From: Caloramator sp. E03
GTDB lineage: Bacteria > Bacillota > Clostridia > Clostridiales > Caloramatoraceae
NCBI RefSeq assembly: GCF_006016075.1
Contig: NZ_CP040093.1
Span: 930,001 to 994,000 of the forward strand
DNA length: 64,000 nucleotides
Direction of reading: 5' to 3'
Part shown: positions 1 to 64,000 of the stretch, in pieces
Numbering within the stretch: the stretch's first letter is position 1
Layout: every line of letters starts with the position of its first letter
Notes under the pieces: model-generated
Told to the model about the DNA's origin: nothing
Databases searched by the model: none
What the model saw: only the letters and a program-made list of their open reading frames with translations
Made by a program: the position numbers and the translations under genes

Positions 1-639
1 TTCAAGTATTTTTAATAATGCCTGCTGTACACCTTCTCCTGAAACATCCCTTGTAATTGATGGATTTTCAGATTTTCTTGCAATCTTATCAATCTCATCT
101 ATATATACAATGCCTTTTTCTGCTCTTTCAATATCATAGTCAGCATTTTGAATAAGTTTTAAAAGAATGTTTTCAACGTCTTCACCAACATACCCTGCTT
201 CTGTTAAAGTTGTTGCATCTGCTATTGCAAATGGTACATTTAAAAGGCGTGCAAGAGTTTGAGCAAGAAGAGTTTTTCCCGAACCAGTAGGTCCAAGCAA
301 TAGTATATTACTTTTTTGAAGTTCAACATCATCGTTTTTCTGCTTTGGGCTGTTTATTCTCTTATAGTGATTATAAACAGCAACAGCAAGAGATTTTTTT
401 GCTTGATGTTGACCTATAACATACTGATCAAGAAAATCTTTTATTTCTTTAGGCTTTGGAAGATCAGTTAAGTCTACTTCTTGATCAATTTCAAGCTCTT
501 CTTCTATAATCTCAGAACATAATTCTATGCACTCATCACAAATATATACTCCTGGACCAGCTATAAGACGTCTTACCTGATCCTGATTTTTACCGCAGAA
601 GGAACATTTCAACTGCTTTTTGTCATCTACTTTTGGCAT
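1..639 (-). CDS. clpX: ATP-dependent Clp protease ATP-binding subunit ClpX (N-terminal part)
   Basis: This is the unfoldase of the ClpXP protease, which recognises tagged substrates and threads them into ClpP. The visible 213 residues start at an ATG preceded by a GGGTGT-like site. They contain the N-terminal zinc-binding domain with the CSFC and CDEC cysteine pairs, the Walker A motif GPTGSGKT, and the Walker B motif VYIDEID. The reading frame stays open to the left edge, so about half of the usual ~420 residues lies outside the window. It lies 18 bp downstream of clpP and is probably co-transcribed with tig and clpP. Confidence 0.97.
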
Positions 640-657
640 CTTTACACCCCTCAATTA

Positions 658-1248
658 CTACTTACTCTTCTTGTTTACAATTATCTCATCTATTAAGCCA
701 TAAGCCTTTGCTTCTTCCGCAGTCATAAAATTATCCCTTTCTGTATCTCTTTCAATTCTTTCAATAGGCTGACCTGTTCTCTCGCTTAATATCTGATTTA
801 ATCTCTTTTTTATTCTAATTAAGTGCTCTGCATGAATAGCAACATCCGTTGCCTGACCCCTTGCACCACCTAAAGGCTGGTGTATCATTATCTCACTATT
901 AGGCAATGCAAACCTTTTTCCTTTTGTACCTGCTGCAAGGAGGAAAGCACCCATAGATGCAGCCATACCTATACATATAGTAGAAACATCACATTTTATA
1001 TACTGCATTGTATCATATATAGCCATCCCTGCAGTTATAGAACCTCCAGGACTATTTATATATAAAGATATATCCTTATCAGGATCTTCAGCTTCAAGGA
1101 ACAAAAGCTGAGCTACAACAAGACTTGCAGTAACATCATTTACTTCGTCCCCAAGGAAAACTATCCTGTCCTTTAAAAGTCTTGAATAAATGTCATAAGA
1201 ACGTTCTCCTCTATTAGTCTGCTCAATAACTATCGGCACTAAACTCAT
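658..1248 (-). CDS. clpP: ATP-dependent Clp protease proteolytic subunit ClpP
   Basis: This is the serine peptidase that forms the double-heptameric proteolytic chamber used with ClpX. The 196-residue product has the serine in GMAASMGAF (Ser98), the histidine in MIHQP (His123) and an aspartate in the RDN motif (Asp172), so the catalytic triad is complete. The start at 1248 is chosen because a GGAGGG site lies 6 bases upstream and the protein then begins [10 protein letters not shown], as family members do; an upstream in-frame start at 1278 adds ten atypical residues. The gene sits between tig and clpX on the same strand. Confidence 0.98.
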
Positions 1249-1294
1249 AAAATTCCCTCCCAACATACCTAAAATCATTAAAATACATTATTTA

Positions 1295-2581
1295 TTAAAT
1301 AGCTTTACTTGACTCCACAACGAAGTCAATAACTTTATTATTTACAATTTCATCTTCAATTATATTTTTTTCTGTCATTAATATAGCTTCTTTCATTTTT
1401 TCAAGGTCCTTGCTTCCATAATATTTTGCTATTTCTTCTGCTCTCTTTTCAATTTCATCTTCACTTGCCTTTATATTTTCTGCCTTTGCAATAGCTTCGA
1501 GGACAAGTTTATTTTTAACTCTTTGTTTTGCAGGCTCTTTAAACTGTTCCCTTAAACCTTCAACTGTTGTTCCAATTAATTCAGCATACTTTTTAATATC
1601 AAGTCCTTGATATTTTAATCTATAGCTAAAATCATTTATCATAAAGTCTATTTCTTTTTCTATCATTACATCAGGAATATCAACCTCTGCTGCTTCAACA
1701 ACCTTATTTATAACCTTATCTTCGTATTCCTTCTTAGCCTTTAAAGCATTTTCTTCTTCAAGCTTCTTCCTAATATCCTGTTTTAACTCATCTAATGTGT
1801 CAAACTCTGAAACATCCTTAGCAAATTCATCATCAAGCTCTGGTAATTCTTTATATTTTACTTCTTTTACAGTAACCTTAAAAAGCGCTGGTTTGCCTTT
1901 AAGGCTTTCTTCGTGATAATCCTCAGGGAATGTAACATTTACATCAACAGTATTTCCTGCAGCTACACCAACTAACTGATCTTCAAATCCAGGTATAAAT
2001 GTTCCGGAACCTATAGTCAACTGATAATTATCTGCCTTTCCACCTTCAAAGGGAACTCCATCTATGAAACCTTCAAAGTCTATTACTGCAATATCGCCAT
2101 TTTCAATTTTGCCTTCCTTTGTTAATATCCTTGCATTCTTATCCCTCATTAGGTTAAGTTCAGTATCAACATCTTCATCACTAACTTTATATTCTACCTT
2201 CTCAACTTCAACACCTTTATACTCTCCAAGCTTTACTTCAGGCTTTACTGTAACAGTAGCAGTATATATAAAGTCCTTATTCTTATCTATTTGCACAATG
2301 TCAATTTCTGGATAATCAACAGGGTCTAAATTATTTTCTTCAATGGCCTTTGGATATGTGTCATCACACACAAACTGTACAGCATCTTCATAGAAAACTC
2401 CAATACCATAATATTTTTCTATGATTGCCATAGGAGCCTTGCCTTTTCTAAATCCAGGAATATTAAATTTTCCTACATTTTTATTGTATGATTTTTTTAG
2501 AGCTTCTTGAAAGTCTTGAGCTGAAACTGTTATTTCTAATTTAACTTTATTATTTTCTACTTTTTCTACCTTTGTATTCAT
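1295..2581 (-). CDS. tig: Trigger factor, ribosome-associated chaperone and prolyl isomerase
   Basis: The protein binds near the ribosomal exit tunnel and helps nascent chains fold. The 428 residues match the usual length. The N-terminal ribosome-binding domain contains the signature GFRKGKAP at about residues 43-50. It is followed by an FKBP-type PPIase domain at about 150-240 and a helical C-terminal chaperone domain. It is the first gene of a tig-clpP-clpX run, with 46 bp to clpP. The start is an ATG behind a GGAGG site. A TATAAT-like box lies upstream near 2610, but its -35 partner is poor. Confidence 0.98.
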   Translation of the reverse strand: MNTKVEKVENNKVKLEITVSAQDFQEALKKSYNKNVGKFNIPGFRKGKAPMAIIEKYYGIGVFYEDAVQFVCDDTYPKAIEENNLDPVDYPEIDIVQIDKNKDFIYTATVTVKPEVKLGEYKGVEVEKVEYKVSDEDVDTELNLMRDKNARILTKEGKIENGDIAVIDFEGFIDGVPFEGGKADNYQLTIGSGTFIPGFEDQLVGVAAGNTVDVNVTFPEDYHEESLKGKPALFKVTVKEVKYKELPELDDEFAKDVSEFDTLDELKQDIRKKLEEENALKAKKEYEDKVINKVVEAAEVDIPDVMIEKEIDFMINDFSYRLKYQGLDIKKYAELIGTTVEGLREQFKEPAKQRVKNKLVLEAIAKAENIKASEDEIEKRAEEIAKYYGSKDLEKMKEAILMTEKNIIEDEIVNNKVIDFVVESSKAI

Positions 2582-2844
2582 TTATTTTCCTCCTATCCAT
2601 ACATTGGTAAAATTATAAACCATTTTATTATATAATAATATCTCAACAGCATACAATACAATATTGTAATGATACCATAGGCTAAACACATATTCAAGTG
2701 TTATAGATTTATTATAATATAAATTTTATATTAATGACTCTCTTTTTATAAATTCGTTCTAAAAAACATAGTTTTTTATATAATAAAAATTCACTATTTA
2801 ATATTGATTATACCCTTATTAACATATATTTTAAACAAATAATA

Positions 2845-3729
2845 CTAATTTATTGTTGAAGTTTTTATGTCATTCCCATTTGTTGTAAATATTATCGTCC
2901 CATCTATATCAGTTCTAAAGGTTTTTATTTTCATATCACTAAGGAGTTTTAACGTTTCCCTATGAGGGTGTCCATAATCATTATTTTTTCCACAAGAAAT
3001 AACTGCATATTTGGGAGATACAGCATTTATAAAAGCCTTCGATGAAGATGAACTGCTTCCATGATGACCAACTTTTATAACATCTGCATTTAAACCCATA
3101 GCATTTTTTAAAATTTCATTTTCTGAAAGTTTCTCAGCATCTCCCATAAGTAAAAATGATTTATCTTTGTAAGTTACCTTAAGAACAGCACTGTAATTAT
3201 TAAGCTCATCATATTTTTGACTATTAGGAGCTAAAAATGCAAATTTTACTCCATCTATATCAAAGCTTACACCAGCAAAAGCATTTTTAACTTTTAAACC
3301 CTTATTCTTAATTGCTGTCATAAGATTTCTAAACGTTGATGTGTTAGATGTAACCTTTGGCATATATATATTTTCAACATTATAATTAGTGATTACTTCA
3401 TCAAGATTTCCAATATGATCTTCATGAGGATGAGTAGCAACTACAACTTCAAAGCTGTTAATGTTTTGCCTGCTTATAAATTTAAAAAACTTCTCCTTTT
3501 CATTTTGTGACCCTGAATCTATAAGTACATATTTGCCTTTAGGTGTTTTTATTAATATTGAATCTCCTTGCCCAACATCGATAATAGAAACAATAAGATT
3601 TTCATTTACACTCCCATTACTATGATTTACAGAATCAGAAATATTTTTTATTTCTTCACCTGTAACACATGATGATAGCAAAATTATAAAAAGCATTAAT
3701 AAAACTGATAATATTTTTTTTATCTTCAT
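2845..3729 (-). CDS. ComEC/Rec2-like metallo-beta-lactamase-fold lipoprotein
   Basis: This 294-residue protein is a secreted hydrolase-like protein of the metallo-beta-lactamase fold, resembling the C-terminal domain of the competence protein ComEC but without its membrane channel. Residues 1-21 form a lipoprotein signal peptide ending in the lipobox LLSSC (Cys21). The metal-binding motif HPHEDH spans residues 100-105, and conserved DVGQGDSILI and KVGHHGS motifs are present. The natural substrate cannot be read from the sequence; extracellular nucleic acid is one possibility. Its start overlaps the stop of the upstream isomerase-like gene by 4 bp, so the two are translationally coupled. Confidence 0.9.
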   Translation of the reverse strand: MKIKKILSVLLMLFIILLSSCVTGEEIKNISDSVNHSNGSVNENLIVSIIDVGQGDSILIKTPKGKYVLIDSGSQNEKEKFFKFISRQNINSFEVVVATHPHEDHIGNLDEVITNYNVENIYMPKVTSNTSTFRNLMTAIKNKGLKVKNAFAGVSFDIDGVKFAFLAPNSQKYDELNNYSAVLKVTYKDKSFLLMGDAEKLSENEILKNAMGLNADVIKVGHHGSSSSSSKAFINAVSPKYAVISCGKNNDYGHPHRETLKLLSDMKIKTFRTDIDGTIIFTTNGNDIKTSTIN

Positions 3730-4514
3730 TCATTATCACCTAACTCTTCAATATACTTTTTAGCAATTTTTAAATCCTCATAAGTATTATAGTTTTCCCT
3801 GTATAGTTCAATTATAAATGGAATATCTTCATTTATACTTTTTACATGTTTTACAATGCCTTCTAAATTCATCTGACCTTTTCCTGGCAAAAGGCACGTA
3901 AAACCATATCCTGCATCATTTATATGGACATTGATAAGTTTTTGATTATATAATTTTAGATAATCAAAGGGACTTTTTCCGCTTCTTATTGCTTGTTTTA
4001 TATCAAGAGTATAATATATATCATTTTTCATATTTTTAGTAACATCTCTAATGAAGGATAAATCGCTTGTTCTACACCAAGCAACATTTTCCCATGCTAT
4101 TTTTATACCATACTCCTTTGATATATTGCATAGATAGTCCATACCCTCTGCAACTTCCTTATAATCTAATGTCTCCTGAGTTTTTCTAAGACCATGAAAG
4201 GTATAGCACTCAGCTCCAAGTACATTTGCAGCTTCACACATTTTCCTAAACCTTTTTTCCATCTCATCTTTTCTTCTCTGATACTTATCAAACAAATATG
4301 GTTCAAATCCTGCTGAAAATCCATGTACTGAATAAATTTTTACACCAAGTTTGTCTGCCCTATCTCTCAAATCTAAACAAAAATCATAATTCATTTCACA
4401 TTCTGCTTCAAGAAATACCTCACATAAATCAAAACCCAAATCACTTATAATTTTAATTGTGTCCTCAGTATTTACATGAGGATAAAAGCAAGCCGTAGAA
4501 ATTCCAACCTTCAT
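3726..4514 (-). CDS. Sugar phosphate isomerase/epimerase family protein (xylose isomerase-like TIM barrel)
   Basis: The 262-residue protein begins MKVGISTACFYPH and shows the pattern of AP-endonuclease-2/xylose isomerase-like TIM barrels, with metal-ligand candidates in the segments IAWENVAW, YTLDIKQA, NVHINDAG and FIIELYR. Family members isomerise or epimerise sugars or cyclitols; the substrate here is unknown. It is the first of two overlapping genes with the ComEC-like lipoprotein. Upstream lies a long hairpin (4646-4731) that could act as a leader element. Confidence 0.85.
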   Translation of the reverse strand: MKVGISTACFYPHVNTEDTIKIISDLGFDLCEVFLEAECEMNYDFCLDLRDRADKLGVKIYSVHGFSAGFEPYLFDKYQRRKDEMEKRFRKMCEAANVLGAECYTFHGLRKTQETLDYKEVAEGMDYLCNISKEYGIKIAWENVAWCRTSDLSFIRDVTKNMKNDIYYTLDIKQAIRSGKSPFDYLKLYNQKLINVHINDAGYGFTCLLPGKGQMNLEGIVKHVKSINEDIPFIIELYRENYNTYEDLKIAKKYIEELGDNE

Positions 4515-4645
4515 TTAAATCCTCCAAAATACAATTTAATTTATAATTTTCAAATTTATATTTTTTTATTAAAAATTTGATATTTATAGTATAAAAATAA
4601 TTATAGTGGATATTATAATAAACGTAGTTAAAAATTTAAAAGTCT

Positions 4646-4731
4646 AAAAGGCAATCCCTAAGCTCCTGTTTGTTCCTGTTTTAGTGCTGCCGTATAATAA
4701 ATACATATTGTTTCCATGGGGATTGCCTTTT
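4646..4731 (-). repeat. 13-bp inverted repeat whose loop holds a 19-codon open frame
   Basis: The arms at 4646-4658 and 4719-4731 are perfectly complementary (AAAAGGCAATCCC and its reverse complement) and enclose 60 bp. On the minus strand the loop contains ATG at 4717 to TAG at 4658, a 19-residue frame (METICIYYTAALKQEQTGA) with no ribosome binding site that I can see. The downstream arm is followed by a T-rich stretch. It sits in the leader region of the isomerase-like gene. It could be an attenuator or terminator, a small RNA, or a small mobile repeat; nothing here decides between them. Confidence 0.5.
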
Positions 4732-4860
4732 ATATTGCCTTTTATGCTTCATATTATGCAAAATAACTTTTATAAGCCTATTTTACAAAAAATTCAACCC
4801 CCAAAAGCTCCTTACTACATTAATATGAGTAAAATTATGTATTTTGTACATCTTATATTC

Positions 4861-5661
4861 TCATTTTGAAATAAAATAAGCTCCTTTTTTAAGATAATAC
4901 AAACTATTTGATGATTTAATCCTAAGGTTACCTTCTGAATCATATCCATCATAAGCTATGCTATTAAAGTCATTTCCTATTAAACCAATTTTCCTATGAT
5001 TACTACCATCAATGTTTACTGACCATAAATAAAATTCTCCCTGTCTCTTAAAATATGGAAGCTGGGATATATAAACTATTCTATTATCATTAGTAAAATG
5101 TGGTTTAAGCGACCATATATAATTGGGATTAGCTTTAAGTACAGCATCCTTTTCATAAATTTGACCTGTTGAATATGATTTATAAAATTGCTTTGTTATA
5201 TTCTTAAAATTTCCATTAATATCTGCTAATATTACATCATTTAATGCTGCATCATCAAAAACAATATATTTTTTATCACGTGAAATATCATAAGAAGTTG
5301 AAGATCCTGTTAATTTTACAAATTGCTTTTCATTACCCTTTATAGTATATTCTATTTTTATTAAGCTTTTAGAAGATTTATATTCGTAGCTGAAAAGCTG
5401 TTCCTTTTGAGTATTTTCTGTTTTTTGTGTGGGAGTATTTTTAACAGTATCAGTCTTATTATTTGATGTTTTTTCCTTAATCTGCTGCTTAACAGGTTCA
5501 TTTCTTTTAAATAATTTTATATTTATATCATTTTTATTTAAATAATACTTACCTGCAAAAAAAACAGCACTAATCAAAATTAGAATAATTAAAATTATAT
5601 TTATCCTTCTTCTTCTCATTTGCTGTTCATATTTACTACTAAATATGCTTGGCTTTCCCAT
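4861..5661 (-). CDS. Membrane-anchored protein of unknown function with a beta-propeller-like extracellular part
   Basis: I do not recognise a family. The 266-residue product has a basic N-terminus (RRRR at about residues 16-19), one transmembrane helix (about 21-39), a Lys/Thr/Gln-rich linker, then a soluble domain. That domain's repeated short strands (YIVFDDAALNDVILADIN, IVYISQLPYF) resemble TolB/WD-type propeller blades. The soluble part would lie outside the cell. The start at 5661 is chosen because a GGGAGG site lies 7 bases upstream; the upstream TTG extension lacks one. It is a single gene between the isomerase region and the tRNA cluster. Confidence 0.7.
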   Translation of the reverse strand: MGKPSIFSSKYEQQMRRRRINIILIILILISAVFFAGKYYLNKNDINIKLFKRNEPVKQQIKEKTSNNKTDTVKNTPTQKTENTQKEQLFSYEYKSSKSLIKIEYTIKGNEKQFVKLTGSSTSYDISRDKKYIVFDDAALNDVILADINGNFKNITKQFYKSYSTGQIYEKDAVLKANPNYIWSLKPHFTNDNRIVYISQLPYFKRQGEFYLWSVNIDGSNHRKIGLIGNDFNSIAYDGYDSEGNLRIKSSNSLYYLKKGAYFISK

Positions 5662-5811
5662 ACCTACTCCTCCCAAATGATACTATAAATAATTATAACC
5701 TATTCTAAAAAATAAAAAAAGGAGATTGTATCCCATTAATCTATTGATATAAATTAATTTGCTTTTAAAGCAATAAAAATTGTATCACTAATAAAATTTG
5801 TTCTTTAAGTT

Positions 5812-5843
5812 ATAAAAAAAAGAACCATCCTTTGATGATTCTT
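5812..5843 (-). terminator. Rho-independent terminator of the tRNA cluster
   Basis: On the minus strand a 10-bp stem (5834-5843 with 5820-5829, one G-T pair) with a 4-base loop is followed by eight T residues. It begins 3 bases after the CCA end of tRNA-Lys(CTT), so it ends the tRNA transcript. Confidence 0.9.
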
Positions 5844-5845
5844 CT

Positions 5846-5921
5846 TGGTGGGCCATCGGGGACTCGAACCCAGGACACCCTGATTAAGAGTCAGGTGCTC
5901 TACCAACTGAGCTAATGGCCC
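5846..5921 (-). tRNA. tRNA-Lys (anticodon CTT)
   Basis: The 76-base gene folds as a complete cloverleaf. The acceptor GGGCCAT pairs with ATGGCCC, the anticodon loop is CTCTTAA (anticodon CTT, codon AAG), the T-loop is normal, and a CCA end is encoded. It is the last gene of the cluster. Confidence 0.96.
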
Positions 5922-5934
5922 ATGTATTATATTC

Positions 5935-6011
5935 TGGTGCGCCCAGTAGGATTCGAACCTACGACCTTCAGATTCGAAGTCTGCAACTCTATCCAGCTGA
6001 GCTATGGGCGC
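5935..6011 (-). tRNA. tRNA-Arg (anticodon TCG)
   Basis: The 77-base cloverleaf has acceptor GCGCCCA, anticodon loop CTTCGAA (anticodon TCG, CGN codons) and encoded CCA. The outermost anticodon-stem pair (27-43) reads as a G-A mismatch; the rest is regular. Confidence 0.94.
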
Positions 6012-6032
6012 ATATCATAGCCTAGCCTTTTC

Positions 6033-6109
6033 TGGTGCGCCCAGAGGGATTCGAACCCCCGGCACACGGCTTAGAAGGCCGTTGCTCTATCCAGCTGAGC
6101 TATAGGCGC
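6033..6109 (-). tRNA. tRNA-Arg (anticodon TCT), copy 1
   Basis: The 77-base cloverleaf has anticodon loop CTTCTAA (TCT, codon AGA) and encoded CCA. Its acceptor is GCGCCTA, so pair 6-67 is a T-G wobble. The second copy at 6646-6722 has C-G there. This is the only difference between the copies. Confidence 0.96.
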
Positions 6110-6114
6110 ATATT

Positions 6115-6188
6115 TGGAGCGGGTGATGGGAATCGAACCCACGTAACCAGCTTGGAAGGCTGGCACTCTACCATTGAGTTACACCCGC
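6115..6188 (-). tRNA. tRNA-Gly (anticodon TCC), copy 1
   Basis: The 74-base cloverleaf has acceptor GCGGGTG, anticodon loop CTTCCAA (TCC, codon GGA) and encoded CCA. It is identical to the copy at 6728-6801 and belongs to the duplicated Gly-Arg unit. Confidence 0.96.
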
Positions 6189-6194
6189 ATGTTC

Positions 6195-6270
6195 TGGAGC
6201 GGAAGACGGGACTCGAACCCGCGACGTTCACCTTGGCAAGGTGACGCTCTACCAACTGAGCCACTCCCGC
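6195..6270 (-). tRNA. tRNA-Gly (anticodon GCC)
   Basis: The 76-base cloverleaf has acceptor GCGGGAG, anticodon loop TTGCCAA (GCC, codons GGC/GGT) and encoded CCA. Confidence 0.96.
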
Positions 6271-6293
6271 ATATTAATTTAAACTTTAGACAA

Positions 6294-6377
6294 TGGTGCG
6301 GGCAGAGGGACTTGAACCCCCACGCACGAGGCGCTAGATCCTAAGTCTAGTGCGTCTGCCAATTCCGCCATGCCCGC
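6294..6377 (-). tRNA. tRNA-Leu (anticodon TAG)
   Basis: The 84-base class II tRNA has acceptor GCGGGCA, anticodon loop CTTAGGA (TAG, codon CTA), the extended variable arm expected for leucine and encoded CCA. Confidence 0.96.
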
Positions 6378-6399
6378 ATGTTTTTAATATATTTAATTT

Positions 6400-6475
6400 T
6401 GGTGAGCCACCGGGGAATCGAACCCCGGACACCATGATTAAAAGTCATGTGCTCTGCCGACTGAGCTAGTGGCTC
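6400..6475 (-). tRNA. tRNA-Lys (anticodon TTT)
   Basis: The 76-base cloverleaf has acceptor GAGCCAC, anticodon loop CTTTTAA (TTT, codon AAA) and encoded CCA. With the CTT species at 5846 the cluster covers both lysine codons. Confidence 0.96.
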
Positions 6476-6479
6476 ATAA

Positions 6480-6555
6480 TGGCTGGGCAGGCAGGACTCG
6501 AACCTACGCATGCGGGAGTCAAAGTCCCGTGCCTTACCGACTTGGCTACTGCCCA
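6480..6555 (-). tRNA. tRNA-Gln (anticodon TTG)
   Basis: The 76-base cloverleaf has acceptor TGGGCAG with the T1-A72 pair typical of bacterial tRNA-Gln, anticodon loop CTTTGAC (TTG, codon CAA) and encoded CCA. Confidence 0.95.
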
Positions 6556-6562
6556 ACATTTT

Positions 6563-6640
<78 letters not shown>

Positions 6641-6645
6641 ATTTA

Positions 6646-6722
6646 TGGTGCGCCCAGAGGGATTCGAACCCCCGGCACACGGCTTAGAAGGCCGTTGCTC
6701 TATCCAGCTGAGCTATGGGCGC
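6646..6722 (-). tRNA. tRNA-Arg (anticodon TCT), copy 2
   Basis: The 77-base cloverleaf has anticodon loop CTTCTAA and a fully Watson-Crick acceptor (GCGCCCA). It differs from copy 1 by one base (6717 G against 6104 A). Confidence 0.96.
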
Positions 6723-6727
6723 ATATT

Positions 6728-6801
6728 TGGAGCGGGTGATGGGAATCGAACCCACGTAACCAGCTTGGAAGGCTGGCACTCTACCATTGAGTTACACCCG
6801 C
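6728..6801 (-). tRNA. tRNA-Gly (anticodon TCC), copy 2
   Basis: The 74-base cloverleaf is identical to the copy at 6115-6188. It is the first gene after the internal promoter at 6821-6849. Confidence 0.96.
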
Positions 6802-6820
6802 ATATCGTCAAGCGAATTAT

Positions 6821-6849
6821 ATTATATCAGGTTTTTTAAAACTTGTCAA
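6821..6849 (-). promoter_or_regulatory. Perfect sigma-A consensus promoter inside the tRNA cluster
   Basis: On the minus strand TTGACA (6844-6849) is followed after exactly 17 bases by TATAAT (6821-6826). Transcription would start just before tRNA-Gly(TCC) copy 2 and cover eleven of the twelve tRNA genes. Confidence 0.9.
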
Positions 6850-6863
6850 CCACTTTTTTTAAA

Positions 6864-6939
6864 TGGTCGGGGTGACAGGGATTGAACCTGCGACCTCATG
6901 GTCCCAAACCACGCGCGCTCCCATCTGCGCCACACCCCG
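6864..6939 (-). tRNA. tRNA-Pro (anticodon TGG)
   Basis: The 76-base cloverleaf has acceptor CGGGGTG, anticodon loop TTTGGGA (TGG, codon CCA) and encoded CCA. It is separated from the other eleven tRNAs by the internal promoter and has its own promoter at 6976-7004. Confidence 0.95.
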
Positions 6940-6975
6940 AGACATTTTTTATTATTTCTTCCGGCGACAATATAG

Positions 6976-7004
6976 AGTATACAGGATATTATGTTAATCG
7001 TCAA
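6976..7004 (-). promoter_or_regulatory. Sigma-A promoter upstream of tRNA-Pro
   Basis: On the minus strand TTGACG (6999-7004), a 17-base spacer and TATACT (6976-6981) lie about 37 bases upstream of the tRNA-Pro 5' end. Confidence 0.85.
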
Positions 7005-7054
7005 TACCTTTTTTATAAAAATATATATTAATTTCAATAAAAATTTTTCCACAA

Positions 7055-7534
7055 TCAGCACTCAAACCTGAAAAGCTTAAAATCTACATCCCCTTTATCA
7101 TCTATTAAAATCATTGCACAACCTGGCTTACCATCCCTTGGTCTTGATACACTACCAGGATTTAAAAAAACAACACCAAAACTATTATTTATGTCCTGAA
7201 CATGAGTATGGCCATATAAAACAAGCTGTGCATTAACTTCAAGAGCTTTAAAATAAAGACTATCTATTCCATAATAAACGTTATATCTATGACCATGTGT
7301 AATAAATATATTCTTTCCCCTGATATTTATCACTTTTTCTGCTATTTTCTCTGTTCCAAAATCATTATTACCGCTAACATATTCAATTGGCAATTTATAC
7401 TTTTCTTTTAGTTTAATTATATCCCTGTAATCATCTCCTAAATGAATAATTAAATCAAGGGGCTCCATCATCTTAATAGCCTTTTCAAGCATATATAGAT
7501 TGCCATGTGAATCACTAACTACTCCTATACGCAT
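7055..7534 (-). CDS. YfcE/MJ0936-family metallophosphoesterase
   Basis: The 159-residue protein has the calcineurin-like phosphoesterase metal site: SDSHGN near the N-terminus, HLGDD, GNND, THGH and GHTH in order. Family members hydrolyse phosphodiesters with Mn or Ni ions; the natural substrate is unknown. The ATG follows a GGGGGAGG site. It lies 15 bp after rdgB on the same strand, in the rph-rdgB-phosphodiesterase order common in Firmicutes, which suggests co-transcription. Confidence 0.92.
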   Translation of the reverse strand: MRIGVVSDSHGNLYMLEKAIKMMEPLDLIIHLGDDYRDIIKLKEKYKLPIEYVSGNNDFGTEKIAEKVINIRGKNIFITHGHRYNVYYGIDSLYFKALEVNAQLVLYGHTHVQDINNSFGVVFLNPGSVSRPRDGKPGCAMILIDDKGDVDFKLFRFEC

Positions 7535-7549
7535 TATGTCCTCCCCCTA

Positions 7550-8149
7550 TTAGCCTTTAAGTTGTAGTTTTTCCTTTAAATCATGTAAAGCCCTTGCACG
7601 ATGACTAATCTTATTTTTTTCTTCTGACGATAGCTGTGCAAAAGTTTTATTAAGTTCTGGAACTATAAAAAGAGGATCATATCCAAAACCATTACATCCT
7701 TTCTCTTCAAAACCAATAATTCCTTTTATTTCTCCTCTTGCAAAAATCTTATCCCCCTCAGGTGTCAATAAAGCTATAACAGTTACAAACCTTGCTCCTC
7801 TTTTCTCCAAAGGCACATCTTTCATAAGATGTAAAAGCTTTTCATTATTCTTTTTATAATTTCCCTGCTCACCTGCAAACCTTGCTGAATATATTCCAGG
7901 GGCTCCATTTAACGCCTCAACTTCAAGTCCTGAATCATCACCAATTGCTGCAATCCCCGTTAAATCTACAACAGCTTTAGCTTTGATATAAGCATTTTCT
8001 TCAAAGGTTTTCCCATTTTCCTCTACTTCTAATTCTATTCCTGCATCCTTTAATGATAATATTTCAATGTTATAATCCTTTAAAATATTCTTTATTTCCT
8101 CAACCTTATGCCTGTTATTGCTGGCTATTATTATCTTGTTTAATCTCAT
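7550..8149 (-). CDS. rdgB: XTP/dITP diphosphatase (RdgB/HAM1 family)
   Basis: This housecleaning enzyme hydrolyses dITP, XTP and ITP to monophosphates and keeps deaminated purines out of DNA and RNA. The 199-residue product begins [15 protein letters not shown] and carries the family motifs [17 protein letters not shown] and SHRARAL. The start at 8149 is chosen because a GGAGGAG site lies 6 bases upstream; the longer in-frame start at 8191 would lie well inside rph. The first 35 bases overlap the end of rph in another frame, so translation is coupled. Confidence 0.95.
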
Positions 8150-8900
8150 TGTTTTCTCCTCCGGTCCCGATTCTTTTACCATCATCTCCAAGACAGTCCT
8201 TTTGAATTGATATAATCTTTTCTATTCCTTTATGTGCGTATTCTATAAGTTTATTTAATTCCTGTAACGAAAAAGGATTGTTCTCTCCTGTACCCTGTAT
8301 CTCAACAAATTCTCCCTTATCTGTCATTACAACATTCATATCAACTATTGCCTTTGAATCTTCTTCAAAGCACAAATCAATCATAACTTCATTCTCAACT
8401 ATTCCAACACTTACTGCTGCTATGTAGCTATTAATTGGATATATTGGAAAATTAGATGTTTCATTTAATTTATTTATCGCATCAACAAGAGCAATAAAAG
8501 CCCCTGTAATTGCTGCCGTACGTGTTCCTCCATCTGCTTGTATAACATCACAATCTATCCATATAGTTTTTTCACCAAGTACTTTTAAATTAACAACCGA
8601 TCTTAAAGCTCTTCCTATTATCCTTTGTATTTCAGCTGTTCTTCCATCTATCCTACCTTTTGTAACCTCCCTTTGCTTTCTAACATGAGTTGATCTTGGA
8701 AGCATGCCGTATTCACAAGTAATCCATCCTTCCCCTGTACCCTTTAAAAAAGGAGGTACTTTATCTTCAATCGAAGCAGTGCAAATAACTTTTGTATTAC
8801 CTGACTCAACAAGTACAGAACCTTCTGCATGCATAATATAATTTCTTGTTATTTTGTATGTCCTTAGTTCATCATTTTGTCTTCCATCAATTCTGGCCAT
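8115..8900 (-). CDS. rph: Ribonuclease PH
   Basis: This phosphorolytic 3'-5' exoribonuclease trims tRNA 3' ends. The 261 residues contain the conserved segments [30 protein letters not shown]-like (with IIGR) and [13 protein letters not shown]. The length is some 10-20 residues above the family norm because of a hydrophilic C-terminal tail (after about residue 245) rich in Asn, Gln and Asp. The tail lies where the gene overlaps rdgB. The gene heads the rph-rdgB-phosphoesterase run. Confidence 0.96.
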
Positions 8901-8976
8901 TTGTAATCCTCCTCAGCTTTTAAAAAGTAGAAAATTTTAATATATTCTTAATATTTTTATCGATACCAGCAATAAA

Positions 8977-9957
8977 TTATAGACTTACTTTGTAAATCTC
9001 ATCTGAATCTGGAGGAAAAAGCTCTATTTCTTTACCCTCAGAAAAAAGAATCCTTCCTTCTTTTATTATTTTGCCTACAACTTCTGCCTCTATTCCACAT
9101 TCTTTTAATCTTTTAACAAGCCCATCTCCATTACAGCAGCTAATTATCATGCACCCGCTGGATATAAGCCTTAATGGATCTATATTTAATTCTTTGCATA
9201 TTATTTTGGTTTCTTCCCTTACAGGAATTTTATCTTTATAGATATAGGCACCCTTATCACTTGCCTCAGTTACTTCCCATATTGCTCCTAATACTCCACC
9301 TTCAGTAGCATCGTGCATCGCATTAACTCCAAATTCAGATGCAACAAATCCAATCTTTACAACACTAATATCATTAATAAAACTTTGTGCCTTTATTAGT
9401 ATATCATCATTTATTTTACCTCTCAACTGTTCATAATAATCGCTTGCAATTATTGCAGTACCTTCAGAAGCTGCATATCCTGCAACTACTATATCATCGC
9501 CAAGCTGTGCACCAGAAGTTGTTATGTATTTTCCGTTAATACCTTTCCCTATTGCTGTTAATGAAAGTACAATTTTATTTACAGCATCAGTAATCTCTGT
9601 ATGCCCTCCTAAAACATCTATATTTAATTCTTCACACGCATTATTTATCTCATCCATCACCTTTTTTATATCATCAATGCTGCATTCTGTTGGTGCAAGT
9701 ATTGTAATTAGTATTCCAATAGGTCTTACCCCTGATGAAGCTATATCATTGCAGCAAATATGTACTCCTATTCTACCTGCATTATTTTTAGCAGCAGTAA
9801 TGGGATCTGTTGTCAGCACACATATATCTTCTCCAAATTTTATTATTGAGCAGTCTTCTCCGACTTTTGGTCCAACTATAATGTCTTTGTTTTTCTTTTT
9901 TATACCCTTTATTATTATATCATTTAGTACATCATTACTAAGTTTACCACATTTCAT
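8977..9957 (-). CDS. AIR synthase-related protein (HypE-like)
   Basis: The 326-residue protein belongs to the PurM/HypE/SelD ATP-binding fold. Visible motifs are VGEDCSII, the TDPITA segment, CCNDIASSGVRPIG and HDATEGGVLGAIWE, which correspond to the nucleotide- and metal-binding parts of the N-terminal and C-terminal AIRS domains. True PurM is encoded elsewhere in this window at 29503-30498. The terminal Cys of HypE is absent (the protein ends in KVSL), so a hydrogenase role is unlikely. The start has a GGAGGG site. The substrate is unknown. Confidence 0.85.
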   Translation of the reverse strand: MKCGKLSNDVLNDIIIKGIKKKNKDIIVGPKVGEDCSIIKFGEDICVLTTDPITAAKNNAGRIGVHICCNDIASSGVRPIGILITILAPTECSIDDIKKVMDEINNACEELNIDVLGGHTEITDAVNKIVLSLTAIGKGINGKYITTSGAQLGDDIVVAGYAASEGTAIIASDYYEQLRGKINDDILIKAQSFINDISVVKIGFVASEFGVNAMHDATEGGVLGAIWEVTEASDKGAYIYKDKIPVREETKIICKELNIDPLRLISSGCMIISCCNGDGLVKRLKECGIEAEVVGKIIKEGRILFSEGKEIELFPPDSDEIYKVSL

Positions 9958-10097
9958 TTTTAAACCCTCCGTTTCAAATATAATTATACATTTATAATCT
10001 TATCATTACAAATAAATAAATTTGCAGTAGGATAGTAAATTTGCATGTCCCAGACACATAGAATAAATATAAGGATTAATATTAGGTGGTGAATGTT

Positions 10098-11546
10098 TTG
10101 GAATACCATCAAGATACACAAAAAGAAGAATTAATAAATTCCGCACTAAAACTTTGCTGCATTAGCATTGATAATATAAAGTGGGGACTTTTATATTCTG
10201 GGGCAGGTATATATCAGAGCATTGAAGAAAAGGAATTTAAAAAAATTGTAAATTCTTTTGATGTAAATTATGAATCAAAGGATTTAATAGATAATATTGT
10301 ACTTTTAAAATGCTCATATAAAAAGGGTAAACCTTTTTTACCCTTTGTTGATTCAAATTCTTCAGGAAAATATGTATGGGATTCTAACAGCTTTAACAAA
10401 ACAATATATCCGTTAGCTCAATCTTTTTCAATATTAAGTTTATTAAAAGCAATGGATTTGTTAAAATCTCAAGATAGCTTACTTTCGTACTTAATGCATT
10501 TAACTGCACAAAATTTCTATGATTTTGCAACAACATATATGAGAAATGAGGATGGTTTATTCATAGCTGTAGAAGATAAAACAAGAAACATAAATGATGA
10601 ACTAAAAATAAAAACCATTCAAAAAGAAGCAAAGATTATAGATCAAATCCTTATGCATGAGGCCCTTTTGTATCTTTACAATTCGTCATTGGCTTATAAC
10701 AGCGATACTCCATCTATAGAAAGATATAAGATTGAAAAGGATAACCTATTTAATTTTATATTTGAAAATTGTAACCAAATACTTGAGATGTCATCAAAGG
10801 AAATAAGTCTTATAATATCTTCTCTATCAAGATGTTATGATATTACCCGAAATGATGAGGAAAAGACAAAGTATCATCTTTTAGTTTTTCTACTTTGTGC
10901 AGAACTTGAATCAAGAATTAAAATAACTGGTGAAATTCAAAGAAGTTGTCTTGATACAATAATATCTTCAATTATAACTCACTTTAGAGCTTTATCTGCA
11001 CTTTTAGAAGGTTATCATATAACAAGGATGGAAAATTTCAAAGATGCAGCAATTAGAATATATAACACACTATTAGATTTATACGACCCCTACTACTCTC
11101 TTTTTATACAAGGAAATTATTCAAAAATAAGTTATTCAATAAGAGATATTGCTGAGATAATAAAAAGTCTTCTTCTTGTATATATTTCAACTCAAGATGA
11201 AAAAGCCCTTAAGATACTTAATGATTTCTATACTTTTACAATTGAAAACTCAAGTATAATTCCAAGTATATCTCAAAGAAAAACTAATTTTATGAATTAT
11301 GAGGTTACAATGCCAGAAATAATACCTAATACCCTTGATGTATATAAGGCGCCTGTATTTATAAAAAGCTTTAGAGTATCCTGTAGAAAAACTCCTCCTA
11401 CAATTACTCCTTCAAAATCATATAACAGCATATATTCTACTTATTCAAGTTATATTTTCCTTTATTACTTAAGTAAAATAATAGAGCCAAAAAAAAGCAT
11501 CGAGGAAATATTAAATGAGTCTACTGAAGATAACTCAAATATATAG
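10098..11546 (+). CDS. Protein of unknown function, about 480 residues, mainly helical
   Basis: I do not recognise this protein. It is 482 residues if read from the TTG at 10098, which has AGGTGGTG about 7 bases upstream; GTG codons at 10086 and 10089 are alternatives but lie on that site. No signal peptide or membrane helix is evident. The repeated amphipathic helical segments and aromatic-rich pieces (GKYVWDSNSF, RNEDGLFIA) recall alpha/alpha-toroid enzymes such as the helical part of thioredoxin-domain YyaL-type proteins, but that is only an impression. It stands alone, divergent from the HypE-like gene. Confidence 0.7.
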   Translation: MEYHQDTQKEELINSALKLCCISIDNIKWGLLYSGAGIYQSIEEKEFKKIVNSFDVNYESKDLIDNIVLLKCSYKKGKPFLPFVDSNSSGKYVWDSNSFNKTIYPLAQSFSILSLLKAMDLLKSQDSLLSYLMHLTAQNFYDFATTYMRNEDGLFIAVEDKTRNINDELKIKTIQKEAKIIDQILMHEALLYLYNSSLAYNSDTPSIERYKIEKDNLFNFIFENCNQILEMSSKEISLIISSLSRCYDITRNDEEKTKYHLLVFLLCAELESRIKITGEIQRSCLDTIISSIITHFRALSALLEGYHITRMENFKDAAIRIYNTLLDLYDPYYSLFIQGNYSKISYSIRDIAEIIKSLLLVYISTQDEKALKILNDFYTFTIENSSIIPSISQRKTNFMNYEVTMPEIIPNTLDVYKAPVFIKSFRVSCRKTPPTITPSKSYNSIYSTYSSYIFLYYLSKIIEPKKSIEEILNESTEDNSNI

Positions 11547-11627
11547 GATCTTTATTATGCTTATAACCCTATTTCATAAATAATTATTCTATAATGTAAG
11601 AATACTATAGATAAGGAGGGGATTATA

Positions 11628-11789
11628 ATGACAAATATTAACTGCTCAGCAAACTGCATTCATGAAAAGAACGGAAAATGCACCTTAAACCATGTAAGTA
11701 TTACCCAAAGCGTAATGGGGCATGGAACAGACTGTGCATATTTTTCTCCAAGAGATTTAAAGTCAGATGCTCCTCCTGAAAAAGTTTAA
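11628..11789 (+). CDS. Small cysteine-containing protein (DUF1540-like)
   Basis: A 53-residue frame starts at an ATG 6 bases after AAGGAGGGG and stops at the base of a terminator. Four cysteines occur as NCSANC, KC and DC, with DCAYFSPR near the end. This matches the spacing I know from DUF1540-type small metal-binding-like proteins of clostridia. Function unknown. Its strong ribosome binding site, own terminator and clean coding pattern make it a real gene. Confidence 0.8.
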   Translation: MTNINCSANCIHEKNGKCTLNHVSITQSVMGHGTDCAYFSPRDLKSDAPPEKV

Positions 11790-11810
11790 GCCCACCAAAA
11801 GGTGGGCTTT
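11788..11810. terminator. Bidirectional terminator between the DUF1540-like gene and oppA
   Basis: A perfect 9-bp stem AAGCCCACC/GGTGGGCTT with an AAAA loop lies between the two convergent genes. It overlaps the last two bases of the small gene's stop codon and ends 5 bp before the oppA stop. Confidence 0.85.
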
Positions 11811-11814
11811 CACA

Positions 11815-13446
11815 TTATTTCTTTGCACTTTCATCAACGTAAGCATGGTCAAAGTATACTGTTGCAAGTGGAGTCTTATAAACTCCCTTTATCCATGGTT
11901 TTACGCACATGTTGCTTACATAGAAGTATATTGGACATACAGCCTGCTCATCCATCAATATCTTTTCAGCATCATGCATGAGCTGGTCTCTCTTTGCTAA
12001 ATCTGTTGTACTCTTAGCTTGTTTTAAGAGCTGATCATATTGTGCATTAGTAAATTTACCATCGTTAAATCCATTATCGCTCATAAACATATCAATAAAT
12101 GTCATTGGATCAACATAGTCAGCCATCCATCCGCCTCTTGCTATTTCAAAGTCACCATTTTGTCTTGTCTTTTGGAATACTTTCCATTCTTGGTTAGCAA
12201 GCTTAATGTTGATTCCAAGGTTCTTCTTCCACATATCCTGAATCATTTCAGCAATCTTTTGATGAGCCTCACTTGTATTGTAGAGGTATGTCATTTCTGG
12301 GAAACCTTTACCATCTGGATATCCTGCCTCAGCAAGGAGTTGCTTTGCTTGCTGAACATCTTCTTTAAATAAGTCTCCACCCTTTTCTCTAAAGTCAGAT
12401 TTTCCATCAGATTCTGTAATTCCATAAGGTACCTGTGCATAAGCTGGTTTTTGGCCAGTCTTTAATACTGCATCTATTATAGCTTGCCTGTTTATTGCAA
12501 GAGTTAAAGCTTTTCTAACCTTTGGGTTATCAAGAGGAGCTTTCTTTGTGTTAAAGTATAGGTAGTATGTTCCAAGCTCTGGATATATCTGTAACTTATT
12601 TTCTTTAGTAAGTCTTGGAACTTCAGCACTTGGTACTGTTTCAATAACATCTATTTCACCTTTTTCCCAAGATGTTAAGGCTGAAGATGCTTCATTAACC
12701 ATAACCCATGTCATCTTAGAAAGTTTAACATTCTTTGCATCCCAATAATTTTCGTTCTTTTCCCATTCCATTGAATCATTGTGAGTCCATTTTACCATCT
12801 TAAATGGACCATTTCCAATGTAAGTATCTCCACTTTGCGTCCACTGTTCTCCACCTTTTTCAACAGCATCCTGTCTTAAAGGCATATATATTGGCATTGC
12901 AAGAAGCTGTAAGAAGAATGCAGTTGGAACTTTAAGAGTAACTTCTATTGTATAATCATCCTTTACCTTAATTCCAACATCTTCCCATTTAGCTTTTCCT
13001 TCATAATATTCCTGGGCATTCTTTATATTATCAGTTAAGAAGAATACATAAGTTGCAGCAAGTTTTGGATCAAGAGCTCTCTTCCAAGCATATTCAAAAT
13101 CCTTTGCTGTAACTGGCTTTCCATCGGACCATTTTGCTTCTTTTCTAAGATGGAATGTATAAACTGTTCCATCTGCACTTATTTCCCATTTTTCAGCAAC
13201 CCCTGGCTTAACGTTATTGTCATCGCCAATTCTTGTAAGACCTTCAAATGCATTGGCAATTACAGTTGCACCATCAACTGCTTCATTTAATGCTGGGTCG
13301 ATAGTTTCTGAGTCAGTTCCTAGGTTGTAAACAAGTGTCTGGTTAGCATTAGAAGCTCCTTTGCTACCACAGCCAGCAAATAATGTTCCTACCATTACTA
13401 TGGTAAGAATGACTGTTAAGAATGAAAATAGATTTTTCTTTTTCAT
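11815..13446 (-). CDS. oppA: Oligopeptide ABC transporter substrate-binding lipoprotein
   Basis: This protein captures peptides outside the cell for the Opp importer. The 543-residue protein has a lipoprotein signal peptide with lipobox LFAGC (Cys26) and the family-5 solute-binding fold. Recognisable segments include the family-5 signature region (NAFEGLTRIGDDN), KPVTAKDFEYAWKRALDP and YIGNGPFKM. The start follows a GGGGG site. It is the last gene of the operon, 94 bp after oppF. Confidence 0.95.
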   Translation of the reverse strand: MKKKNLFSFLTVILTIVMVGTLFAGCGSKGASNANQTLVYNLGTDSETIDPALNEAVDGATVIANAFEGLTRIGDDNNVKPGVAEKWEISADGTVYTFHLRKEAKWSDGKPVTAKDFEYAWKRALDPKLAATYVFFLTDNIKNAQEYYEGKAKWEDVGIKVKDDYTIEVTLKVPTAFFLQLLAMPIYMPLRQDAVEKGGEQWTQSGDTYIGNGPFKMVKWTHNDSMEWEKNENYWDAKNVKLSKMTWVMVNEASSALTSWEKGEIDVIETVPSAEVPRLTKENKLQIYPELGTYYLYFNTKKAPLDNPKVRKALTLAINRQAIIDAVLKTGQKPAYAQVPYGITESDGKSDFREKGGDLFKEDVQQAKQLLAEAGYPDGKGFPEMTYLYNTSEAHQKIAEMIQDMWKKNLGINIKLANQEWKVFQKTRQNGDFEIARGGWMADYVDPMTFIDMFMSDNGFNDGKFTNAQYDQLLKQAKSTTDLAKRDQLMHDAEKILMDEQAVCPIYFYVSNMCVKPWIKGVYKTPLATVYFDHAYVDESAKK

Positions 13447-13540
13447 AATAAACCCCCTTTAATTTTATTTTTCCCAGTATATAAAAAATTTACTGGAAAT
13501 TCAACCATTTTTAATAAATTTAAATTTATTTTAGCACTTA

Positions 13541-14527
13541 TTAAAATAAATGGCAAGCAACAAAATGTCCTCCTCCAAGGTCTTTAAATTCCGGATCCTT
13601 TTCTGAACATACAGGCTTAGCATATCTGCATCTTCCTTTAAATCTGCATCCTGCCGGTGGATCTATCGGAGATGGTATTTCTCCTTCAAGTATTATTCTC
13701 TTTCTACTTTCAGCTATATCAGGGTCTGGTATAGGTATTGCAGATAATAGAGCCTGTGTATAAGGATGCTGTGGATGATTATATAGCTCATTACTTTCTG
13801 CAAGTTCAACTAGCTTTCCAAGATACATAACCCCTACTCTGTTTGATATATGCTTTACCATAGAAAGGTCATGAGCAATAAAAAGATAGGTAAGTCCTAA
13901 ATCCTTCTGTAAATCCTCAAGCATGTTTACAACCTGAGCTTGAATCGAAACATCAAGGGCTGATATAGGTTCATCGCAAACTATGAATTCAGGCTGTACA
14001 GCAAGGGCTCTTGCAATACCAATTCTTTGTCTTTGTCCTCCTGAAAATTCATGGGGATATCTATTTGCATGCTCACTGTTTAATCCAACTCTTTGAAGAA
14101 GATACTGTATCCTCTCATTTCTTTCCTTAAGTCCACAAAGGTTGTGAATATCTATAGCCTCTCCTATAATATCGCCAACTGTCATTCTTGAATCAAGAGA
14201 AGCATAAGGATCCTGGAATATTATTTGCATCTTTCTTCTATATTGTATCATTTGGTTTGTATTAAGTTTTGTTATATCTTTGCCATTATATAATATTTTT
14301 CCTGATGTTGGTTCATAAAGTTTTAAAATAGTTCTTCCACAGGTTGTTTTTCCACAACCTGATTCTCCTACAAGTCCTAATGTCTCTCCTTTTTTTATTC
14401 CAAAAGAAACATCATCTACTGCCTTTACATAACTTTTAGATTTCTTAAATATACCTTTTGTAACAGGAAAATACTTCTTTAAATTTTTTATTTCAAGTAG
14501 ATACTCGCTCTTTCTTTCTTCCATCAT
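13541..14527 (-). CDS. oppF: Oligopeptide ABC transporter ATP-binding protein OppF
   Basis: This is one of the two ATPases that energise peptide import. The 328 residues show Walker A GESGCGKT, the ABC signature [15 protein letters not shown], Walker B FIVCDEP and the C-terminal oligopeptide domain with cysteines in [10 protein letters not shown] and VCSEKD. Its ATG overlaps the TGA that ends the frame-restored oppD, so the two genes are coupled. The gene is intact. Confidence 0.96.
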
Positions 14528-15533
14528 TCTCTCCCCCTTCCTCTAAAGCCTTCAACCTTTGGAGCATCTGGATGATTAAGCCAGCAGGCTGCTCTATGGC
14601 CTTCACTTATTTCAAAGTAAGGAGGCATCTTCGTTTCACATATCTTCATTGTGTACTTGCATCTTGGAGCAAAAGGACATCCTACAGGGGGTTTAATAGA
14701 TCTGGAGGTTGTCCTTCAATTGGCTTTAACCTCTCCTTAGCAAGAGTTTTTGGATTAGGAACACTTCCTAATAGTCCTAAAGTATATGCATGAGAAGGAT
14801 TATAAAATATATCCCTCTTTGTTCCCTGCTCTACTATTTTTCCTCCATACATTACATTTATTCTATTGCAAATATCTGCAACAACTCCAAGGTCGTGAGT
14901 AATTAATATTATAGATGTATTTATCTTACTTTTAAGTTCTTTCATTAAATCAAGTATTTGTGCCTGAATAGTAACGTCAAGAGCAGTTGTTGGTTCATCA
15001 GCAATTAATAGCTTTGGATCACAAGCTAATGCCATAGCTATCATAACTCTTTGTCTCATACCACCAGAAAACTCATGTGGATATTGAGATAGTCTTTTTT
15101 CTGCTTCAGGTATTCCAACAAGTTTTAAAAGTTCTATTGCTCTTTTTCTTGCATCTTGTTTTGTCATTTTCTTATGCCTTAACAGTGGCTCCATAAGCTG
15201 ATTACCTATTGTAAATACAGGGTTTAATGAAGTCATTGGATCTTGGAATATCATACTTATTTCATTTCCTCTAATTCTTAGCATTTCCTGATTAGATATT
15301 TTTACAAGATCCTTACCTTCAAATAATGCTTTTCCTTCCTTTATCTTTCCTGTATCTCCAAGAAGTCTTAAAATAGACATCATTGTAACACTCTTACCAC
15401 AACCTGACTCTCCAACAAGTCCTATAGCTTCACCTTTTTCTACATCAAAGGTTATTCCTCTAACTGCTTTGACCTCCCCTACATGAGTAAAGAAGGAGGT
15501 ATGCAAATCTTGTACCTGTAAAAGTTTTTCCAT
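14524..15533 (-). pseudogene. oppD: Oligopeptide ABC transporter ATP-binding protein OppD, frameshifted near the 3' end
   Basis: The first frame gives 283 residues with Walker A GESGCGKS, signature FSGGMRQRVMIAMAL and Walker B LLIADEP, then hits TAG at 14682. The conserved C-terminal domain (CPFAPRCKYTMKIC, GHRAACWLNHPDAP) continues in the next frame to a TGA at 14524 overlapping oppF. The break falls in a run of five C residues (minus strand, 14687-14691), where six would restore one ~336-residue protein. It is either a real one-base deletion, removing only the cysteine-containing tail, or a homopolymer sequencing error. Both ATPase cores stay intact. Confidence 0.9.
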
Positions 15534-15544
15534 GTTTATCCCTC

Positions 15545-16477
15545 CTACTTTCTCATCTTAGGATCAAGAGCATCTCTTAACCCATCTCCAAATAGATTAA
15601 ACGCAAGCATTATAATACATATTGCAAGTGAAGGAAAAAACAACTGATAGGGATATGTCCTATACGTTGCAATAGCATCATTACATAAAACACCAAGGGA
15701 AGCCATTGGTGCAGATACTCCAAGCCCAATAAAGCTTAAGAAAGCTTCCGTAAATATAGCGCTTGGAATTGACATTGTAAGCGTTACAATTATTGGTCCC
15801 ATACTATTTGGAATAAGATGCCTTAAAATTATTCTAAAGTTTTTTGCACCAAGTGCCTTTGCTGCAAGTACAAATTCCTGCTGTTTCAATGCAAGAACTT
15901 GTCCTCTAACTATTCTTGCCATTCCTACCCAATAGGATATACCAAGGGCAATAAATATATTAGAAAGGCTTGCTTCTCCTAAAACAACCATAAGAAGTAT
16001 TACATATAAAACCGTAGGAACGCTATAAAGCACGTCAACAATACGCATCATTATATTGTCAACGCTTCCTCCATAATATCCTGATATTCCACCATATATT
16101 ACACCAATAACAAAGTTTATAAATGCAGAAACAATACCAACTGCAAGAGATATTCTTGTACCATAAAGAACTCTTACAAACAGATCTCTTCCAAGCATGT
16201 CTGTTCCAAACCAGTGTTCAGAATTTGGTGCAAGATTTAGTGCATTCATATCATTTGTTCTATAATCATACTTACATAGATATGGTCCAACAAAGGAAAT
16301 CATTGCAAGTAATATTAAAACAACCAATGAAATAGTTGCAACTTTGTTTTCTCTAAGCCTTCTCCAAGCATCCTGCCAGTAGGTCTCACTTGGACGTACA
16401 ACTATATTTTTATTCTTTTCTTCTTGAGGAACAAATTCAAATAAACTTTTATCCATATTTTCAAGATTTATATCCAT
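15545..16477 (-). CDS. oppC: Oligopeptide ABC transporter permease OppC
   Basis: This inner-membrane permease subunit has 310 residues. After a short cytoplasmic N-terminus there is a first helix (about 39-60), the OppC-type linker with GTDMLGRDLFVRVLYG, then the five-helix BPD transport domain containing the EAA-like segment VLAAKALGAKNFRI. It lies 11 bp downstream of oppB and 11 bp upstream of oppD. Confidence 0.95.
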   Translation of the reverse strand: MDINLENMDKSLFEFVPQEEKNKNIVVRPSETYWQDAWRRLRENKVATISLVVLILLAMISFVGPYLCKYDYRTNDMNALNLAPNSEHWFGTDMLGRDLFVRVLYGTRISLAVGIVSAFINFVIGVIYGGISGYYGGSVDNIMMRIVDVLYSVPTVLYVILLMVVLGEASLSNIFIALGISYWVGMARIVRGQVLALKQQEFVLAAKALGAKNFRIILRHLIPNSMGPIIVTLTMSIPSAIFTEAFLSFIGLGVSAPMASLGVLCNDAIATYRTYPYQLFFPSLAICIIMLAFNLFGDGLRDALDPKMRK

Positions 16478-16488
16478 AAGTCCACCCC

Positions 16489-17418
16489 CTAGTTATCAAG
16501 CTTAATTCGTGGATCAAATACAACATATAGTAAATCAACTAATAGATTAAATACAACAAGCAAGAAACTATCAAATATAGTAAGTCCTAAAATAGTTGTA
16601 AAATCCCTATTAGTTATACTCTCAACAAACTGTCTTCCCATTCCAGGTATTGAGAATATCCTTTCAACAACAAAACTTCCTGTTAATATACCAGCAACTA
16701 AAGGTCCAAGGTAGGTTATAACTGGTAATATTGCATTTTTTAAAGCATGTTTATAAACAACTATTTTATCTGGGATACCCTTTGCCTTTGCAGTTCTTAT
16801 ATAATCCTGCCTTATAACATCAAGAAGACTTGATCTTGTAAGTCTTGATACAAAGGCAGTCGGTGTTGCTGCAAGAGCAATTGCTGGAAGTACAAAATGT
16901 CTTGGAGTACCCCATCTCATTGAAGGAAATAAACCAAGCTTAAAGGACAAGAAATATAAAAGTAAAGTTGAAAGAACAAAGCTTGGTATAGTAATTCCAA
17001 TCGTGGCAAGGAACATAACAAAACTATCCTGCCACTTTCCTTGATTTAATGCCGATATAATTCCAAAAGGTATACCAAACAAAAGTGCAACTAATACAGA
17101 AACTCCTCCAAGCTGTGCTGATATTGGGAATCCATCTTTTATAAGATCATTTACAGTTCTTCCTATATATCTGTATGATGGTCCAAAATCACCCTTTAGA
17201 AGGTTTTTAAAATATTCCTGATATTGCCACCAGAGAGGCTTGTCTAAATTATATCTTGCTTGAATCTGTTTCATTATCTCAGGAGGTATTTTCTTTTCCT
17301 TATCAAATGGTCCACCTGGGATAGCATGCATCAATATAAATGTTATTGTTGCTATTACCCACATAGTAACAATACAGGATACAAGTCTTTTTACTACGTA
17401 TCTTAACATCCTCCACAC
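16489..17418 (-). CDS. oppB: Oligopeptide ABC transporter permease OppB
   Basis: The 309-residue permease begins MWRMLRYVVKRL, has the N-terminal helix and periplasmic linker typical of OppB/DppB and the cytoplasmic EAA loop RQDYIRTAKAKGIPDKI. The hydrophobic segments fit six helices. It is the first gene of oppB-C-D-F-A, transcribed toward lower coordinates. Confidence 0.95.
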   Translation of the reverse strand: MWRMLRYVVKRLVSCIVTMWVIATITFILMHAIPGGPFDKEKKIPPEIMKQIQARYNLDKPLWWQYQEYFKNLLKGDFGPSYRYIGRTVNDLIKDGFPISAQLGGVSVLVALLFGIPFGIISALNQGKWQDSFVMFLATIGITIPSFVLSTLLLYFLSFKLGLFPSMRWGTPRHFVLPAIALAATPTAFVSRLTRSSLLDVIRQDYIRTAKAKGIPDKIVVYKHALKNAILPVITYLGPLVAGILTGSFVVERIFSIPGMGRQFVESITNRDFTTILGLTIFDSFLLVVFNLLVDLLYVVFDPRIKLDN

Positions 17419-17791
17419 CCCTTAAAGTTAAATTGTACTTTAAATATATTTAATATATATATTTTATATTTATTTTAATTTTAAATCAATTAAATTTAAG
17501 AGTTAATATAATATTTAAATATTGGAAATATATAAATTTTTTCTACATCAGCCAATTCTATTTTAAATAATAAAATAATATTTTCATACTAAATTAAGCC
17601 TAAAACTTGATTATATAATATATACTAAATTATATCATGATAGTTATATAACAACAATTTACACTTTTCCTTTTTAATATAAAAGACAAACTTTTGTATT
17701 TATATATAAAATTATATGTAATTTTTTTTAAAATAAAACAATACATAAATCTAATGTAGTAAGAAAATAATTAACTATTTTAAATACGCAT
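17419..17791. other. AT-rich intergenic region upstream of the opp operon
   Basis: These 373 bp separate oppB from the small membrane protein gene read toward it. I see no coding frame, RNA gene or strong inverted repeat. It must hold the opp promoter, but no clear TTGACA/TATAAT pair stands out from the very AT-rich background. Confidence 0.5.
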
Positions 17792-20070
<2,279 letters not shown>

Positions 20071-20073
20071 TCA

Positions 20074-22269
20074 CTAAATTTTTTCAAGAGGCGCAACTGA
20101 TGCAAGTAGATTTTTAATCCCTACTTTTTCAAAATCTATTGTAATCATCTTATCAGCTGACGTTTCTTTTACTGCAATTATTCTACCTATACCAAATACG
20201 CTATGTTTAACCCTTAAACCTACGCTATATTCAATATTTTTCTTTTGATGGCCAACATTTTTTGAATATGAAAAAACCGTATTATTATAATATGCTTTTG
20301 ATAATCTTATATCATCATAATTATAAACTCTATTAAAACTTGGCTTTTGACTTCTTATCTCATCAATTAAATCCTCTGGTATCTCTTCTATAAAACTAGA
20401 TACATCGTTATACATCTGTCTTCCATAAAGTAACCTACTTTGTGCACAAGTTAAATAAAGCAGCTTCTTTGCCCTTGTAATACCCACATAGCAAAGTCTT
20501 CGTTCCTCCTCAAGCTCATCTTCATCATCCCTTGCTGAAAAGTGAGGAAATATTCCTTCCTCCATACCAGCTATAAATACGACGTTAAATTCAAGTCCTT
20601 TTGCTGTATGAAGAGTCATTAAAGTTACAGCATCAGCTAAATTTAGCTCATCCTGATCCGATACAAGAGCAATCCTTTCAAGAAATGAAGAGAGGCTCTT
20701 ATCATCGCTTATTTGTTCAAATTCTACAGCTGCAGATTTGAATTCTTTTAAATTTTCAATCCTATCCTTACTTTCTTTAGAATTATCCTTCTCAAGCTCA
20801 TTTATATATCCTGTAACATTTAATATCTCATCAATAAGATCAGAAACCTTCATTTTGTCCTTAGACATTATAAAATAATTCATCTGACTTATAAACTTCT
20901 CTATTGAATTTAATGCCCTTTTATTAATATCTTCAATTGAATCAATATCTAAAAGTGCATAGTATAGGCTAATGTCCATTGAGTTTGCATATTCTTTTAG
21001 CCTATCTATAGTTGCCTGTCCAATCCCCCTTTTTGGAACGTTTATTATCCTCTCAAGGCTAATACTATCTAACGGGTTATTAATTACTTTAAGATAGGCC
21101 ATTAAATCCTTTATTTCTTTTCTATCGTAGAATTTTAACCCTCCAATTACCCTATATGGAACAGCAGCTTTTACAAAAGCCTCTTCAAGTGAACGTGACA
21201 TAGCATTAGTTCTATATAAAACTGTAAAATCCTTCAAACTCATACCATTATCTGTAAGCTTTTTTATTTCACTAACAATAAAGTATGCTTCTTGATCTCC
21301 TGTTTCTGCCCTATAAAATTTTATATTTTCCCCCTGGCTATTTTCAGTCCAAAGCCTCTTTGGCTTTCTCTTTTCGTTATTTTGTATTACATAGTTTGCA
21401 GCATCAAGTATCTTTTTAGTACATCTATAGTTCTGCTCAAGCTTTATTACTTTAACATCAGGATAGTCTTTCTCAAAGTCAAGTATATTTTCTATTTTTG
21501 CACCCCTCCATGAGTAGAGACACTGATCATCATCGCCAACAACGCAAAGGTTCCTGTGCTCCTTTGCAAGTATATTTACAAATTCATACTGTGCTTTGTT
21601 TGTATCCTGATATTCGTCAACAAGTATATATCTAAACTTTCTTCTATAATAGTTTAAAACATCATCGTATTTCTTAAACAGCTTAACCGTAAGCATTATA
21701 ATATCATCAAAATCCAGCGCATTGCTTTTTTCAAGCTTACTCTGATATAACTTATATATATTTGCAATGTTTCTTGTTTTAAAATCCATACCATATTTTT
21801 TATAGTATGTATCAGCATCTATAAGTTCATCTTTAAAGGAGCCTATTTTAGATAATACATCCTTTGGAGGCATTGCCTTTTCATCTATATTAAGTTCCTT
21901 TAAGCATTCTTTTATTATTTTTTCTTGATCGCTTGTATCATATATAACAAAGTCCTTGCTGTAGCCAATTTTTTCAATATCCTGCCTTAATATCCTAACA
22001 CATGCAGAATGGAAGGTACTTATCCAGATATTTTTAGCTATATCGCCTACAAGATTAATTACCCTTTCTTTCATCTCATCAGCAGCCTTATTGGTAAAAG
22101 TAATTGCCAATATATTACCAGGATATACTCCATTTTCAATAAGATTCGCTATTCTATATGTTAAAACTCTTGTTTTACCACTTCCTGCACCAGCAAGAAT
22201 TAAAAGGGGGCCCTGCAAAGTTTCCACAGCCTGCCTCTGTTCTTTGTTTAATAAGCTTAGATCTATCAC
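20074..22269 (-). CDS. pcrA: ATP-dependent DNA helicase PcrA/UvrD
   Basis: This superfamily 1A helicase acts in repair and plasmid replication. The 731 residues contain Walker A GAGSGKTRVLTYR near residue 28, motif Ia AITFTNKAADEM, motif II DEYQDTN, motif III GDDDQCLYSWRGA, motif V LHTAKGLEF and motif VI VGITRAKK. A C-terminal Tudor-like segment (LRVKHSVFGIGRI) is typical of PcrA. Translation starts at GTG, 8 bases after GGAGG. It is the first gene of the pcrA-ligA run. Confidence 0.97.
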   Translation of the reverse strand: MIDLSLLNKEQRQAVETLQGPLLILAGAGSGKTRVLTYRIANLIENGVYPGNILAITFTNKAADEMKERVINLVGDIAKNIWISTFHSACVRILRQDIEKIGYSKDFVIYDTSDQEKIIKECLKELNIDEKAMPPKDVLSKIGSFKDELIDADTYYKKYGMDFKTRNIANIYKLYQSKLEKSNALDFDDIIMLTVKLFKKYDDVLNYYRRKFRYILVDEYQDTNKAQYEFVNILAKEHRNLCVVGDDDQCLYSWRGAKIENILDFEKDYPDVKVIKLEQNYRCTKKILDAANYVIQNNEKRKPKRLWTENSQGENIKFYRAETGDQEAYFIVSEIKKLTDNGMSLKDFTVLYRTNAMSRSLEEAFVKAAVPYRVIGGLKFYDRKEIKDLMAYLKVINNPLDSISLERIINVPKRGIGQATIDRLKEYANSMDISLYYALLDIDSIEDINKRALNSIEKFISQMNYFIMSKDKMKVSDLIDEILNVTGYINELEKDNSKESKDRIENLKEFKSAAVEFEQISDDKSLSSFLERIALVSDQDELNLADAVTLMTLHTAKGLEFNVVFIAGMEEGIFPHFSARDDEDELEEERRLCYVGITRAKKLLYLTCAQSRLLYGRQMYNDVSSFIEEIPEDLIDEIRSQKPSFNRVYNYDDIRLSKAYYNNTVFSYSKNVGHQKKNIEYSVGLRVKHSVFGIGRIIAVKETSADKMITIDFEKVGIKNLLASVAPLEKI

Positions 22270-22343
22270 AAACCATTCCTCCTAAATTATCTTCAATACA
22301 TTAGATTATAGCATTAATTTCTACAAGGTGCTATTTCAACATA

Positions 22344-22369
22344 TAAAAAGAGTAGCCAATGCTACCCTT
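22344..22369 (-). terminator. Terminator after yerC
   Basis: On the minus strand an 8-bp stem-loop (GGGTAGC/GCTACTC with a G-T pair) followed by TTTTTAT begins 2 bp after the yerC stop codon. It separates yerC from pcrA. Confidence 0.8.
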
Positions 22370-22371
22370 TA

Positions 22372-22692
22372 TTAATCTATATGATTTAGTTTTCCTTTTT
22401 CTTTTAATCTTTCAAATACCCTCTTATATCCATCATTACCATAGTTATAAAACCTGTTTACCCTGCTTATCGTTGCTGTGCTTGCTCCTGTGGTATCTGC
22501 AATATCTATATATGTTTTTCTTTCTCTTAACATCTTTGCAACATGAAGTCTTTGAGCCATAGCTTTTATTTCATTTACAGTACATATATCTTCAAAAAAT
22601 CTATAACAATCTTCCAAGTTTTCAAGAGTTAAAATTGCTTCAAACAAAAAATCTATATCCTTACATTTGAGTTTAGATTCATAAGCACTCAC
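22372..22692 (-). CDS. yerC: YerC/YecD family TrpR-related DNA-binding protein
   Basis: The 106-residue protein has the TrpR-like helix-turn-helix: NEIKAMAQRLHVAKML followed by YIDIADTTGASTATISRVNR. Firmicute YerC proteins commonly lie upstream of pcrA-ligA, as here. The target operator and ligand are not known to me. Translation begins at a GTG, behind GAGGTGG. It has its own terminator. Confidence 0.9.
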   Translation of the reverse strand: MSAYESKLKCKDIDFLFEAILTLENLEDCYRFFEDICTVNEIKAMAQRLHVAKMLRERKTYIDIADTTGASTATISRVNRFYNYGNDGYKRVFERLKEKGKLNHID

Positions 22693-22839
22693 AATACCAC
22701 CTCATATCAAATAATTACACCTATATTATAATAAAATTATACCATATTCTCAAATTAAATATATCCAAAAATACAAAAATTTCTAAAAATATGTCATGTT
22801 AGCAATAACAAGATCAATTTATTAACATATTATTCCACA

Positions 22840-22848
22840 TTATCCACA
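22840..22848 (+). promoter_or_regulatory. Single DnaA-box-like nonamer
   Basis: TTATCCACA matches the DnaA consensus exactly. Only one copy is seen, in the gap between yerC and the pseudouridine synthase gene, so it is not an origin. It may be a titration or regulatory box, or chance. Confidence 0.3.
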
Positions 22849-22881
22849 GCTTTGAAATAAATATACAACATAAGAATACGT

Positions 22882-23609
22882 CTACTTTTTAACAAATTCC
22901 TTCAAAGCATTTACTTCTTCTTCTGTAAGTTCTCTATATTCCCCAAAGTCAAGATTTTCATCAAGCTTTAAAGGTCCCATTTCAAGCCTTTTAAGATATA
23001 TTACCTTTTTACCTACTGCCTCAAACATTCTTTTTATTGATGATATTTACCTTCATAGATTATAACTTCAACCTCTGAGATTTCATCAGATAAAAGAATG
23101 TTTAGTTCTGCTGGCATAGTTTTATAGCCATCATCAAGGACAACTCCTTTTTTAAACTTTTTAACATCATCTTGAGTCACTTTACCTTCTATTTTTGCAT
23201 AATATTTTTTAGGTACATGTCTTTTAGGAGATAAGAGCAAATGATTTAATTCTCCATCGTTAGTTAAAAGCAAAAGTCCCTCCGTGTCCTTATCAAGCCT
23301 TCCAACAGGAGCTGGATTGAATATTACATATTCATCATCAAGTAAATCTATTACAGTCTTTTCATAATAGTCCTCAGTTGCAGATATAACTCCATGAGGT
23401 TTATTCAACATGATATATATGTACTTCCTATAGTTTAGCTTTTCTCCAAAAACTTCTATTACATCTTTATCCGGATCAACATGTTCAGATGAATCCTTAA
23501 TAAGCTTCCCATTTACTGTTACTTCTCCAGATTTTACAATTGATTTAACTTCTTTTCTTGTTCCAAAGCCCATATTTGAAAGTATCTTATCAAGCCTCTC
23601 CATTACCAT
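22882..23609 (-). pseudogene. RsuA/RluB-family pseudouridine synthase, frameshifted near the 3' end
   Basis: Members of this family convert a uridine of rRNA to pseudouridine. The first frame (191 residues) has an N-terminal S4 domain (RLDKILSNMGFGTRKEV) and the catalytic motif GRLDKDTEGLLLLTNDG. It stops directly after EGKYHQ, where family members continue VKRMFEAVG. One base earlier in frame, the missing 50 residues (KRMFEAVGKKVIYLKRLEMG and onward) run to a TAG at 22882. A single deleted G near 23034 explains it. The lost part contains the conserved C-terminal substrate-binding strand, so the protein is probably impaired unless this is a sequencing error. Confidence 0.88.
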
Positions 23610-23745
23610 AATCTTTCCTCCATTAATTAATTTATAGCTACATAAAAATTATAGCAATTAAAGTAAATATTATTATCTATATTTTTAACTAAATTAATTT
23701 AAACAAACCTAATTTTAGACATAAATTAAGGCTGAATACGTCAGC

Positions 23746-25086
23746 CTATTCATTCTTATTTAATATCAAAAGCGATATAAACATATTTGCAATCGATATT
23801 TTGGGAAAAGCAACAGCAATAAACCTTCTAAACCTTTTAGTTCTATCATCAGTGTCATTAAAATCTGTATTATATGATATTAAAAATTTTCCTTCTATCA
23901 ATGTTTTTTTAATTTCCCTATCAAATTCCAATTGGTTTCGGCTCATGATAAGTTTTTTTATATTATTAACATACTGTTTAAAATCATCACTGTTTTTAAT
24001 TTCCTCATATTTTTTTATTATCTCATCTATAAGCTCATCTAAAGTATATGTTTTTTTCTTATCTATTTCAAGCTGCTCTGCTGTTATCTCAGCCATTGCT
24101 GGAAAAATGTTGCTGCTATCTATTTTTCCATCTACGTATTGCCTTATAGTTCTTATTATTACATCAAGAATAAGTTTGTTGGGAGCAGCTGTTTTACTAT
24201 TCCAATCTATACCTAAAAATGTATATATCTTTTTCAAATCCTCAAACTCAAGTTTATCTATAAATTCATACTTGCTTTTCTTTTCTTCTTGATAGGGCTT
24301 TATATAATAACTATTCCCTTTCAGCTTTCCAAAGGCCTTTAAAGTATCATAATATCCTATCTCCATATTTATCTTTGCCTTTTCAGAATCAAATTCAAGC
24401 ACTCCTCCTAAAATATCCTTATTCTTAATATAAATTATATCTGCACCTTTTTTTCCATTTAGCCTCGTAATTCCCGGACCTGATATATCAACAGCAATTA
24501 TTTTTTTAGCGCCTTTTTCTAATGCAAGAGAAATTGGTATATTATCATAAACCCCACCATCTATATATTTTTTATTGTCTATTTCCTGAGGTTTAAAAGC
24601 TGGAAAGCAGGCACTTGCTAGAAGATAGTCAACAAGCTTACCATCTGGTATATCCTTTTTAAAAATTTTAAGTGGCTTAAAATCACTAATTGAAAAAGTT
24701 ACAATCCCCAAATCAATATCTGACTCTTTTATTTTTTTTTCATCTATAATATCATTAAGTAATTGCCTTAAAGGGGATACGTCAAACCCTCCAAAGCTTA
24801 TCGCATCCTTTATTCTTGATAACCTATCTAATATATTTGCCTTTTCCTCATCCATAGCTACAAGTTCTCTTTCAACCTTAACAATACTTTCAAAACTAAT
24901 ACTTGTCCATAAATCCTTTACAAGTTCAAAATCTCCCTGAACAATCATAGCTCCATTTAGTGCACCTACTGAAGTACCTGTTACTATATTAATTGGAATG
25001 TTAAGTTCTCTTAAGGCCTTCCAAACACCAACTTCATAAGCCCCCTTAGCTCCTCCGCCACCTAAAACAAGTGCATAATTTTCCAT
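23746..25086 (-). CDS. Patatin-like phospholipase family protein
   Basis: The 446-residue protein has the patatin catalytic dyad: the oxyanion motif GGGGAKGAYEVG at the N-terminus, nucleophile serine in GTSVG and the aspartate in DGGVYDNIP. These enzymes hydrolyse acyl lipids. The N-terminal ~270 residues are the catalytic domain. The remaining ~175 residues are charged and helical and unlike the bacterial RssA core; their role is unknown. The start at 25086 is preferred because GGGGG lies 8 bases upstream, while the ATG at 25092 abuts it. It is 21 bp after the lytic transglycosylase gene. Confidence 0.9.
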   Translation of the reverse strand: MENYALVLGGGGAKGAYEVGVWKALRELNIPINIVTGTSVGALNGAMIVQGDFELVKDLWTSISFESIVKVERELVAMDEEKANILDRLSRIKDAISFGGFDVSPLRQLLNDIIDEKKIKESDIDLGIVTFSISDFKPLKIFKKDIPDGKLVDYLLASACFPAFKPQEIDNKKYIDGGVYDNIPISLALEKGAKKIIAVDISGPGITRLNGKKGADIIYIKNKDILGGVLEFDSEKAKINMEIGYYDTLKAFGKLKGNSYYIKPYQEEKKSKYEFIDKLEFEDLKKIYTFLGIDWNSKTAAPNKLILDVIIRTIRQYVDGKIDSSNIFPAMAEITAEQLEIDKKKTYTLDELIDEIIKKYEEIKNSDDFKQYVNNIKKLIMSRNQLEFDREIKKTLIEGKFLISYNTDFNDTDDRTKRFRRFIAVAFPKISIANMFISLLILNKNE

Positions 25087-25107
25087 GTTCATCCCCCTTT
25101 AGGATGT

Positions 25108-25707
25108 TTAATATTTCTTGTATTCCTTCATTACCTTTCTTACATAGTCCTGAGTTTCTTTTGGCATTTTATCTATTTCATCAACAGTATCAACTCCAAG
25201 CCGTTTCATTCTCCATATTCCTCCATTGTATGCTGCAAGAGCAAGTTCTTTATTACCACTAAAAGCATCAAGAAGAGTTTTTAAATATCTTGTTCCACCT
25301 TCAATATTATCAAGTACATCAAATGGATTTTGAATTCCAAGCATCTTTTGCGTACTTGGCATAAGTTGCATAAGACCTTGCGCCCCTGAACTTGAAACAG
25401 CTAAAGGATTAAATGAGGATTCAACATCTATTACTGCTTTTATCAAATCCTCTTCTACATTATATTTTTCAGAGGCCTGTTTTATTGCTTCAAAAATATT
25501 TTTATTTATATTTTTATTATTACTATCACTTTCACCTAAACTGCTCTTACTTTCATTTTCTACCACTTCACTATTAATTTTATCAAGAAGATTTTTTAAT
25601 ATAACAGAAAACATTCCAGATACATCATTACTACTATCAGTGCTTCCTATATAAGCACTTTGCATCATATATATCTGCATTATTTTAGCTATTTCCTCTG
25701 TTTTCAT
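25108..25707 (-). CDS. Lytic transglycosylase (SLT domain)
   Basis: This 199-residue enzyme cleaves the MurNAc-GlcNAc bond of peptidoglycan. The SLT domain covers about residues 80-195, with the catalytic glutamate in AVIDVESSFNP, then GAQGLMQLMPST, ALAAYNGG and a final YVRKVMKEYKKY. No classical signal peptide is present; the ~80-residue N-terminus is low-complexity and polar. This arrangement is common in clostridial spore- or wall-associated transglycosylases. The start at 25707 follows TGGAGG by 5 bases; the ATG at 25719 lies in front of that site. Confidence 0.9.
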   Translation of the reverse strand: MKTEEIAKIMQIYMMQSAYIGSTDSSNDVSGMFSVILKNLLDKINSEVVENESKSSLGESDSNNKNINKNIFEAIKQASEKYNVEEDLIKAVIDVESSFNPLAVSSSGAQGLMQLMPSTQKMLGIQNPFDVLDNIEGGTRYLKTLLDAFSGNKELALAAYNGGIWRMKRLGVDTVDEIDKMPKETQDYVRKVMKEYKKY

Positions 25708-25913
25708 AATATCCTCCATTCCACTACTATCTTTAAAGCAGAAATTATATGCAATTGTTTTATAAGCATTATTTATAAAATTATTATATCACATCCTTAT
25801 TTAAAAAAGATTAAAAATTTTGAACACACATTAATTATTTCCACAAAATAACAATAAATAATTATTATTAAAATATCACATATTATAATAATAAAATCAA
25901 ATGAGGTGATAAG

Positions 25914-26150
25914 ATGGTAAGAAGCAAAAAAGGTATCGATAGTAACATTGAAACTATGAGGGAAAGCGAAAATGATTATCCAATAATCGAACATTATAAC
26001 AATGCACTTTTATGGCCAGAAAAGATAAAGGGAGGAATAGATCTTTTAGATACATACGAAATATCAGCAGTACCAGATAATCCAAATTCCTCCCTTGATT
26101 CTGTTGAAAAACTTCAAACAAAAGGTATAATACCAAAAAATAGGGGCTAA
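25914..26150 (+). CDS. Small hydrophilic protein of unknown function
   Basis: A 78-residue frame with an AGGTGAT site 7 bases before the ATG. The product is polar, with an NNALLWPEKIKGGIDLL core. It vaguely recalls small clostridial DUF3787-type proteins (Asn-Ala-x-Trp core), a weak guess. The stop codon overlaps the purD stop from the other strand by 4 bp, and its last codons lie inside the purine operon terminator. Confidence 0.6.
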   Translation: MVRSKKGIDSNIETMRESENDYPIIEHYNNALLWPEKIKGGIDLLDTYEISAVPDNPNSSLDSVEKLQTKGIIPKNRG

Positions 26151-26158
26151 GCCCCTAT
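26134..26158 (-). terminator. Terminator of the purine operon
   Basis: On the minus strand ATAGGGGC/GCCCCTAT (26151-26158 with 26140-26147, TTA loop) is followed by six T residues. The hairpin contains the purD stop codon and overlaps the end of the convergent small gene. Confidence 0.88.
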
Positions 26159-27391
26159 ATCCTTTCTATAGTACATTCCATCAAATTCTATCTTTTTTAT
26201 CTCTTCATAAGCAGTTTTTCTTGCCTTTTCAATATCTTCCCCAAGGGCTACTATAGATAGCACCCTTCCTCCACTTGTTATGAGCTTCCCGTTTAGAAAA
26301 GTTGCCCCTGCTATAAAAACTTTACCTTTTATGTTATCCTCTATTTTAATCTCATAACCTGTTTCATATTTACCCGGATAACCCTTTGAGGATGCAACAA
26401 TACAGCAGGAAGCTCCATCAATCCATTCTATCTTAACATCTTTTAATTTTTTATCTATACTGCTGTTTATTAGCTTAATAAAATCAGTTTTTAAAAGAGG
26501 AAGTAATGCCTGGGTTTCAGGATCTCCCATTCTAACATTATACTCAAGAAGGTAAACTCCTTTTTTAGTTATCATTATTCCAAAGTATATTATCCCACAG
26601 TAATCTAATTTCTCATTTTGTATTCCTAAAAGTGTCGGATTTAATATATTACTTTCAAAGTCCTCTAAAACCTCTTTGCTGCAATAAGGGTTTGGAGCAA
26701 TAACCCCCATTCCTCCTGTATTAGGTCCAATATTTCCTTCATAAATAGTTTTATGATCCTTTGAGGATATGAAAGGTATTATAACATTTCCATCAGTTAT
26801 AGATAAAATAGTAGCCTCAACACCTTCTAAGTATTCTTCAATTATAACCTTTTTACCAGAACCCTTTAATATATCTTCTATCATAAATTCTTTAAGTGTT
26901 TTTTGTGCTTCATTGAAATTTCTGCATATTACAACACCTTTACCCGCTGCAAGCCCATCTGCCTTTATAACTATTGGGTATGTGCTATTTTTTGCATAAT
27001 CCAAAGCACTATCGTAATCATCAAATACTTCACACTTTGCAGTCTTAATTCCGTACTTATTCATAAAATATTTAGCATAAGCTTTGCTTGTTTCAAGCCT
27101 TGCAGCTTCCTTTGAAGGTCCGAAAATCCTAAGGCCTCTTTTTTTAAACTCATCAACTATTCCTGCCTCAAGATAGGCTTCAGGTCCAACTATGGTTATA
27201 TCTATTTTCTCTTTTTCTGCAAAATCGCATATTTCATCAATCTTAGTCAATTCAACATTTATACATTTATTTTCAAGGGCAGTACCGCCATTGCCTACAG
27301 CACAATAAACTTTCTCAACATTTTCACTTAATGCTGCCTTATAGGCTATAGCATGCTCCCTTCCTCCACCTCCAACAACAAGAACCTTCAT
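26147..27391 (-). CDS. purD: Phosphoribosylamine-glycine ligase (GARS)
   Basis: It joins glycine to phosphoribosylamine in step two of purine synthesis, using ATP. The 414-residue ATP-grasp enzyme begins MKVLVVGGGGREHAI and has the ATP-binding segment PIVIKADGLAAGKGV, the signature YNVRMGDPETQ and the GGMGVIAP loop. It is the last gene of the pur operon, 11 bp after purH. Confidence 0.97.
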   Translation of the reverse strand: MKVLVVGGGGREHAIAYKAALSENVEKVYCAVGNGGTALENKCINVELTKIDEICDFAEKEKIDITIVGPEAYLEAGIVDEFKKRGLRIFGPSKEAARLETSKAYAKYFMNKYGIKTAKCEVFDDYDSALDYAKNSTYPIVIKADGLAAGKGVVICRNFNEAQKTLKEFMIEDILKGSGKKVIIEEYLEGVEATILSITDGNVIIPFISSKDHKTIYEGNIGPNTGGMGVIAPNPYCSKEVLEDFESNILNPTLLGIQNEKLDYCGIIYFGIMITKKGVYLLEYNVRMGDPETQALLPLLKTDFIKLINSSIDKKLKDVKIEWIDGASCCIVASSKGYPGKYETGYEIKIEDNIKGKVFIAGATFLNGKLITSGGRVLSIVALGEDIEKARKTAYEEIKKIEFDGMYYRKDIGA

Positions 27392-27402
27392 ATAATCACT
27401 CC

Positions 27403-28902
27403 CTAATGCTTAAAATGCCTTATACCCGTAAATACCATAGCTATTTTATGCTTATTACACTCTTCAATAGAATCCTTATCGTTTATAGAACCACCTGGTT
27501 GAATTATAACCTTAATTCCATACTTTGCAGCTTCTTCTACAACATCGCTGAAGGGAAAGAATGCATCAGAGGCTAAAACTACTCCATCTTTTGCTCTCTC
27601 TAGAGCCTGTTTTGCTGCCCAAATCCTATTTACCTGCCCTCCTGCAATACCCTTTGCCATACCATCTTTAACAACTACTATAGCATTAGATTTTACATAT
27701 TTTACAACCTTCATTCCAAATATCATATCATCCATATATTTTTCATCAGGCTTAACTTCAGTTACACAATTTATATTCTCTATAAGTTTATTATCAGAAC
27801 CTTGAACTAAAATTCCTCCATCAACAGAACACAATTCTAATTTTTGCTCTGGCTTTATTGTGCATTTTATAACCCTTAAATTCTTTTTTGATGATAGTAT
27901 CTTAAGAGCCTCTTCCTCATAATCAGGAGCAATAACTATTTCAAGGAATATCTTTACAAGCTCCTTTGCAGTATCAACATCAACCTTTCTATTAAAAGCT
28001 ACTATCCCTCCGAATATTGAAACGTTATCGCACTCATAAGTCTTTTTATATGCTTCAAGTACACTTTCAGCTACTGCAACTCCGCAGGGAGTATTATGCT
28101 TTACTGCACAACAGCATATTTCATCAAACTCATTAACAACCTTCCAAGCAACATCCATATCCTTTATGTTGTTGTATGATAGTTCCTTCCCATTTAGCTT
28201 TTCAAAGTCCTTCATAGCACCTTTATTAGTTGTTGAAACATAATAGGCAGCACTTTGATGAGGGTTTTCACCATATCTTAAATCCATTACCTTTTTATAA
28301 GAGAGGGATAAATAATCAGACATGGTATCCTCTAAAAGAAAGTTTGCTATAGCTCCATCATAGGCTGACATAAGATTAAAAACTTTCCCTGCAAGATATT
28401 TTCTTGTATTATAGTCAACATCTCCATTTTCTTTTATCTGATTTATTACATTATCATAGTCATTCGTATCGGTTAAAACTATAACATCCTTAAAGTTTTT
28501 AGCTGCAGCCCTTATCATAGTTGGGCCTCCTATATCTATAAACTCAATCTTTTCATCAAAGGATATCACATCCCCAACCTTTTCAAAGAAGGGATAAAGA
28601 TTTACTATTACCATATCAATTGGCTTTATTCCCTTATTTTCAATAGTTTTAATATGCTCAACATTATCCCTTATTGCAAGTATTCCTCCATGAATCATAG
28701 GATGAAGGGTTTTAACTCTGCCGTCAAGTATCTCTTCAAAACCTGTAACCTCTGATACCTCAACTACTGGTATGTTGTTATCTTTAAGATATTTATAGGT
28801 CCCACCCGTTGAAATTATCTCAACACCAATTGAGTTTAAAAAGCTTGCCATCTCAAGTATTTTATCTTTTTTATAAACGCTTATTAATGCTCTTTTAATC
28901 AT
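27403..28902 (-). CDS. purH: Bifunctional AICAR transformylase/IMP cyclohydrolase
   Basis: It catalyses the last two steps to IMP. The 499-residue protein has an N-terminal MGS-fold cyclohydrolase domain ([36 protein letters not shown]) and a C-terminal transformylase domain ([29 protein letters not shown]). The start at 28902 follows AGGTG. An in-frame GTG at 28911 is less likely. It overlaps the end of purN by 8 bp. Confidence 0.97.
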
Positions 28903-29515
28903 TACTTTCACCTACCCATACTTTTCTATTATCTATCCTTAAAAGTCCCTTTGAAATTAAATCTACAGCATCAACAATAGCACGATGTTCTTCTTTTAAA
29001 ATCCTTTCTTGAAGGGATTTTGGAGTATCATTTTCATAAACACAAACAGCCCTTTGAAGTATAATTGGCCCTGTATCCGTACCCTCATCTACAAAATGAA
29101 CTGTGCAGCCAGAAATTTTAACTCCATATTCAAGAGCAGCCTCATGAACTTTGATTCCGTACATTTTTGAACCACAAAAGCTTGGAATTAAAGAAGGGTG
29201 AATGTTTATTATTTTATTTTTAAACTTTTTCAAAAGTTCACCTTTTAAAATAGATAAAAATCCTGCAAGTACAATTAAATCTACTTTACCATCAATTATT
29301 TTTAATATCTCATCAGAAAGTCTTTCCTTATATTCCTCTTTATCCAAGACATAAGTTTTTATGTTGTTCTCCTGTGCCCTTTTAATTCCAAATGCACCAC
29401 TTCTATCGCTTATAACACATTCAATACTGCAGTTAAGTTTCTTATAATTTACTGCGTCTATTAGTGCTTGAAGATTGCTTCCAGAACCTGATATTAAAAC
29501 TGCTATTTTAAACAA
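28895..29515 (-). CDS. purN: Phosphoribosylglycinamide formyltransferase
   Basis: It transfers a formyl group from 10-formyl-THF to GAR. The 206 residues show [12 protein letters not shown], the [10 protein letters not shown] loop containing the catalytic histidine, and [16 protein letters not shown] with the catalytic aspartate. Translation appears to begin at TTG, behind GGAAGG located inside the end of purM; the two overlap by 13 bp. Confidence 0.96.
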
Positions 29516-30498
29516 ATCCTTCCACCCCCGGATTCAACATGTCCTATGGTGTAGGCATTCTCTCCCATCTTCTTTAAGTATGCTATTATATCCTCCTCAT
29601 ACCTTTTATCAACACAAAGTACAAATCCCACTCCCATATTAAATGTATTGTACATATGCATTTCATCAACTCCAAGGGACATTATATATTTAAATATATC
29701 ATGCACTTTTATTCTACTTTTTTCAATAACGGCCGTAAAATCGTCTTTAAACATCCTTGGGATGTTTTCAATAAACCCTCCGCCTGTTATATGTGCCATT
29801 CCTTTTATCTCAAAATTTTTAAGAAGCTTTAAAACATTTTTAACATATATTTTTGTTGGTGTTAAAAGTACCTCTCCTATTTTTTGTCCATTAAAATCCA
29901 TTTCAAGGTCAGTTATAAGTTTCCTAACAAGGGAATATCCATTACTGTGAATTCCTGAGGATTCTATGCCAATTAGCACATCTCCATCTTTAATATTTCT
30001 TCCATCAATTATCTTATCCTTTTCAACTACTCCAACGGCAAAACCTGCTATATCGTATTCTCCATCCCTATAAAATCCAGGCATCTCTGCAGTTTCTCCT
30101 CCAATTAGGGCACAACCTGCCTCAATACAACCCTTTGACACTCCTTTTACAATTTCTGCTGCAACATTTGCATCAAGCTTTCCACAAGCAATATAATCAA
30201 GGAAAAACAGTGGAGCTGCCCCATGACATAATATATCATTAACGCACATTGCAACACAGTCAATCCCAACCGTATCATATTTTCTCATTCTAAAAGCTAT
30301 ATCAAGTTTTGTCCCAACTCCATCGGTTCCTGATACAAGTACAGGATTTTTATACCCTTTAAGTTCAAACATTCCTGCAAAGCTTCCTATATTGTTTATA
30401 ACTCCTGGAATAAACGTATTTTCTGCATATTCTTTATAATAACTAACTGCTCTATAGCCCTCTTTTATATTAACTCCAGACTGTTCATAAGTTATCAT
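29503..30498 (-). CDS. purM: Phosphoribosylformylglycinamidine cyclo-ligase (AIR synthetase)
   Basis: It closes the imidazole ring with ATP to form AIR. The 331 residues include VSGTDGVGTKLDIA, CVNDILCHGAAPLFFLDY, IGGETAEMPGFY and ITGGGFIENIPR. The ATG at 30498 follows AGGGG by 8 bases and is preferred over the TTG at 30516. It is 4 bp downstream of purF. Confidence 0.97.
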   Translation of the reverse strand: MITYEQSGVNIKEGYRAVSYYKEYAENTFIPGVINNIGSFAGMFELKGYKNPVLVSGTDGVGTKLDIAFRMRKYDTVGIDCVAMCVNDILCHGAAPLFFLDYIACGKLDANVAAEIVKGVSKGCIEAGCALIGGETAEMPGFYRDGEYDIAGFAVGVVEKDKIIDGRNIKDGDVLIGIESSGIHSNGYSLVRKLITDLEMDFNGQKIGEVLLTPTKIYVKNVLKLLKNFEIKGMAHITGGGFIENIPRMFKDDFTAVIEKSRIKVHDIFKYIMSLGVDEMHMYNTFNMGVGFVLCVDKRYEEDIIAYLKKMGENAYTIGHVESGGGRICLK

Positions 30499-30502
30499 TT
30501 CA

Positions 30503-31900
30503 TTATCCCCTTTCAAGATGAAGCTTATCAGCTTCTATAGGTGCAGATATTGGATATATCCCATTAAAACATCCAAGGCAAAAGTTCTTATTGCCAAGGG
30601 CTGACAAAAGCCCATCTATACTTAAATATCCAAGGCTATCAGCTCCGATTTCCTCTTTAATAGCATCAAGTTCAGCTGTAGAACCTATTAGCTCTTTTCT
30701 ATGTGGGGTATCAATCCCAAAATAGCATGGGTATTTAACAATAGGAGATGCAACCCTAAAATGTATCTCCTTTGCACCAGCTTTTCTTAAAATTTCTACA
30801 AGTTTTCTTGAGGTAGTTCCTCTTACTATTGAATCATCAATAAGAACAATCCTCTTACCTTCAACATTAACCTTTAAGGCATTTAGCTTTAATGATACTG
30901 CCTTTTCTCTAACCTGCTGATTTGGAGATATAAAAGTCCTCCCAACATACTTATTCTTAATAAGCCCTATTCCATAAGGTATATTTGATGCTTTTGCATA
31001 GCCTATAGCCGCTGCAACACCTGAATCTGGAACTCCTATTACCATATCGGCATCAGCGGGACACTGGTTATATAATATCTCTCCTGCCCTAACCCTTGAT
31101 GTATAAACATTTATCCCATCAATGGTACTGTCAGGTCTTGCAAAATATATAAACTCAAAGGCACAGGTTTCACATTTTGTCTTTTCTACAAAATTAAATG
31201 ATTTTAATCCATTTGAATCTATAATAACTACCTCTCCAGGTCTTACATCTCTTATAAACTCCCCACCTACAGCATCTATTGCACAGCTTTCGGAACATAG
31301 AATATAAGCTTCATCAATCTTTCCTATACAAAGAGGCCTTATACCATTAGGATCTCTAACTCCGATTAGTTTATCCTCTGTTAAAATAACTATTGCATAG
31401 GAGCCTTTTACTGCCTGTATTGCATCAACTACTGCCTTTTCTATTCCTTTTTTAGCTCCCCTTGCTATAAGGTTTAAAACAACCTCTGAATCAATTGATG
31501 TCTGAAATATTACTCCTCCATCCTCTAAAAGCTCCCTTACAACACCAGCATTAACAAGGTTTCCATTATGGGCTATTGCAATAGAACCAAGCTTATATTG
31601 CCCAAGAATTGGCTGGGCATTGCTTACTTCGCTTGAACCTGTAGTTGAATACCTAACATGGCCTATTGCCAAAAAGCCTTCCATTCCCCTAAAAACATCA
31701 TTTTTAAAAACTTCGCTTACAAGTCCCATATCCTTGTGACAGGTGAGTTTTTTACCATCAGATATAACTATTCCTGAACTTTCTTGTCCCCTATGCTGAA
31801 GAGCATAAAGACCATAGTATGTTATTGCTGCAACATCTGTTTTTTCCTTTGAAAATATTCCAAATACTCCACACTCTTCTTTAAATTTATCTATAATCAT
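30503..31900 (-). CDS. purF: Amidophosphoribosyltransferase
   Basis: The enzyme makes phosphoribosylamine from PRPP and glutamine, the committed step. The 465-residue precursor begins MIIDKFKEECGVFG: cleavage before Cys10 would expose the N-terminal nucleophile, as in the Bacillus enzyme. The phosphoribosyltransferase motif VLIDDSIVRGTT is present, as are cysteines for the oxygen-sensitive Fe-S cluster (including FCLGCF near the end). The start at 31900 is fixed by an AGGAGG site 6 bases upstream. Confidence 0.97.
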   Translation of the reverse strand: MIIDKFKEECGVFGIFSKEKTDVAAITYYGLYALQHRGQESSGIVISDGKKLTCHKDMGLVSEVFKNDVFRGMEGFLAIGHVRYSTTGSSEVSNAQPILGQYKLGSIAIAHNGNLVNAGVVRELLEDGGVIFQTSIDSEVVLNLIARGAKKGIEKAVVDAIQAVKGSYAIVILTEDKLIGVRDPNGIRPLCIGKIDEAYILCSESCAIDAVGGEFIRDVRPGEVVIIDSNGLKSFNFVEKTKCETCAFEFIYFARPDSTIDGINVYTSRVRAGEILYNQCPADADMVIGVPDSGVAAAIGYAKASNIPYGIGLIKNKYVGRTFISPNQQVREKAVSLKLNALKVNVEGKRIVLIDDSIVRGTTSRKLVEILRKAGAKEIHFRVASPIVKYPCYFGIDTPHRKELIGSTAELDAIKEEIGADSLGYLSIDGLLSALGNKNFCLGCFNGIYPISAPIEADKLHLERG

Positions 31901-31943
31901 AGTTTCCTCCTTAGACAAAAGCCCCTTGAGCAAAATTAAAGTA

Positions 31944-32654
31944 TTATATTTTATTTATTCTATTTAATATTTCCATATAGGCTTCCTTTACATTTCCAAG
32001 ATCCCTTCTAAATCTGTCCTTATCAAGCTTTTCGTTTGTCTTTGCATCCCAGAATCTGCATGTATCTGGTGATATCTCATCAGCAAGTATTATATCACCA
32101 TTATGCCTTCCAAATTCAAGCTTAAAATCTACAAGTTTTATTCCAAGCTCATGGAAAAATTCTTTTAAAATATCATTTACCTTTTTAGCCATATCATATA
32201 TTTTTTTAAGTTCTTCAAAGTCCGTAAGCCCTATTGCAACAGCATGAGTGTCATTTATAAGTGGATCCCCAAGGTCATCATTTTTATAGCATATTTCAAA
32301 TACTGTTGTTTTAAGCTCATAACCTTCATTAAGTCCAAGCCTCTTAGCCATGCTTCCTGCGGCTAAATTCCTAACTATAACCTCAATCGGAACAATCTCA
32401 ACCTTTCTACAAAGCTGCTCTCTATCATTTAGCTTTTTAACAAAATGAGTTCTTATTCCGTTTTTCTCCATAAGCTCAAATAATACTGATGTTATATTGT
32501 TGTTTAAAACACCTTTATCTTCAATCTCTCCCTTTTTCTCACCATTAAAAGCTGTTGCTGAATCCTTATAGTATATAACTACATAGTCATCATTATCAGT
32601 CTTATAAACCTTTTTTGCTTTTCCTTCATACATTAATTCTCTTTTTTCCATCAT
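31944..32654 (-). CDS. purC: SAICAR synthetase
   Basis: It condenses CAIR with aspartate using ATP. The 236-residue protein has the expected [14 protein letters not shown] start, [25 protein letters not shown] and [12 protein letters not shown]. The start overlaps the end of purE by 4 bp, and its ribosome binding site lies inside purE. Confidence 0.97.
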
Positions 32655-33130
32655 AACTGCACCCCTTCTTCATTTTCTTTTATAAACTTTTCTTTCATAT
32701 TCTGCCTATATAATTTAAGTTTTTCTTTTAAATCTGGGTATTTTAAAGAAAGTATCTCTACTGCAAGCATGCCTGCATTATAGCTGTTATTTATACCAAC
32801 AGTTGCAACAGGAATTGATTTTGGCATCTGAACGATTGAGAAAAGAGAGTCAAGACCATTTAAAGATGCGTTTATTGGAACACCGATAACTGGAAGTATT
32901 GTGTGGGAGGCTATAACCCCTGGAAGATGAGCAGCAAGTCCAGCCCCTGCAATTATGCATTCAAAACCTTCTTCTTCAAGCTTTTTAAGTGTTTCAAGAA
33001 GTTTCTCAGGAACCCTATGAGCAGAAAGAATTAAAGCCTTATATTCAATATTGAATTCTTTTAAAGCCTCAGCAGCCCCCTTCATAACGTCCTTATCAGA
33101 TTTGCTGCCAAAGATGATAGCAACCTTCAT
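32651..33130 (-). CDS. purE: N5-CAIR mutase, class I PurE
   Basis: The 159-residue PurE has [21 protein letters not shown] and the [10 protein letters not shown] loop. The start at 33130 has an AAGGAAGGAT site upstream and gives the standard [13 protein letters not shown]-terminus. No purK follows, so either the product is made from CO2 directly or purK lies elsewhere. First gene of the purE-C-F-M-N-H-D operon. Confidence 0.96.
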
Positions 33131-33281
33131 AAAAACTATCCTTCCTTTCATTTTATTGTAAAAAGATATGGATTTTAATATCTAAACTCATCCTTCTTAA
33201 AACTAATAGAAAAAAACAGTTAAAAGATTTAAATAATTTTACTAAAAATCAACTAAATCTAAGATGTATATTTATGAAATT

Positions 33282-33310
33282 ATATTATCATCACCTTAAA
33301 TCACAGTCAA
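33282..33310 (-). promoter_or_regulatory. Promoter of the purine operon
   Basis: On the minus strand TTGACT (33305-33310), a 17-base spacer and TAATAT (33282-33287) lie about 150 bases before purE. The leader between them has no recognisable purine riboswitch core, so control may be by a protein such as PurR; this is inference. Confidence 0.75.
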
Positions 33311-33438
33311 TATATTTTTATATATTTTATAATAATGTTCATATTTTAAGATATTATAATGCACAATTTTCTTTTTATATTTCGTTATATTACGTACATT
33401 ACTTTTATAACATATCTTTTGATATTATGCACACAATA

Positions 33439-33489
33439 AAAGCCATAATACTTCATAGAATTTTTTGTTCCTTGAAATATTATGGCTTT
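33439..33489 (-). terminator. Long stem-loop terminator after the HAD phosphatase gene
   Basis: A perfect 12-bp stem (33439-33450 with 33478-33489, AAAGCCATAATA) with a 27-base loop is followed on the minus strand by TTTATT. It separates the HAD gene from the purine operon promoter. Confidence 0.7.
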
Positions 33490-33509
33490 AAATTTTTATA
33501 TATATGTTT

Positions 33510-34163
33510 TTATACTGCATCTTTATTGCATTCTTCTACAATATCAACAATATCTAAAAGGCTTTTTACTCTATAATCTGGATTGTATTTTAAAAGTTCC
33601 TGTAAAGGAAGTGAGGTATACTCCACAACACAAGTTAAAGTTCCTGCATTTTTGCCACATAGTACATCAAAGGAAGTATCTCCAACATAAATTGCTTCTG
33701 AGGGGCTTATATTTAAAATTTCACAGGCCTTTTTAACGGGTTCCCCGTCTGGCTTATGCTTATTTGTATCTTCTAGGGTTATAAATACATCAAGGGGCTG
33801 TTTAATGTTTGTAACTTTAAGCCCTCTTTCAGCCATAACCTTCCTTTTAGAAGTTACAATCCCCACTTTAATATTAAGGGATTTTAGAATTTTTAAAACT
33901 TCATCTGCTCCTTCAAAGGCTCTTACCATTGAATCATGCTTTGACTCATTAAATTCTATATAGGTATTAAACATATCATGAGCTTTTTGACTGTCATATC
34001 TTGATAAAGTTGTAATTAAAGGCTCACCAAAATACCTTGTTATCTCCTCCTCAGTAACGTCTAAATTTAAATGTCTTTTATAGGTATATTTAAAAGATTC
34101 AATAATTAACCTATTAGTATTAACAAGTGTTCCATCAAAATCAAATAAAACTAACTTAATCAA
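33510..34163 (-). CDS. HAD-family phosphatase (PpaX/phosphoglycolate phosphatase-like)
   Basis: The 217-residue protein has HAD motif I LFDFDGTLVNT, motif II IVTSKR, motif III lysine near HKPDGEPVK and motif IV YVGDTSFDV, with an alpha-helical cap between. It resembles PpaX pyrophosphatases, but Gph-type activity is equally possible. The best start is the TTG at 34163, 8 bases after GGAGG; the longer frame from 34208 lacks a site. The IS target duplication ends 26 bp upstream, so its promoter probably lies within the 120-bp repeat. Confidence 0.85.
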   Translation of the reverse strand: MIKLVLFDFDGTLVNTNRLIIESFKYTYKRHLNLDVTEEEITRYFGEPLITTLSRYDSQKAHDMFNTYIEFNESKHDSMVRAFEGADEVLKILKSLNIKVGIVTSKRKVMAERGLKVTNIKQPLDVFITLEDTNKHKPDGEPVKKACEILNISPSEAIYVGDTSFDVLCGKNAGTLTCVVEYTSLPLQELLKYNPDYRVKSLLDIVDIVEECNKDAV

Positions 34164-34188
34164 AAGGCAAACCTCCAATTTAAAATTA

Positions 34189-34308
34189 ATTATATATAAT
34201 AATATCATATAAAGATATTAAAATCTAAACAAATATCTTATTTCTACCATAAATTACTCTAAATATATAACAATTGATAATTTTAATTAGTTATCAATAA
34301 CTTCCACT
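34189..34308 (+). repeat. Left copy of the 120-bp direct repeat (target duplication of the IS)
   Basis: It matches 36267-36386 over 120 bases with one mismatch (34303 T against 36381 G). It abuts the left end of the element exactly. On the minus strand it contains a plausible TTGTTT-17-TATGAT promoter for the HAD gene. Confidence 0.93.
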
Positions 34309-34346
34309 CGGGTCTTTGACAGTTGCAAGACAAAAAAAGTGCCTTA

Positions 34347-34372
34347 AAGCCTTGATATAGGCTTATTTTTTT
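34347..34372 (+). terminator. Terminator just inside the left IS end
   Basis: A 6-bp stem AAGCCT/AGGCTT with a 6-base loop is followed by ATTTTTTT. It lies before the transposase promoter region and would block read-in transcription from outside. Confidence 0.7.
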
Positions 34373-34436
34373 GTCAAATTTTAAATTTTTATAGTGCACA
34401 ATGTGTAACAATGTGTTATAATATAGATATAAATAT

Positions 34437-36167
34437 ATGAAGAGATGTGAAAAAATGAGATTACAAATTGTTAAATCAAAAAATGCAGCATCCTTATATG
34501 TAGTTAAATCTGTTTATGAAAAAGGCAAGCGTACATCAAAAGTAGTTGAGAAGCTTGGCACTTATGATGAACTTTTAAAAAAACTAAACGGACAAGACCC
34601 TATAGAATGGGGGAAGAGGTACGTTGAAGAGTTAAATAGAAAAGAAAAAGAAGAGAAAAGAGAAATATTAGTAAAATACTCGCCTGTTAAACAAATTAAC
34701 AAGGACGAACAGCATACTTTTAATGGTAGTTACTTGTTTTTACAAAAAATATATAACGAGCTTGGGCTGCAAAATATCTGTAAAAATATTTCGGATAAAC
34801 ATAAATTTAATTTTAATCTAAATTCAATACTATCAAGATTAATTTATGCAAGAATTATTTATCCATCATCTAAGCTTGCTACATACGAACTATCAAAAAA
34901 ATTTATTGAGCAGCCTGATTTTGAGCTTCAGCATATTTATAGAGCTTTAGAAGTGATTTCACAAGAAACAGATTTTATTCAGTCAGAATTATACAAGAAC
35001 AGTCTTAAAGTTTGCAATCGTAATAAAGGAGTTCTCTATTATGACTGCACCAACTATTTCTTTGAAATTGAACAGGAAGAAGGATTAAAACAGTATGGAG
35101 TATCGAAGGAACATAGACCCAATCCAATTGTTCAAATGGGACTTTTCATGGATGGAGACGGCATCCCCCTTGCATTTTGTATAAACAAAGGTAATACTAA
35201 TGAACAAGTAACTTTAAAACCTTTAGAGCAAAAAATTATATCCGAATTTGGGCTTTCAAAATTTATCATTTGTACAGATGCAGGGCTTGCATCTACAGCA
35301 AACAGAAAATTTAATAATATACAAAATCGAGCTTTTATTACTACACAATCTATTAAAAAATTAAAATCACATTTAAAAGAATGGGCGTTAGACCCCAAAG
35401 GATGGCATCTTAGCGATTCAGACAAAGTATATAATTTAAACGAAATTGACGAAGAAACAGATATTAATAAAATTTTTTATAAGGAACGCTGGATAAAAGA
35501 AGACGGGCTTGAACAAAAACTTATTGTAACATTTTCCTTGAAATATAGAAACTATCAAAGAACTATAAGAGGTAACCAAATAGAGAGAGCTCAAGAGGTT
35601 ATTGATACCAATCCTACAAAATTGAAGAAATGTAATGCTAATGATTACAAACGCTTTATTTCAAAGACTCACTGCACACCTGACGGTGAAGTAGCTGAAA
35701 AAGAATTATACAGCATTAATGCTGATTTAATAGCACAAGAGGCAATGTATGATGGTTTTTACGCAGTATGTACAAATATAAGTGATGATGCTGCCGCAAT
35801 TATAAAAATTAATAGAAGGCGTTGGGAAATAGAAGAGTCCTTCCGTATTATGAAATCAGAGTTTAAGGCAAGACCAGTATATTTAAGAAGAGATGATAGA
35901 ATAAAAGCGCATTTTACAACTTGTTTCATTTCCCTGATGATATATAGGCTATTAGAAAAAAAGCTTTCAGAAAAATATACGTGTAGCGATATTATATCAG
36001 GACTTAGAGAAATGAATTTTTATGAGATTAAGAATGAGGGCTATATTCCAATATATACAAGGACTGATTTTACAGATGATTTACATGACAAATTTGGCTT
36101 TAGAACGGATTATCAAATAATTAATATGAAACAAATGAAGAAAATTTTTAAAGACACGAAAAAATAA
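34437..36167 (+). CDS. IS1634-family transposase
   Basis: The 576-residue DDE transposase catalyses movement of the element. Catalytic residues appear as Asp203 in YYDCTNYFF, Asp281 in ICTDAGLAS and Glu464 in RRWEIEESFRIMKSEF. The first ~90 residues are lysine-rich and probably bind the ends. The frame is full-length without interruption. The ATG at 34437 is used; one at 34455 is an alternative. A TATAAT box lies at 34418-34423. Confidence 0.95.
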   Translation: MKRCEKMRLQIVKSKNAASLYVVKSVYEKGKRTSKVVEKLGTYDELLKKLNGQDPIEWGKRYVEELNRKEKEEKREILVKYSPVKQINKDEQHTFNGSYLFLQKIYNELGLQNICKNISDKHKFNFNLNSILSRLIYARIIYPSSKLATYELSKKFIEQPDFELQHIYRALEVISQETDFIQSELYKNSLKVCNRNKGVLYYDCTNYFFEIEQEEGLKQYGVSKEHRPNPIVQMGLFMDGDGIPLAFCINKGNTNEQVTLKPLEQKIISEFGLSKFIICTDAGLASTANRKFNNIQNRAFITTQSIKKLKSHLKEWALDPKGWHLSDSDKVYNLNEIDEETDINKIFYKERWIKEDGLEQKLIVTFSLKYRNYQRTIRGNQIERAQEVIDTNPTKLKKCNANDYKRFISKTHCTPDGEVAEKELYSINADLIAQEAMYDGFYAVCTNISDDAAAIIKINRRRWEIEESFRIMKSEFKARPVYLRRDDRIKAHFTTCFISLMIYRLLEKKLSEKYTCSDIISGLREMNFYEIKNEGYIPIYTRTDFTDDLHDKFGFRTDYQIINMKQMKKIFKDTKK

Positions 36168-36196
36168 AAAACATTGTTCACTTTTTTGAAAAGTAT

Positions 36197-36241
36197 AAAA
36201 GTCTGAGAGCCCTTGATATTCAATGGTTCTACAGGCTTTTT
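36197..36241 (+). terminator. Terminator after the transposase
   Basis: An interrupted stem of about 14 pairs (AAAAGTCTG and GAGCC pairing with GGTTC and CAGGCTTTT) ends in five T residues, 30 bp after the transposase stop and inside the right IS end. Confidence 0.75.
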
Positions 36242-36266
36242 GCTTCTCGCAACTGTCAAAGATGAG

Positions 36267-36386
36267 ATTATATATAATAATATCATATAAAGATATTAAA
36301 ATCTAAACAAATATCTTATTTCTACCATAAATTACTCTAAATATATAACAATTGATAATTTTAATTAGTTATCAATAACTGCCACT
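36267..36386 (+). repeat. Right copy of the 120-bp direct repeat (target duplication of the IS)
   Basis: It is 119/120 identical to 34189-34308 and abuts the right IS end. The ptsG promoter begins 31 bp beyond it, so the insertion did not separate ptsG from its own promoter. Confidence 0.93.
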
Positions 36387-36416
36387 TTTTTTAGAAAATT
36401 TGCTATAAAAAAACTA

Positions 36417-36445
36417 TTGCATATTTACTAACAAAATGATAAAAT
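36417..36445 (+). promoter_or_regulatory. Promoter of the glucose-type PTS gene
   Basis: TTGCAT (36417-36422), a 17-base spacer and TAAAAT (36440-36445) lie immediately upstream of the antiterminator leader. Confidence 0.8.
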
Positions 36446-36470
36446 AAACTCATCAAATAGATATGGCTTT

Positions 36471-36557
36471 TACGTGTTACTGATTCGATCAGGCATGAGT
36501 AAAAGTATATAAATTAGACATTAGTCTAATTTATTATATTTTTGCTCATGCCTTTTT
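36471..36557 (+). promoter_or_regulatory. GlcT-type RNA antiterminator (RAT) overlapping a transcription terminator
   Basis: The segment 36472-36500 (ACGTGTTACTGATTCGATCA and onward) matches the RAT sequence that GlcT-family antiterminators bind in ptsG leaders. Its last bases (AGGCATGAG, 36491-36499) also form the 5' arm of a terminator whose 3' arm CTCATGCCT (36545-36553) is followed by TTTTT. An extra hairpin (AAATTAGAC/GTCTAATTT) fills the loop. Binding of GlcT would prevent the terminator and permit ptsG expression when glucose is present. No glcT gene lies in this window. Confidence 0.9.
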
Positions 36558-36587
36558 AATTTTAAAAAATAAAAGGAGGAAAAAATC

Positions 36588-38102
36588 ATGTCAGCAAAAA
36601 AAGCATTTGGAGTACTACAAAAAGTTGGTAAAGCATTAATGCTACCCGTTGCACTACTTCCTGCTGCAGGTATTTTATTAGCCTTTGGTAACATGTTTCA
36701 AAATCAAGCATTCTTAGAAAAGGCACCTATGTTTGGAGCAGCAGGTGTACAAATAGTAGCTAAGGTTATGGAAAAGTCTGGAGATATAATTTTCGGTAAT
36801 CTTCCATTACTTTTCGCAGTTGGTGTTGCAGTAGGTCTTTCAGGTGGTGAAGGCGTTGCAGGACTTGCAGCAATAGTAGGTTTCTTAATAATGAATGTTA
36901 CAATGGGAATAGTAGGAGGAGTTACTTCCTCATTAGTTGGAAAAAATCCTGCTTATGCAAATGTTTTAGGAATTCCAACTCTTCAAACAGGTGTATTTGG
37001 TGGTATCATTGTAGGTCTTATAGCTTACGTATTATATGAAAAATACTATAAGATAGAATTACCTCAATTCTTAGGATTCTTTGCAGGCAAAAGATTCGTT
37101 CCAATTATTACAGCAGCTACATCAATAGTATTAGGTTTAGTGATGGTCGTTGTATGGCCTCCAATACAGCATGGATTAAATGCTTTCTCAAGCTCAATGA
37201 TTGATGCAAATAAAACTATAGCTGCATTTATATTTGGTGTTATTGAAAGAGCACTTATTCCATTTGGATTACATCATATTTTCTATAATCCATTCTGGTA
37301 TCAGTTTGGTGAATACACAAATAAAGCCGGAGAACTTATTCGTGGAGATCAGGCAATATTTATGGCTCAGCTTAAGGACGGAGTTAAATTTACAGCTGGT
37401 ACATTCATGACTGGTAAGTTCCCATTCATGATGTTTGGTCTTCCAGCAGCAGCTCTTGCTATGTACCATGAAGCAAAGCCAGAAAAGAAAAAGATTGTTG
37501 CTGGTATTATGGCATCAGCAGCACTAACATCCTTCTTAACAGGTATAACAGAGCCAATTGAATTCACATTCTTATTTGTAGCACCAGCACTTTATGCTGT
37601 ACACTGTTTATTTGCAGGACTTTCATTTATGTTAATGCACATACTAAACGTTAAGATAGGTATGACATTCTCTGGTGGTTTAATTGACTTTATACTATTT
37701 GGTGTAATACCAAACAGAACAGCTTGGTGGCTTGTAATTGTAGTAGGTTTAGCATTCTCAGTAATCTATTACTTTGGTTTTAGATTTGCTATTAGAACAT
37801 TCAACCTAAAAACTCCTGGTAGAGAAGATGATGAAGCTGAAACAGCTGCAACATCAACTACAAATTCTGAACTCGCAGCAAATATACTTGAAGCACTTGG
37901 GGGAAAGGAAAACATTAAGTACCTTGATGCTTGTATTACAAGGCTTAGAGTAAACGTAGTTGACAATAAAAAAGTAAACAAAGATAGATTAAAGCAGCTT
38001 GGTGCTGCAGGTGTAGTTGAGGTTGGCGATGGCATCCAGGCAATATTCGGACCAAAATCAGACAACATAAAGAGTGAAATAAAGAAAATAGCTGGTATAT
38101 AA
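36588..38102 (+). CDS. ptsG: PTS glucose-type transporter subunit EIICB
   Basis: It imports and phosphorylates a hexose, most likely glucose. Of the 504 residues, the first ~395 form the EIIC channel ([35 protein letters not shown]). The C-terminal EIIB domain carries the phosphorylated cysteine in [10 protein letters not shown] (Cys449). There is no EIIA domain, so a separate EIIA is needed. Expression is controlled by the RAT leader upstream, and a terminator follows at 38152. The neighbouring convergent genes are an aldolase and a glycyl-radical enzyme. Confidence 0.93.
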
Positions 38103-38151
38103 CTAAAAACCTTAAATAATTTTTATTAGTTCAACTAAACCCCCATTAAAC

Positions 38152-38202
38152 AAACCTCCTTCTTGATAAGAATTAAATATTCAAACAAGAAGGAGGTTTT
38201 TA
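38152..38202 (+). terminator. Terminator after ptsG
   Basis: A perfect 14-bp stem (38152-38165 with 38186-38199, AAACCTCCTTCTTG) is followed by TTTTTATT. On the other strand it could also serve the aldolase operon, which ends at 38274. Confidence 0.9.
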
Positions 38203-38273
38203 TTATGTCTTAAATTCTCTTCAAACTACTTAAACTTTATAGCTGTTTAAAATTATATTTTTGAAAACAATTT

Positions 38274-38957
38274 CTACTTCAAGTTTGAAATTGTTACGCC
38301 TTTTCCAAATATACTCTCCCAATCATCATTAAAATTATCAATTGCCTTTTTAATAGCAGGCATATTTAAAGCATCATTAAGAAGAGATGGTTGAAGTGTT
38401 ACCGAATGTGCTCCACACTCAAATGCAGTACATACCTGGCTTATATTTTTAAAACTTGCAGCAAGTATTCTTGTTTTATAATTATGTTTTTCAATAATTT
38501 GAGCAAATGCTGAAATAACTTCACGTGGATTTATATCCATACTTTCCATTCTATTGAAATAAGGAGCGATAAAGTCAGCTCCACTTTCAATTGCAAGTAA
38601 TCCTTGTATCTTTGTATATATTGTTGTTGCAGTAACTGAAATATTTCTTGCCTTTAAGGTGCGAATTGCCTTTAGTCCATTTTCGGTTACTGGTACTTTA
38701 ATAAATACATTTTCATCAATATTACTTAAAATAGCTTCAGCTTCTTCCATAATGCCTTCATAGCTTTGTGATATAACTTGTATGTGAAGAGATTTATCTA
38801 TGCCAATAATGTTTCGGATTTCTTTAAAGTGATTAAAGAAATCGATTTTCCCAACAGATTTAATGATGCTGGGATTTGAAGTAACCCCTGTAATTGGATA
38901 GTACTGGCTAAAATATTTAATATCTTTTATATTAGCAGTATCAAACATAAACTCCAT
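38274..38957 (-). CDS. Transaldolase-like fructose-6-phosphate aldolase (FSA/TalC family)
   Basis: The 227-residue class I aldolase has the Schiff-base lysine in VFIKVPVTENG (Lys87), the N-terminal FDTANIKDIKYF and the GVTSNPSI motif. Family members reversibly cleave fructose 6-phosphate or 1-deoxy analogues to glyceraldehyde 3-phosphate and dihydroxyacetone or hydroxyacetone. Last gene of the DeoR-GRE-aldolase operon, 15 bp after the glycyl-radical enzyme, with an AAAGGAG start site. The pairing with the glycyl-radical enzyme repeats the E. coli pflD-talC and ybiW-fsaA arrangements. Confidence 0.92.
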   Translation of the reverse strand: MEFMFDTANIKDIKYFSQYYPITGVTSNPSIIKSVGKIDFFNHFKEIRNIIGIDKSLHIQVISQSYEGIMEEAEAILSNIDENVFIKVPVTENGLKAIRTLKARNISVTATTIYTKIQGLLAIESGADFIAPYFNRMESMDINPREVISAFAQIIEKHNYKTRILAASFKNISQVCTAFECGAHSVTLQPSLLNDALNMPAIKKAIDNFNDDWESIFGKGVTISNLK

Positions 38958-38972
38958 TTTATCAATCTCCTT

Positions 38973-41378
38973 TTATAATATTTGCTCTGTGCGAGCTATT
39001 ATATCATCTTGTGTTTCTTTTGAAAGCACATTAAAGAAGGCACTATAACCTGCAACACGAACTATTAAATCACGATGCTTTTCTGGGTGCTTTTGGGCAT
39101 CCAAAAGGGTTTCCCTTGAAACTACATTATATTGAACATGGAACCCATGTAAACGATTAAAAAATGTTCTTATTAAAGAAATAAGTTTCATCTTGTCAGA
39201 TTCCTTTGAAAGCATTTGAGGATTAATCTTTTGGTTTAATAATACACCACCTGTAATTTCTTTTGTAGGAAGTTTTGAAACTGATTTAAATACAGCTGTA
39301 GGTCCATTTTTGTCCATTGCATGGGATGGCGAACATCCTTCAGCTAAAGGCTCTTTAGCCTTTCTTCCATCTGGCGTTGCAGCTGTTCCTGCCCCTTGTG
39401 GTACATTTGCAGATATGGATGATGTACCAGCATAATATACTCCTCCAATAGGTCCCCTTCCATATCTTGTATTTTTGTATTTTTTTATTTCATCAATATA
39501 AATATTATATGCTTCCACTAAAAGTAAATCTACATAGTCATCGTCATTTCCATATTTAGGTGCATAATTAATCAAGGCATGCTGTATTTTTTCCCCTTCT
39601 TCTCCTTCAAAATTGTTTATAATTGCATTCCAAAGCTGCTGAGGTGTAAAAAGCTTATCTTCAAAGACACATTTTTTTATAGCCGCAAGAGAATCACCTA
39701 AATTAGCAATGCCAACTTGAAGGTCACTAATAAAATCATAAACTGCACCGCCTTCCTTTAAGGTTAATCCTCTTTCTATACAATCATCTGTTAATGCTGA
39801 ACATAATACATCAGCAGTAACCTCTTCAATTGCCATATCTACACAATTATCAATTATGACACTTTGCCTTGTAAATTCACGAATAATTTTTTCCCATGCT
39901 TCCATTACTTGATTAAAAGATGTCATATCTTTAAAGTGCCCTACTCCTTCACAAAGTTTTATTCCTGACTCTAAATCTACTCCATCATTTAAAGCAATTA
40001 AAAGAGACTTTGGAAAGTTTAAAAAGCTCATTCCTGTACAACGGTATCCCCATTTGCCAGGTACTGCAACCTCAACACATCCTATTGCACTATAGTTATA
40101 GGCATCCTTCTCTGAAACTCCCTTTTCTATGAATGATGGTATTATAATCTCATCGTTATTAAAAGCAGGCATACCAAATCCCAATCTTACAACTTCTATA
40201 CATTCCTTCATGAAGTCATCACTAATACCTTTATGATAACGTACTGTTAAATTTGGCTGTGGGAGTTTTGTTTGAGCTACACTTTTAAGGATTAGATACG
40301 ATAATGGGTTTACAGCATCTTTTTTATCTACTGTTTGTCCACCAATTGTAACGTTTTGATACAATGGACTCCCTGCACTGAAACGAGTATGAGACCAGCT
40401 TCGTATCTTATTTATTGAATAGGTTTTAAGCCATAGATTAGTCAAAAGTTCACAAGCACTTTCTTCTGTAATTGCATTGTTTTCAATATCATTTTTATAA
40501 AATGGATATAAATATTGATCCATTCTGCCAAATGATACTGAATGTCCATTTGATTCTATTTGCAAAATTAAATGAATGAGCCAAAGGGATTGAACTGCTT
40601 CTTTAAAGCTTTCCGCAGGATAGAAAGGAACCTTTTTTAAAATACTTGACATTTCAATAAGTTCTTGTTTTCTTGTGGGACTATCTTCAACTTTTGCAAG
40701 ACTTAGCGCCAAATCGGCATAGCGTTTTGCAAAAGCAGCAACTGCATCAATTACTATTAGTATTGCTCTATAAAAATAGGATTTTTTTAGATTTTTATAA
40801 TCAGTAAGATCCAGTTCCTGTAATTTTCTTTCAGTTTGTTCTTTAAAATGAATTAATCCAAGATTTAATACCTTTTCATAGTTAACTGCTATATGCCCAT
40901 CACCAGATGTTATATTGCCTTCAGCCTTTATTATCCCAAGGTCATAAAAAATCTTCGTTTCAGCTGGCATAGCTGCAAGGCCATGATCCTTTAATGTATT
41001 TTTTTCCCAAAATGGATATATATCTTTAATAACTTGTTTATTTTCCTCAGTTATATAAAAGCGATCCCCACTACGTTTATCAAACTGATCAAGTTCCTCA
41101 ATTACCCAATCCATTGCATATTCTGGAAATATAGGGGCTGAGCGATTTGATGATGCTTGATTCCCAGCTATTAAAGTTTGGGGTTCAATAAATATGCTCA
41201 TATTTTTAAGAACATTTTCAAGCATTAATGCTCGGCGCAAGACCATAGGTTTATCTGCATGAAGCTTATAGCTTTCAGTAGTTAGTTTTGCACGTTCAAC
41301 ACAAACCATGGGCTTTGCATTTAATAGTTCTTCACGAAAATCTTTCATCCTTTGAGTTAGCTCACCAAAATAACTCAA
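38973..41378 (-). CDS. Glycyl-radical enzyme of the PflD/YbiW type
   Basis: This is an anaerobic radical enzyme of 801 residues. The radical glycine is in RVAGYSAFF (Gly777), 24 residues from the C-terminus. The active site reads SAIGCVEVAVPGKWGYRC, with the thiyl cysteine at 434 and the acid/base glutamate two residues later. A CVE active site is typical of eliminase/lyase members, not of pyruvate formate-lyase with its paired cysteines. The likely start is the TTG at 41378, 8 bases after GGAGG. It lies between the DeoR regulator and the FSA aldolase; its activase is divergent at 42418. The probable substrate is a phosphorylated deoxy/anhydro-sugar, which is inference. Confidence 0.92.
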   Translation of the reverse strand: MSYFGELTQRMKDFREELLNAKPMVCVERAKLTTESYKLHADKPMVLRRALMLENVLKNMSIFIEPQTLIAGNQASSNRSAPIFPEYAMDWVIEELDQFDKRSGDRFYITEENKQVIKDIYPFWEKNTLKDHGLAAMPAETKIFYDLGIIKAEGNITSGDGHIAVNYEKVLNLGLIHFKEQTERKLQELDLTDYKNLKKSYFYRAILIVIDAVAAFAKRYADLALSLAKVEDSPTRKQELIEMSSILKKVPFYPAESFKEAVQSLWLIHLILQIESNGHSVSFGRMDQYLYPFYKNDIENNAITEESACELLTNLWLKTYSINKIRSWSHTRFSAGSPLYQNVTIGGQTVDKKDAVNPLSYLILKSVAQTKLPQPNLTVRYHKGISDDFMKECIEVVRLGFGMPAFNNDEIIIPSFIEKGVSEKDAYNYSAIGCVEVAVPGKWGYRCTGMSFLNFPKSLLIALNDGVDLESGIKLCEGVGHFKDMTSFNQVMEAWEKIIREFTRQSVIIDNCVDMAIEEVTADVLCSALTDDCIERGLTLKEGGAVYDFISDLQVGIANLGDSLAAIKKCVFEDKLFTPQQLWNAIINNFEGEEGEKIQHALINYAPKYGNDDDYVDLLLVEAYNIYIDEIKKYKNTRYGRGPIGGVYYAGTSSISANVPQGAGTAATPDGRKAKEPLAEGCSPSHAMDKNGPTAVFKSVSKLPTKEITGGVLLNQKINPQMLSKESDKMKLISLIRTFFNRLHGFHVQYNVVSRETLLDAQKHPEKHRDLIVRVAGYSAFFNVLSKETQDDIIARTEQIL

Positions 41379-41402
41379 TATATCACCCTCCAAAAATATT
41401 TT

Positions 41403-42158
41403 TTACTCTGCATCTACTGTTATTACATTAACATTATTTTGAACTAGCAAGTCATAAATTTTTTCAGGTATTTTATTATCTGTAATAACAGCATACACAT
41501 CCTTTATATTAAATTGAGATACAACTCCTTGCTGAGAAAATTTTTTTGATTCAGTAAGTATAATAACCTTATTTGCATTTTCAGCCATAATCTTTACAGT
41601 TTCTGCCCTCATATAGTTTTTTGCCGTAAAGTGGGATTTTTCTGTAAAACCATCAGTACCAACAAAAAGCTTATCAACATGAAACCCCTCAATACATTTA
41701 CGGATAATGGGACCTACTAATACCTGACTTTCCCTTTGATAATTACCACCAAGTAAAATCACATTAGCAAAGGGGCACTCCCTAATATATGAGGCTATGA
41801 AAGCAGAATTTGTAATTATAGTTACATTCTTTTTATTTTCAGCAAGCTCTCTTGCAAGAAGTGCACATGTGGAGCCTGACTCAATCATAACTGTTTCTCC
41901 ATCTTCTACAATGCTCGCTGCAGACAAGGCAATCCTTCGTTTAACATCATAATTAAATGCTAATCGTTTACTTATATCATCACTATTAATCATTAGGGCA
42001 TAGCCATGTTGGCGAATTAAAAGCCCTTTTTTCTCTAAATAGGATAAATCCTTACGAATTGTAACTTGAGAAACACTAAGTTTTTTAGATAAAACAGATA
42101 CTTCGATTTTCCCATTTGCATTAACAAGTTCAAGTATTTTTTTATGTCTATCTATCAT
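41403..42158 (-). CDS. DeoR-family transcriptional regulator
   Basis: The 251-residue protein has an N-terminal winged helix (IDRHKKILELVNANGKIEVS, then VSQVTIRKDLSYLEKKGLL). Its C-terminal DeoR sensor domain (ESGSTCALLARELAENK, LLGGNYQRES, VGTDGF) usually binds a sugar phosphate. It is the first gene of its operon with the glycyl-radical enzyme, so it should be autoregulated. The region between it and the divergent activase has three TTTCGTA-type motifs that are candidate operators. Confidence 0.93.
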   Translation of the reverse strand: MIDRHKKILELVNANGKIEVSVLSKKLSVSQVTIRKDLSYLEKKGLLIRQHGYALMINSDDISKRLAFNYDVKRRIALSAASIVEDGETVMIESGSTCALLARELAENKKNVTIITNSAFIASYIRECPFANVILLGGNYQRESQVLVGPIIRKCIEGFHVDKLFVGTDGFTEKSHFTAKNYMRAETVKIMAENANKVIILTESKKFSQQGVVSQFNIKDVYAVITDNKIPEKIYDLLVQNNVNVITVDAE

Positions 42159-42228
42159 TAAAATTCTTCCTTTCTTTAAAGTATTATTGAGATTATATCA
42201 TAAATATTTTTAAAAAGAAAGGAAATTG

Positions 42229-42375
42229 TTTCGTATTAAACTTTTAATACTTTCAAATGCAACTATAATTATAATTAATTTCTGAATTATCGTCAATAAT
42301 TAAGTTTCATTCGTAATATTTTATTATTTTTTTCGTAATTATTTTATTTACTTTAGAATATAGGCATGATACCAT
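42229..42375. promoter_or_regulatory. Divergent promoter region with repeated TTTCGTA motifs
   Basis: On the minus strand TTGACG (42291-42296), 17 bases and TATAAT (42268-42273) form a strong promoter for the DeoR-GRE operon. On the plus strand TTTACT (42347-42352), 17 bases and TACCAT (42370-42375) form a weaker candidate for the activase. The motifs TTTCGTATT (42229), ATTCGTAAT (42309) and TTTCGTAAT (42331) occur around both; the last two are 22 bp apart, two helical turns. They resemble operators of DeoR-type repressors. Confidence 0.7.
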
Positions 42376-42417
42376 AAAATTATAGTTTTATATAGGGCTA
42401 ATAAAAGGAGTGTTTAT

Positions 42418-43293
42418 ATGAAAAGTTTAAAGGCTTGTATTTTTAATATACAAAAATATAGTATTCATGATGGACCAGGTATAAGAACAGTTATTTTTTT
42501 TAAAGGCTGTCCTCTAAGATGTCTCTGGTGCAGCAATCCTGAATCACAGGATATGAATTTGCAGCTTTCATGGGACATATCCAAGTGTAAGCCTAATGAA
42601 AAATGTCCTTTAATGTGTCCACACAAAAATTATCATAAATATATTGAAACTAATGATTTTGAATGGATAAAAAGTTGTCCCCATAATGCTCTTTCTATTT
42701 ATGGAGAGTATAGAGATATAGATTATATAATGAATGAAATTATAAAGGATGTAGATTTTTATGAAGAATCTGGTGGAGGAGTTACTCTATCAGGAGGGGA
42801 AGTACTTCTTCATCATGAGTTTGCCAAATCTCTTTTAAAAAAACTCAAAGAACATAATATACATACAGCTATTGAAACAACTGGATATGCTAACCCTAAA
42901 ATTTTTAATGAATTTATAACCAATGTTGATTTGATTTTATATGATCTAAAGCACTATGATAGTCAAAGGCATTTTGAATATACAAATGTTTATAATGAAA
43001 TAATCATAGAAAATTTAAAAACTGCAGTTTCAATTGGAAAAGAAGTTGTAATAAGAATTCCTGTAATACCTAAAGTCAACAACAGCTTAGAGGATGCAGT
43101 TAATTTTTGTAAGCTTATAAAATCTATAGGAGCAAAAAATGTAAACCTATTACCCTTCCACCAATTCGGCCAAAAAAAATATTCCCTTCTTTGCAGAGAA
43201 TATAAATTCAAAGGAGTTCAACAGCTACACGAAGAAGATCTTTTAGAATACAAAAATATATTTATTGAAAACGGATTAAATTGTACAATATAA
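42418..43293 (+). CDS. Glycyl-radical enzyme activating enzyme (radical SAM)
   Basis: It creates the glycyl radical on its partner using S-adenosylmethionine. The 291 residues contain the radical-SAM cluster motif CPLRCLWC, preceded by HDGPGIRTVIFFKG, and the GGGVTLSGGE motif. An insert at about residues 55-100 carries cysteines (CKPNEKCPLMC, SCPHNAL) in the position of the ferredoxin-like domain of eliminase activases, but fewer than the eight needed for two full clusters. It is divergent from the DeoR-GRE-aldolase operon. Confidence 0.93.
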   Translation: MKSLKACIFNIQKYSIHDGPGIRTVIFFKGCPLRCLWCSNPESQDMNLQLSWDISKCKPNEKCPLMCPHKNYHKYIETNDFEWIKSCPHNALSIYGEYRDIDYIMNEIIKDVDFYEESGGGVTLSGGEVLLHHEFAKSLLKKLKEHNIHTAIETTGYANPKIFNEFITNVDLILYDLKHYDSQRHFEYTNVYNEIIIENLKTAVSIGKEVVIRIPVIPKVNNSLEDAVNFCKLIKSIGAKNVNLLPFHQFGQKKYSLLCREYKFKGVQQLHEEDLLEYKNIFIENGLNCTI

Positions 43294-43305
43294 TTTGGAT
43301 ATTTT

Positions 43306-43330
43306 GCTGGTGCTATGTACAAGCACCAGC
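43306..43330 (+). repeat. Hairpin downstream of the activase
   Basis: A perfect 9-bp stem (GCTGGTGCT/AGCACCAGC) with a 7-base loop lies 13 bp after the activase stop. No T-run follows, so a classical terminator is uncertain. Its right arm coincides with the first bases of the transporter remnant. Confidence 0.5.
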
Positions 43331-43510
43331 TAACCTTTACCTTGCAGCCTATTTGAGTTCTTTTACAAATCAGGATATATTAATAGTTTATTTCTTTAGA
43401 GTTTTATTTTTTACTATGTTAATTTAGCTATTTTATTCAAGTTATTCATGTCTTACATTCCCTTTTGTAATAAATGTAATCATTATAAATTCCACAAACC
43501 TATTTTAAAA
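43322..43510 (+). pseudogene. Decayed fragment of a TDT-type transporter gene
   Basis: This stretch aligns with the intact transporter gene at 49682-49905. Shared blocks include AGCACCAGCTAACCTTT, GTTCTTTTACAAAT, CAAGTTATTCATG and CCCTTTTGTAATAA, interrupted by many substitutions and a deletion of about 30 bases. No open frame remains. It covers roughly residues 192-266 of the intact protein. It is the only sign of coding ancestry in the gap between the activase and the DUF4438 gene. Confidence 0.8.
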
Positions 43511-43589
43511 CGATCTCTTCAGCTCTTTTATTTCGAATTTCTTTGTGGTAAGGTTAACTATGTAAAAAAGTATGAAAAGGGGTTGTGTT

Positions 43590-44450
43590 ATGTTAAGAAC
43601 AAACATAGATAAAACTGTTATGCAGTCTCTTCAGGGGAAAATTCATCATCCTATAAATCCTTCTCCCTTTAGAGTTGATGTTAATGGCAATGCTCACATT
43701 CTTCCTGCTACAGGAGGGATAACCTATAATGTTAAAGTTGGAGACTGCGCCTTTGGATGGTCCGGGGACCATGTTGAACCGGGCGTTTCTATAAGAAATG
43801 AAGATAGAAACGAAAACAATGCAATGATGCTGTTTGCCTGCATCGGGAATGAAGCAAAAGTTGTAACTGGAGATGCTAAAGGTGCAAAGGGCTTCGTTAT
43901 TGGAAAGCACGGCGGAATAGAGCATGTATTGATTCAGTTTGAAAAAGATGACTTAGAAAAAATGGCCATTGACGATAAAATACTAATAAAGGGCTTCGGT
44001 CAGGGATTAAAATTACTCGATTATCCTGACATTCAGGTTATGAACGTTGATCCAAGGCTGTTTTTAAATATTCATATAAAGGAAGATACAGTGCTAAAGG
44101 TTCCCGTTGTTGCTGAAGTTCCAGCCTACTTAATGGGTTCCGGAATTGGGGCTTTAACTGCATTTTCAGGGGATTATGATATTATGACCGAAGACTTAGA
44201 TGAGATTAAAAGGCTTGGACTTGATAAACTAAAGTTTGGGGATTTAGTCCTTTTAAGGGATTGCGATAATTCTTATGGAAGAGGATATTTAAAGGGAGCT
44301 GTCAGCATAGGAGTTGTAATACACAGCGACTGCATTAAGATGGGACATGGGCCAGGGATTACAACCATTATGACCTGCAAAAAAAGCTTAATAGAAGGAT
44401 ACAAAGACGAGAACGCAAATATTTTAAATTACATTGATTACATAAAGTAA
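43590..44450 (+). CDS. DUF4438-family protein
   Basis: The 286-residue protein resembles the DUF4438 family, found in clostridia and Thermotogae and of unknown function. It has no signal peptide or membrane helix. Features include a glycine-rich segment (GDAKGAKGFVIGKHGG), PAYLMGSGIGALTAFSGDYD, and IGVVIHSDCIKMGHGPG near the C-terminus. The start at 43590 follows AAGGGG by 7 bases; the ATG at 43572 lies on the wrong side of that site. It is followed by a terminator and so is monocistronic. Confidence 0.82.
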   Translation: MLRTNIDKTVMQSLQGKIHHPINPSPFRVDVNGNAHILPATGGITYNVKVGDCAFGWSGDHVEPGVSIRNEDRNENNAMMLFACIGNEAKVVTGDAKGAKGFVIGKHGGIEHVLIQFEKDDLEKMAIDDKILIKGFGQGLKLLDYPDIQVMNVDPRLFLNIHIKEDTVLKVPVVAEVPAYLMGSGIGALTAFSGDYDIMTEDLDEIKRLGLDKLKFGDLVLLRDCDNSYGRGYLKGAVSIGVVIHSDCIKMGHGPGITTIMTCKKSLIEGYKDENANILNYIDYIK

Positions 44451-44454
44451 TATT

Positions 44455-44491
44455 AATAATGGGAAGAATATAATTTCTTCCCATTATTTTT
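44455..44491 (+). terminator. Terminator after the DUF4438 gene
   Basis: A perfect 14-bp stem (44455-44468 with 44475-44488) with a 6-base loop is followed by TTTTT-like sequence. Confidence 0.9.
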
Positions 44492-44602
44492 ACAACCATA
44501 TTTATTCATAATTCATAAAACTGCATATTTTTATACGCTTTTTACCTTTATCCATGTCTATTTTGTACTAATAATTAATTTTTTAGCTTATTGGCACTTT
44601 CC

Positions 44603-45076
44603 TTATACATCCCAGTTTTTGCACACATCTACCCACTTTTGGCACAAAGAATAATTCTCTAATTCTTCACATGTCAGTTCAATGGCAGAATTCCCACTGC
44701 CACAGGCAGGAAAAACAGTATTAAATCTTTTTAAGGATATATCAAGATATACCGGTATATCCTCTTTAAGTCCAAAGGGGCATACTCCCCCAACCCTATG
44801 TCCTGTCCACTTAAAGGTTTCATCAGCATCAAGCATCTTAGGTTTTGTTTTAAACTCCGCCTTAAATTTAGAATTATCAATTTTAGCATCACCAGCTGCA
44901 ACCAAAATAATTATATTATCACCACTTCTTAAAGCAAGGGTTTTTGCTATTCTCCCTGCTTCAACGTTAAGGGCCGCAGCTGCAAGCTCAACGGTTGCGC
45001 TTGAAGATTCAAGCTCTATAATATCCTTATCTCTATCATATTTTTTAAAATACTTTCTAACATCTTCAATTGCCAT
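44603..45076 (-). CDS. YbaK/EbsC-family aminoacyl-tRNA deacylase
   Basis: These proteins hydrolyse mischarged tRNA such as Cys-tRNA(Pro) or Ala-tRNA(Pro). The 157 residues show the family signature pieces ESSSATVELAAAALNVE, GRIAKTLALR, GDAKIDN and GHRVGGVCPFGL. The start follows GGAGGTGAT. It is a stand-alone domain, not fused to ProRS. Single gene, with no obvious partner. Confidence 0.9.
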   Translation of the reverse strand: MAIEDVRKYFKKYDRDKDIIELESSSATVELAAAALNVEAGRIAKTLALRSGDNIIILVAAGDAKIDNSKFKAEFKTKPKMLDADETFKWTGHRVGGVCPFGLKEDIPVYLDISLKRFNTVFPACGSGNSAIELTCEELENYSLCQKWVDVCKNWDV

Positions 45077-45150
45077 TTACATCACCTCCAAAATGTGTAT
45101 ATATTTTTAATTTATTTTAATATTTTAAAGTGCTAATGTCTATATGCACA

Positions 45151-45186
45151 TTTTCTCCAATCTCCGGTGCCAGGTACTGGAGAAAA
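45151..45186. repeat. Palindromic repeat containing CCGGTGCCAGG
   Basis: TTTTCTCC (45151-45158) pairs with GGAGAAAA (45179-45186) around the core TCTCCGGTGCCAGGTACT. It is a diverged relative of the repeats at 60661 and 62976. Confidence 0.65.
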
Positions 45187-45234
45187 ACAACGCCAGAGAA
45201 TGTCACCAAAAAACACCAATTTTTTTATTTTATA

Positions 45235-45282
45235 TTGACGCAGGTGTTAATACTGTATATAATGTATATATACAGTATTAAC
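45235..45282 (+). promoter_or_regulatory. Promoter with an overlapping GntR-type operator
   Basis: TTGACG (45235-45240), a 17-base spacer and TATAAT (45258-45263) form a strong promoter. A perfect inverted repeat with 16-base arms (GTTAATACTGTATATA, 45246-45261 with 45267-45282) and a 5-base centre covers the spacer and -10 box. The adjacent GntR regulator would block its own operon by binding here. Confidence 0.9.
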
Positions 45283-45298
45283 ATTAGGAGGATAAAAA

Positions 45299-45673
45299 AT
45301 GAATATAATAATCTCCAATTCTTCTGAGGAGCCGATTTATGAGCAGATTGTAAAGCAGATAAAATCAGCAATTATAAACGGTGAAGTTAATTCCCTAGAA
45401 TCCCTTCCTTCAATTCGAAATCTTGCGAAGGAACTTCAAATAAGCGTAATTACAACAAAAAGAGCCTATGATGAGCTTGAAAAAGAAGGTTTTATAGTTA
45501 CAGTGCCTGGAAAGGGGACCTTTGTTGCAGCACAGAACGATGAACTTTTGAAAGAATCCCGTCTTAAAATAGTTGAAGAAAAGCTGTATGACGCTGTTTT
45601 GGCTGCAAAGACAGCAAAATTGTCCTTAGATGAACTTAAGGAAATGCTTGAAATTTTATATAGGGAGGTTTAA
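45299..45673 (+). CDS. GntR-family regulator, YtrA subfamily
   Basis: The 124-residue protein is short, as in YtrA-type regulators. It has an N-terminal winged helix (EPIYEQIVKQIKSAIINGE, SIRNLAKELQISVITTKRAY, GKGTFVAAQ) and only a ~50-residue C-terminal tail for dimerisation. It sits 3 bp before an ABC ATPase gene, behind a palindromic operator. Such regulators typically respond to cell-envelope-active compounds; the inducer here is unknown. Confidence 0.93.
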   Translation: MNIIISNSSEEPIYEQIVKQIKSAIINGEVNSLESLPSIRNLAKELQISVITTKRAYDELEKEGFIVTVPGKGTFVAAQNDELLKESRLKIVEEKLYDAVLAAKTAKLSLDELKEMLEILYREV

Positions 45674-45676
45674 TTA

Positions 45677-46543
45677 ATGGAAAACATTTTAGAAATCAAA
45701 AACTTAAGAAAAAACTTTAAAGATTTTAGTTTAAAGGATATAAGCTTTTCTCTTCCAAAGGGATTTATTATGGGTTTTATAGGTCCAAACGGTGCAGGTA
45801 AAAGCACCACCATTAAGCTTATTATGAACCTTCTTAAAAAGGACTCTGGCGAGATAAAAGTGTTTGGATTGGACAACATAAAAAATGAAATTGAGATTAA
45901 AGACAGGATAGGCTTTGTATTTGATGAAAATTTGTTTTATGAAGAGCTGACTGCCCTTGAAATTAAAAAAATAATAAAGCCTCTATATAGAAGATGGGAC
46001 GAGGATTCATTTTTAAAGTATATTAAGGACTTCAACCTTCCATTAAACAAAAAAATAAAGGATTTTTCTAAGGGTATGAAGATGAAACTGTCCCTTTCTG
46101 TTGCACTATCCCACAACGCTGAAATGCTAATAATGGATGAACCAACCTCAGGGCTTGATCCTATTGTAAGAAGCGAACTTTTAGACATATTGTCCTATAT
46201 AATACAGGATGAAAACAAAGGGGTTCTTTTTTCAACCCATATAACCTCTGATCTTGAAAAAATCGCAGACTATATAACATTGATAAATAACGGGGAGATT
46301 TTGTTTTCCCTTGAAAAGGATATTATTATGGATAATTACGCAGTAGTAAAAGGGGATAAACAGCTTTTAAAGGAGGATATAAAAAAGGATTTCATAGGTA
46401 TAAAATGCAACAGCTTCGGCTTTGAGGGGCTTGTTAAGAATAAAAAAGTTATAAAAAATGCTCTCAAAGAAAACATAATAATCGAAAAGCCTTCATTAGA
46501 CGATATAATGCTATATTATATAAGGAGGGAGCTTCATGCTTAG
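45677..46543 (+). CDS. ABC transporter ATP-binding protein (YtrB-like)
   Basis: The 288 residues have Walker A GPNGAGKS, a signature degenerate to FSKGMKMKLSLSVAL, Walker B MLIMDEP and a C-terminal extension of about 80 residues. It is co-transcribed with the GntR regulator and overlaps the permease start by 8 bp. The set of GntR, one ATPase and one ABC-2 permease resembles the ytr operon of Bacillus. Confidence 0.93.
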   Translation: MENILEIKNLRKNFKDFSLKDISFSLPKGFIMGFIGPNGAGKSTTIKLIMNLLKKDSGEIKVFGLDNIKNEIEIKDRIGFVFDENLFYEELTALEIKKIIKPLYRRWDEDSFLKYIKDFNLPLNKKIKDFSKGMKMKLSLSVALSHNAEMLIMDEPTSGLDPIVRSELLDILSYIIQDENKGVLFSTHITSDLEKIADYITLINNGEILFSLEKDIIMDNYAVVKGDKQLLKEDIKKDFIGIKCNSFGFEGLVKNKKVIKNALKENIIIEKPSLDDIMLYYIRRELHA

Positions 46544-47180
46544 TTTAATTCTTAAGGATTTATTGATTCAAAAGAAAAACCTGATTTTTGCATTTTTATA
46601 TATAATATTCATAATGTATATTATGCAATCGCAATTAATGGATGCAACCCTATCAATTTGTATTTGTGCAATATCGTATATTACACTTTCAAGTGCAAGT
46701 GCCTATGATGACAGAAGCAACGGAAATATATTTTTAAACACTCTCCCCCTTTCAAGGGGAAAAATAGTCTTATCAAAATATGTTTCACTTTTTATTTACG
46801 CTGCTTTAACTATTGTAATATATTTTGTAATATATCTTTTCACAAGCAGTTTAAATCTAAAAATCACTCTTTATCCTGTAACATTAGACGGAATAATATA
46901 CGGCTTATTTTTAGTGAGCATAATGTACAGTTTAAGTCTTCCTGTATTTTTTAAATTTGGATATATGAAATCAAAATGGATACAATTTATAATATTTTTC
47001 CTTTTCTTTGGAGGTATTTCATATATTATTAAATTCTTAGAAAGTAGATTCTCAAATATTTTATTAGGCTTTGGAGGTTTCAAGGGCTTAACAATGTTAT
47101 TTATTATAATTTTATCATTTATAATTCTTTTAATATCCTACTGCCTGTCGGTTTACTTTTACAAAAGGCGTGAATTTTAG
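46536..47180 (+). CDS. ABC-2 type transporter permease
   Basis: The 214-residue membrane protein has six predicted helices and the DDRSNGNIFLNTLPLSRGKI segment typical of ABC-2 permeases of the YtrC/ABC2_membrane_5 kind. Its substrate is unknown. Last gene of the GntR-controlled operon; the hairpin repeat at 47185 follows directly and may act as the terminator. Confidence 0.88.
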   Translation: MLSLILKDLLIQKKNLIFAFLYIIFIMYIMQSQLMDATLSICICAISYITLSSASAYDDRSNGNIFLNTLPLSRGKIVLSKYVSLFIYAALTIVIYFVIYLFTSSLNLKITLYPVTLDGIIYGLFLVSIMYSLSLPVFFKFGYMKSKWIQFIIFFLFFGGISYIIKFLESRFSNILLGFGGFKGLTMLFIIILSFIILLISYCLSVYFYKRREF

Positions 47181-47184
47181 GCTT

Positions 47185-47470
47185 AACCGTCCCTTTTTGA
47201 GGGACGGTTACTTATTTTGTATACTTCATTACAAAGCGGGACAAGACAAGGGACGGTTACTTATTTTTCCCATTATTTATTATTAAATTAGAAGGATTTT
47301 GAGGCATCACTTGGACAAGCTGAGCTGAGGGACGGTTACTTATTTCATTACTTTTTCATTCAACTATTTTTACAAACATAAGGATTAAAAATTTATAATT
47401 ATTACTCTCCCCTTACTTAAAAAAGCCTGTCCTAATTGTATCTGAAATAGGCACAATAAGTAACTGTCCC
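47185..47470. repeat. Cluster of four copies of the GGGACGGTTACTTATT repeat
   Basis: Direct copies occur at 47201-47218, 47250-47268 and 47329-47345, and an inverted copy with one change (AATAAGTAACTGTCCC) at 47455-47470. The first is preceded by its own complement (AACCGTCCC at 47185-47193), making a 9-bp hairpin 5 bp after the permease gene. No gene lies in this 330-bp stretch. Related copies are at 50193, 60705 and 63020. Confidence 0.85.
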
Positions 47471-47510
47471 TCATTTTTCCTTTGTCACTTGTCAATAGGC
47501 TGGCACTTTT

Positions 47511-47978
47511 TTAGCTTCTTAGAGTTGCCTTTACTCTATCGGGGTTTAGAAGGAGCATAAAAGCATCCTCTGGGCAGTTTACAACAATGTCTGCAAAACT
47601 TAATAGCTTTCCGCAGCATCCCTCCTGCCCTATAATTGCTATAGACAAATCGCATATTTTAAACATTTCAACATCATTATAGCCATTTCCAACGCATATA
47701 CTCCCGCCTTCTAATGCCTTTACAATATCTCTTTTAGATACAGCCGCATTATCCCTTGGAAAGGTTTTTAAAGTAACATTCAAATCCTCACACTGGCTTT
47801 TAACGGTGCCATAGGTATCCGCCGTTAATATATAGACCTTTGCATGCCCTGCAAGCTCATTTATCATCTCTTTTATATCTCTGCTCATAATACCATCTAC
47901 TGCAATAGTTCCGTTATAATCAAAAACAACATTTTCGGCATTTAATTCTCCTCTTCCTGGTATGGTAAATTTTAACAT
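47511..47978 (-). CDS. Small HAD-family hydrolase, soluble P-type-ATPase-like
   Basis: The 155-residue protein is a minimal HAD core without a cap: motif I VVFDYNGTIA, motif II YILTADT and the motif III/IV region CVGNGYNDVEMFKICD. The second aspartate of motif I is Asn (DYNGT instead of DxDGT), resembling the DKTGT of P-type ATPases, so it may bind or sense phosphate in place of acting as a typical phosphatase. It is monocistronic with an AAGGAGG site. Confidence 0.85.
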   Translation of the reverse strand: MLKFTIPGRGELNAENVVFDYNGTIAVDGIMSRDIKEMINELAGHAKVYILTADTYGTVKSQCEDLNVTLKTFPRDNAAVSKRDIVKALEGGSICVGNGYNDVEMFKICDLSIAIIGQEGCCGKLLSFADIVVNCPEDAFMLLLNPDRVKATLRS

Positions 47979-48622
47979 GTTAAACCTCCTTATTAATAGA
48001 TGACTTCTATTTATCTTTTAGTTCTATCATCTTTAGGTGAGCTAAAAAACTGTTGGTATCATTAAACTCTATAAACTCCCCATCCAATAAAAAAGAAGTA
48101 TAATTCGATATTTTGCTAAATAATTACACATACTTGCATAAAAGATTTAATTAACTAATCCAAATCTATGTTTGGGATTAGTAATATATTATTTCTGTAA
48201 AGCCCTTATATTTTACAGCAAATCTTTTCTTTAAAGTATTCTTTTGATTTAAATGCTTCTTTCTATTTGTATCACTCATCTACCCAAATTTAATTTTGCT
48301 GCTTCATCTGAATACCTTTCTGCTATCTTCATATTCAGTATATTTATTTTTTCCTCCTACTATCTTTAATAAACAATAATAAAGTATTCAACATTTAGAG
48401 AAAATTACCTTCTATAACATTGAAATTAAAAGAGTATTGCATAAGGACAAATCACATCTTCCTTGCCATAAAGTAATAGGAAGGATGATTCTTATAAAAA
48501 ACATTTATTGTTTTTTTCTATACACACATATATAACTATTAAAAATATAAAACTTATTAACTTTTTTTTATTTGTTATAATTATAACATTGATAATATTA
48601 ATACTACAGGAGGATGGTCTTT
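47979..48622. other. Non-coding region with remnants of lost genes
   Basis: In this 640-bp gap the minus strand keeps a 39-codon frame ending at 48007 (SNYTSFLLDGEFIEFNDTNS inside it). It has the composition of real protein but no start, and is probably the tail of a deleted gene. A hairpin CTAATCC/GGATTAG lies near 48155-48181. Near 48355 a GGAGG site precedes an 18-codon frame. I recognise none of these. Confidence 0.45.
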
Positions 48623-49096
48623 ATGGAAAAAAATGCAATTGTAGATTTAGTAAGGAGCAAAGCTGAAGGTTATTTTCAAAGAGGTGAATTTTTTTGCTCT
48701 GAAGCAGTAGTTCACACGATTAACGAACTTTTAGGATGGCCCTACAGCGAAGATATCGTAAGAATGGCTTCAGCATTTCCAATAGGAATGGGAAAATCAG
48801 GATGTCTTTGCGGGGCTGTAAGCGGAGGTCAAATGACTCTTGGCATGGCTTATGGAAGAAAGCATGGCGAACCTATGAATGAAAAAATGTTTCCTATAGC
48901 TGCAGAACTTCATGATTATATTAAAAATCTTTATGGTAGTACATGCTGTAGAGTACTTGTTAGGAATTACGAATTTGCAAGCCCTGAAAGAAAGGCTCAT
49001 TGCGTTAAAATAACCGGTGAAGTTGCTGCATGGGTTGCTTCAAAGTTATTAGATGATCCTGAAATATCACAAAAAATAAATCCTAACTTTAAATAA
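48623..49096 (+). CDS. C_GCAxxG_C_C family (possible redox-active) protein
   Basis: The 157-residue protein shows the family's cysteine pattern: FFCSEAVV, then GCLCGAVSGG, STCCRVL and HCVKITGEVA. Members may bind a metal or redox cofactor; function is not established. The start at 48623 follows AGGAGG by 9 bases, while the in-frame ATG at 48614 touches that site. It lies 11 bp upstream of the TDT-type transporter and is probably co-transcribed. Confidence 0.87.
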   Translation: MEKNAIVDLVRSKAEGYFQRGEFFCSEAVVHTINELLGWPYSEDIVRMASAFPIGMGKSGCLCGAVSGGQMTLGMAYGRKHGEPMNEKMFPIAAELHDYIKNLYGSTCCRVLVRNYEFASPERKAHCVKITGEVAAWVASKLLDDPEISQKINPNFK

Positions 49097-49107
49097 GAGG
49101 TGAATAT

Positions 49108-50052
49108 ATGTCTAATATTATCAAAAAGCTGCCAATTCCTATAGCTGGACTTATGTTGTCCTTGGCATCATTAGGTAATTTGTTATCTTCATATAATATA
49201 ATGTTTAAAAATATATTTGGAACCATAGCAGGATTAATATTAATTTTAATGATTATTAAACTTGTTACAAATCTAAAGGTTTGGCAAAAAGATTTAGAAA
49301 ACCCGCTAATAGCAAGTGTTACACCAACATTTTTTATGGCTCTTATGGTTTTATCCGGATATATTAAACCCTTTTTCCCAAAATTTGCTTTTTTAATTTG
49401 GGCAGTTTCAATAATTGCACATATTATTTACATTTTATTCTTTACAAATAAATTTATTCTTAATTTCGATATTAAAAAGGTTTTACCAAGCTATTTTATT
49501 GTATATGTAGGATTAGCAGCAGCCTGCCTGTCTGCACCTGCATTTAAAATGCAAGCTGTAGGACAAATTATATTTTGGTTTGCCTTTATATCATATTTGA
49601 TTTTGTTACCTGTAACTCTTTATAGGACTTTTAAATATAAGGAATTCGCTGAACCAGCACTGCCATCGATTGCTATCTTTACAGCACCAGCTAACCTTTG
49701 TCTTGCAGGTTATTTAAGTTCTTTTACAAATAAGAGCATATTCATAGTTTCCTTTTTAGGAATTTTATCTTTTATAATGTTTATTCTCGTTATTTTATAT
49801 CTGCCAAAGATGCTTAAAATTAAATTTTATCCAAGTTATTCATGCTTTACTTTCCCTTTTGTAATAACTGCAATAGCTATGAAGGCTACAAACCTATTCT
49901 TGAAAAAATCAGGAAAAGCAATATCTATACTGCCTCAATATATTAAATTTCTTGAAATACTTTCTATAGTTATAGTTTTATACGTATTAGTAAGATATTT
50001 AATATTCTTAACTTCAAAAGATAATACTATAAAAGTTCAAAAAACAGCCTGA
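49108..50052 (+). CDS. TDT-family (TehA/SLAC1-like) transporter
   Basis: The 314-residue integral membrane protein has about ten predicted helices and the family opening KKLPIPIAGLMLSLASLGN. TDT proteins export or channel anions such as C4-dicarboxylates, sulfite or tellurite-related compounds; the substrate here is unknown. It is paired with the cysteine-rich C_GCAxxG_C_C protein and followed by a terminator. A decayed partial copy lies at 43322-43510. Confidence 0.88.
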   Translation: MSNIIKKLPIPIAGLMLSLASLGNLLSSYNIMFKNIFGTIAGLILILMIIKLVTNLKVWQKDLENPLIASVTPTFFMALMVLSGYIKPFFPKFAFLIWAVSIIAHIIYILFFTNKFILNFDIKKVLPSYFIVYVGLAAACLSAPAFKMQAVGQIIFWFAFISYLILLPVTLYRTFKYKEFAEPALPSIAIFTAPANLCLAGYLSSFTNKSIFIVSFLGILSFIMFILVILYLPKMLKIKFYPSYSCFTFPFVITAIAMKATNLFLKKSGKAISILPQYIKFLEILSIVIVLYVLVRYLIFLTSKDNTIKVQKTA

Positions 50053-50077
50053 GGACAGAAAACTGTCCTCTTTTTTT
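50051..50077 (+). terminator. Terminator after the TDT transporter
   Basis: A perfect 8-bp stem GAGGACAG/CTGTCCTC with an AAAA loop is followed by seven T residues. It overlaps the stop codon. Confidence 0.93.
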
Positions 50078-50192
50078 ACAAAAATACATATATGTTGATT
50101 TAATTAATGCTAACTCAATACAAATACACTACCCTTTTAACTTTAAACATTGTAATAAAATGGCTTGTACGAATTATACATTAAATAGGTAT

Positions 50193-50208
50193 AATAAGTA
50201 ACTGTCCC
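50193..50208 (-). repeat. Isolated copy of the GGGACGGTTACTTATT repeat
   Basis: AATAAGTAACTGTCCC, inverted with one change from the repeat consensus. A related GTGTCTGGCACTG piece follows at about 50217. Confidence 0.75.
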
Positions 50209-50238
50209 TTTTTATGGTGTCTGGCACTGTATCCCAAA

Positions 50239-51312
50239 TCACTCAAACATAGATTCCTTTAATCTAATTTCCTTTCTATCCAAATCAACCTCTGCTTCAA
50301 TTCCATAGGGAATTATACATCTTGGATATGCGTGTCCAAAATTGACATTATATAAAATTGGTAAGTTCTTGTTTTGAATAACCCTATAATAAACCTCTTT
50401 ATATTCACTGTAATATTTTTCATCTTGTGGCTTTCCAACAATAATTCCACTAATAACATCAAATATGCCTTTATTTTTTAAAGCCATAAGCTCCTTTTCA
50501 AAGTTTTCAGGCACTACCTTTTCTTCACAGGTTTCAATAAATAATATTTTATTTTTCCACTCATCAATTGCTGGGAACAATCCATACTTCTCACATATAG
50601 CTTTTTCATCCTCATATCTGCTTTGAGTTAATATATTATACAAACTTTCAAGACAGCCCCCTAAAAGTCTTCCTTTGAACCTCCCTTTTCCCTGCAATAC
50701 TTCATATCCCTTTTCCTCTAAATGCTTTACTCTGCTTGTCCCTAATGCATTTATAGAAAAATCCTTTCTTTCCTCATACCATACATCGCTTGATTCAATA
50801 TAATCTTCATTATTATTTTCGAAATACTTTAAAAATGATTTTTTTGTATAGGGAAGCATTTCTTTATCCAACTCAGCTAAATCACAAAGAAAATTAGGGC
50901 CATAAAAAGTTACCATACCAAGTTTATAAAACATCAAATGATTAACTGTAGTATCTGAAAAGCCAGTAAATAATTTAGGATTATTTTTAGCAGTATTAAT
51001 AAAATCCTCATCTTCTAATAAATATGGAAGTGTTCTATAGGTATCATCGCCTCCAATTGCACAAATAATACCTTTTATTGACTTATCATAAAAAGCATCC
51101 TTTAAATCCTGTGCCCTATCCTCTGGATGATTTTTTATATATTCAATTCCTTTTAATGCATTTGGCATTACAACTGGTATTAACCCAAACTCTCTTATCC
51201 TTTTTAGTCCTAAGTCTAATTGATGTTTTACAAAATCCTCCCCCAAAATACCGCTGGATAAACTTACAACTGCTATTTTATCTCCTTTTTTTAATGATTT
51301 TGGTTTTATCAA
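50239..51312 (-). CDS. S66-family LD-carboxypeptidase / MccF-like peptidase
   Basis: The 357-residue serine peptidase has the nucleophile region FTGFSDTT, the preceding GGDDTYRTLPYL and a C-terminal His in FGHAYPR. S66 enzymes cleave the L-D bond in murein tetrapeptides or inactivate microcin C-like antibiotics. The length and the WYEERKDF insert fit the MccF-like branch. The TTG at 51312 is chosen because it gives the usual IKPKSLKKGDKIAVVS N-terminus and has GGAG 9 bases upstream; ATGs at 51318 and 51330 are alternatives. Confidence 0.87.
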   Translation of the reverse strand: MIKPKSLKKGDKIAVVSLSSGILGEDFVKHQLDLGLKRIREFGLIPVVMPNALKGIEYIKNHPEDRAQDLKDAFYDKSIKGIICAIGGDDTYRTLPYLLEDEDFINTAKNNPKLFTGFSDTTVNHLMFYKLGMVTFYGPNFLCDLAELDKEMLPYTKKSFLKYFENNNEDYIESSDVWYEERKDFSINALGTSRVKHLEEKGYEVLQGKGRFKGRLLGGCLESLYNILTQSRYEDEKAICEKYGLFPAIDEWKNKILFIETCEEKVVPENFEKELMALKNKGIFDVISGIIVGKPQDEKYYSEYKEVYYRVIQNKNLPILYNVNFGHAYPRCIIPYGIEAEVDLDRKEIRLKESMFE

Positions 51313-51831
51313 AAGCATCACTCCAAACATTTTAATAAACAGTCTTTTTAACTATAATTTACCAACCATCTATGGCTATTATTTGTTTTCTCCGGTGACT
51401 GGGAAAGCTTCTAAAAATAGCACATTAAAATTTGCTGTAACAATATATAGTGATATATATTAGCATGGGAATAGTGTATATTGTATGTTTTTTTAATAAA
51501 ACTTTATTTTTTCGGAACTCACGCTGGCACTAAATTTTCAAAACTCCCATCCAAGCAAAATAATTGGTTACTACAATAATAGTAACTTGTGGTGTTACCA
51601 ACTAATTTTTAAAATATAATATCTTTTAATATGCTTATATAATAACAGAGCAATCTGCAATTTAAAGTTCCATTTTAGATTACAAGTAGTTTTCATTATT
51701 TAAAATTAAAGATCTTCCATTAATACTTTGTTCCAAGTAATTTTTTCATTTTGTTTGACTATAGATGTTAAATATTCTAAATAATAAAAGTTTGTATATT
51801 ATTTTCCAATTAAATAATTTATGTAAATTAC
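51313..51831. other. Intergenic region between the S66 peptidase and the restriction gene
   Basis: It holds a TTTTCTCCGGTG piece at about 51388 related to the dispersed repeat, and nested hairpins around 51564-51602 (GTTACTA/TAGTAAC inside TTGGT/ACCAA). On the minus strand a 33-codon frame without a start (about 51706-51804, ending NKVLMEDL) may be the tail of a lost gene. Nothing else is recognisable. Confidence 0.4.
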
Positions 51832-52479
51832 TTAATTTATACTTACAATACATTTCATAAATTCCCTTTTAAAATAGAATGCATGATTTTTATTTGATAC
51901 CTTCCCATATTTTTGTGAATAAATAGGATGGTAAGGTTTTGAGTCTTTGCTTCTTATTTGAATAAGTTCACCACTTGATGTGTGAATAAAACCATCACTA
52001 CTAGTTTCAATATGTATTTTTAGTTGCTTACAAATTGTATAATAATCCTTTTCAAGTTGCAGCCTTACTTCTTTATATTTATCTAAGCTTAAATCCACAT
52101 GGACACAAGATAAAAACATCCATTTTTCCGGAGCACCAACTTTACAAATAGGAACATACAACAAGTTTGCTATTTTTTTATAAACATGCGTTTCATAAAA
52201 ACTTTTTTGTTCTAATAACTCATCTATGATTGAATGTATCTGAGTAATAAACATGGTTTCTTTTGGATTTCCATCTCTATCACACTTATTTGTTTTTAAC
52301 TCACCATCTTCAAAATCTAATGGTTTACTTGAATTTTCTAACCCTAATGCTAATTCTAATATCTGTCCGCTCTTCCCTTTATTCCTTATTATATCCTGCA
52401 GTTGCTCCTTTGAAAAAACTTGTCCAAATTCTTTCCCAACCAATAAATGCAATCTCTCTTTAGCATCAATAAGTTTCAA
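51832..52479 (-). CDS. MutH/Sau3AI-like type II restriction endonuclease
   Basis: The 215-residue protein has the MutH-superfamily active site D-x4-E-x-K in LDFEDGELKTNK (Asp55, Glu60, Lys62), the spacing I recall for Sau3AI. Enzymes of this group cut at GATC. It is MutH-sized, unlike the two-domain Sau3AI of about 490 residues. The start is probably the TTG at 52479, 7 bases after GGGGGG. It lies 61 bp after a Dam-like methylase gene, which supports a GATC restriction-modification role. Confidence 0.85.
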   Translation of the reverse strand: MKLIDAKERLHLLVGKEFGQVFSKEQLQDIIRNKGKSGQILELALGLENSSKPLDFEDGELKTNKCDRDGNPKETMFITQIHSIIDELLEQKSFYETHVYKKIANLLYVPICKVGAPEKWMFLSCVHVDLSLDKYKEVRLQLEKDYYTICKQLKIHIETSSDGFIHTSSGELIQIRSKDSKPYHPIYSQKYGKVSNKNHAFYFKREFMKCIVSIN

Positions 52480-52540
52480 CCGAAATCCCCCCATTAAATA
52501 TAAGTCATAGGCTCGTCTTATAAATGATTATTATAAATGA

Positions 52541-53461
52541 CTAACACTCATTAAAAATAAGAAGTTCCGAAATTGCCCCTCTTCCATTTCCTTTACTATT
52601 AATATTTCTAACAGCTTTAACTCTTACTATATTAAACTCTTTGTATAATTCATCAAAAAAATCATCTTTTTCATTTGCATTTTTAGGATCAGAATTACTG
52701 AGCATGAAGCTAGCACCTTTTCTGCTAATTACTTCTTTCGTCCACTTTGCAAGTCTTTTTTGACTTTCATCATTAAAAGGTATTTTAGAATAATCAGTAA
52801 AACTTGCAGTTTCACTTAAAGGTCTATATGGTGGATCAATATATAAAAAAGTATTTTCATCAATGTAAGCAGATATATGTTCAAAATCTCCAACAAGTAA
52901 TATAACATCTTTTAATGCATAATTTACAGCTATTAAATTGTTTTTATCACATATTGTAACTTCTTTTCTTTTTCCAAACGGAACATTGTATTCTCCTTTT
53001 CTATTTTGTCTATATAATCCATTATAGCAAGTTTTATTTAAGAAAATCATCCTGGCTGCATGGGTGATCCATTCACTTGAATACTTTTTATAATCTAAAG
53101 TAGTTTTTTCATTGTTGAACTGTTCTCTTTGTTCATAAAATATTTCTTCCTTTTTATTCATTTCAGCTTCTAAATATTGTTTTTCCATGCTGCTTAATAC
53201 ATTAATTAGTTCTTCAACATTGTTTTGAATAACTCTATATGTTAAAATCAACTCATCATTTATATCGTTAAGTATTACTTCGTCAAAATTATATTTTGAA
53301 ATTAAATGAAAAAATACTGCTCCTCCACCTAAAAAAGGTTCAATATATCTTTTAATTTTTCCTTCCTTTAATCTTTTGGGGAAGTAATCTTCAAACTGCT
53401 CGAGTAATTGAGTTTTACCACCTGCCCATTTTAAAAAAGGTTTTGCTTCCATTTGTATCAA
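52541..53461 (-). CDS. Dam/DpnM-type adenine-N6 DNA methyltransferase
   Basis: The 306-residue D12-class methylase has motif I-type FLKWAGGKTQLL, EPFLGGGAVFF, and the catalytic DPPYRPLSETASFTDY. Family members methylate the adenine of GATC. The start is the TTG at 53461, 7 bases after GGAGG and just past the stop of the upstream methylase; an ATG at 53452 is an alternative. With the neighbouring methylase and MutH-like nuclease it forms a DpnII-like gene set. Confidence 0.92.
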   Translation of the reverse strand: MIQMEAKPFLKWAGGKTQLLEQFEDYFPKRLKEGKIKRYIEPFLGGGAVFFHLISKYNFDEVILNDINDELILTYRVIQNNVEELINVLSSMEKQYLEAEMNKKEEIFYEQREQFNNEKTTLDYKKYSSEWITHAARMIFLNKTCYNGLYRQNRKGEYNVPFGKRKEVTICDKNNLIAVNYALKDVILLVGDFEHISAYIDENTFLYIDPPYRPLSETASFTDYSKIPFNDESQKRLAKWTKEVISRKGASFMLSNSDPKNANEKDDFFDELYKEFNIVRVKAVRNINSKGNGRGAISELLIFNEC

Positions 53462-53463
53462 AT

Positions 53464-54225
53464 CTATTCCTCCCAATCTATCTGCAATATACGTTTTTTT
53501 GTTAATTCAAGATAAGTTTCATCAATATCTATTCCTATAAACTTTCTTTTATTTTCAATTGATATAACACCAGTAGTTCCAGAACCGCAAAATGGATCCA
53601 GAACTAAATCACCCTCATTTGTACTTGATAAAATACATCTATAAAGTAATTCTTTCGGTTTTTGAGTTGGATGCGATCCAAGTGTTTTTTCTTTTTTGGG
53701 AGTAGTAGGTATTTCCCATACACTTCGCATTTGCTTTCCGTTGTTTAATTCCTTAATATAATCATAATTAAAGGTATGTCTTGCATTTTTATATTTTTTT
53801 GCCCATATTAATGTTTCATGACTTGCTGTAAAACATCTACAACCCATATTAGGTGCTGCATTTGGTTTGAACCATATTATTTCATTAATTATATAATATC
53901 CTAATTCCATTAACGCAAATGCTATAGAATGAATTATATGATAAGTCCCTGAAATCCATATAGTTCCATCGTCCTTTAATACTCTATCACAGGCTTTAAT
54001 CCATTTCCTATTAAATTTATGATCTTCTTTCAACCCATAAGATTTGTCCCAATCGCCTTTGTTAACGCAAGCCATTTTACCTGATTTGCACGTTATCCCA
54101 TCATTACTTAATCTATACGGTGGATCAGCAAATATCATACTAACCGATTTTTCTTCTAATTTTTTCAACTCTTTAATACAGTCACCTAATAAAAGTAGCG
54201 ATTTATCATCCTTATAATACTGCAT
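53464..54225 (-). CDS. DpnA-like N6-adenine/N4-cytosine DNA methyltransferase
   Basis: The 253-residue beta-class methylase has catalytic DPPYRLSNDGITCKSGK near residue 35 and the SAM-binding motif LDPFCGSGTTGV near residue 212. It resembles DpnA, the second methylase of DpnII-type systems that can act on single-stranded GATC during transformation. Its stop lies 2 bp before the Dam-like start, so both are co-transcribed. Confidence 0.9.
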   Translation of the reverse strand: MQYYKDDKSLLLLGDCIKELKKLEEKSVSMIFADPPYRLSNDGITCKSGKMACVNKGDWDKSYGLKEDHKFNRKWIKACDRVLKDDGTIWISGTYHIIHSIAFALMELGYYIINEIIWFKPNAAPNMGCRCFTASHETLIWAKKYKNARHTFNYDYIKELNNGKQMRSVWEIPTTPKKEKTLGSHPTQKPKELLYRCILSSTNEGDLVLDPFCGSGTTGVISIENKRKFIGIDIDETYLELTKKRILQIDWEE

Positions 54226-54288
54226 AACCTATTTCCTCTTACAATGTTTTATTTTTTATTCTAACATAAAAGCATTTTCTAAAAAATA

Positions 54289-55005
54289 TTATTTTTTAAA
54301 TATAAATAAGTATTCATGTGCAATTAAATAAAAATTCTTTTTCAAGCTTAAATTTTCCCAATACTTTGTGGATCTGCAATTATGTTGCTCTTTTATTATT
54401 ATTTCCTTTAGCTTAAAACCAACGTTTATAAAAGTATTCATGACATTAAATCCTAAAGGAATGATATATCCATTTTTTCTTGTATCTCCAATTAATATAG
54501 CACAATACTTTTCCTTTTTTAAAACTCTTAAGCATTCTTTTGCAACATCCTGCATAGCATCAATAAATTTTTCAACTGAAAGAAGGGATAAGTCTTCTTT
54601 AATACCTTCGCTATATTTAATAATGTTTGCATAAGGTGGATGGGTACATATAAAATCTATTGTTTCATCATTTATTCCAGTTAGATTCCTAGCATCAGCT
54701 TTAAATAAATTTACTTCACCTTTTCCCACTATATCTTTAATTCTTTCCTTTGAAAGTTCTATTGCCTTATCATTCACATCACAACCTATTGCCCTTCTAT
54801 TTAAGCCTTTGCATTCAATTAGAGTTGTCCCACTTCCTACAAATTGATCTAAAACCAGATCATTCTCATTAGTATATCTTAAAATTAAATTTCTAGGAAC
54901 ATATGGACTCCAATTCCCTGGATAATCTCCTTTATGAGTAAGCCATTTACCCCTTTCTGGGAAACTCCATATTGTTGTAGTTTGCATTTCAAAATTTGTG
55001 AACAT
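54289..55005 (-). CDS. Third DNA methyltransferase of the island
   Basis: The 238-residue protein has the motif order SAM-binding first (LVLDQFVGSGTTLIECKGL, about residues 47-65), then the catalytic THPPYANIIKY (about 127-137). The HPPY motif differs from the DPPY of its neighbours and is closer to SPPY-type N4-cytosine or related methylases. It lacks an obvious target-recognition domain. The start at 55005 follows AAAGGTTGG. It lies 63 bp upstream of the DpnA-like gene, on the same strand. Confidence 0.82.
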   Translation of the reverse strand: MFTNFEMQTTTIWSFPERGKWLTHKGDYPGNWSPYVPRNLILRYTNENDLVLDQFVGSGTTLIECKGLNRRAIGCDVNDKAIELSKERIKDIVGKGEVNLFKADARNLTGINDETIDFICTHPPYANIIKYSEGIKEDLSLLSVEKFIDAMQDVAKECLRVLKKEKYCAILIGDTRKNGYIIPLGFNVMNTFINVGFKLKEIIIKEQHNCRSTKYWENLSLKKNFYLIAHEYLFIFKK

Positions 55006-55145
55006 AAAAATCACCAACCTTTTCAGATTATATTGTGATTTTATCCAAAAAGGTTGGCTTCAATACCTCATATATCCCCTCTATACTGCATACTCTTTTC
55101 CATATACCTATATGCCTTTTCATATGAAATTTTTTCCTGGAATTC

Positions 55146-55291
55146 TATCTCACATTGACTATGCATTTTGCTGTATATTTCCCATCACTCGTCTTTACAG
55201 CAATTGTTGCAGTTCCCTTCTTTAATGCAACAACTTTTCCATCTTGATTTACTGAAACAACACTTTTATTGCTTGAGTGCCATATCTGTAT
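55146..55291 (-). pseudogene. Fragment of a bacterial Ig-like (BIG2) domain protein
   Basis: The minus-strand frame ending with TAG at 55146 encodes WHSSNKSVVSVNQDGKVVAL followed by KKGTATIAVKTSDG. This is an almost complete C-terminal BIG2 domain as found in surface adhesins. No start or upstream part exists; the fragment ends where the IS6-like remnant begins, so the parent gene was probably destroyed by that insertion or deleted. Confidence 0.75.
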
Positions 55292-55309
55292 ATTCCTTTA
55301 TTATTTGAA

Positions 55310-56037
55310 GGAAAGGAAAGACAAATTTTAAAAGAATGAGATTCCCCTTGTTTTTCATTATTACTGCACTTAACCTTTATTATCTAAATGGTTCTTCAAC
55401 AAGAAGAATATCTCAATTTTTTAAACTAACCTACAATGTCAAAGTTTCTCATGTAACTATTGCATATTGGTGAAAAAAATTTGCTCCAATTTTTCTAAGT
55501 ATAGCTAATAGACTTACTGAAAATCTTGATTTAAGTGCATCTGATGAATGGCATGCCGACGAAACTGTTGTTTTTATTAATGGTAAAAAGCATTATCTTT
55601 GGTTAATTATAGATTCAGAAACCAGAATGGTTCTTGGTTTTAATTTATCTCCTTCAAGAGATGCTTCTCAAGCTTTTTCCTTGTTTAAATCTGCAAGTAA
55701 GTTTGGATGTCCATCGGCTATTGTGACCGATAGATTAGGCTCATATAATCTTGTTACTAAAACTATTTTTAACACTTCAAAACACATAAAAGTTCAATCA
55801 TTTAAAGATGATATATCCAACAACTTGCTAGAAGCTTTTAATGATACATTTAAAGACTGGTATAAACGTAAAAGAGGTTTTAAATCATTTTAAAGTGCAA
55901 ACACTCTAATAGCAATGTTTATTTTCCATTATAATTTTTTAAGACCTCACTATTCTTTAAACAATCTAACTCCTGCACAAGCTGCTGGTATTTTTGTTGA
56001 TGAAAAGAATATTAATAACTGGCTTCTGTCTGCTTAA
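55310..56037 (+). pseudogene. Degenerate IS6-like (IS240-type DDE) transposase
   Basis: One frame runs from about 55310 to a TAA at 56035 with two internal stops, TGA at 55471 and TAA at 55891. Readable parts are KRMRFPLFFIITALNLYYL, ASDEWHADETVVFINGKKH with the first catalytic aspartate, SAIVTDRLGSY with the second, and FHYNFLRPHYSLN near the end. The expected zinc-finger N-terminus is missing. It is inactive. Confidence 0.88.
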
Positions 56038-56379
56038 TTCTAAAATAAAGTATATATTCTTAACACACCTACATTTTTTAAGTTTTAAGTAGGTATCTTC
56101 GACATGCCTTTTTTTCATAAATCCAATATTATTAAACTTTATTAATTTAGATTACATAAAAACTGTGTAATTTTGTGTAATTATACGTGTAGCTACGCTA
56201 TTTTTTCATATTTACTTAACACAATCCTTCTAATTATTGAATAAATTTTGAATATTTATATATTTTGTATCTATGCATATAGTATAACCTAAAAAACTAT
56301 TCCTTCAGTATTAATTTTCCTATATTATTATTTTTTTCTTATAAAAAATCTATGAAGCCAAAATTTCTTAAATAAAGAT
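56038..56379. other. AT-rich intergenic region
   Basis: Between the IS6-like remnant and the terminator of the ArsA operon I see no gene, RNA or repeat, only very AT-rich DNA. Confidence 0.4.
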
Positions 56380-56446
56380 AAAACAAAAACAGCCATACAT
56401 CACATTACTTAGCAAGCTAATGCTAAATATCTTAGTGATATGGCTG
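56380..56446 (-). terminator. Terminator of the ArsA-like operon
   Basis: On the minus strand GCAGCCATATCAC pairs with GTGATGTATGGCTG (one bulge) across a loop with an inner hairpin (TTAGCA/TGCTAA), followed by TTTTTGTTTT. Confidence 0.8.
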
Positions 56447-56468
56447 CTCTCTTATTCTCTACCTTACC

Positions 56469-56675
56469 CTATTCTATTGTAATATTATTTAATTTATCTT
56501 TTGATTTTCCCGCTGGCTTCTCTTTTATTTTCTGTGCATTTTCGTTAAGGCTTTCAAGAATTATTCTTCCTAAATCCCGAAGTTCCTTTGAAACCCCTGA
56601 AGGCAGATTATTAATTATTGTATCTGCAGCGCTAAGCTTATAATCAATAATTTTTTTTATTAATTTTTCATTCAT
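56469..56675 (-). CDS. Small protein of unknown function downstream of the ArsA-like ATPase
   Basis: The 68-residue, charged, helical product has no recognised domain. The start at 56675 follows GGAAGTG and overlaps the ArsA-like stop by 8 bp, so it is translationally coupled. Its amphipathic central helix (SKELRDLGRIILESLNENAQ) suggests a small partner or adaptor; that is speculation. Confidence 0.65.
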   Translation of the reverse strand: MNEKLIKKIIDYKLSAADTIINNLPSGVSKELRDLGRIILESLNENAQKIKEKPAGKSKDKLNNITIE

Positions 56676-57843
56676 TTTTATCACTTCCAAACCATATTTT
56701 TAATACTTCCTCTTCAAACTTTGCTTTTTTTATCGTGAAGTCTAAAAGGGTTCTTGGAAGAGTTATATTCCTTTTAATATTTCCAGCTTTTATTATTAGT
56801 TCATCTCCTTTTTGGCTGAGGGAAAGATCCTTTTTATCAACAAAAGGCATATCTATAGAAAGAATATAATCCTCTCCCTCCTTATTAACCTTCTGAGCCC
56901 TACCGTTATATTTAATTTCAGTTGGATCCTCATCCTTAAAAATCGCCTCCCCCATCCTTTCAAGCATTTCCATTCCCACTATTTCATTTTCAAATAAAGG
57001 TGCATAATATATGGGTATAGGGGAGAAGCTTTCAATTATTTCAGTTTTATATTTCTTTTGTATATCCTTCCATACCTTAAAATAGTCATCTGTTACATTC
57101 TCTGGAATAACCCTGTTTACAACCACAGCATCTACATTAAAATCATAAATGTTGAGATAGGTAAAGCTTCTCTGTGCTTCCTTTATAACCATTTTTTCAG
57201 GATTTACAACAATTCTTATGCTTGTTGTATTTCTATCTGAAAAAACTCTTTTCATCTCATCGAGCTGATAATACATATTGTCAATTTCATCAAGTACCTG
57301 ACCAGAAGGCATAGGTATTTTAAGCAAAGATTCTGCAATGGGCCCTGCAACTTTGATAGCCTTTTTCTTCATCGGAAAAAGCTTTTCCATCCACCATCTT
57401 AACATTTCAGGAAAGCTTAAAAGAGCAAGAGTTTCACCCGTTGGAGCACAATCTATTATAATCGTATCAAACCTTCCTTCCTTATAATATTTTAGTATTC
57501 TAATAAGACTTAGCAGATCTTCCATTCCCGGGAAAACTGTAAGTTCCTGTGTTGTAATATCCTTAACAGCTTTTGATGTAAAAAGCTCAGTTAAATATTT
57601 TTGTACCTTCCCCCAGCCCTCTTCAATTTCATGTATTGTATCTATCTCCTGAGCCCAAAGATTCTCCTTGATTTCAACAGGCTCATTAGAAAGCTTCATA
57701 TCAAGAGAATCTCCAAGACTGTGAGCAGGGTCAGTGCTTACAACAAGAGTTTTCATACCCTTATTTGCACTTTTTAATGCAGAAGATGCTGCAATGCTCG
57801 TTTTTCCAACTCCGCCTTTACCGGTATATAATATTATTCTCAT
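56668..57843 (-). CDS. ArsA/GET3-family ATPase with a C-terminal HSP20-like domain
   Basis: The 391-residue protein has the deviant Walker A GKGGVGKTS at the N-terminus, switch I-like STDPAHSLGDSL and switch II-like DCAPTGETLALL. Residues ~310-391 (YILSIDMPFVDKKDLSLSQK, ITLPRTLLD) form the ArsA_HSP20 beta-sandwich domain. Members may act in arsenite efflux or in targeting of tail-anchored proteins. No ArsB/ArsC lies nearby, so arsenic resistance is not supported. A MarR operator lies in its promoter. Confidence 0.88.
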   Translation of the reverse strand: MRIILYTGKGGVGKTSIAASSALKSANKGMKTLVVSTDPAHSLGDSLDMKLSNEPVEIKENLWAQEIDTIHEIEEGWGKVQKYLTELFTSKAVKDITTQELTVFPGMEDLLSLIRILKYYKEGRFDTIIIDCAPTGETLALLSFPEMLRWWMEKLFPMKKKAIKVAGPIAESLLKIPMPSGQVLDEIDNMYYQLDEMKRVFSDRNTTSIRIVVNPEKMVIKEAQRSFTYLNIYDFNVDAVVVNRVIPENVTDDYFKVWKDIQKKYKTEIIESFSPIPIYYAPLFENEIVGMEMLERMGEAIFKDEDPTEIKYNGRAQKVNKEGEDYILSIDMPFVDKKDLSLSQKGDELIIKAGNIKRNITLPRTLLDFTIKKAKFEEEVLKIWFGSDKNE

Positions 57844-57890
57844 AACATTTCCCCCTTTTATATTAATACTTATTATACTTCATTTTTCGA

Positions 57891-57911
57891 ATATTACGCA
57901 TTGCGAAATAT
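57891..57911. promoter_or_regulatory. MarR operator in the ArsA-like promoter
   Basis: The 21-bp near-palindrome ATATTACGCATTGCGAAATA(T) resembles the one upstream of the marR gene (58444). It lies upstream of a TATAAT-like box on the minus strand near 57875, so it would control the ArsA-like operon. Confidence 0.7.
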
Positions 57912-57920
57912 TTATTCTAT

Positions 57921-57942
57921 AAAATGCCCATTTTAATGGGCG
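57921..57942 (-). terminator. Terminator after the marR gene
   Basis: On the minus strand a short GC-rich stem (GCCCATT/AATGGGC) followed by ATTTTAT begins at the marR stop codon. Confidence 0.75.
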
Positions 57943-58428
57943 CTATTCAATATCTATTTTCTTTATTACCCTTTTGTGTTCATCAGTATTTTCCATAATA
58001 TTTATATCAGCCTGCAGCTTATTCATTATTTTAAAAGCTATTCCAATCAGGAACTGTTTTTCTTCTCCTGTTAAATCCTCAAGAATTATTTTAAGATATT
58101 TTGAAACAGTATCCCTTAGGTCCTTAATGAACTTACAACCTGCATCGGTTAGTTTTAGTACAACTATTCTTCTGTCCGTATCGCTTCTGCTCCTGCTTAC
58201 ATATCCATTTCTTACAAGCCTATCGACTATACCAGTAGCAGTACTCATCGGACAATTTATATATCCTACAAGCTCCGTCATTGTAACTTCGCTTTTTCTA
58301 TCGATAAAAAGCATCGTAAAAATCTCATACTTAGAAAACTTTAAATCTATCTTAATCCATTCCTCAGGAAAAAAGAGTTTTTTAATATTATCAATAAATA
58401 AATCTAAAATATTATCTACATCAATCAT
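57943..58428 (-). CDS. MarR-family transcriptional regulator
   Basis: The 161-residue winged-helix regulator shows the HTH segment VTMTELVGYINCPMSTATGI and the wing SRSRSDTDRRIVVLKLT, followed by a dimerisation helix. The start at 58428 follows GGAGG by 8 bases; the ATG at 58452 would lie over its own operator. It is upstream of the ArsA-like gene on the same strand but separated by a terminator and an operator. Confidence 0.93.
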   Translation of the reverse strand: MIDVDNILDLFIDNIKKLFFPEEWIKIDLKFSKYEIFTMLFIDRKSEVTMTELVGYINCPMSTATGIVDRLVRNGYVSRSRSDTDRRIVVLKLTDAGCKFIKDLRDTVSKYLKIILEDLTGEEKQFLIGIAFKIMNKLQADINIMENTDEHKRVIKKIDIE

Positions 58429-58443
58429 TATTCCGACCTCCAA

Positions 58444-58464
58444 ATATTTCACAATTCGAAATAT
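58444..58464. promoter_or_regulatory. MarR operator upstream of its own gene
   Basis: Perfect 7-base arms ATATTTC/GAAATAT separated by 7 bases lie 15 bp before the marR start. The same pattern occurs at 57891. Confidence 0.75.
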
Positions 58465-58685
58465 CTAATTATATCTTATTCCTATCTTTATAATTTGTCA
58501 ACTATTCTTTTCTAATATCCCAATGTTGCTAAATCATTTAAAAATTACTTTAAATAGTTCGCAAATATACCATTTACTAACATAATTATTTATTTTTATA
58601 AAATGAATTGTATTTATCCAAAGATTACCTTAAAATAGAAATATATAATTAGATGCTTGAATAGTAAACGATGAGGAAGTTCAAA

Positions 58686-58901
58686 ATGAAAAAATTAAAT
58701 AATTACATCAATTTAGGACTTCTCTTCAATGCAATTTCAATTGTCTCATATAGGTTCAATCTTCTGCCAAGTTTTATTGAGGGATTATGTACAGGATTGG
58801 CGATTGCATTGATATTCTTAGGACTATATGCAGAAAATCATAGTATTGAAAAATTTAAAATCTGCAAAAAATATTTATTAAACAAAGCATTAGGAAAATA
58901 A
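58686..58901 (+). CDS. Small membrane protein of unknown function
   Basis: The 71-residue product has two hydrophobic segments (about 9-25 and 29-48) and a basic C-terminal tail. The start at 58686 follows GAGGAAG. A hairpin (58905-58949) directly follows. Not recognised. Confidence 0.6.
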   Translation: MKKLNNYINLGLLFNAISIVSYRFNLLPSFIEGLCTGLAIALIFLGLYAENHSIEKFKICKKYLLNKALGK

Positions 58902-58904
58902 AAC

Positions 58905-58949
58905 CATGCTCCCTTTGGTAAAAATTTTAAGTTACCATAAGGGAGCATG
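58905..58949 (+). terminator. Strong hairpin after the small membrane protein gene
   Basis: A 17-bp stem with a bulge (CATGCTCCCTTTGGTAA against TTACCATAAGGGAGCATG) lies 4 bp after the stop. Only a poor T-run follows, so it may act as a terminator or transcript stabiliser. Confidence 0.6.
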
Positions 58950-58997
58950 TTCGCTTAAATCTCAACCACTTTGTCACTTGTCAATTGGATATCACTT

Positions 58998-60581
58998 TTA
59001 TTTACACAAATCAATAGTATAATTTAAAATCGTATCGTAAGGATTTATTATACTATCTTTATTATTTTCACCATATTCCACAGCTTTTATAAAATCCTTA
59101 TATTTCCACTCAACATATATATCCGGCTGGGTATGGTATTCTTCGTTTGAGGTGCCATCAGGATTAAGTCCCATATCTAAAGGAAATCTCACTAAAAGTC
59201 CGCTGTTAGGAAGAACGGCTACAGCTGGGTCTATTCCTATTCCATCTCCTCCAGTTACAGTTCCAACAAGGGTTGCAAAACCTGTTGCCTTTGAAAGAGC
59301 TGCAAAGGTTTCCGCTGAAGAATAAACATAATCATCAACAAGGAGAAATATCTTACCCTTAAAACCAACACTATTCTTTGGGGCAATTTTTTTATTGCTT
59401 TCAATATATCCCCAAAATAAATCCTTTACCTCCTCTGGATAATTTAATTCCTTTGGGAGCTTATCTATTGATTTTGTTAAAATACCCCTCGATGCCAAAA
59501 AGGGTTTTATCTCACTTCCTCCTCTAAAAAGAATATAAAACCTTGCACTTATATTTTTATTTATAAGAGGAGAAATTATGTTTTTATAATAGTTTTCGCT
59601 TCCCCCTCCGTTGCCCCTAATATCTATAATAAGATATGGATAATCCTTAACGCTCTTTAAAAAAGAATATATTCCTTCCTTGTCCTTATCTACATATTCA
59701 TAGGAAAGGGACCATACCTTCAAATAGGCAATTTTATCCTTATCAATTATTTGAGTATCGTATACCTTATCTGGCTTTTCATTTTTATTCTTTTTCCACT
59801 TTACGTTTTCCCCTTTTAAAGTCCTATCTATAATTTTTCCATCCAAAGTCTTAAGCTTTACACTTATAATTTCATCCTGCCTGCAGGGTAAAACTAAAAC
59901 ATTAACTTTAAGTTTATTCCTTTTAAAATCAAAGCTCAAATAAAAGCTATCGGTATTTGAAATCAAAAATTTATCTATATCTTTCCCGTTTACTTCAAGG
60001 AGAGTTGAAAACTTAGGTATGTCATATTCTTTAAGCTTATCATCCTCAGTTATGCTTTTATATGCTATATATTTCCCCTCAACATATTTAAAAGCAATTG
60101 GAACAATAAAACTCTCACTTTTTATAATTTCACTCCACTTACTGTACTTTATCTCAACACTCTTATTCGCTATAACTTTTTTCCATGCATAATTGCCTAA
60201 CCCTTTATATGTACCTTTGTACATATCATAATCTGAGGGCTCTATTATGTTGGTATGACCGTTTTGAAGAAGATAGAGCATTTTATCTATGTTTTCATAA
60301 AATTCCACGTTATCTTTAGAAGAGATAACCATATTTTTAAGCTCCTCTTTCTTAGATAGAAAATCATACCCGGTTTTTCTCTTTAAAACCTCAATATAGG
60401 GATAATTATTCTTTATAATATCATAAAGATAATTGAAATCCTCAAGCTTCTGCTCAGCTGTAAGCTCCCCCAATTCTCCCTTTTTAACATTTACTCTAAC
60501 ATTTATAGACTTAAAATATGCAGTTCCAAAAATTATTAATACAACAAAGATAATTATCAAAAATATTCTGCTTTTTTTCAT
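58998..60581 (-). CDS. S41-family peptidase, membrane-anchored
   Basis: The 527-residue protein has an N-terminal transmembrane anchor (residues ~5-25) and a C-terminal S41 protease core: PYLIIDIRGNGGGSENYY, the catalytic serine in DDYVYSSAETFAAL and GTVTGGDGIG. No clear PDZ domain is visible, so it is closer to tricorn-like/C-terminal-processing relatives without PDZ. The start at 60581 has GGAAGG 9 bases upstream. It would act outside the membrane; the substrate is unknown. Confidence 0.9.
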   Translation of the reverse strand: MKKSRIFLIIIFVVLIIFGTAYFKSINVRVNVKKGELGELTAEQKLEDFNYLYDIIKNNYPYIEVLKRKTGYDFLSKKEELKNMVISSKDNVEFYENIDKMLYLLQNGHTNIIEPSDYDMYKGTYKGLGNYAWKKVIANKSVEIKYSKWSEIIKSESFIVPIAFKYVEGKYIAYKSITEDDKLKEYDIPKFSTLLEVNGKDIDKFLISNTDSFYLSFDFKRNKLKVNVLVLPCRQDEIISVKLKTLDGKIIDRTLKGENVKWKKNKNEKPDKVYDTQIIDKDKIAYLKVWSLSYEYVDKDKEGIYSFLKSVKDYPYLIIDIRGNGGGSENYYKNIISPLINKNISARFYILFRGGSEIKPFLASRGILTKSIDKLPKELNYPEEVKDLFWGYIESNKKIAPKNSVGFKGKIFLLVDDYVYSSAETFAALSKATGFATLVGTVTGGDGIGIDPAVAVLPNSGLLVRFPLDMGLNPDGTSNEEYHTQPDIYVEWKYKDFIKAVEYGENNKDSIINPYDTILNYTIDLCK

Positions 60582-60660
60582 CTTGCTCATCCTTCCAAAA
60601 TAAACTATTGCATCTATTTCATTTTACTATAATAACAGCTTATATTGAAAGAAGCACAGA

Positions 60661-60721
60661 AAAGTTTTCTCCATTCTCCGGTGCCTGGCACCATTTAGGA
60701 TGTAGGGACGGTTACTTATTA
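60661..60721 (+). repeat. Dispersed palindromic repeat, full-length copy 1
   Basis: The unit AAAGTTTTCTCCATTCTCCG with the palindrome GGTGCCTGGCACC, a short variable part and GGGACGGTTACTTATTA is shared with 62976-63036, differing at a few bases. It lies upstream of the S41 peptidase gene. Confidence 0.88.
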
Positions 60722-60799
60722 CATATAAAATATAAAAAGTGCCTATAGATTAAAAGCCTTAAATTTATTACTTACCTTTAACCTATGGCACATTATGTT

Positions 60800-62857
60800 T
60801 TATAATTTAAAGAAATTTATACTTTCCTGAAGTTTTACTGCTATGTCAGTAAGGGATTGTGCCGCATCGGATACTTCCTTCATTATAGCTGATTGTTCCT
60901 GGGATGAAGCTGCCACATTTTCTATATTCTGAGAGGATTGCTCTATTATGTTATTTATATTTTCTATCGCTTTTACCATCTCCTGTGACGCTGCATAAAT
61001 TTGCTGTGAAACACTTGATGCATCCTGCATCTTTTTAGAAACATCATCAACAGAATTTAAAATTTCATTGAAAGCATCCCCTGCATTGTAAACCATATCA
61101 ATTCCTTCTTTTACAGCGCTTGTCCCTTCAGCCATCGTTCCAATTGAGGTTTCTATATTCTCTCTTATTTCACTTATAATAGTACTAATTCGTTTTGCTG
61201 CATTTGCCGATTGCTCAGCTAATTTTCTAACTTCATCTGCAACAACAGCAAACCCCCTTCCGTGTTCCCCTGCTCTTGCAGCTTCTATTGCTGCATTTAA
61301 AGCAAGAAGATTGGTCTGCTCAGCAATTCCGGTTATTGCAGATATTATCTGACCTATTTCAGCTGATTTTTTTCCAAGTTCGTTTATTGTTTCGCTTGCA
61401 GCCATAACCTTCTCATTTATATTATCCATTCTATCTATTGTATTTTTTATCACAATATTTCCTTTTTCAGCTTTGTTATAAGCATTCAAAGAATTTTCAG
61501 CAATAGTTGAAAGGTTATTTGCAACTTGTTCAATCCCTTTTGAAATATCTGTTACTATTTTTACTGCATTTGATGATATACTTAGCTGTTTTTCAGAACC
61601 TTCAGCAAGGGACTGCATTGAATTTGCTATTTGTTCTGCAGCTGCTTGAGTTTGTTCTGCACTTGCAGTCAATTCCTCAGAAGTTGAAACTACTAATTCT
61701 GATCCCTCAGATATTGTTTTAATTATATTCTTAAGAGTTTCAGTCATACTATTTAAATGTCGTCCCATCTGTCCAATTTCATCATGAGTATTAACATCTA
61801 TATTATTAGAAAGATTCCCATTAGAAATCGAAAATGCAAGTTCATTTACCTTTTTAATATTTTTTGTAAGATAATTGCTAAATAAAAATAATATCATTGT
61901 TACAAAAGATAACGCTACAGCTATTACTATTATTAAGTTTCTTAGAAGCTGTCTAACCGGTGAAAAAAGTTCCCTCTCTGATATTGTAAGAGCAATAATC
62001 CAATTAGTCTCTGGTATGCTCTTAAAATAAACTCTATAATTTCCATTATCTGATTTATAATTAAATTCACCCTCTTTATTTTTCAGCATAGTTAATGCTT
62101 TAGATGAAAAGTCCAGATTAATGTCATCTGTAATTTTTTTCTTCATTATTTTGCTTGAATCTTTGTCTGCAATATAAAAACCATTTTTATCAATTAAAAA
62201 AGCACTTCCTGTATTTCCTATCTTTATACTGCCTACAGAATTTTGAATCATCTTAAGGCTTATATCTGCAGTTGCAACTCCAATAAAATTTTTATTGCTA
62301 TCAAAAAAAGGAGCTGTTGCTGTTATCATTGATGTTTTTGAAACTTCATCAAAATATGGATCTGACCACGCCACCCCTGAAGGGATGTTTTTACCTATTT
62401 TATACCAATCATATTTAAAATAATCATACTTTTCGCTGCTATATTCATCAGTATAAACAATTTTCCCCTCTTCTCTATAAACGTATGGTCCAAAGTATTT
62501 TATTCCTTCTTTATATTTATTGGGTTCAAACCAAATACCTGCTCCAAAGCTTTCAGGATTAGTAGATAAAACTCCTTTTAATAATTTTTCATAATGCTCT
62601 TTACTCATTACAGCACCTGAAGATTCAGCTGATTTTGCAAGAGCTTCAACAAGTTTTGAATGCTTTGAAAGGCTTTTATCTATATCTTTTACGATTGAAT
62701 CAAGCTGTGCATTCATCTTATAATCTATTTCCTTATCAATAATGGATTTTCCTGAACTATAGCTTATAGTAGTAAGCAGTATCATTGCTATAATTGAAAT
62801 TGGAAGTATAGCAATGATTACAAGTAGCCTTACACTTTTTAATTTTGGTAATTTCAT
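60800..62857 (-). CDS. Methyl-accepting chemotaxis protein
   Basis: The 685-residue receptor has a transmembrane helix at about 10-32, an extracellular dCache domain (~35-300, with [15 protein letters not shown] and [12 protein letters not shown]), a second helix (~305-327) and a HAMP domain. The cytoplasmic signalling domain has the hairpin tip [20 protein letters not shown]. dCache domains commonly sense amino acids or organic acids. The start has GGAGGG. No chemotaxis genes adjoin it. Confidence 0.96.
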
Positions 62858-62975
62858 CTTAATCCCTCCACTGTCATAATAAAATAAGTTTGGTCTTTAA
62901 TATCCTTTTCGACTTAATTTGCTATTTTTTTATATTTTATATCTTAAGTTTTTTTAACCTTTAAAATCATCCTTA

Positions 62976-63036
62976 AAGTTTTCTCCATTCTCCGGTGCCT
63001 GGCACCGTTTAGGTATGGAGGGACGGTTACTTATTA
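62976..63036 (+). repeat. Dispersed palindromic repeat, full-length copy 2
   Basis: Nearly identical to 60661-60721, with the same GGTGCCTGGCACC palindrome and GGGACGGTTACTTATTA end. It lies between the chemotaxis receptor and the threonine aldolase pseudogene. The two copies bracket the receptor gene in the same orientation. Confidence 0.88.
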
Positions 63037-63088
63037 TATTTACTTTATATAATATAAGAAATATTATAGATTTAAAGGAGGGATAAAA

Positions 63089-64000
63089 ATGAGATACATT
63101 GATTTAAGAAGCGATACAGTCACTATGCCAACCCAAGAGAATGAGAAAGAAAATGTATGGCAAAGAGTTGGAGATGAATGTTTAATAGAGATGATCCAAC
63201 AGTAATAGAGCTTGAAGATTATGCAGACAAAACTTGTTGATAAAGAGGCTGCCCTTTTTGTACCAAGTGAACCTTCGGAAATCAGCTTTCTCTCTTTACT
63301 CACTGCAACAGAGGCGATGAAGTTATTCTTGGTGATGACTGCCATATTGTTGTACATGGAAGTTGGAGCAGCATCGGTTATTGCTGGAGTACAACTTAGA
63401 ACACTTAAAAGCAATAGAGGTATACTTGATCCTGATGAAATAAAATCAAAAATAAGAGGAATAGACATACACTATCCAAAGACAGGACTTATATGCCTTG
63501 AAAATGCTCATTCAAATGGAAGAGTAATTCCTCTTGAGAATATGCAAAAAATATATAATATTGCAAAGGAATACAATATACCTGTACATCTGATGGTGCA
63601 AGGCTTTTTAATGCTGCATCATATCTTAATGTTGAGCCAAATGAAATTACAAAATACTGTGATTCTGTTATGTTCTGCCTTTCCAAAGGGCTTTGTGCAC
63701 CTGTTGGTTCAATTCTTGCTGGGAATAAAGATTTTATAGAAAAGGCAAGAAAGAAAAGAAAACTTATGGGTGGAGGATTAAGACAGGCTGGAATACTAGC
63801 TGCTGCAGGAATTATAGCCCTTAAAAATATGCGTGAAAGATTAAAGGATGATCATGAAAACGCCCTATATCTTGGAAGGGAACTATCAAAAATTCCTAAC
63901 GTTAAAGTTTTTCTTGATGATATACATATAAATATGGTTTTCTTTGATATGAGTGCTACAGGTTATAGCACTTCAAAACTTGTTGAAGAGTTTTATAAAA
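63089..64000 (+). pseudogene. ltaE: Low-specificity L-threonine aldolase, multiply frameshifted (runs off the window)
   Basis: The intact enzyme cleaves threonine to glycine and acetaldehyde with PLP. The start (GGAGGG, then MRYIDLRSDTVTMPTQ) and the end are typical, but between 63110 and 63610 at least six one-base insertions or deletions shift the frame. Readable pieces are DDPTVIELEDYA, KEAALFVPS, GDEVILGDDCHIVV, GAASVIAGVQLRTLKSNRGI and [15 protein letters not shown]. From about 63610 to the right edge the frame is clean, including [12 protein letters not shown] with the PLP lysine. It is dead as written, unless the segment is poorly sequenced. Confidence 0.88.

Follow-up and report, generated by a model that had tools for sequence, protein, structure and literature searches.

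Insertion sequences of an IS1634-family clade carry long, variable target-site duplications and join one end at the -10 box of sigma-A promoters

The window analysed here is the whole stretch of 64,000 nucleotides from Caloramator sp. E03 (contig NZ_CP040093.1, positions 930,001 to 994,000), and coordinates refer to it unless stated otherwise. It contains an insertion sequence that lies between a HAD-family hydrolase gene and a PTS EIIC/EIIB gene and is bounded by two copies of a 120-bp repeat (Table 1). As read from the sequence, the HAD gene begins with a TTG codon at 34163 with GGAGG just upstream, and an exact -10 box lies close upstream of both; the -35 box is poor, matching at 2 of 6 positions. 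The PTS gene has its own candidate promoter, also read from the sequence, which lies outside the duplication. Upstream of the PTS gene, at 36472-36553, we also observed a 29-bp sequence that is identical in several relatives and is followed by a hairpin; the region resembles a BglG/LicT-type antiterminator RNA site, judged from the sequence alone. The plus-strand hairpin at the right end of the element is likely the transposase terminator, judged from the sequence alone, and the folding of an antisense terminator at this end was not significant (z -1.1).

Table 1. Features at the insertion site (positions within the window)
Feature	Position	Strand	Remark
IS1634-family insertion sequence, 1958 bp	34309..36266	+	Ends as in the 16 full-length genome copies
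Left copy of the 120-bp target-site duplication	34189..34308		Adjoins the element exactly; 119/120 identical to 36267-36386
Right copy of the target-site duplication	36267..36386		First bases ATTATA, complement of the -10 box
-10 box TATAAT of the putative HAD promoter	34189..34194	-	Right end joined at its downstream edge
Duplicated -10 box	36267..36272	-	Now points inward at the right end, antisense to the transposase
DDE transposase, 576 aa	34437..36167	+	NF033559 E 2e-111; PF01609; model-predicted fold matches Tn5
Left terminal inverted repeat, inner part	34313..34339	+	Paired with 36236..36262
Right terminal inverted repeat, inner part	36236..36262	-	Paired with 34313..34339
Candidate transposase promoter, TGCACA-16-TATAAT with TG extension	34395..34422	+	
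Terminator-like hairpin at the left end, inward direction	34347..34364	+	
Strong hairpin at the right end	36166..36266	+	-29.4 kcal/mol, z -4.3
HAD-family hydrolase, downstream of the targeted promoter	33510..34163	-	PF13419 E 1e-49
PTS EIIC/EIIB gene, left-end side of the original site	36588..38102	+	PF02378 E 7e-92

The transposase belongs to the IS1634 family according to the NCBIfam model NF033559 (373 bits against a cut-off of 100), and its Pfam match, DDE_Tnp_1, is of the IS4 type. The predicted structure (pLDDT 83) best matches the Tn5 transposase (E 4e-8), followed by piggyBac; a weak glutaminase match in the PDB sequence search (E 0.05) was rejected as chance. In the clade alignments, D203, D281, and E466 show little or no variation, the DDE triad has the long N3-C1 spacer of the family, and the YREK motif is partly kept, with R462 and K473 present and N459 in the Y position. 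The element length (1500-2000 bp in the family) and the inverted repeats beginning with C (CGGG, and CTCA read inward) also conform to the family. The typical 5-6 bp AT-rich target-site duplication (TSD) is not found; the copies in this genome carry repeats of 32-374 bp, as expected for the long variable direct repeats of the IS1549-like long-TSD branch.

The genome, a single contig of 2.98 Mb, contains 16 full-length copies of the element, which are 99-100% identical, all start with CGGG and finish with TGAG. The boundaries of the window element (left end CGGGTCTTTGACAGTTGC, right end GCAACTGTCAAAGATGAG) are fixed because each of these copies spans bases 1-1958 with the same ends. In 15 of the 16 copies the element is abutted by in-register repeats, each of a different sequence, with lengths of 120 (the window copy), 349, 84, 374, 80, 88, 265, 103, 96, 87, 32, 109, 45, 135, and 151 bp. 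Chance repeats are excluded, since each of the other copies is abutted by a repeat of its own that is unrelated to the rest. All 15 undamaged copies show duplications and never deletions, which indicates a strict polarity of the two joins. In the sixteenth copy (L007, G000:C1 1846569-1851526), whose neighbours read as the EF-Tu C-terminus and an S10 leader, the repeat is damaged: just 52 bp are identical and the register is shifted by a 65-bp stretch present on one side only, which suggests later rearrangement. Two further copies (L003 and L005, G000:C1 1618492-1622541) lie in the same orientation 134 bp apart, and the second insertion is partly within the duplication of the first.

The first-pass annotation had claimed an intact IS1634-family element whose two 120-bp flanks abut it exactly and differ at one position, and these claims held: the 16 copies share their ends, the family model scores well above its cut-off, and the sole mismatch is T at 34303 versus G at 36381. 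It had also read the repeat as a target duplication arising from very widely staggered cuts. The other copies support this reading, as their repeats are neither short nor absent, with the correction that the length is variable and not fixed at 120 bp.

The alternative that the repeats are pre-existing tandem duplications, or products of later recombination and not of transposition, is virtually ruled out. We found no support for it beyond the off-register repeats of L007, L018, and L091, which are a sign of later rearrangement, and fifteen different repeats that each exactly abut a near-identical element speak against it. For two sister copies it is refuted by uninterrupted sites in two relatives of the same genus (G001 and G002). 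In the case of L004 (TSD 374 bp), both flanks align to the empty site and share 375-378 bases of it, equal to one copy of the repeat; in the case of L013 (TSD 109 bp), the flanks overlap by 106-108 bases, again one copy. The single repeat copy at these empty sites establishes the repeats of L004 and L013 as true TSDs, and the empty-site proof extends to these two copies only. At the site of the window copy, the homologous genes were located in the relatives and the intergenic DNA was not alignable. Base-level alignment indicates that the promoter pre-exists exactly at the empty site of L013 and, for L004, at that of G002; the -10 box differs at the L004 empty site of G001.

In element orientation we write the site as X^TSD^Y, where the boundary X^TSD marks the join of the right end and the boundary TSD^Y that of the left end, and we compared the junctions of the Caloramator copies with those of relatives having 58-75% identical transposases (80 loci). 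In 9 of the 16 Caloramator copies, the duplication begins exactly with ATTATA, the complement of TATAAT, and the sites of the relatives agree with this. Across 82 unique right-end junctions, the flank positions 1-6 are A93 T72 T80 A73 T91 A84 (%), and the conservation of A93, T91, and A84 parallels that of T-7, A-11, and T-12 in sigma-A promoters. At least five of the six -10 positions match at 57 of 82 right ends versus 3 of 84 left ends (p 8e-21). An extended -10 signal, CA at positions 8-9, is present at 33 of the 82 right-end junctions; among right-end sites with a good -10 box its frequency is 48%, versus a background of 7%. Over the 82 junctions, the -35 signal peaks at a spacing of 17 (12 sites), followed by 18 (6) and 16 (4). 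A -35 box (at least 5/6, spacing 16-18) accompanies 37% of the 67 right-end sites with a good -10 box. Among -10-like hexamers of the same loci in general, the corresponding rate is 2.1% (p 7e-24), and it is 4.2% when only those located 15-150 bp upstream of open reading frames are counted (p 5e-12).

The targeted promoter reads away from the duplication. Consistent with this orientation, the nearest gene on the X (right-end) side points away from the element at 45 of 53 sites (p 1e-7); gene direction on the left-end (Y) side shows no bias (25 of 45). In addition, ten Rfam leaders, comprising FMN, fluoride, TPP, and cobalamin riboswitches, five T-boxes, and one S10 leader, lie on the expected strand and have their starts between -1 and 30 nt downstream of the cut, which places the cut at about -7/-6 of functional promoters. 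The right end is thus joined to the template strand of the promoter at the downstream edge of the -10 box, between -7 and -6, as shown by sequence comparison. Exceptions exist: about 30% of the right-end sites lack a 5/6 match to the -10 box, and where the -10 box is good, a 5/6 match to the -35 box is missing in about 60%. L014, for instance, is an AT-rich site without promoter features.

In a rival explanation, RNA polymerase plays no part: the transposase would directly recognise DNA that resembles TATAAT and is AT-rich or melts easily, and promoters would be hit only for containing such DNA. In its favour, no signal is stronger than the -10 hexamer, which lies directly at the cut, short-TSD members of the family reportedly favour AT-rich targets (PMC2266710), and some sites such as L014 are merely AT-rich. 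Against it, right-end sites exceed other TATAAT-like hexamers, even those upstream of genes, about 9- to 18-fold in -35 boxes at the proper spacing and 6-fold in the extended -10, the base preferences at the junction mirror those of sigma-A, and known leaders begin just downstream of the cut. On balance we lean slightly against direct DNA recognition. Another explanation is random insertion with selection retaining the events that preserve promoters. Selection could account for the lack of TSDs shorter than 29 bp, described below, but it can neither confine the cut to a single nucleotide within the -10 box (A in 93% at position 1) nor favour one end of the element over the other, and we regard it as very improbable.

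The left end shows no -10-type motif and just a weak three-base preference. Its join lies on the opposite strand, at a distance of 29-374 bp in the upstream direction, with the polarity that gives duplications and with little sequence preference, as is likewise shown by the junction sequences. The TSD lengths in the clade (n = 54) range from 29 to 374 bp with a median of 99.5 and fit a shifted exponential with a mean of 102 beyond 28 (KS p 0.5). No TSD below 29 bp was observed, versus 20% expected under a plain exponential (P 6e-6). The distance from the edge of the -10 box to just upstream of the -35 box is about 29 bp, so that no TSD is shorter than the promoter core; this lower bound possibly reflects either occupation of the core or selection against breaking it. 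The specificity of one end for sigma-A promoters, the polarity of the joins, their variable distance, and its lower bound are all shown by sequence, without experiment.

How the two cuts come to lie far apart is inferred and not shown. One possibility is a concerted insertion with a wide and flexible stagger in looped target DNA, in which RNA polymerase or supercoiling brings upstream DNA near without any polymerase step. Such looping also fits distances that are spread approximately exponentially and that start at the promoter core. However, looping alone predicts both duplications and deletions, and 15 of 15 undamaged Caloramator copies are duplications. Nor is helical phasing of the lengths clear: we obtained no convincing signal, and the best period, picked among 26, varied among subsets. 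Looping therefore remains a possible but weakened alternative.

Since the right end lies on the -10 box and the duplication covers at least the core from -35 to -10, the downstream gene retains its promoter. After insertion, gene X is inferred to have a full promoter and gene Y an intact upstream region, and the duplicate promoter should drive transcription into the element from its right end, in antisense to the transposase; these consequences are inferred from sequence alone. The suggestion in the first-pass annotation that the duplication holds the whole putative promoter region of the HAD gene, so that the insertion may be harmless by design, is supported in a sharper form, in that the -10 box is where the right end lies and the core is always duplicated; harmlessness itself is an inference.

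TSDs were not detected in many relatives with intact flanks, which counts against the mechanism proposed below. We observed that, in L069, L074, L075, L079, L080, L099, L106, L109, and others, the right end is often at a -10-like site and there is no duplication despite long flanks. The absent TSDs could be due to decay, recombination between insertion sequences, or a different joining outcome.

We surveyed the family and built a tree of 67 transposases, in which 54 long-TSD and 11 short-TSD (4-8 bp) transposases fall on opposite sides of one branch (SH-aLRT 97; 0 of 500 shuffles). The TSD labels are our own automated and manual calls, and a few rows have long branches. Several other groups in the long-TSD branch also place the right end at a -10 box, and their cut falls one base earlier (TATAA^T). 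In group C, L196, L197, L198, L046, and L047, an extended -10 box (TGnTATAA, directly followed by the junction) adjoins the left end instead, so that the duplicated promoter points inward, in the same sense as the transposase. One subbranch of the long-TSD branch has a T-tract at the left end. Such tracts, often TTTTT, lie directly at the left end in group A (L184-L191) and in L217, L220, L223, L236, L238, L243, and L246, which are other long-TSD IS1634-family groups without a -10 box at the right end. In L184, L189, and L190 the left end is within the T-run of a hairpin terminator, and the T-tract groups may therefore target terminators. The IS1634-family copy L237 (CCTGAGTTTATCA group) is flanked by a perfect direct repeat of 1362 bp, far above the reported 8-514 bp.

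In the mechanism that we propose, the clade would insert into sigma-A promoters with its two ends in unequal roles. The target would be a promoter recognised or bound by RNA polymerase-sigmaA and not naked TATAAT; the participation of RNA polymerase or sigma is inferred because the spacing-dependent -35 and the extended -10 signals matter. A single rigid complex with a fixed stagger would not carry out both strand transfers. Instead, the right end would join first and the left end would be captured later, at a distance decaying approximately exponentially beyond the promoter core. Fill-in of the interval between the joins would account for the long variable duplication, and hence for a downstream gene with a complete promoter and a second promoter copy directed into the right end. 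Most likely, a polymerase, perhaps together with the beta clamp, would elongate the 3'-OH exposed by the first joining up to the moment at which the second end is joined. Such synthesis starting at the first nick is an attractive cause of the variable length because an IS1634-family transposase binds the beta clamp, tighter binding giving more transposition (PMC4549789). The C-terminus of the present transposase contains DYQII and MKKIF, with no clear match to the published beta-clamp motif QLxLF. A further point against the mechanism is that RNA polymerase buries the template strand at -7 in the open complex, so a direct attack there would be sterically awkward. Taken jointly, a promoter-inserting clade with unequal ends, an RNA polymerase-sigmaA target, and uncoupled joins is likely the best explanation, for which there is no experiment.

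In a bolder reading, promoter-bound RNA polymerase-sigmaA would guide the first strand transfer, the second would be uncoupled in space and time, and the duplication length would be a record of the extent of DNA synthesis or contact before the second end joined. We judge this reading slightly more likely to be wrong than right. If it were true, it would represent a mode of transposition distinct from fixed-stagger DDE integration, with promoters as safe havens. Some retroelements use promoters in this way, and the clade is a bacterial parallel to them. With one end tied to a fixed promoter point, the puzzle of long duplications becomes a testable two-step reaction, for which a promoter site could be the target substrate in vitro. 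For annotation, a right-end junction marks a functional promoter to the base.

Since 1998-1999, long duplications of variable length have been known for two elements, IS1549 (Mycobacterium smegmatis) and IS1634 (Mycoplasma mycoides). They share with the present clade the transposase family and the direct repeats that vary between copies, reported as 8-514 bp and without a mechanistic model as of 2008 (PMC2266710). However, no target motif is reported for them in the text examined (PMC2266710), whereas in our clade one end is tied to the promoter -10 box and the lengths begin at 29 bp. They are reported exceptions among IS1634-family members, which typically make 5-6 bp duplications (PMC2266710); short-TSD members such as ISGka5, with a 6-bp duplication (PMC8024623), match the same family model, but the relatives with 4-8 bp duplications fall in a separate part of the tree. 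IS1630 of Mycoplasma fermentans (IS30 family) also makes variable duplications, of 16-26 bp (PMC3317919), but it differs in its transposase family, its much shorter duplications, and its inverted-repeat targets, and it is more like the terminator-associated side groups of the long-TSD IS1634 family.

We found no earlier report of promoter targeting in the IS1634 family in the open-access literature searched, which leaves out most subscription journals. Long TSDs and promoter targeting are each known separately; their combination, with one end on the -10 box and a variable duplication that spans the promoter, did not turn up in that literature. The TnGBS, ISLre2, and ISKra4-group elements of the Mutator superfamily are, like the present clade, DDE elements with sigma-A promoters as targets; their orientation is fixed, which is ascribed to inverted-repeat asymmetry, and the insertion point lies 15-17 bp upstream of the -35 box (PMC3942029). 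In contrast, our clade cuts at -7/-6, has only one end that reads the promoter, and makes a duplication that spans it, and its transposase is not of the Mutator type, as its hits are to IS1634 and the IS4-type DDE_Tnp_1. The clade is thus a second, unrelated group of bacterial elements that homes on sigma-A promoters, at a different place and with the promoter duplicated and not displaced.
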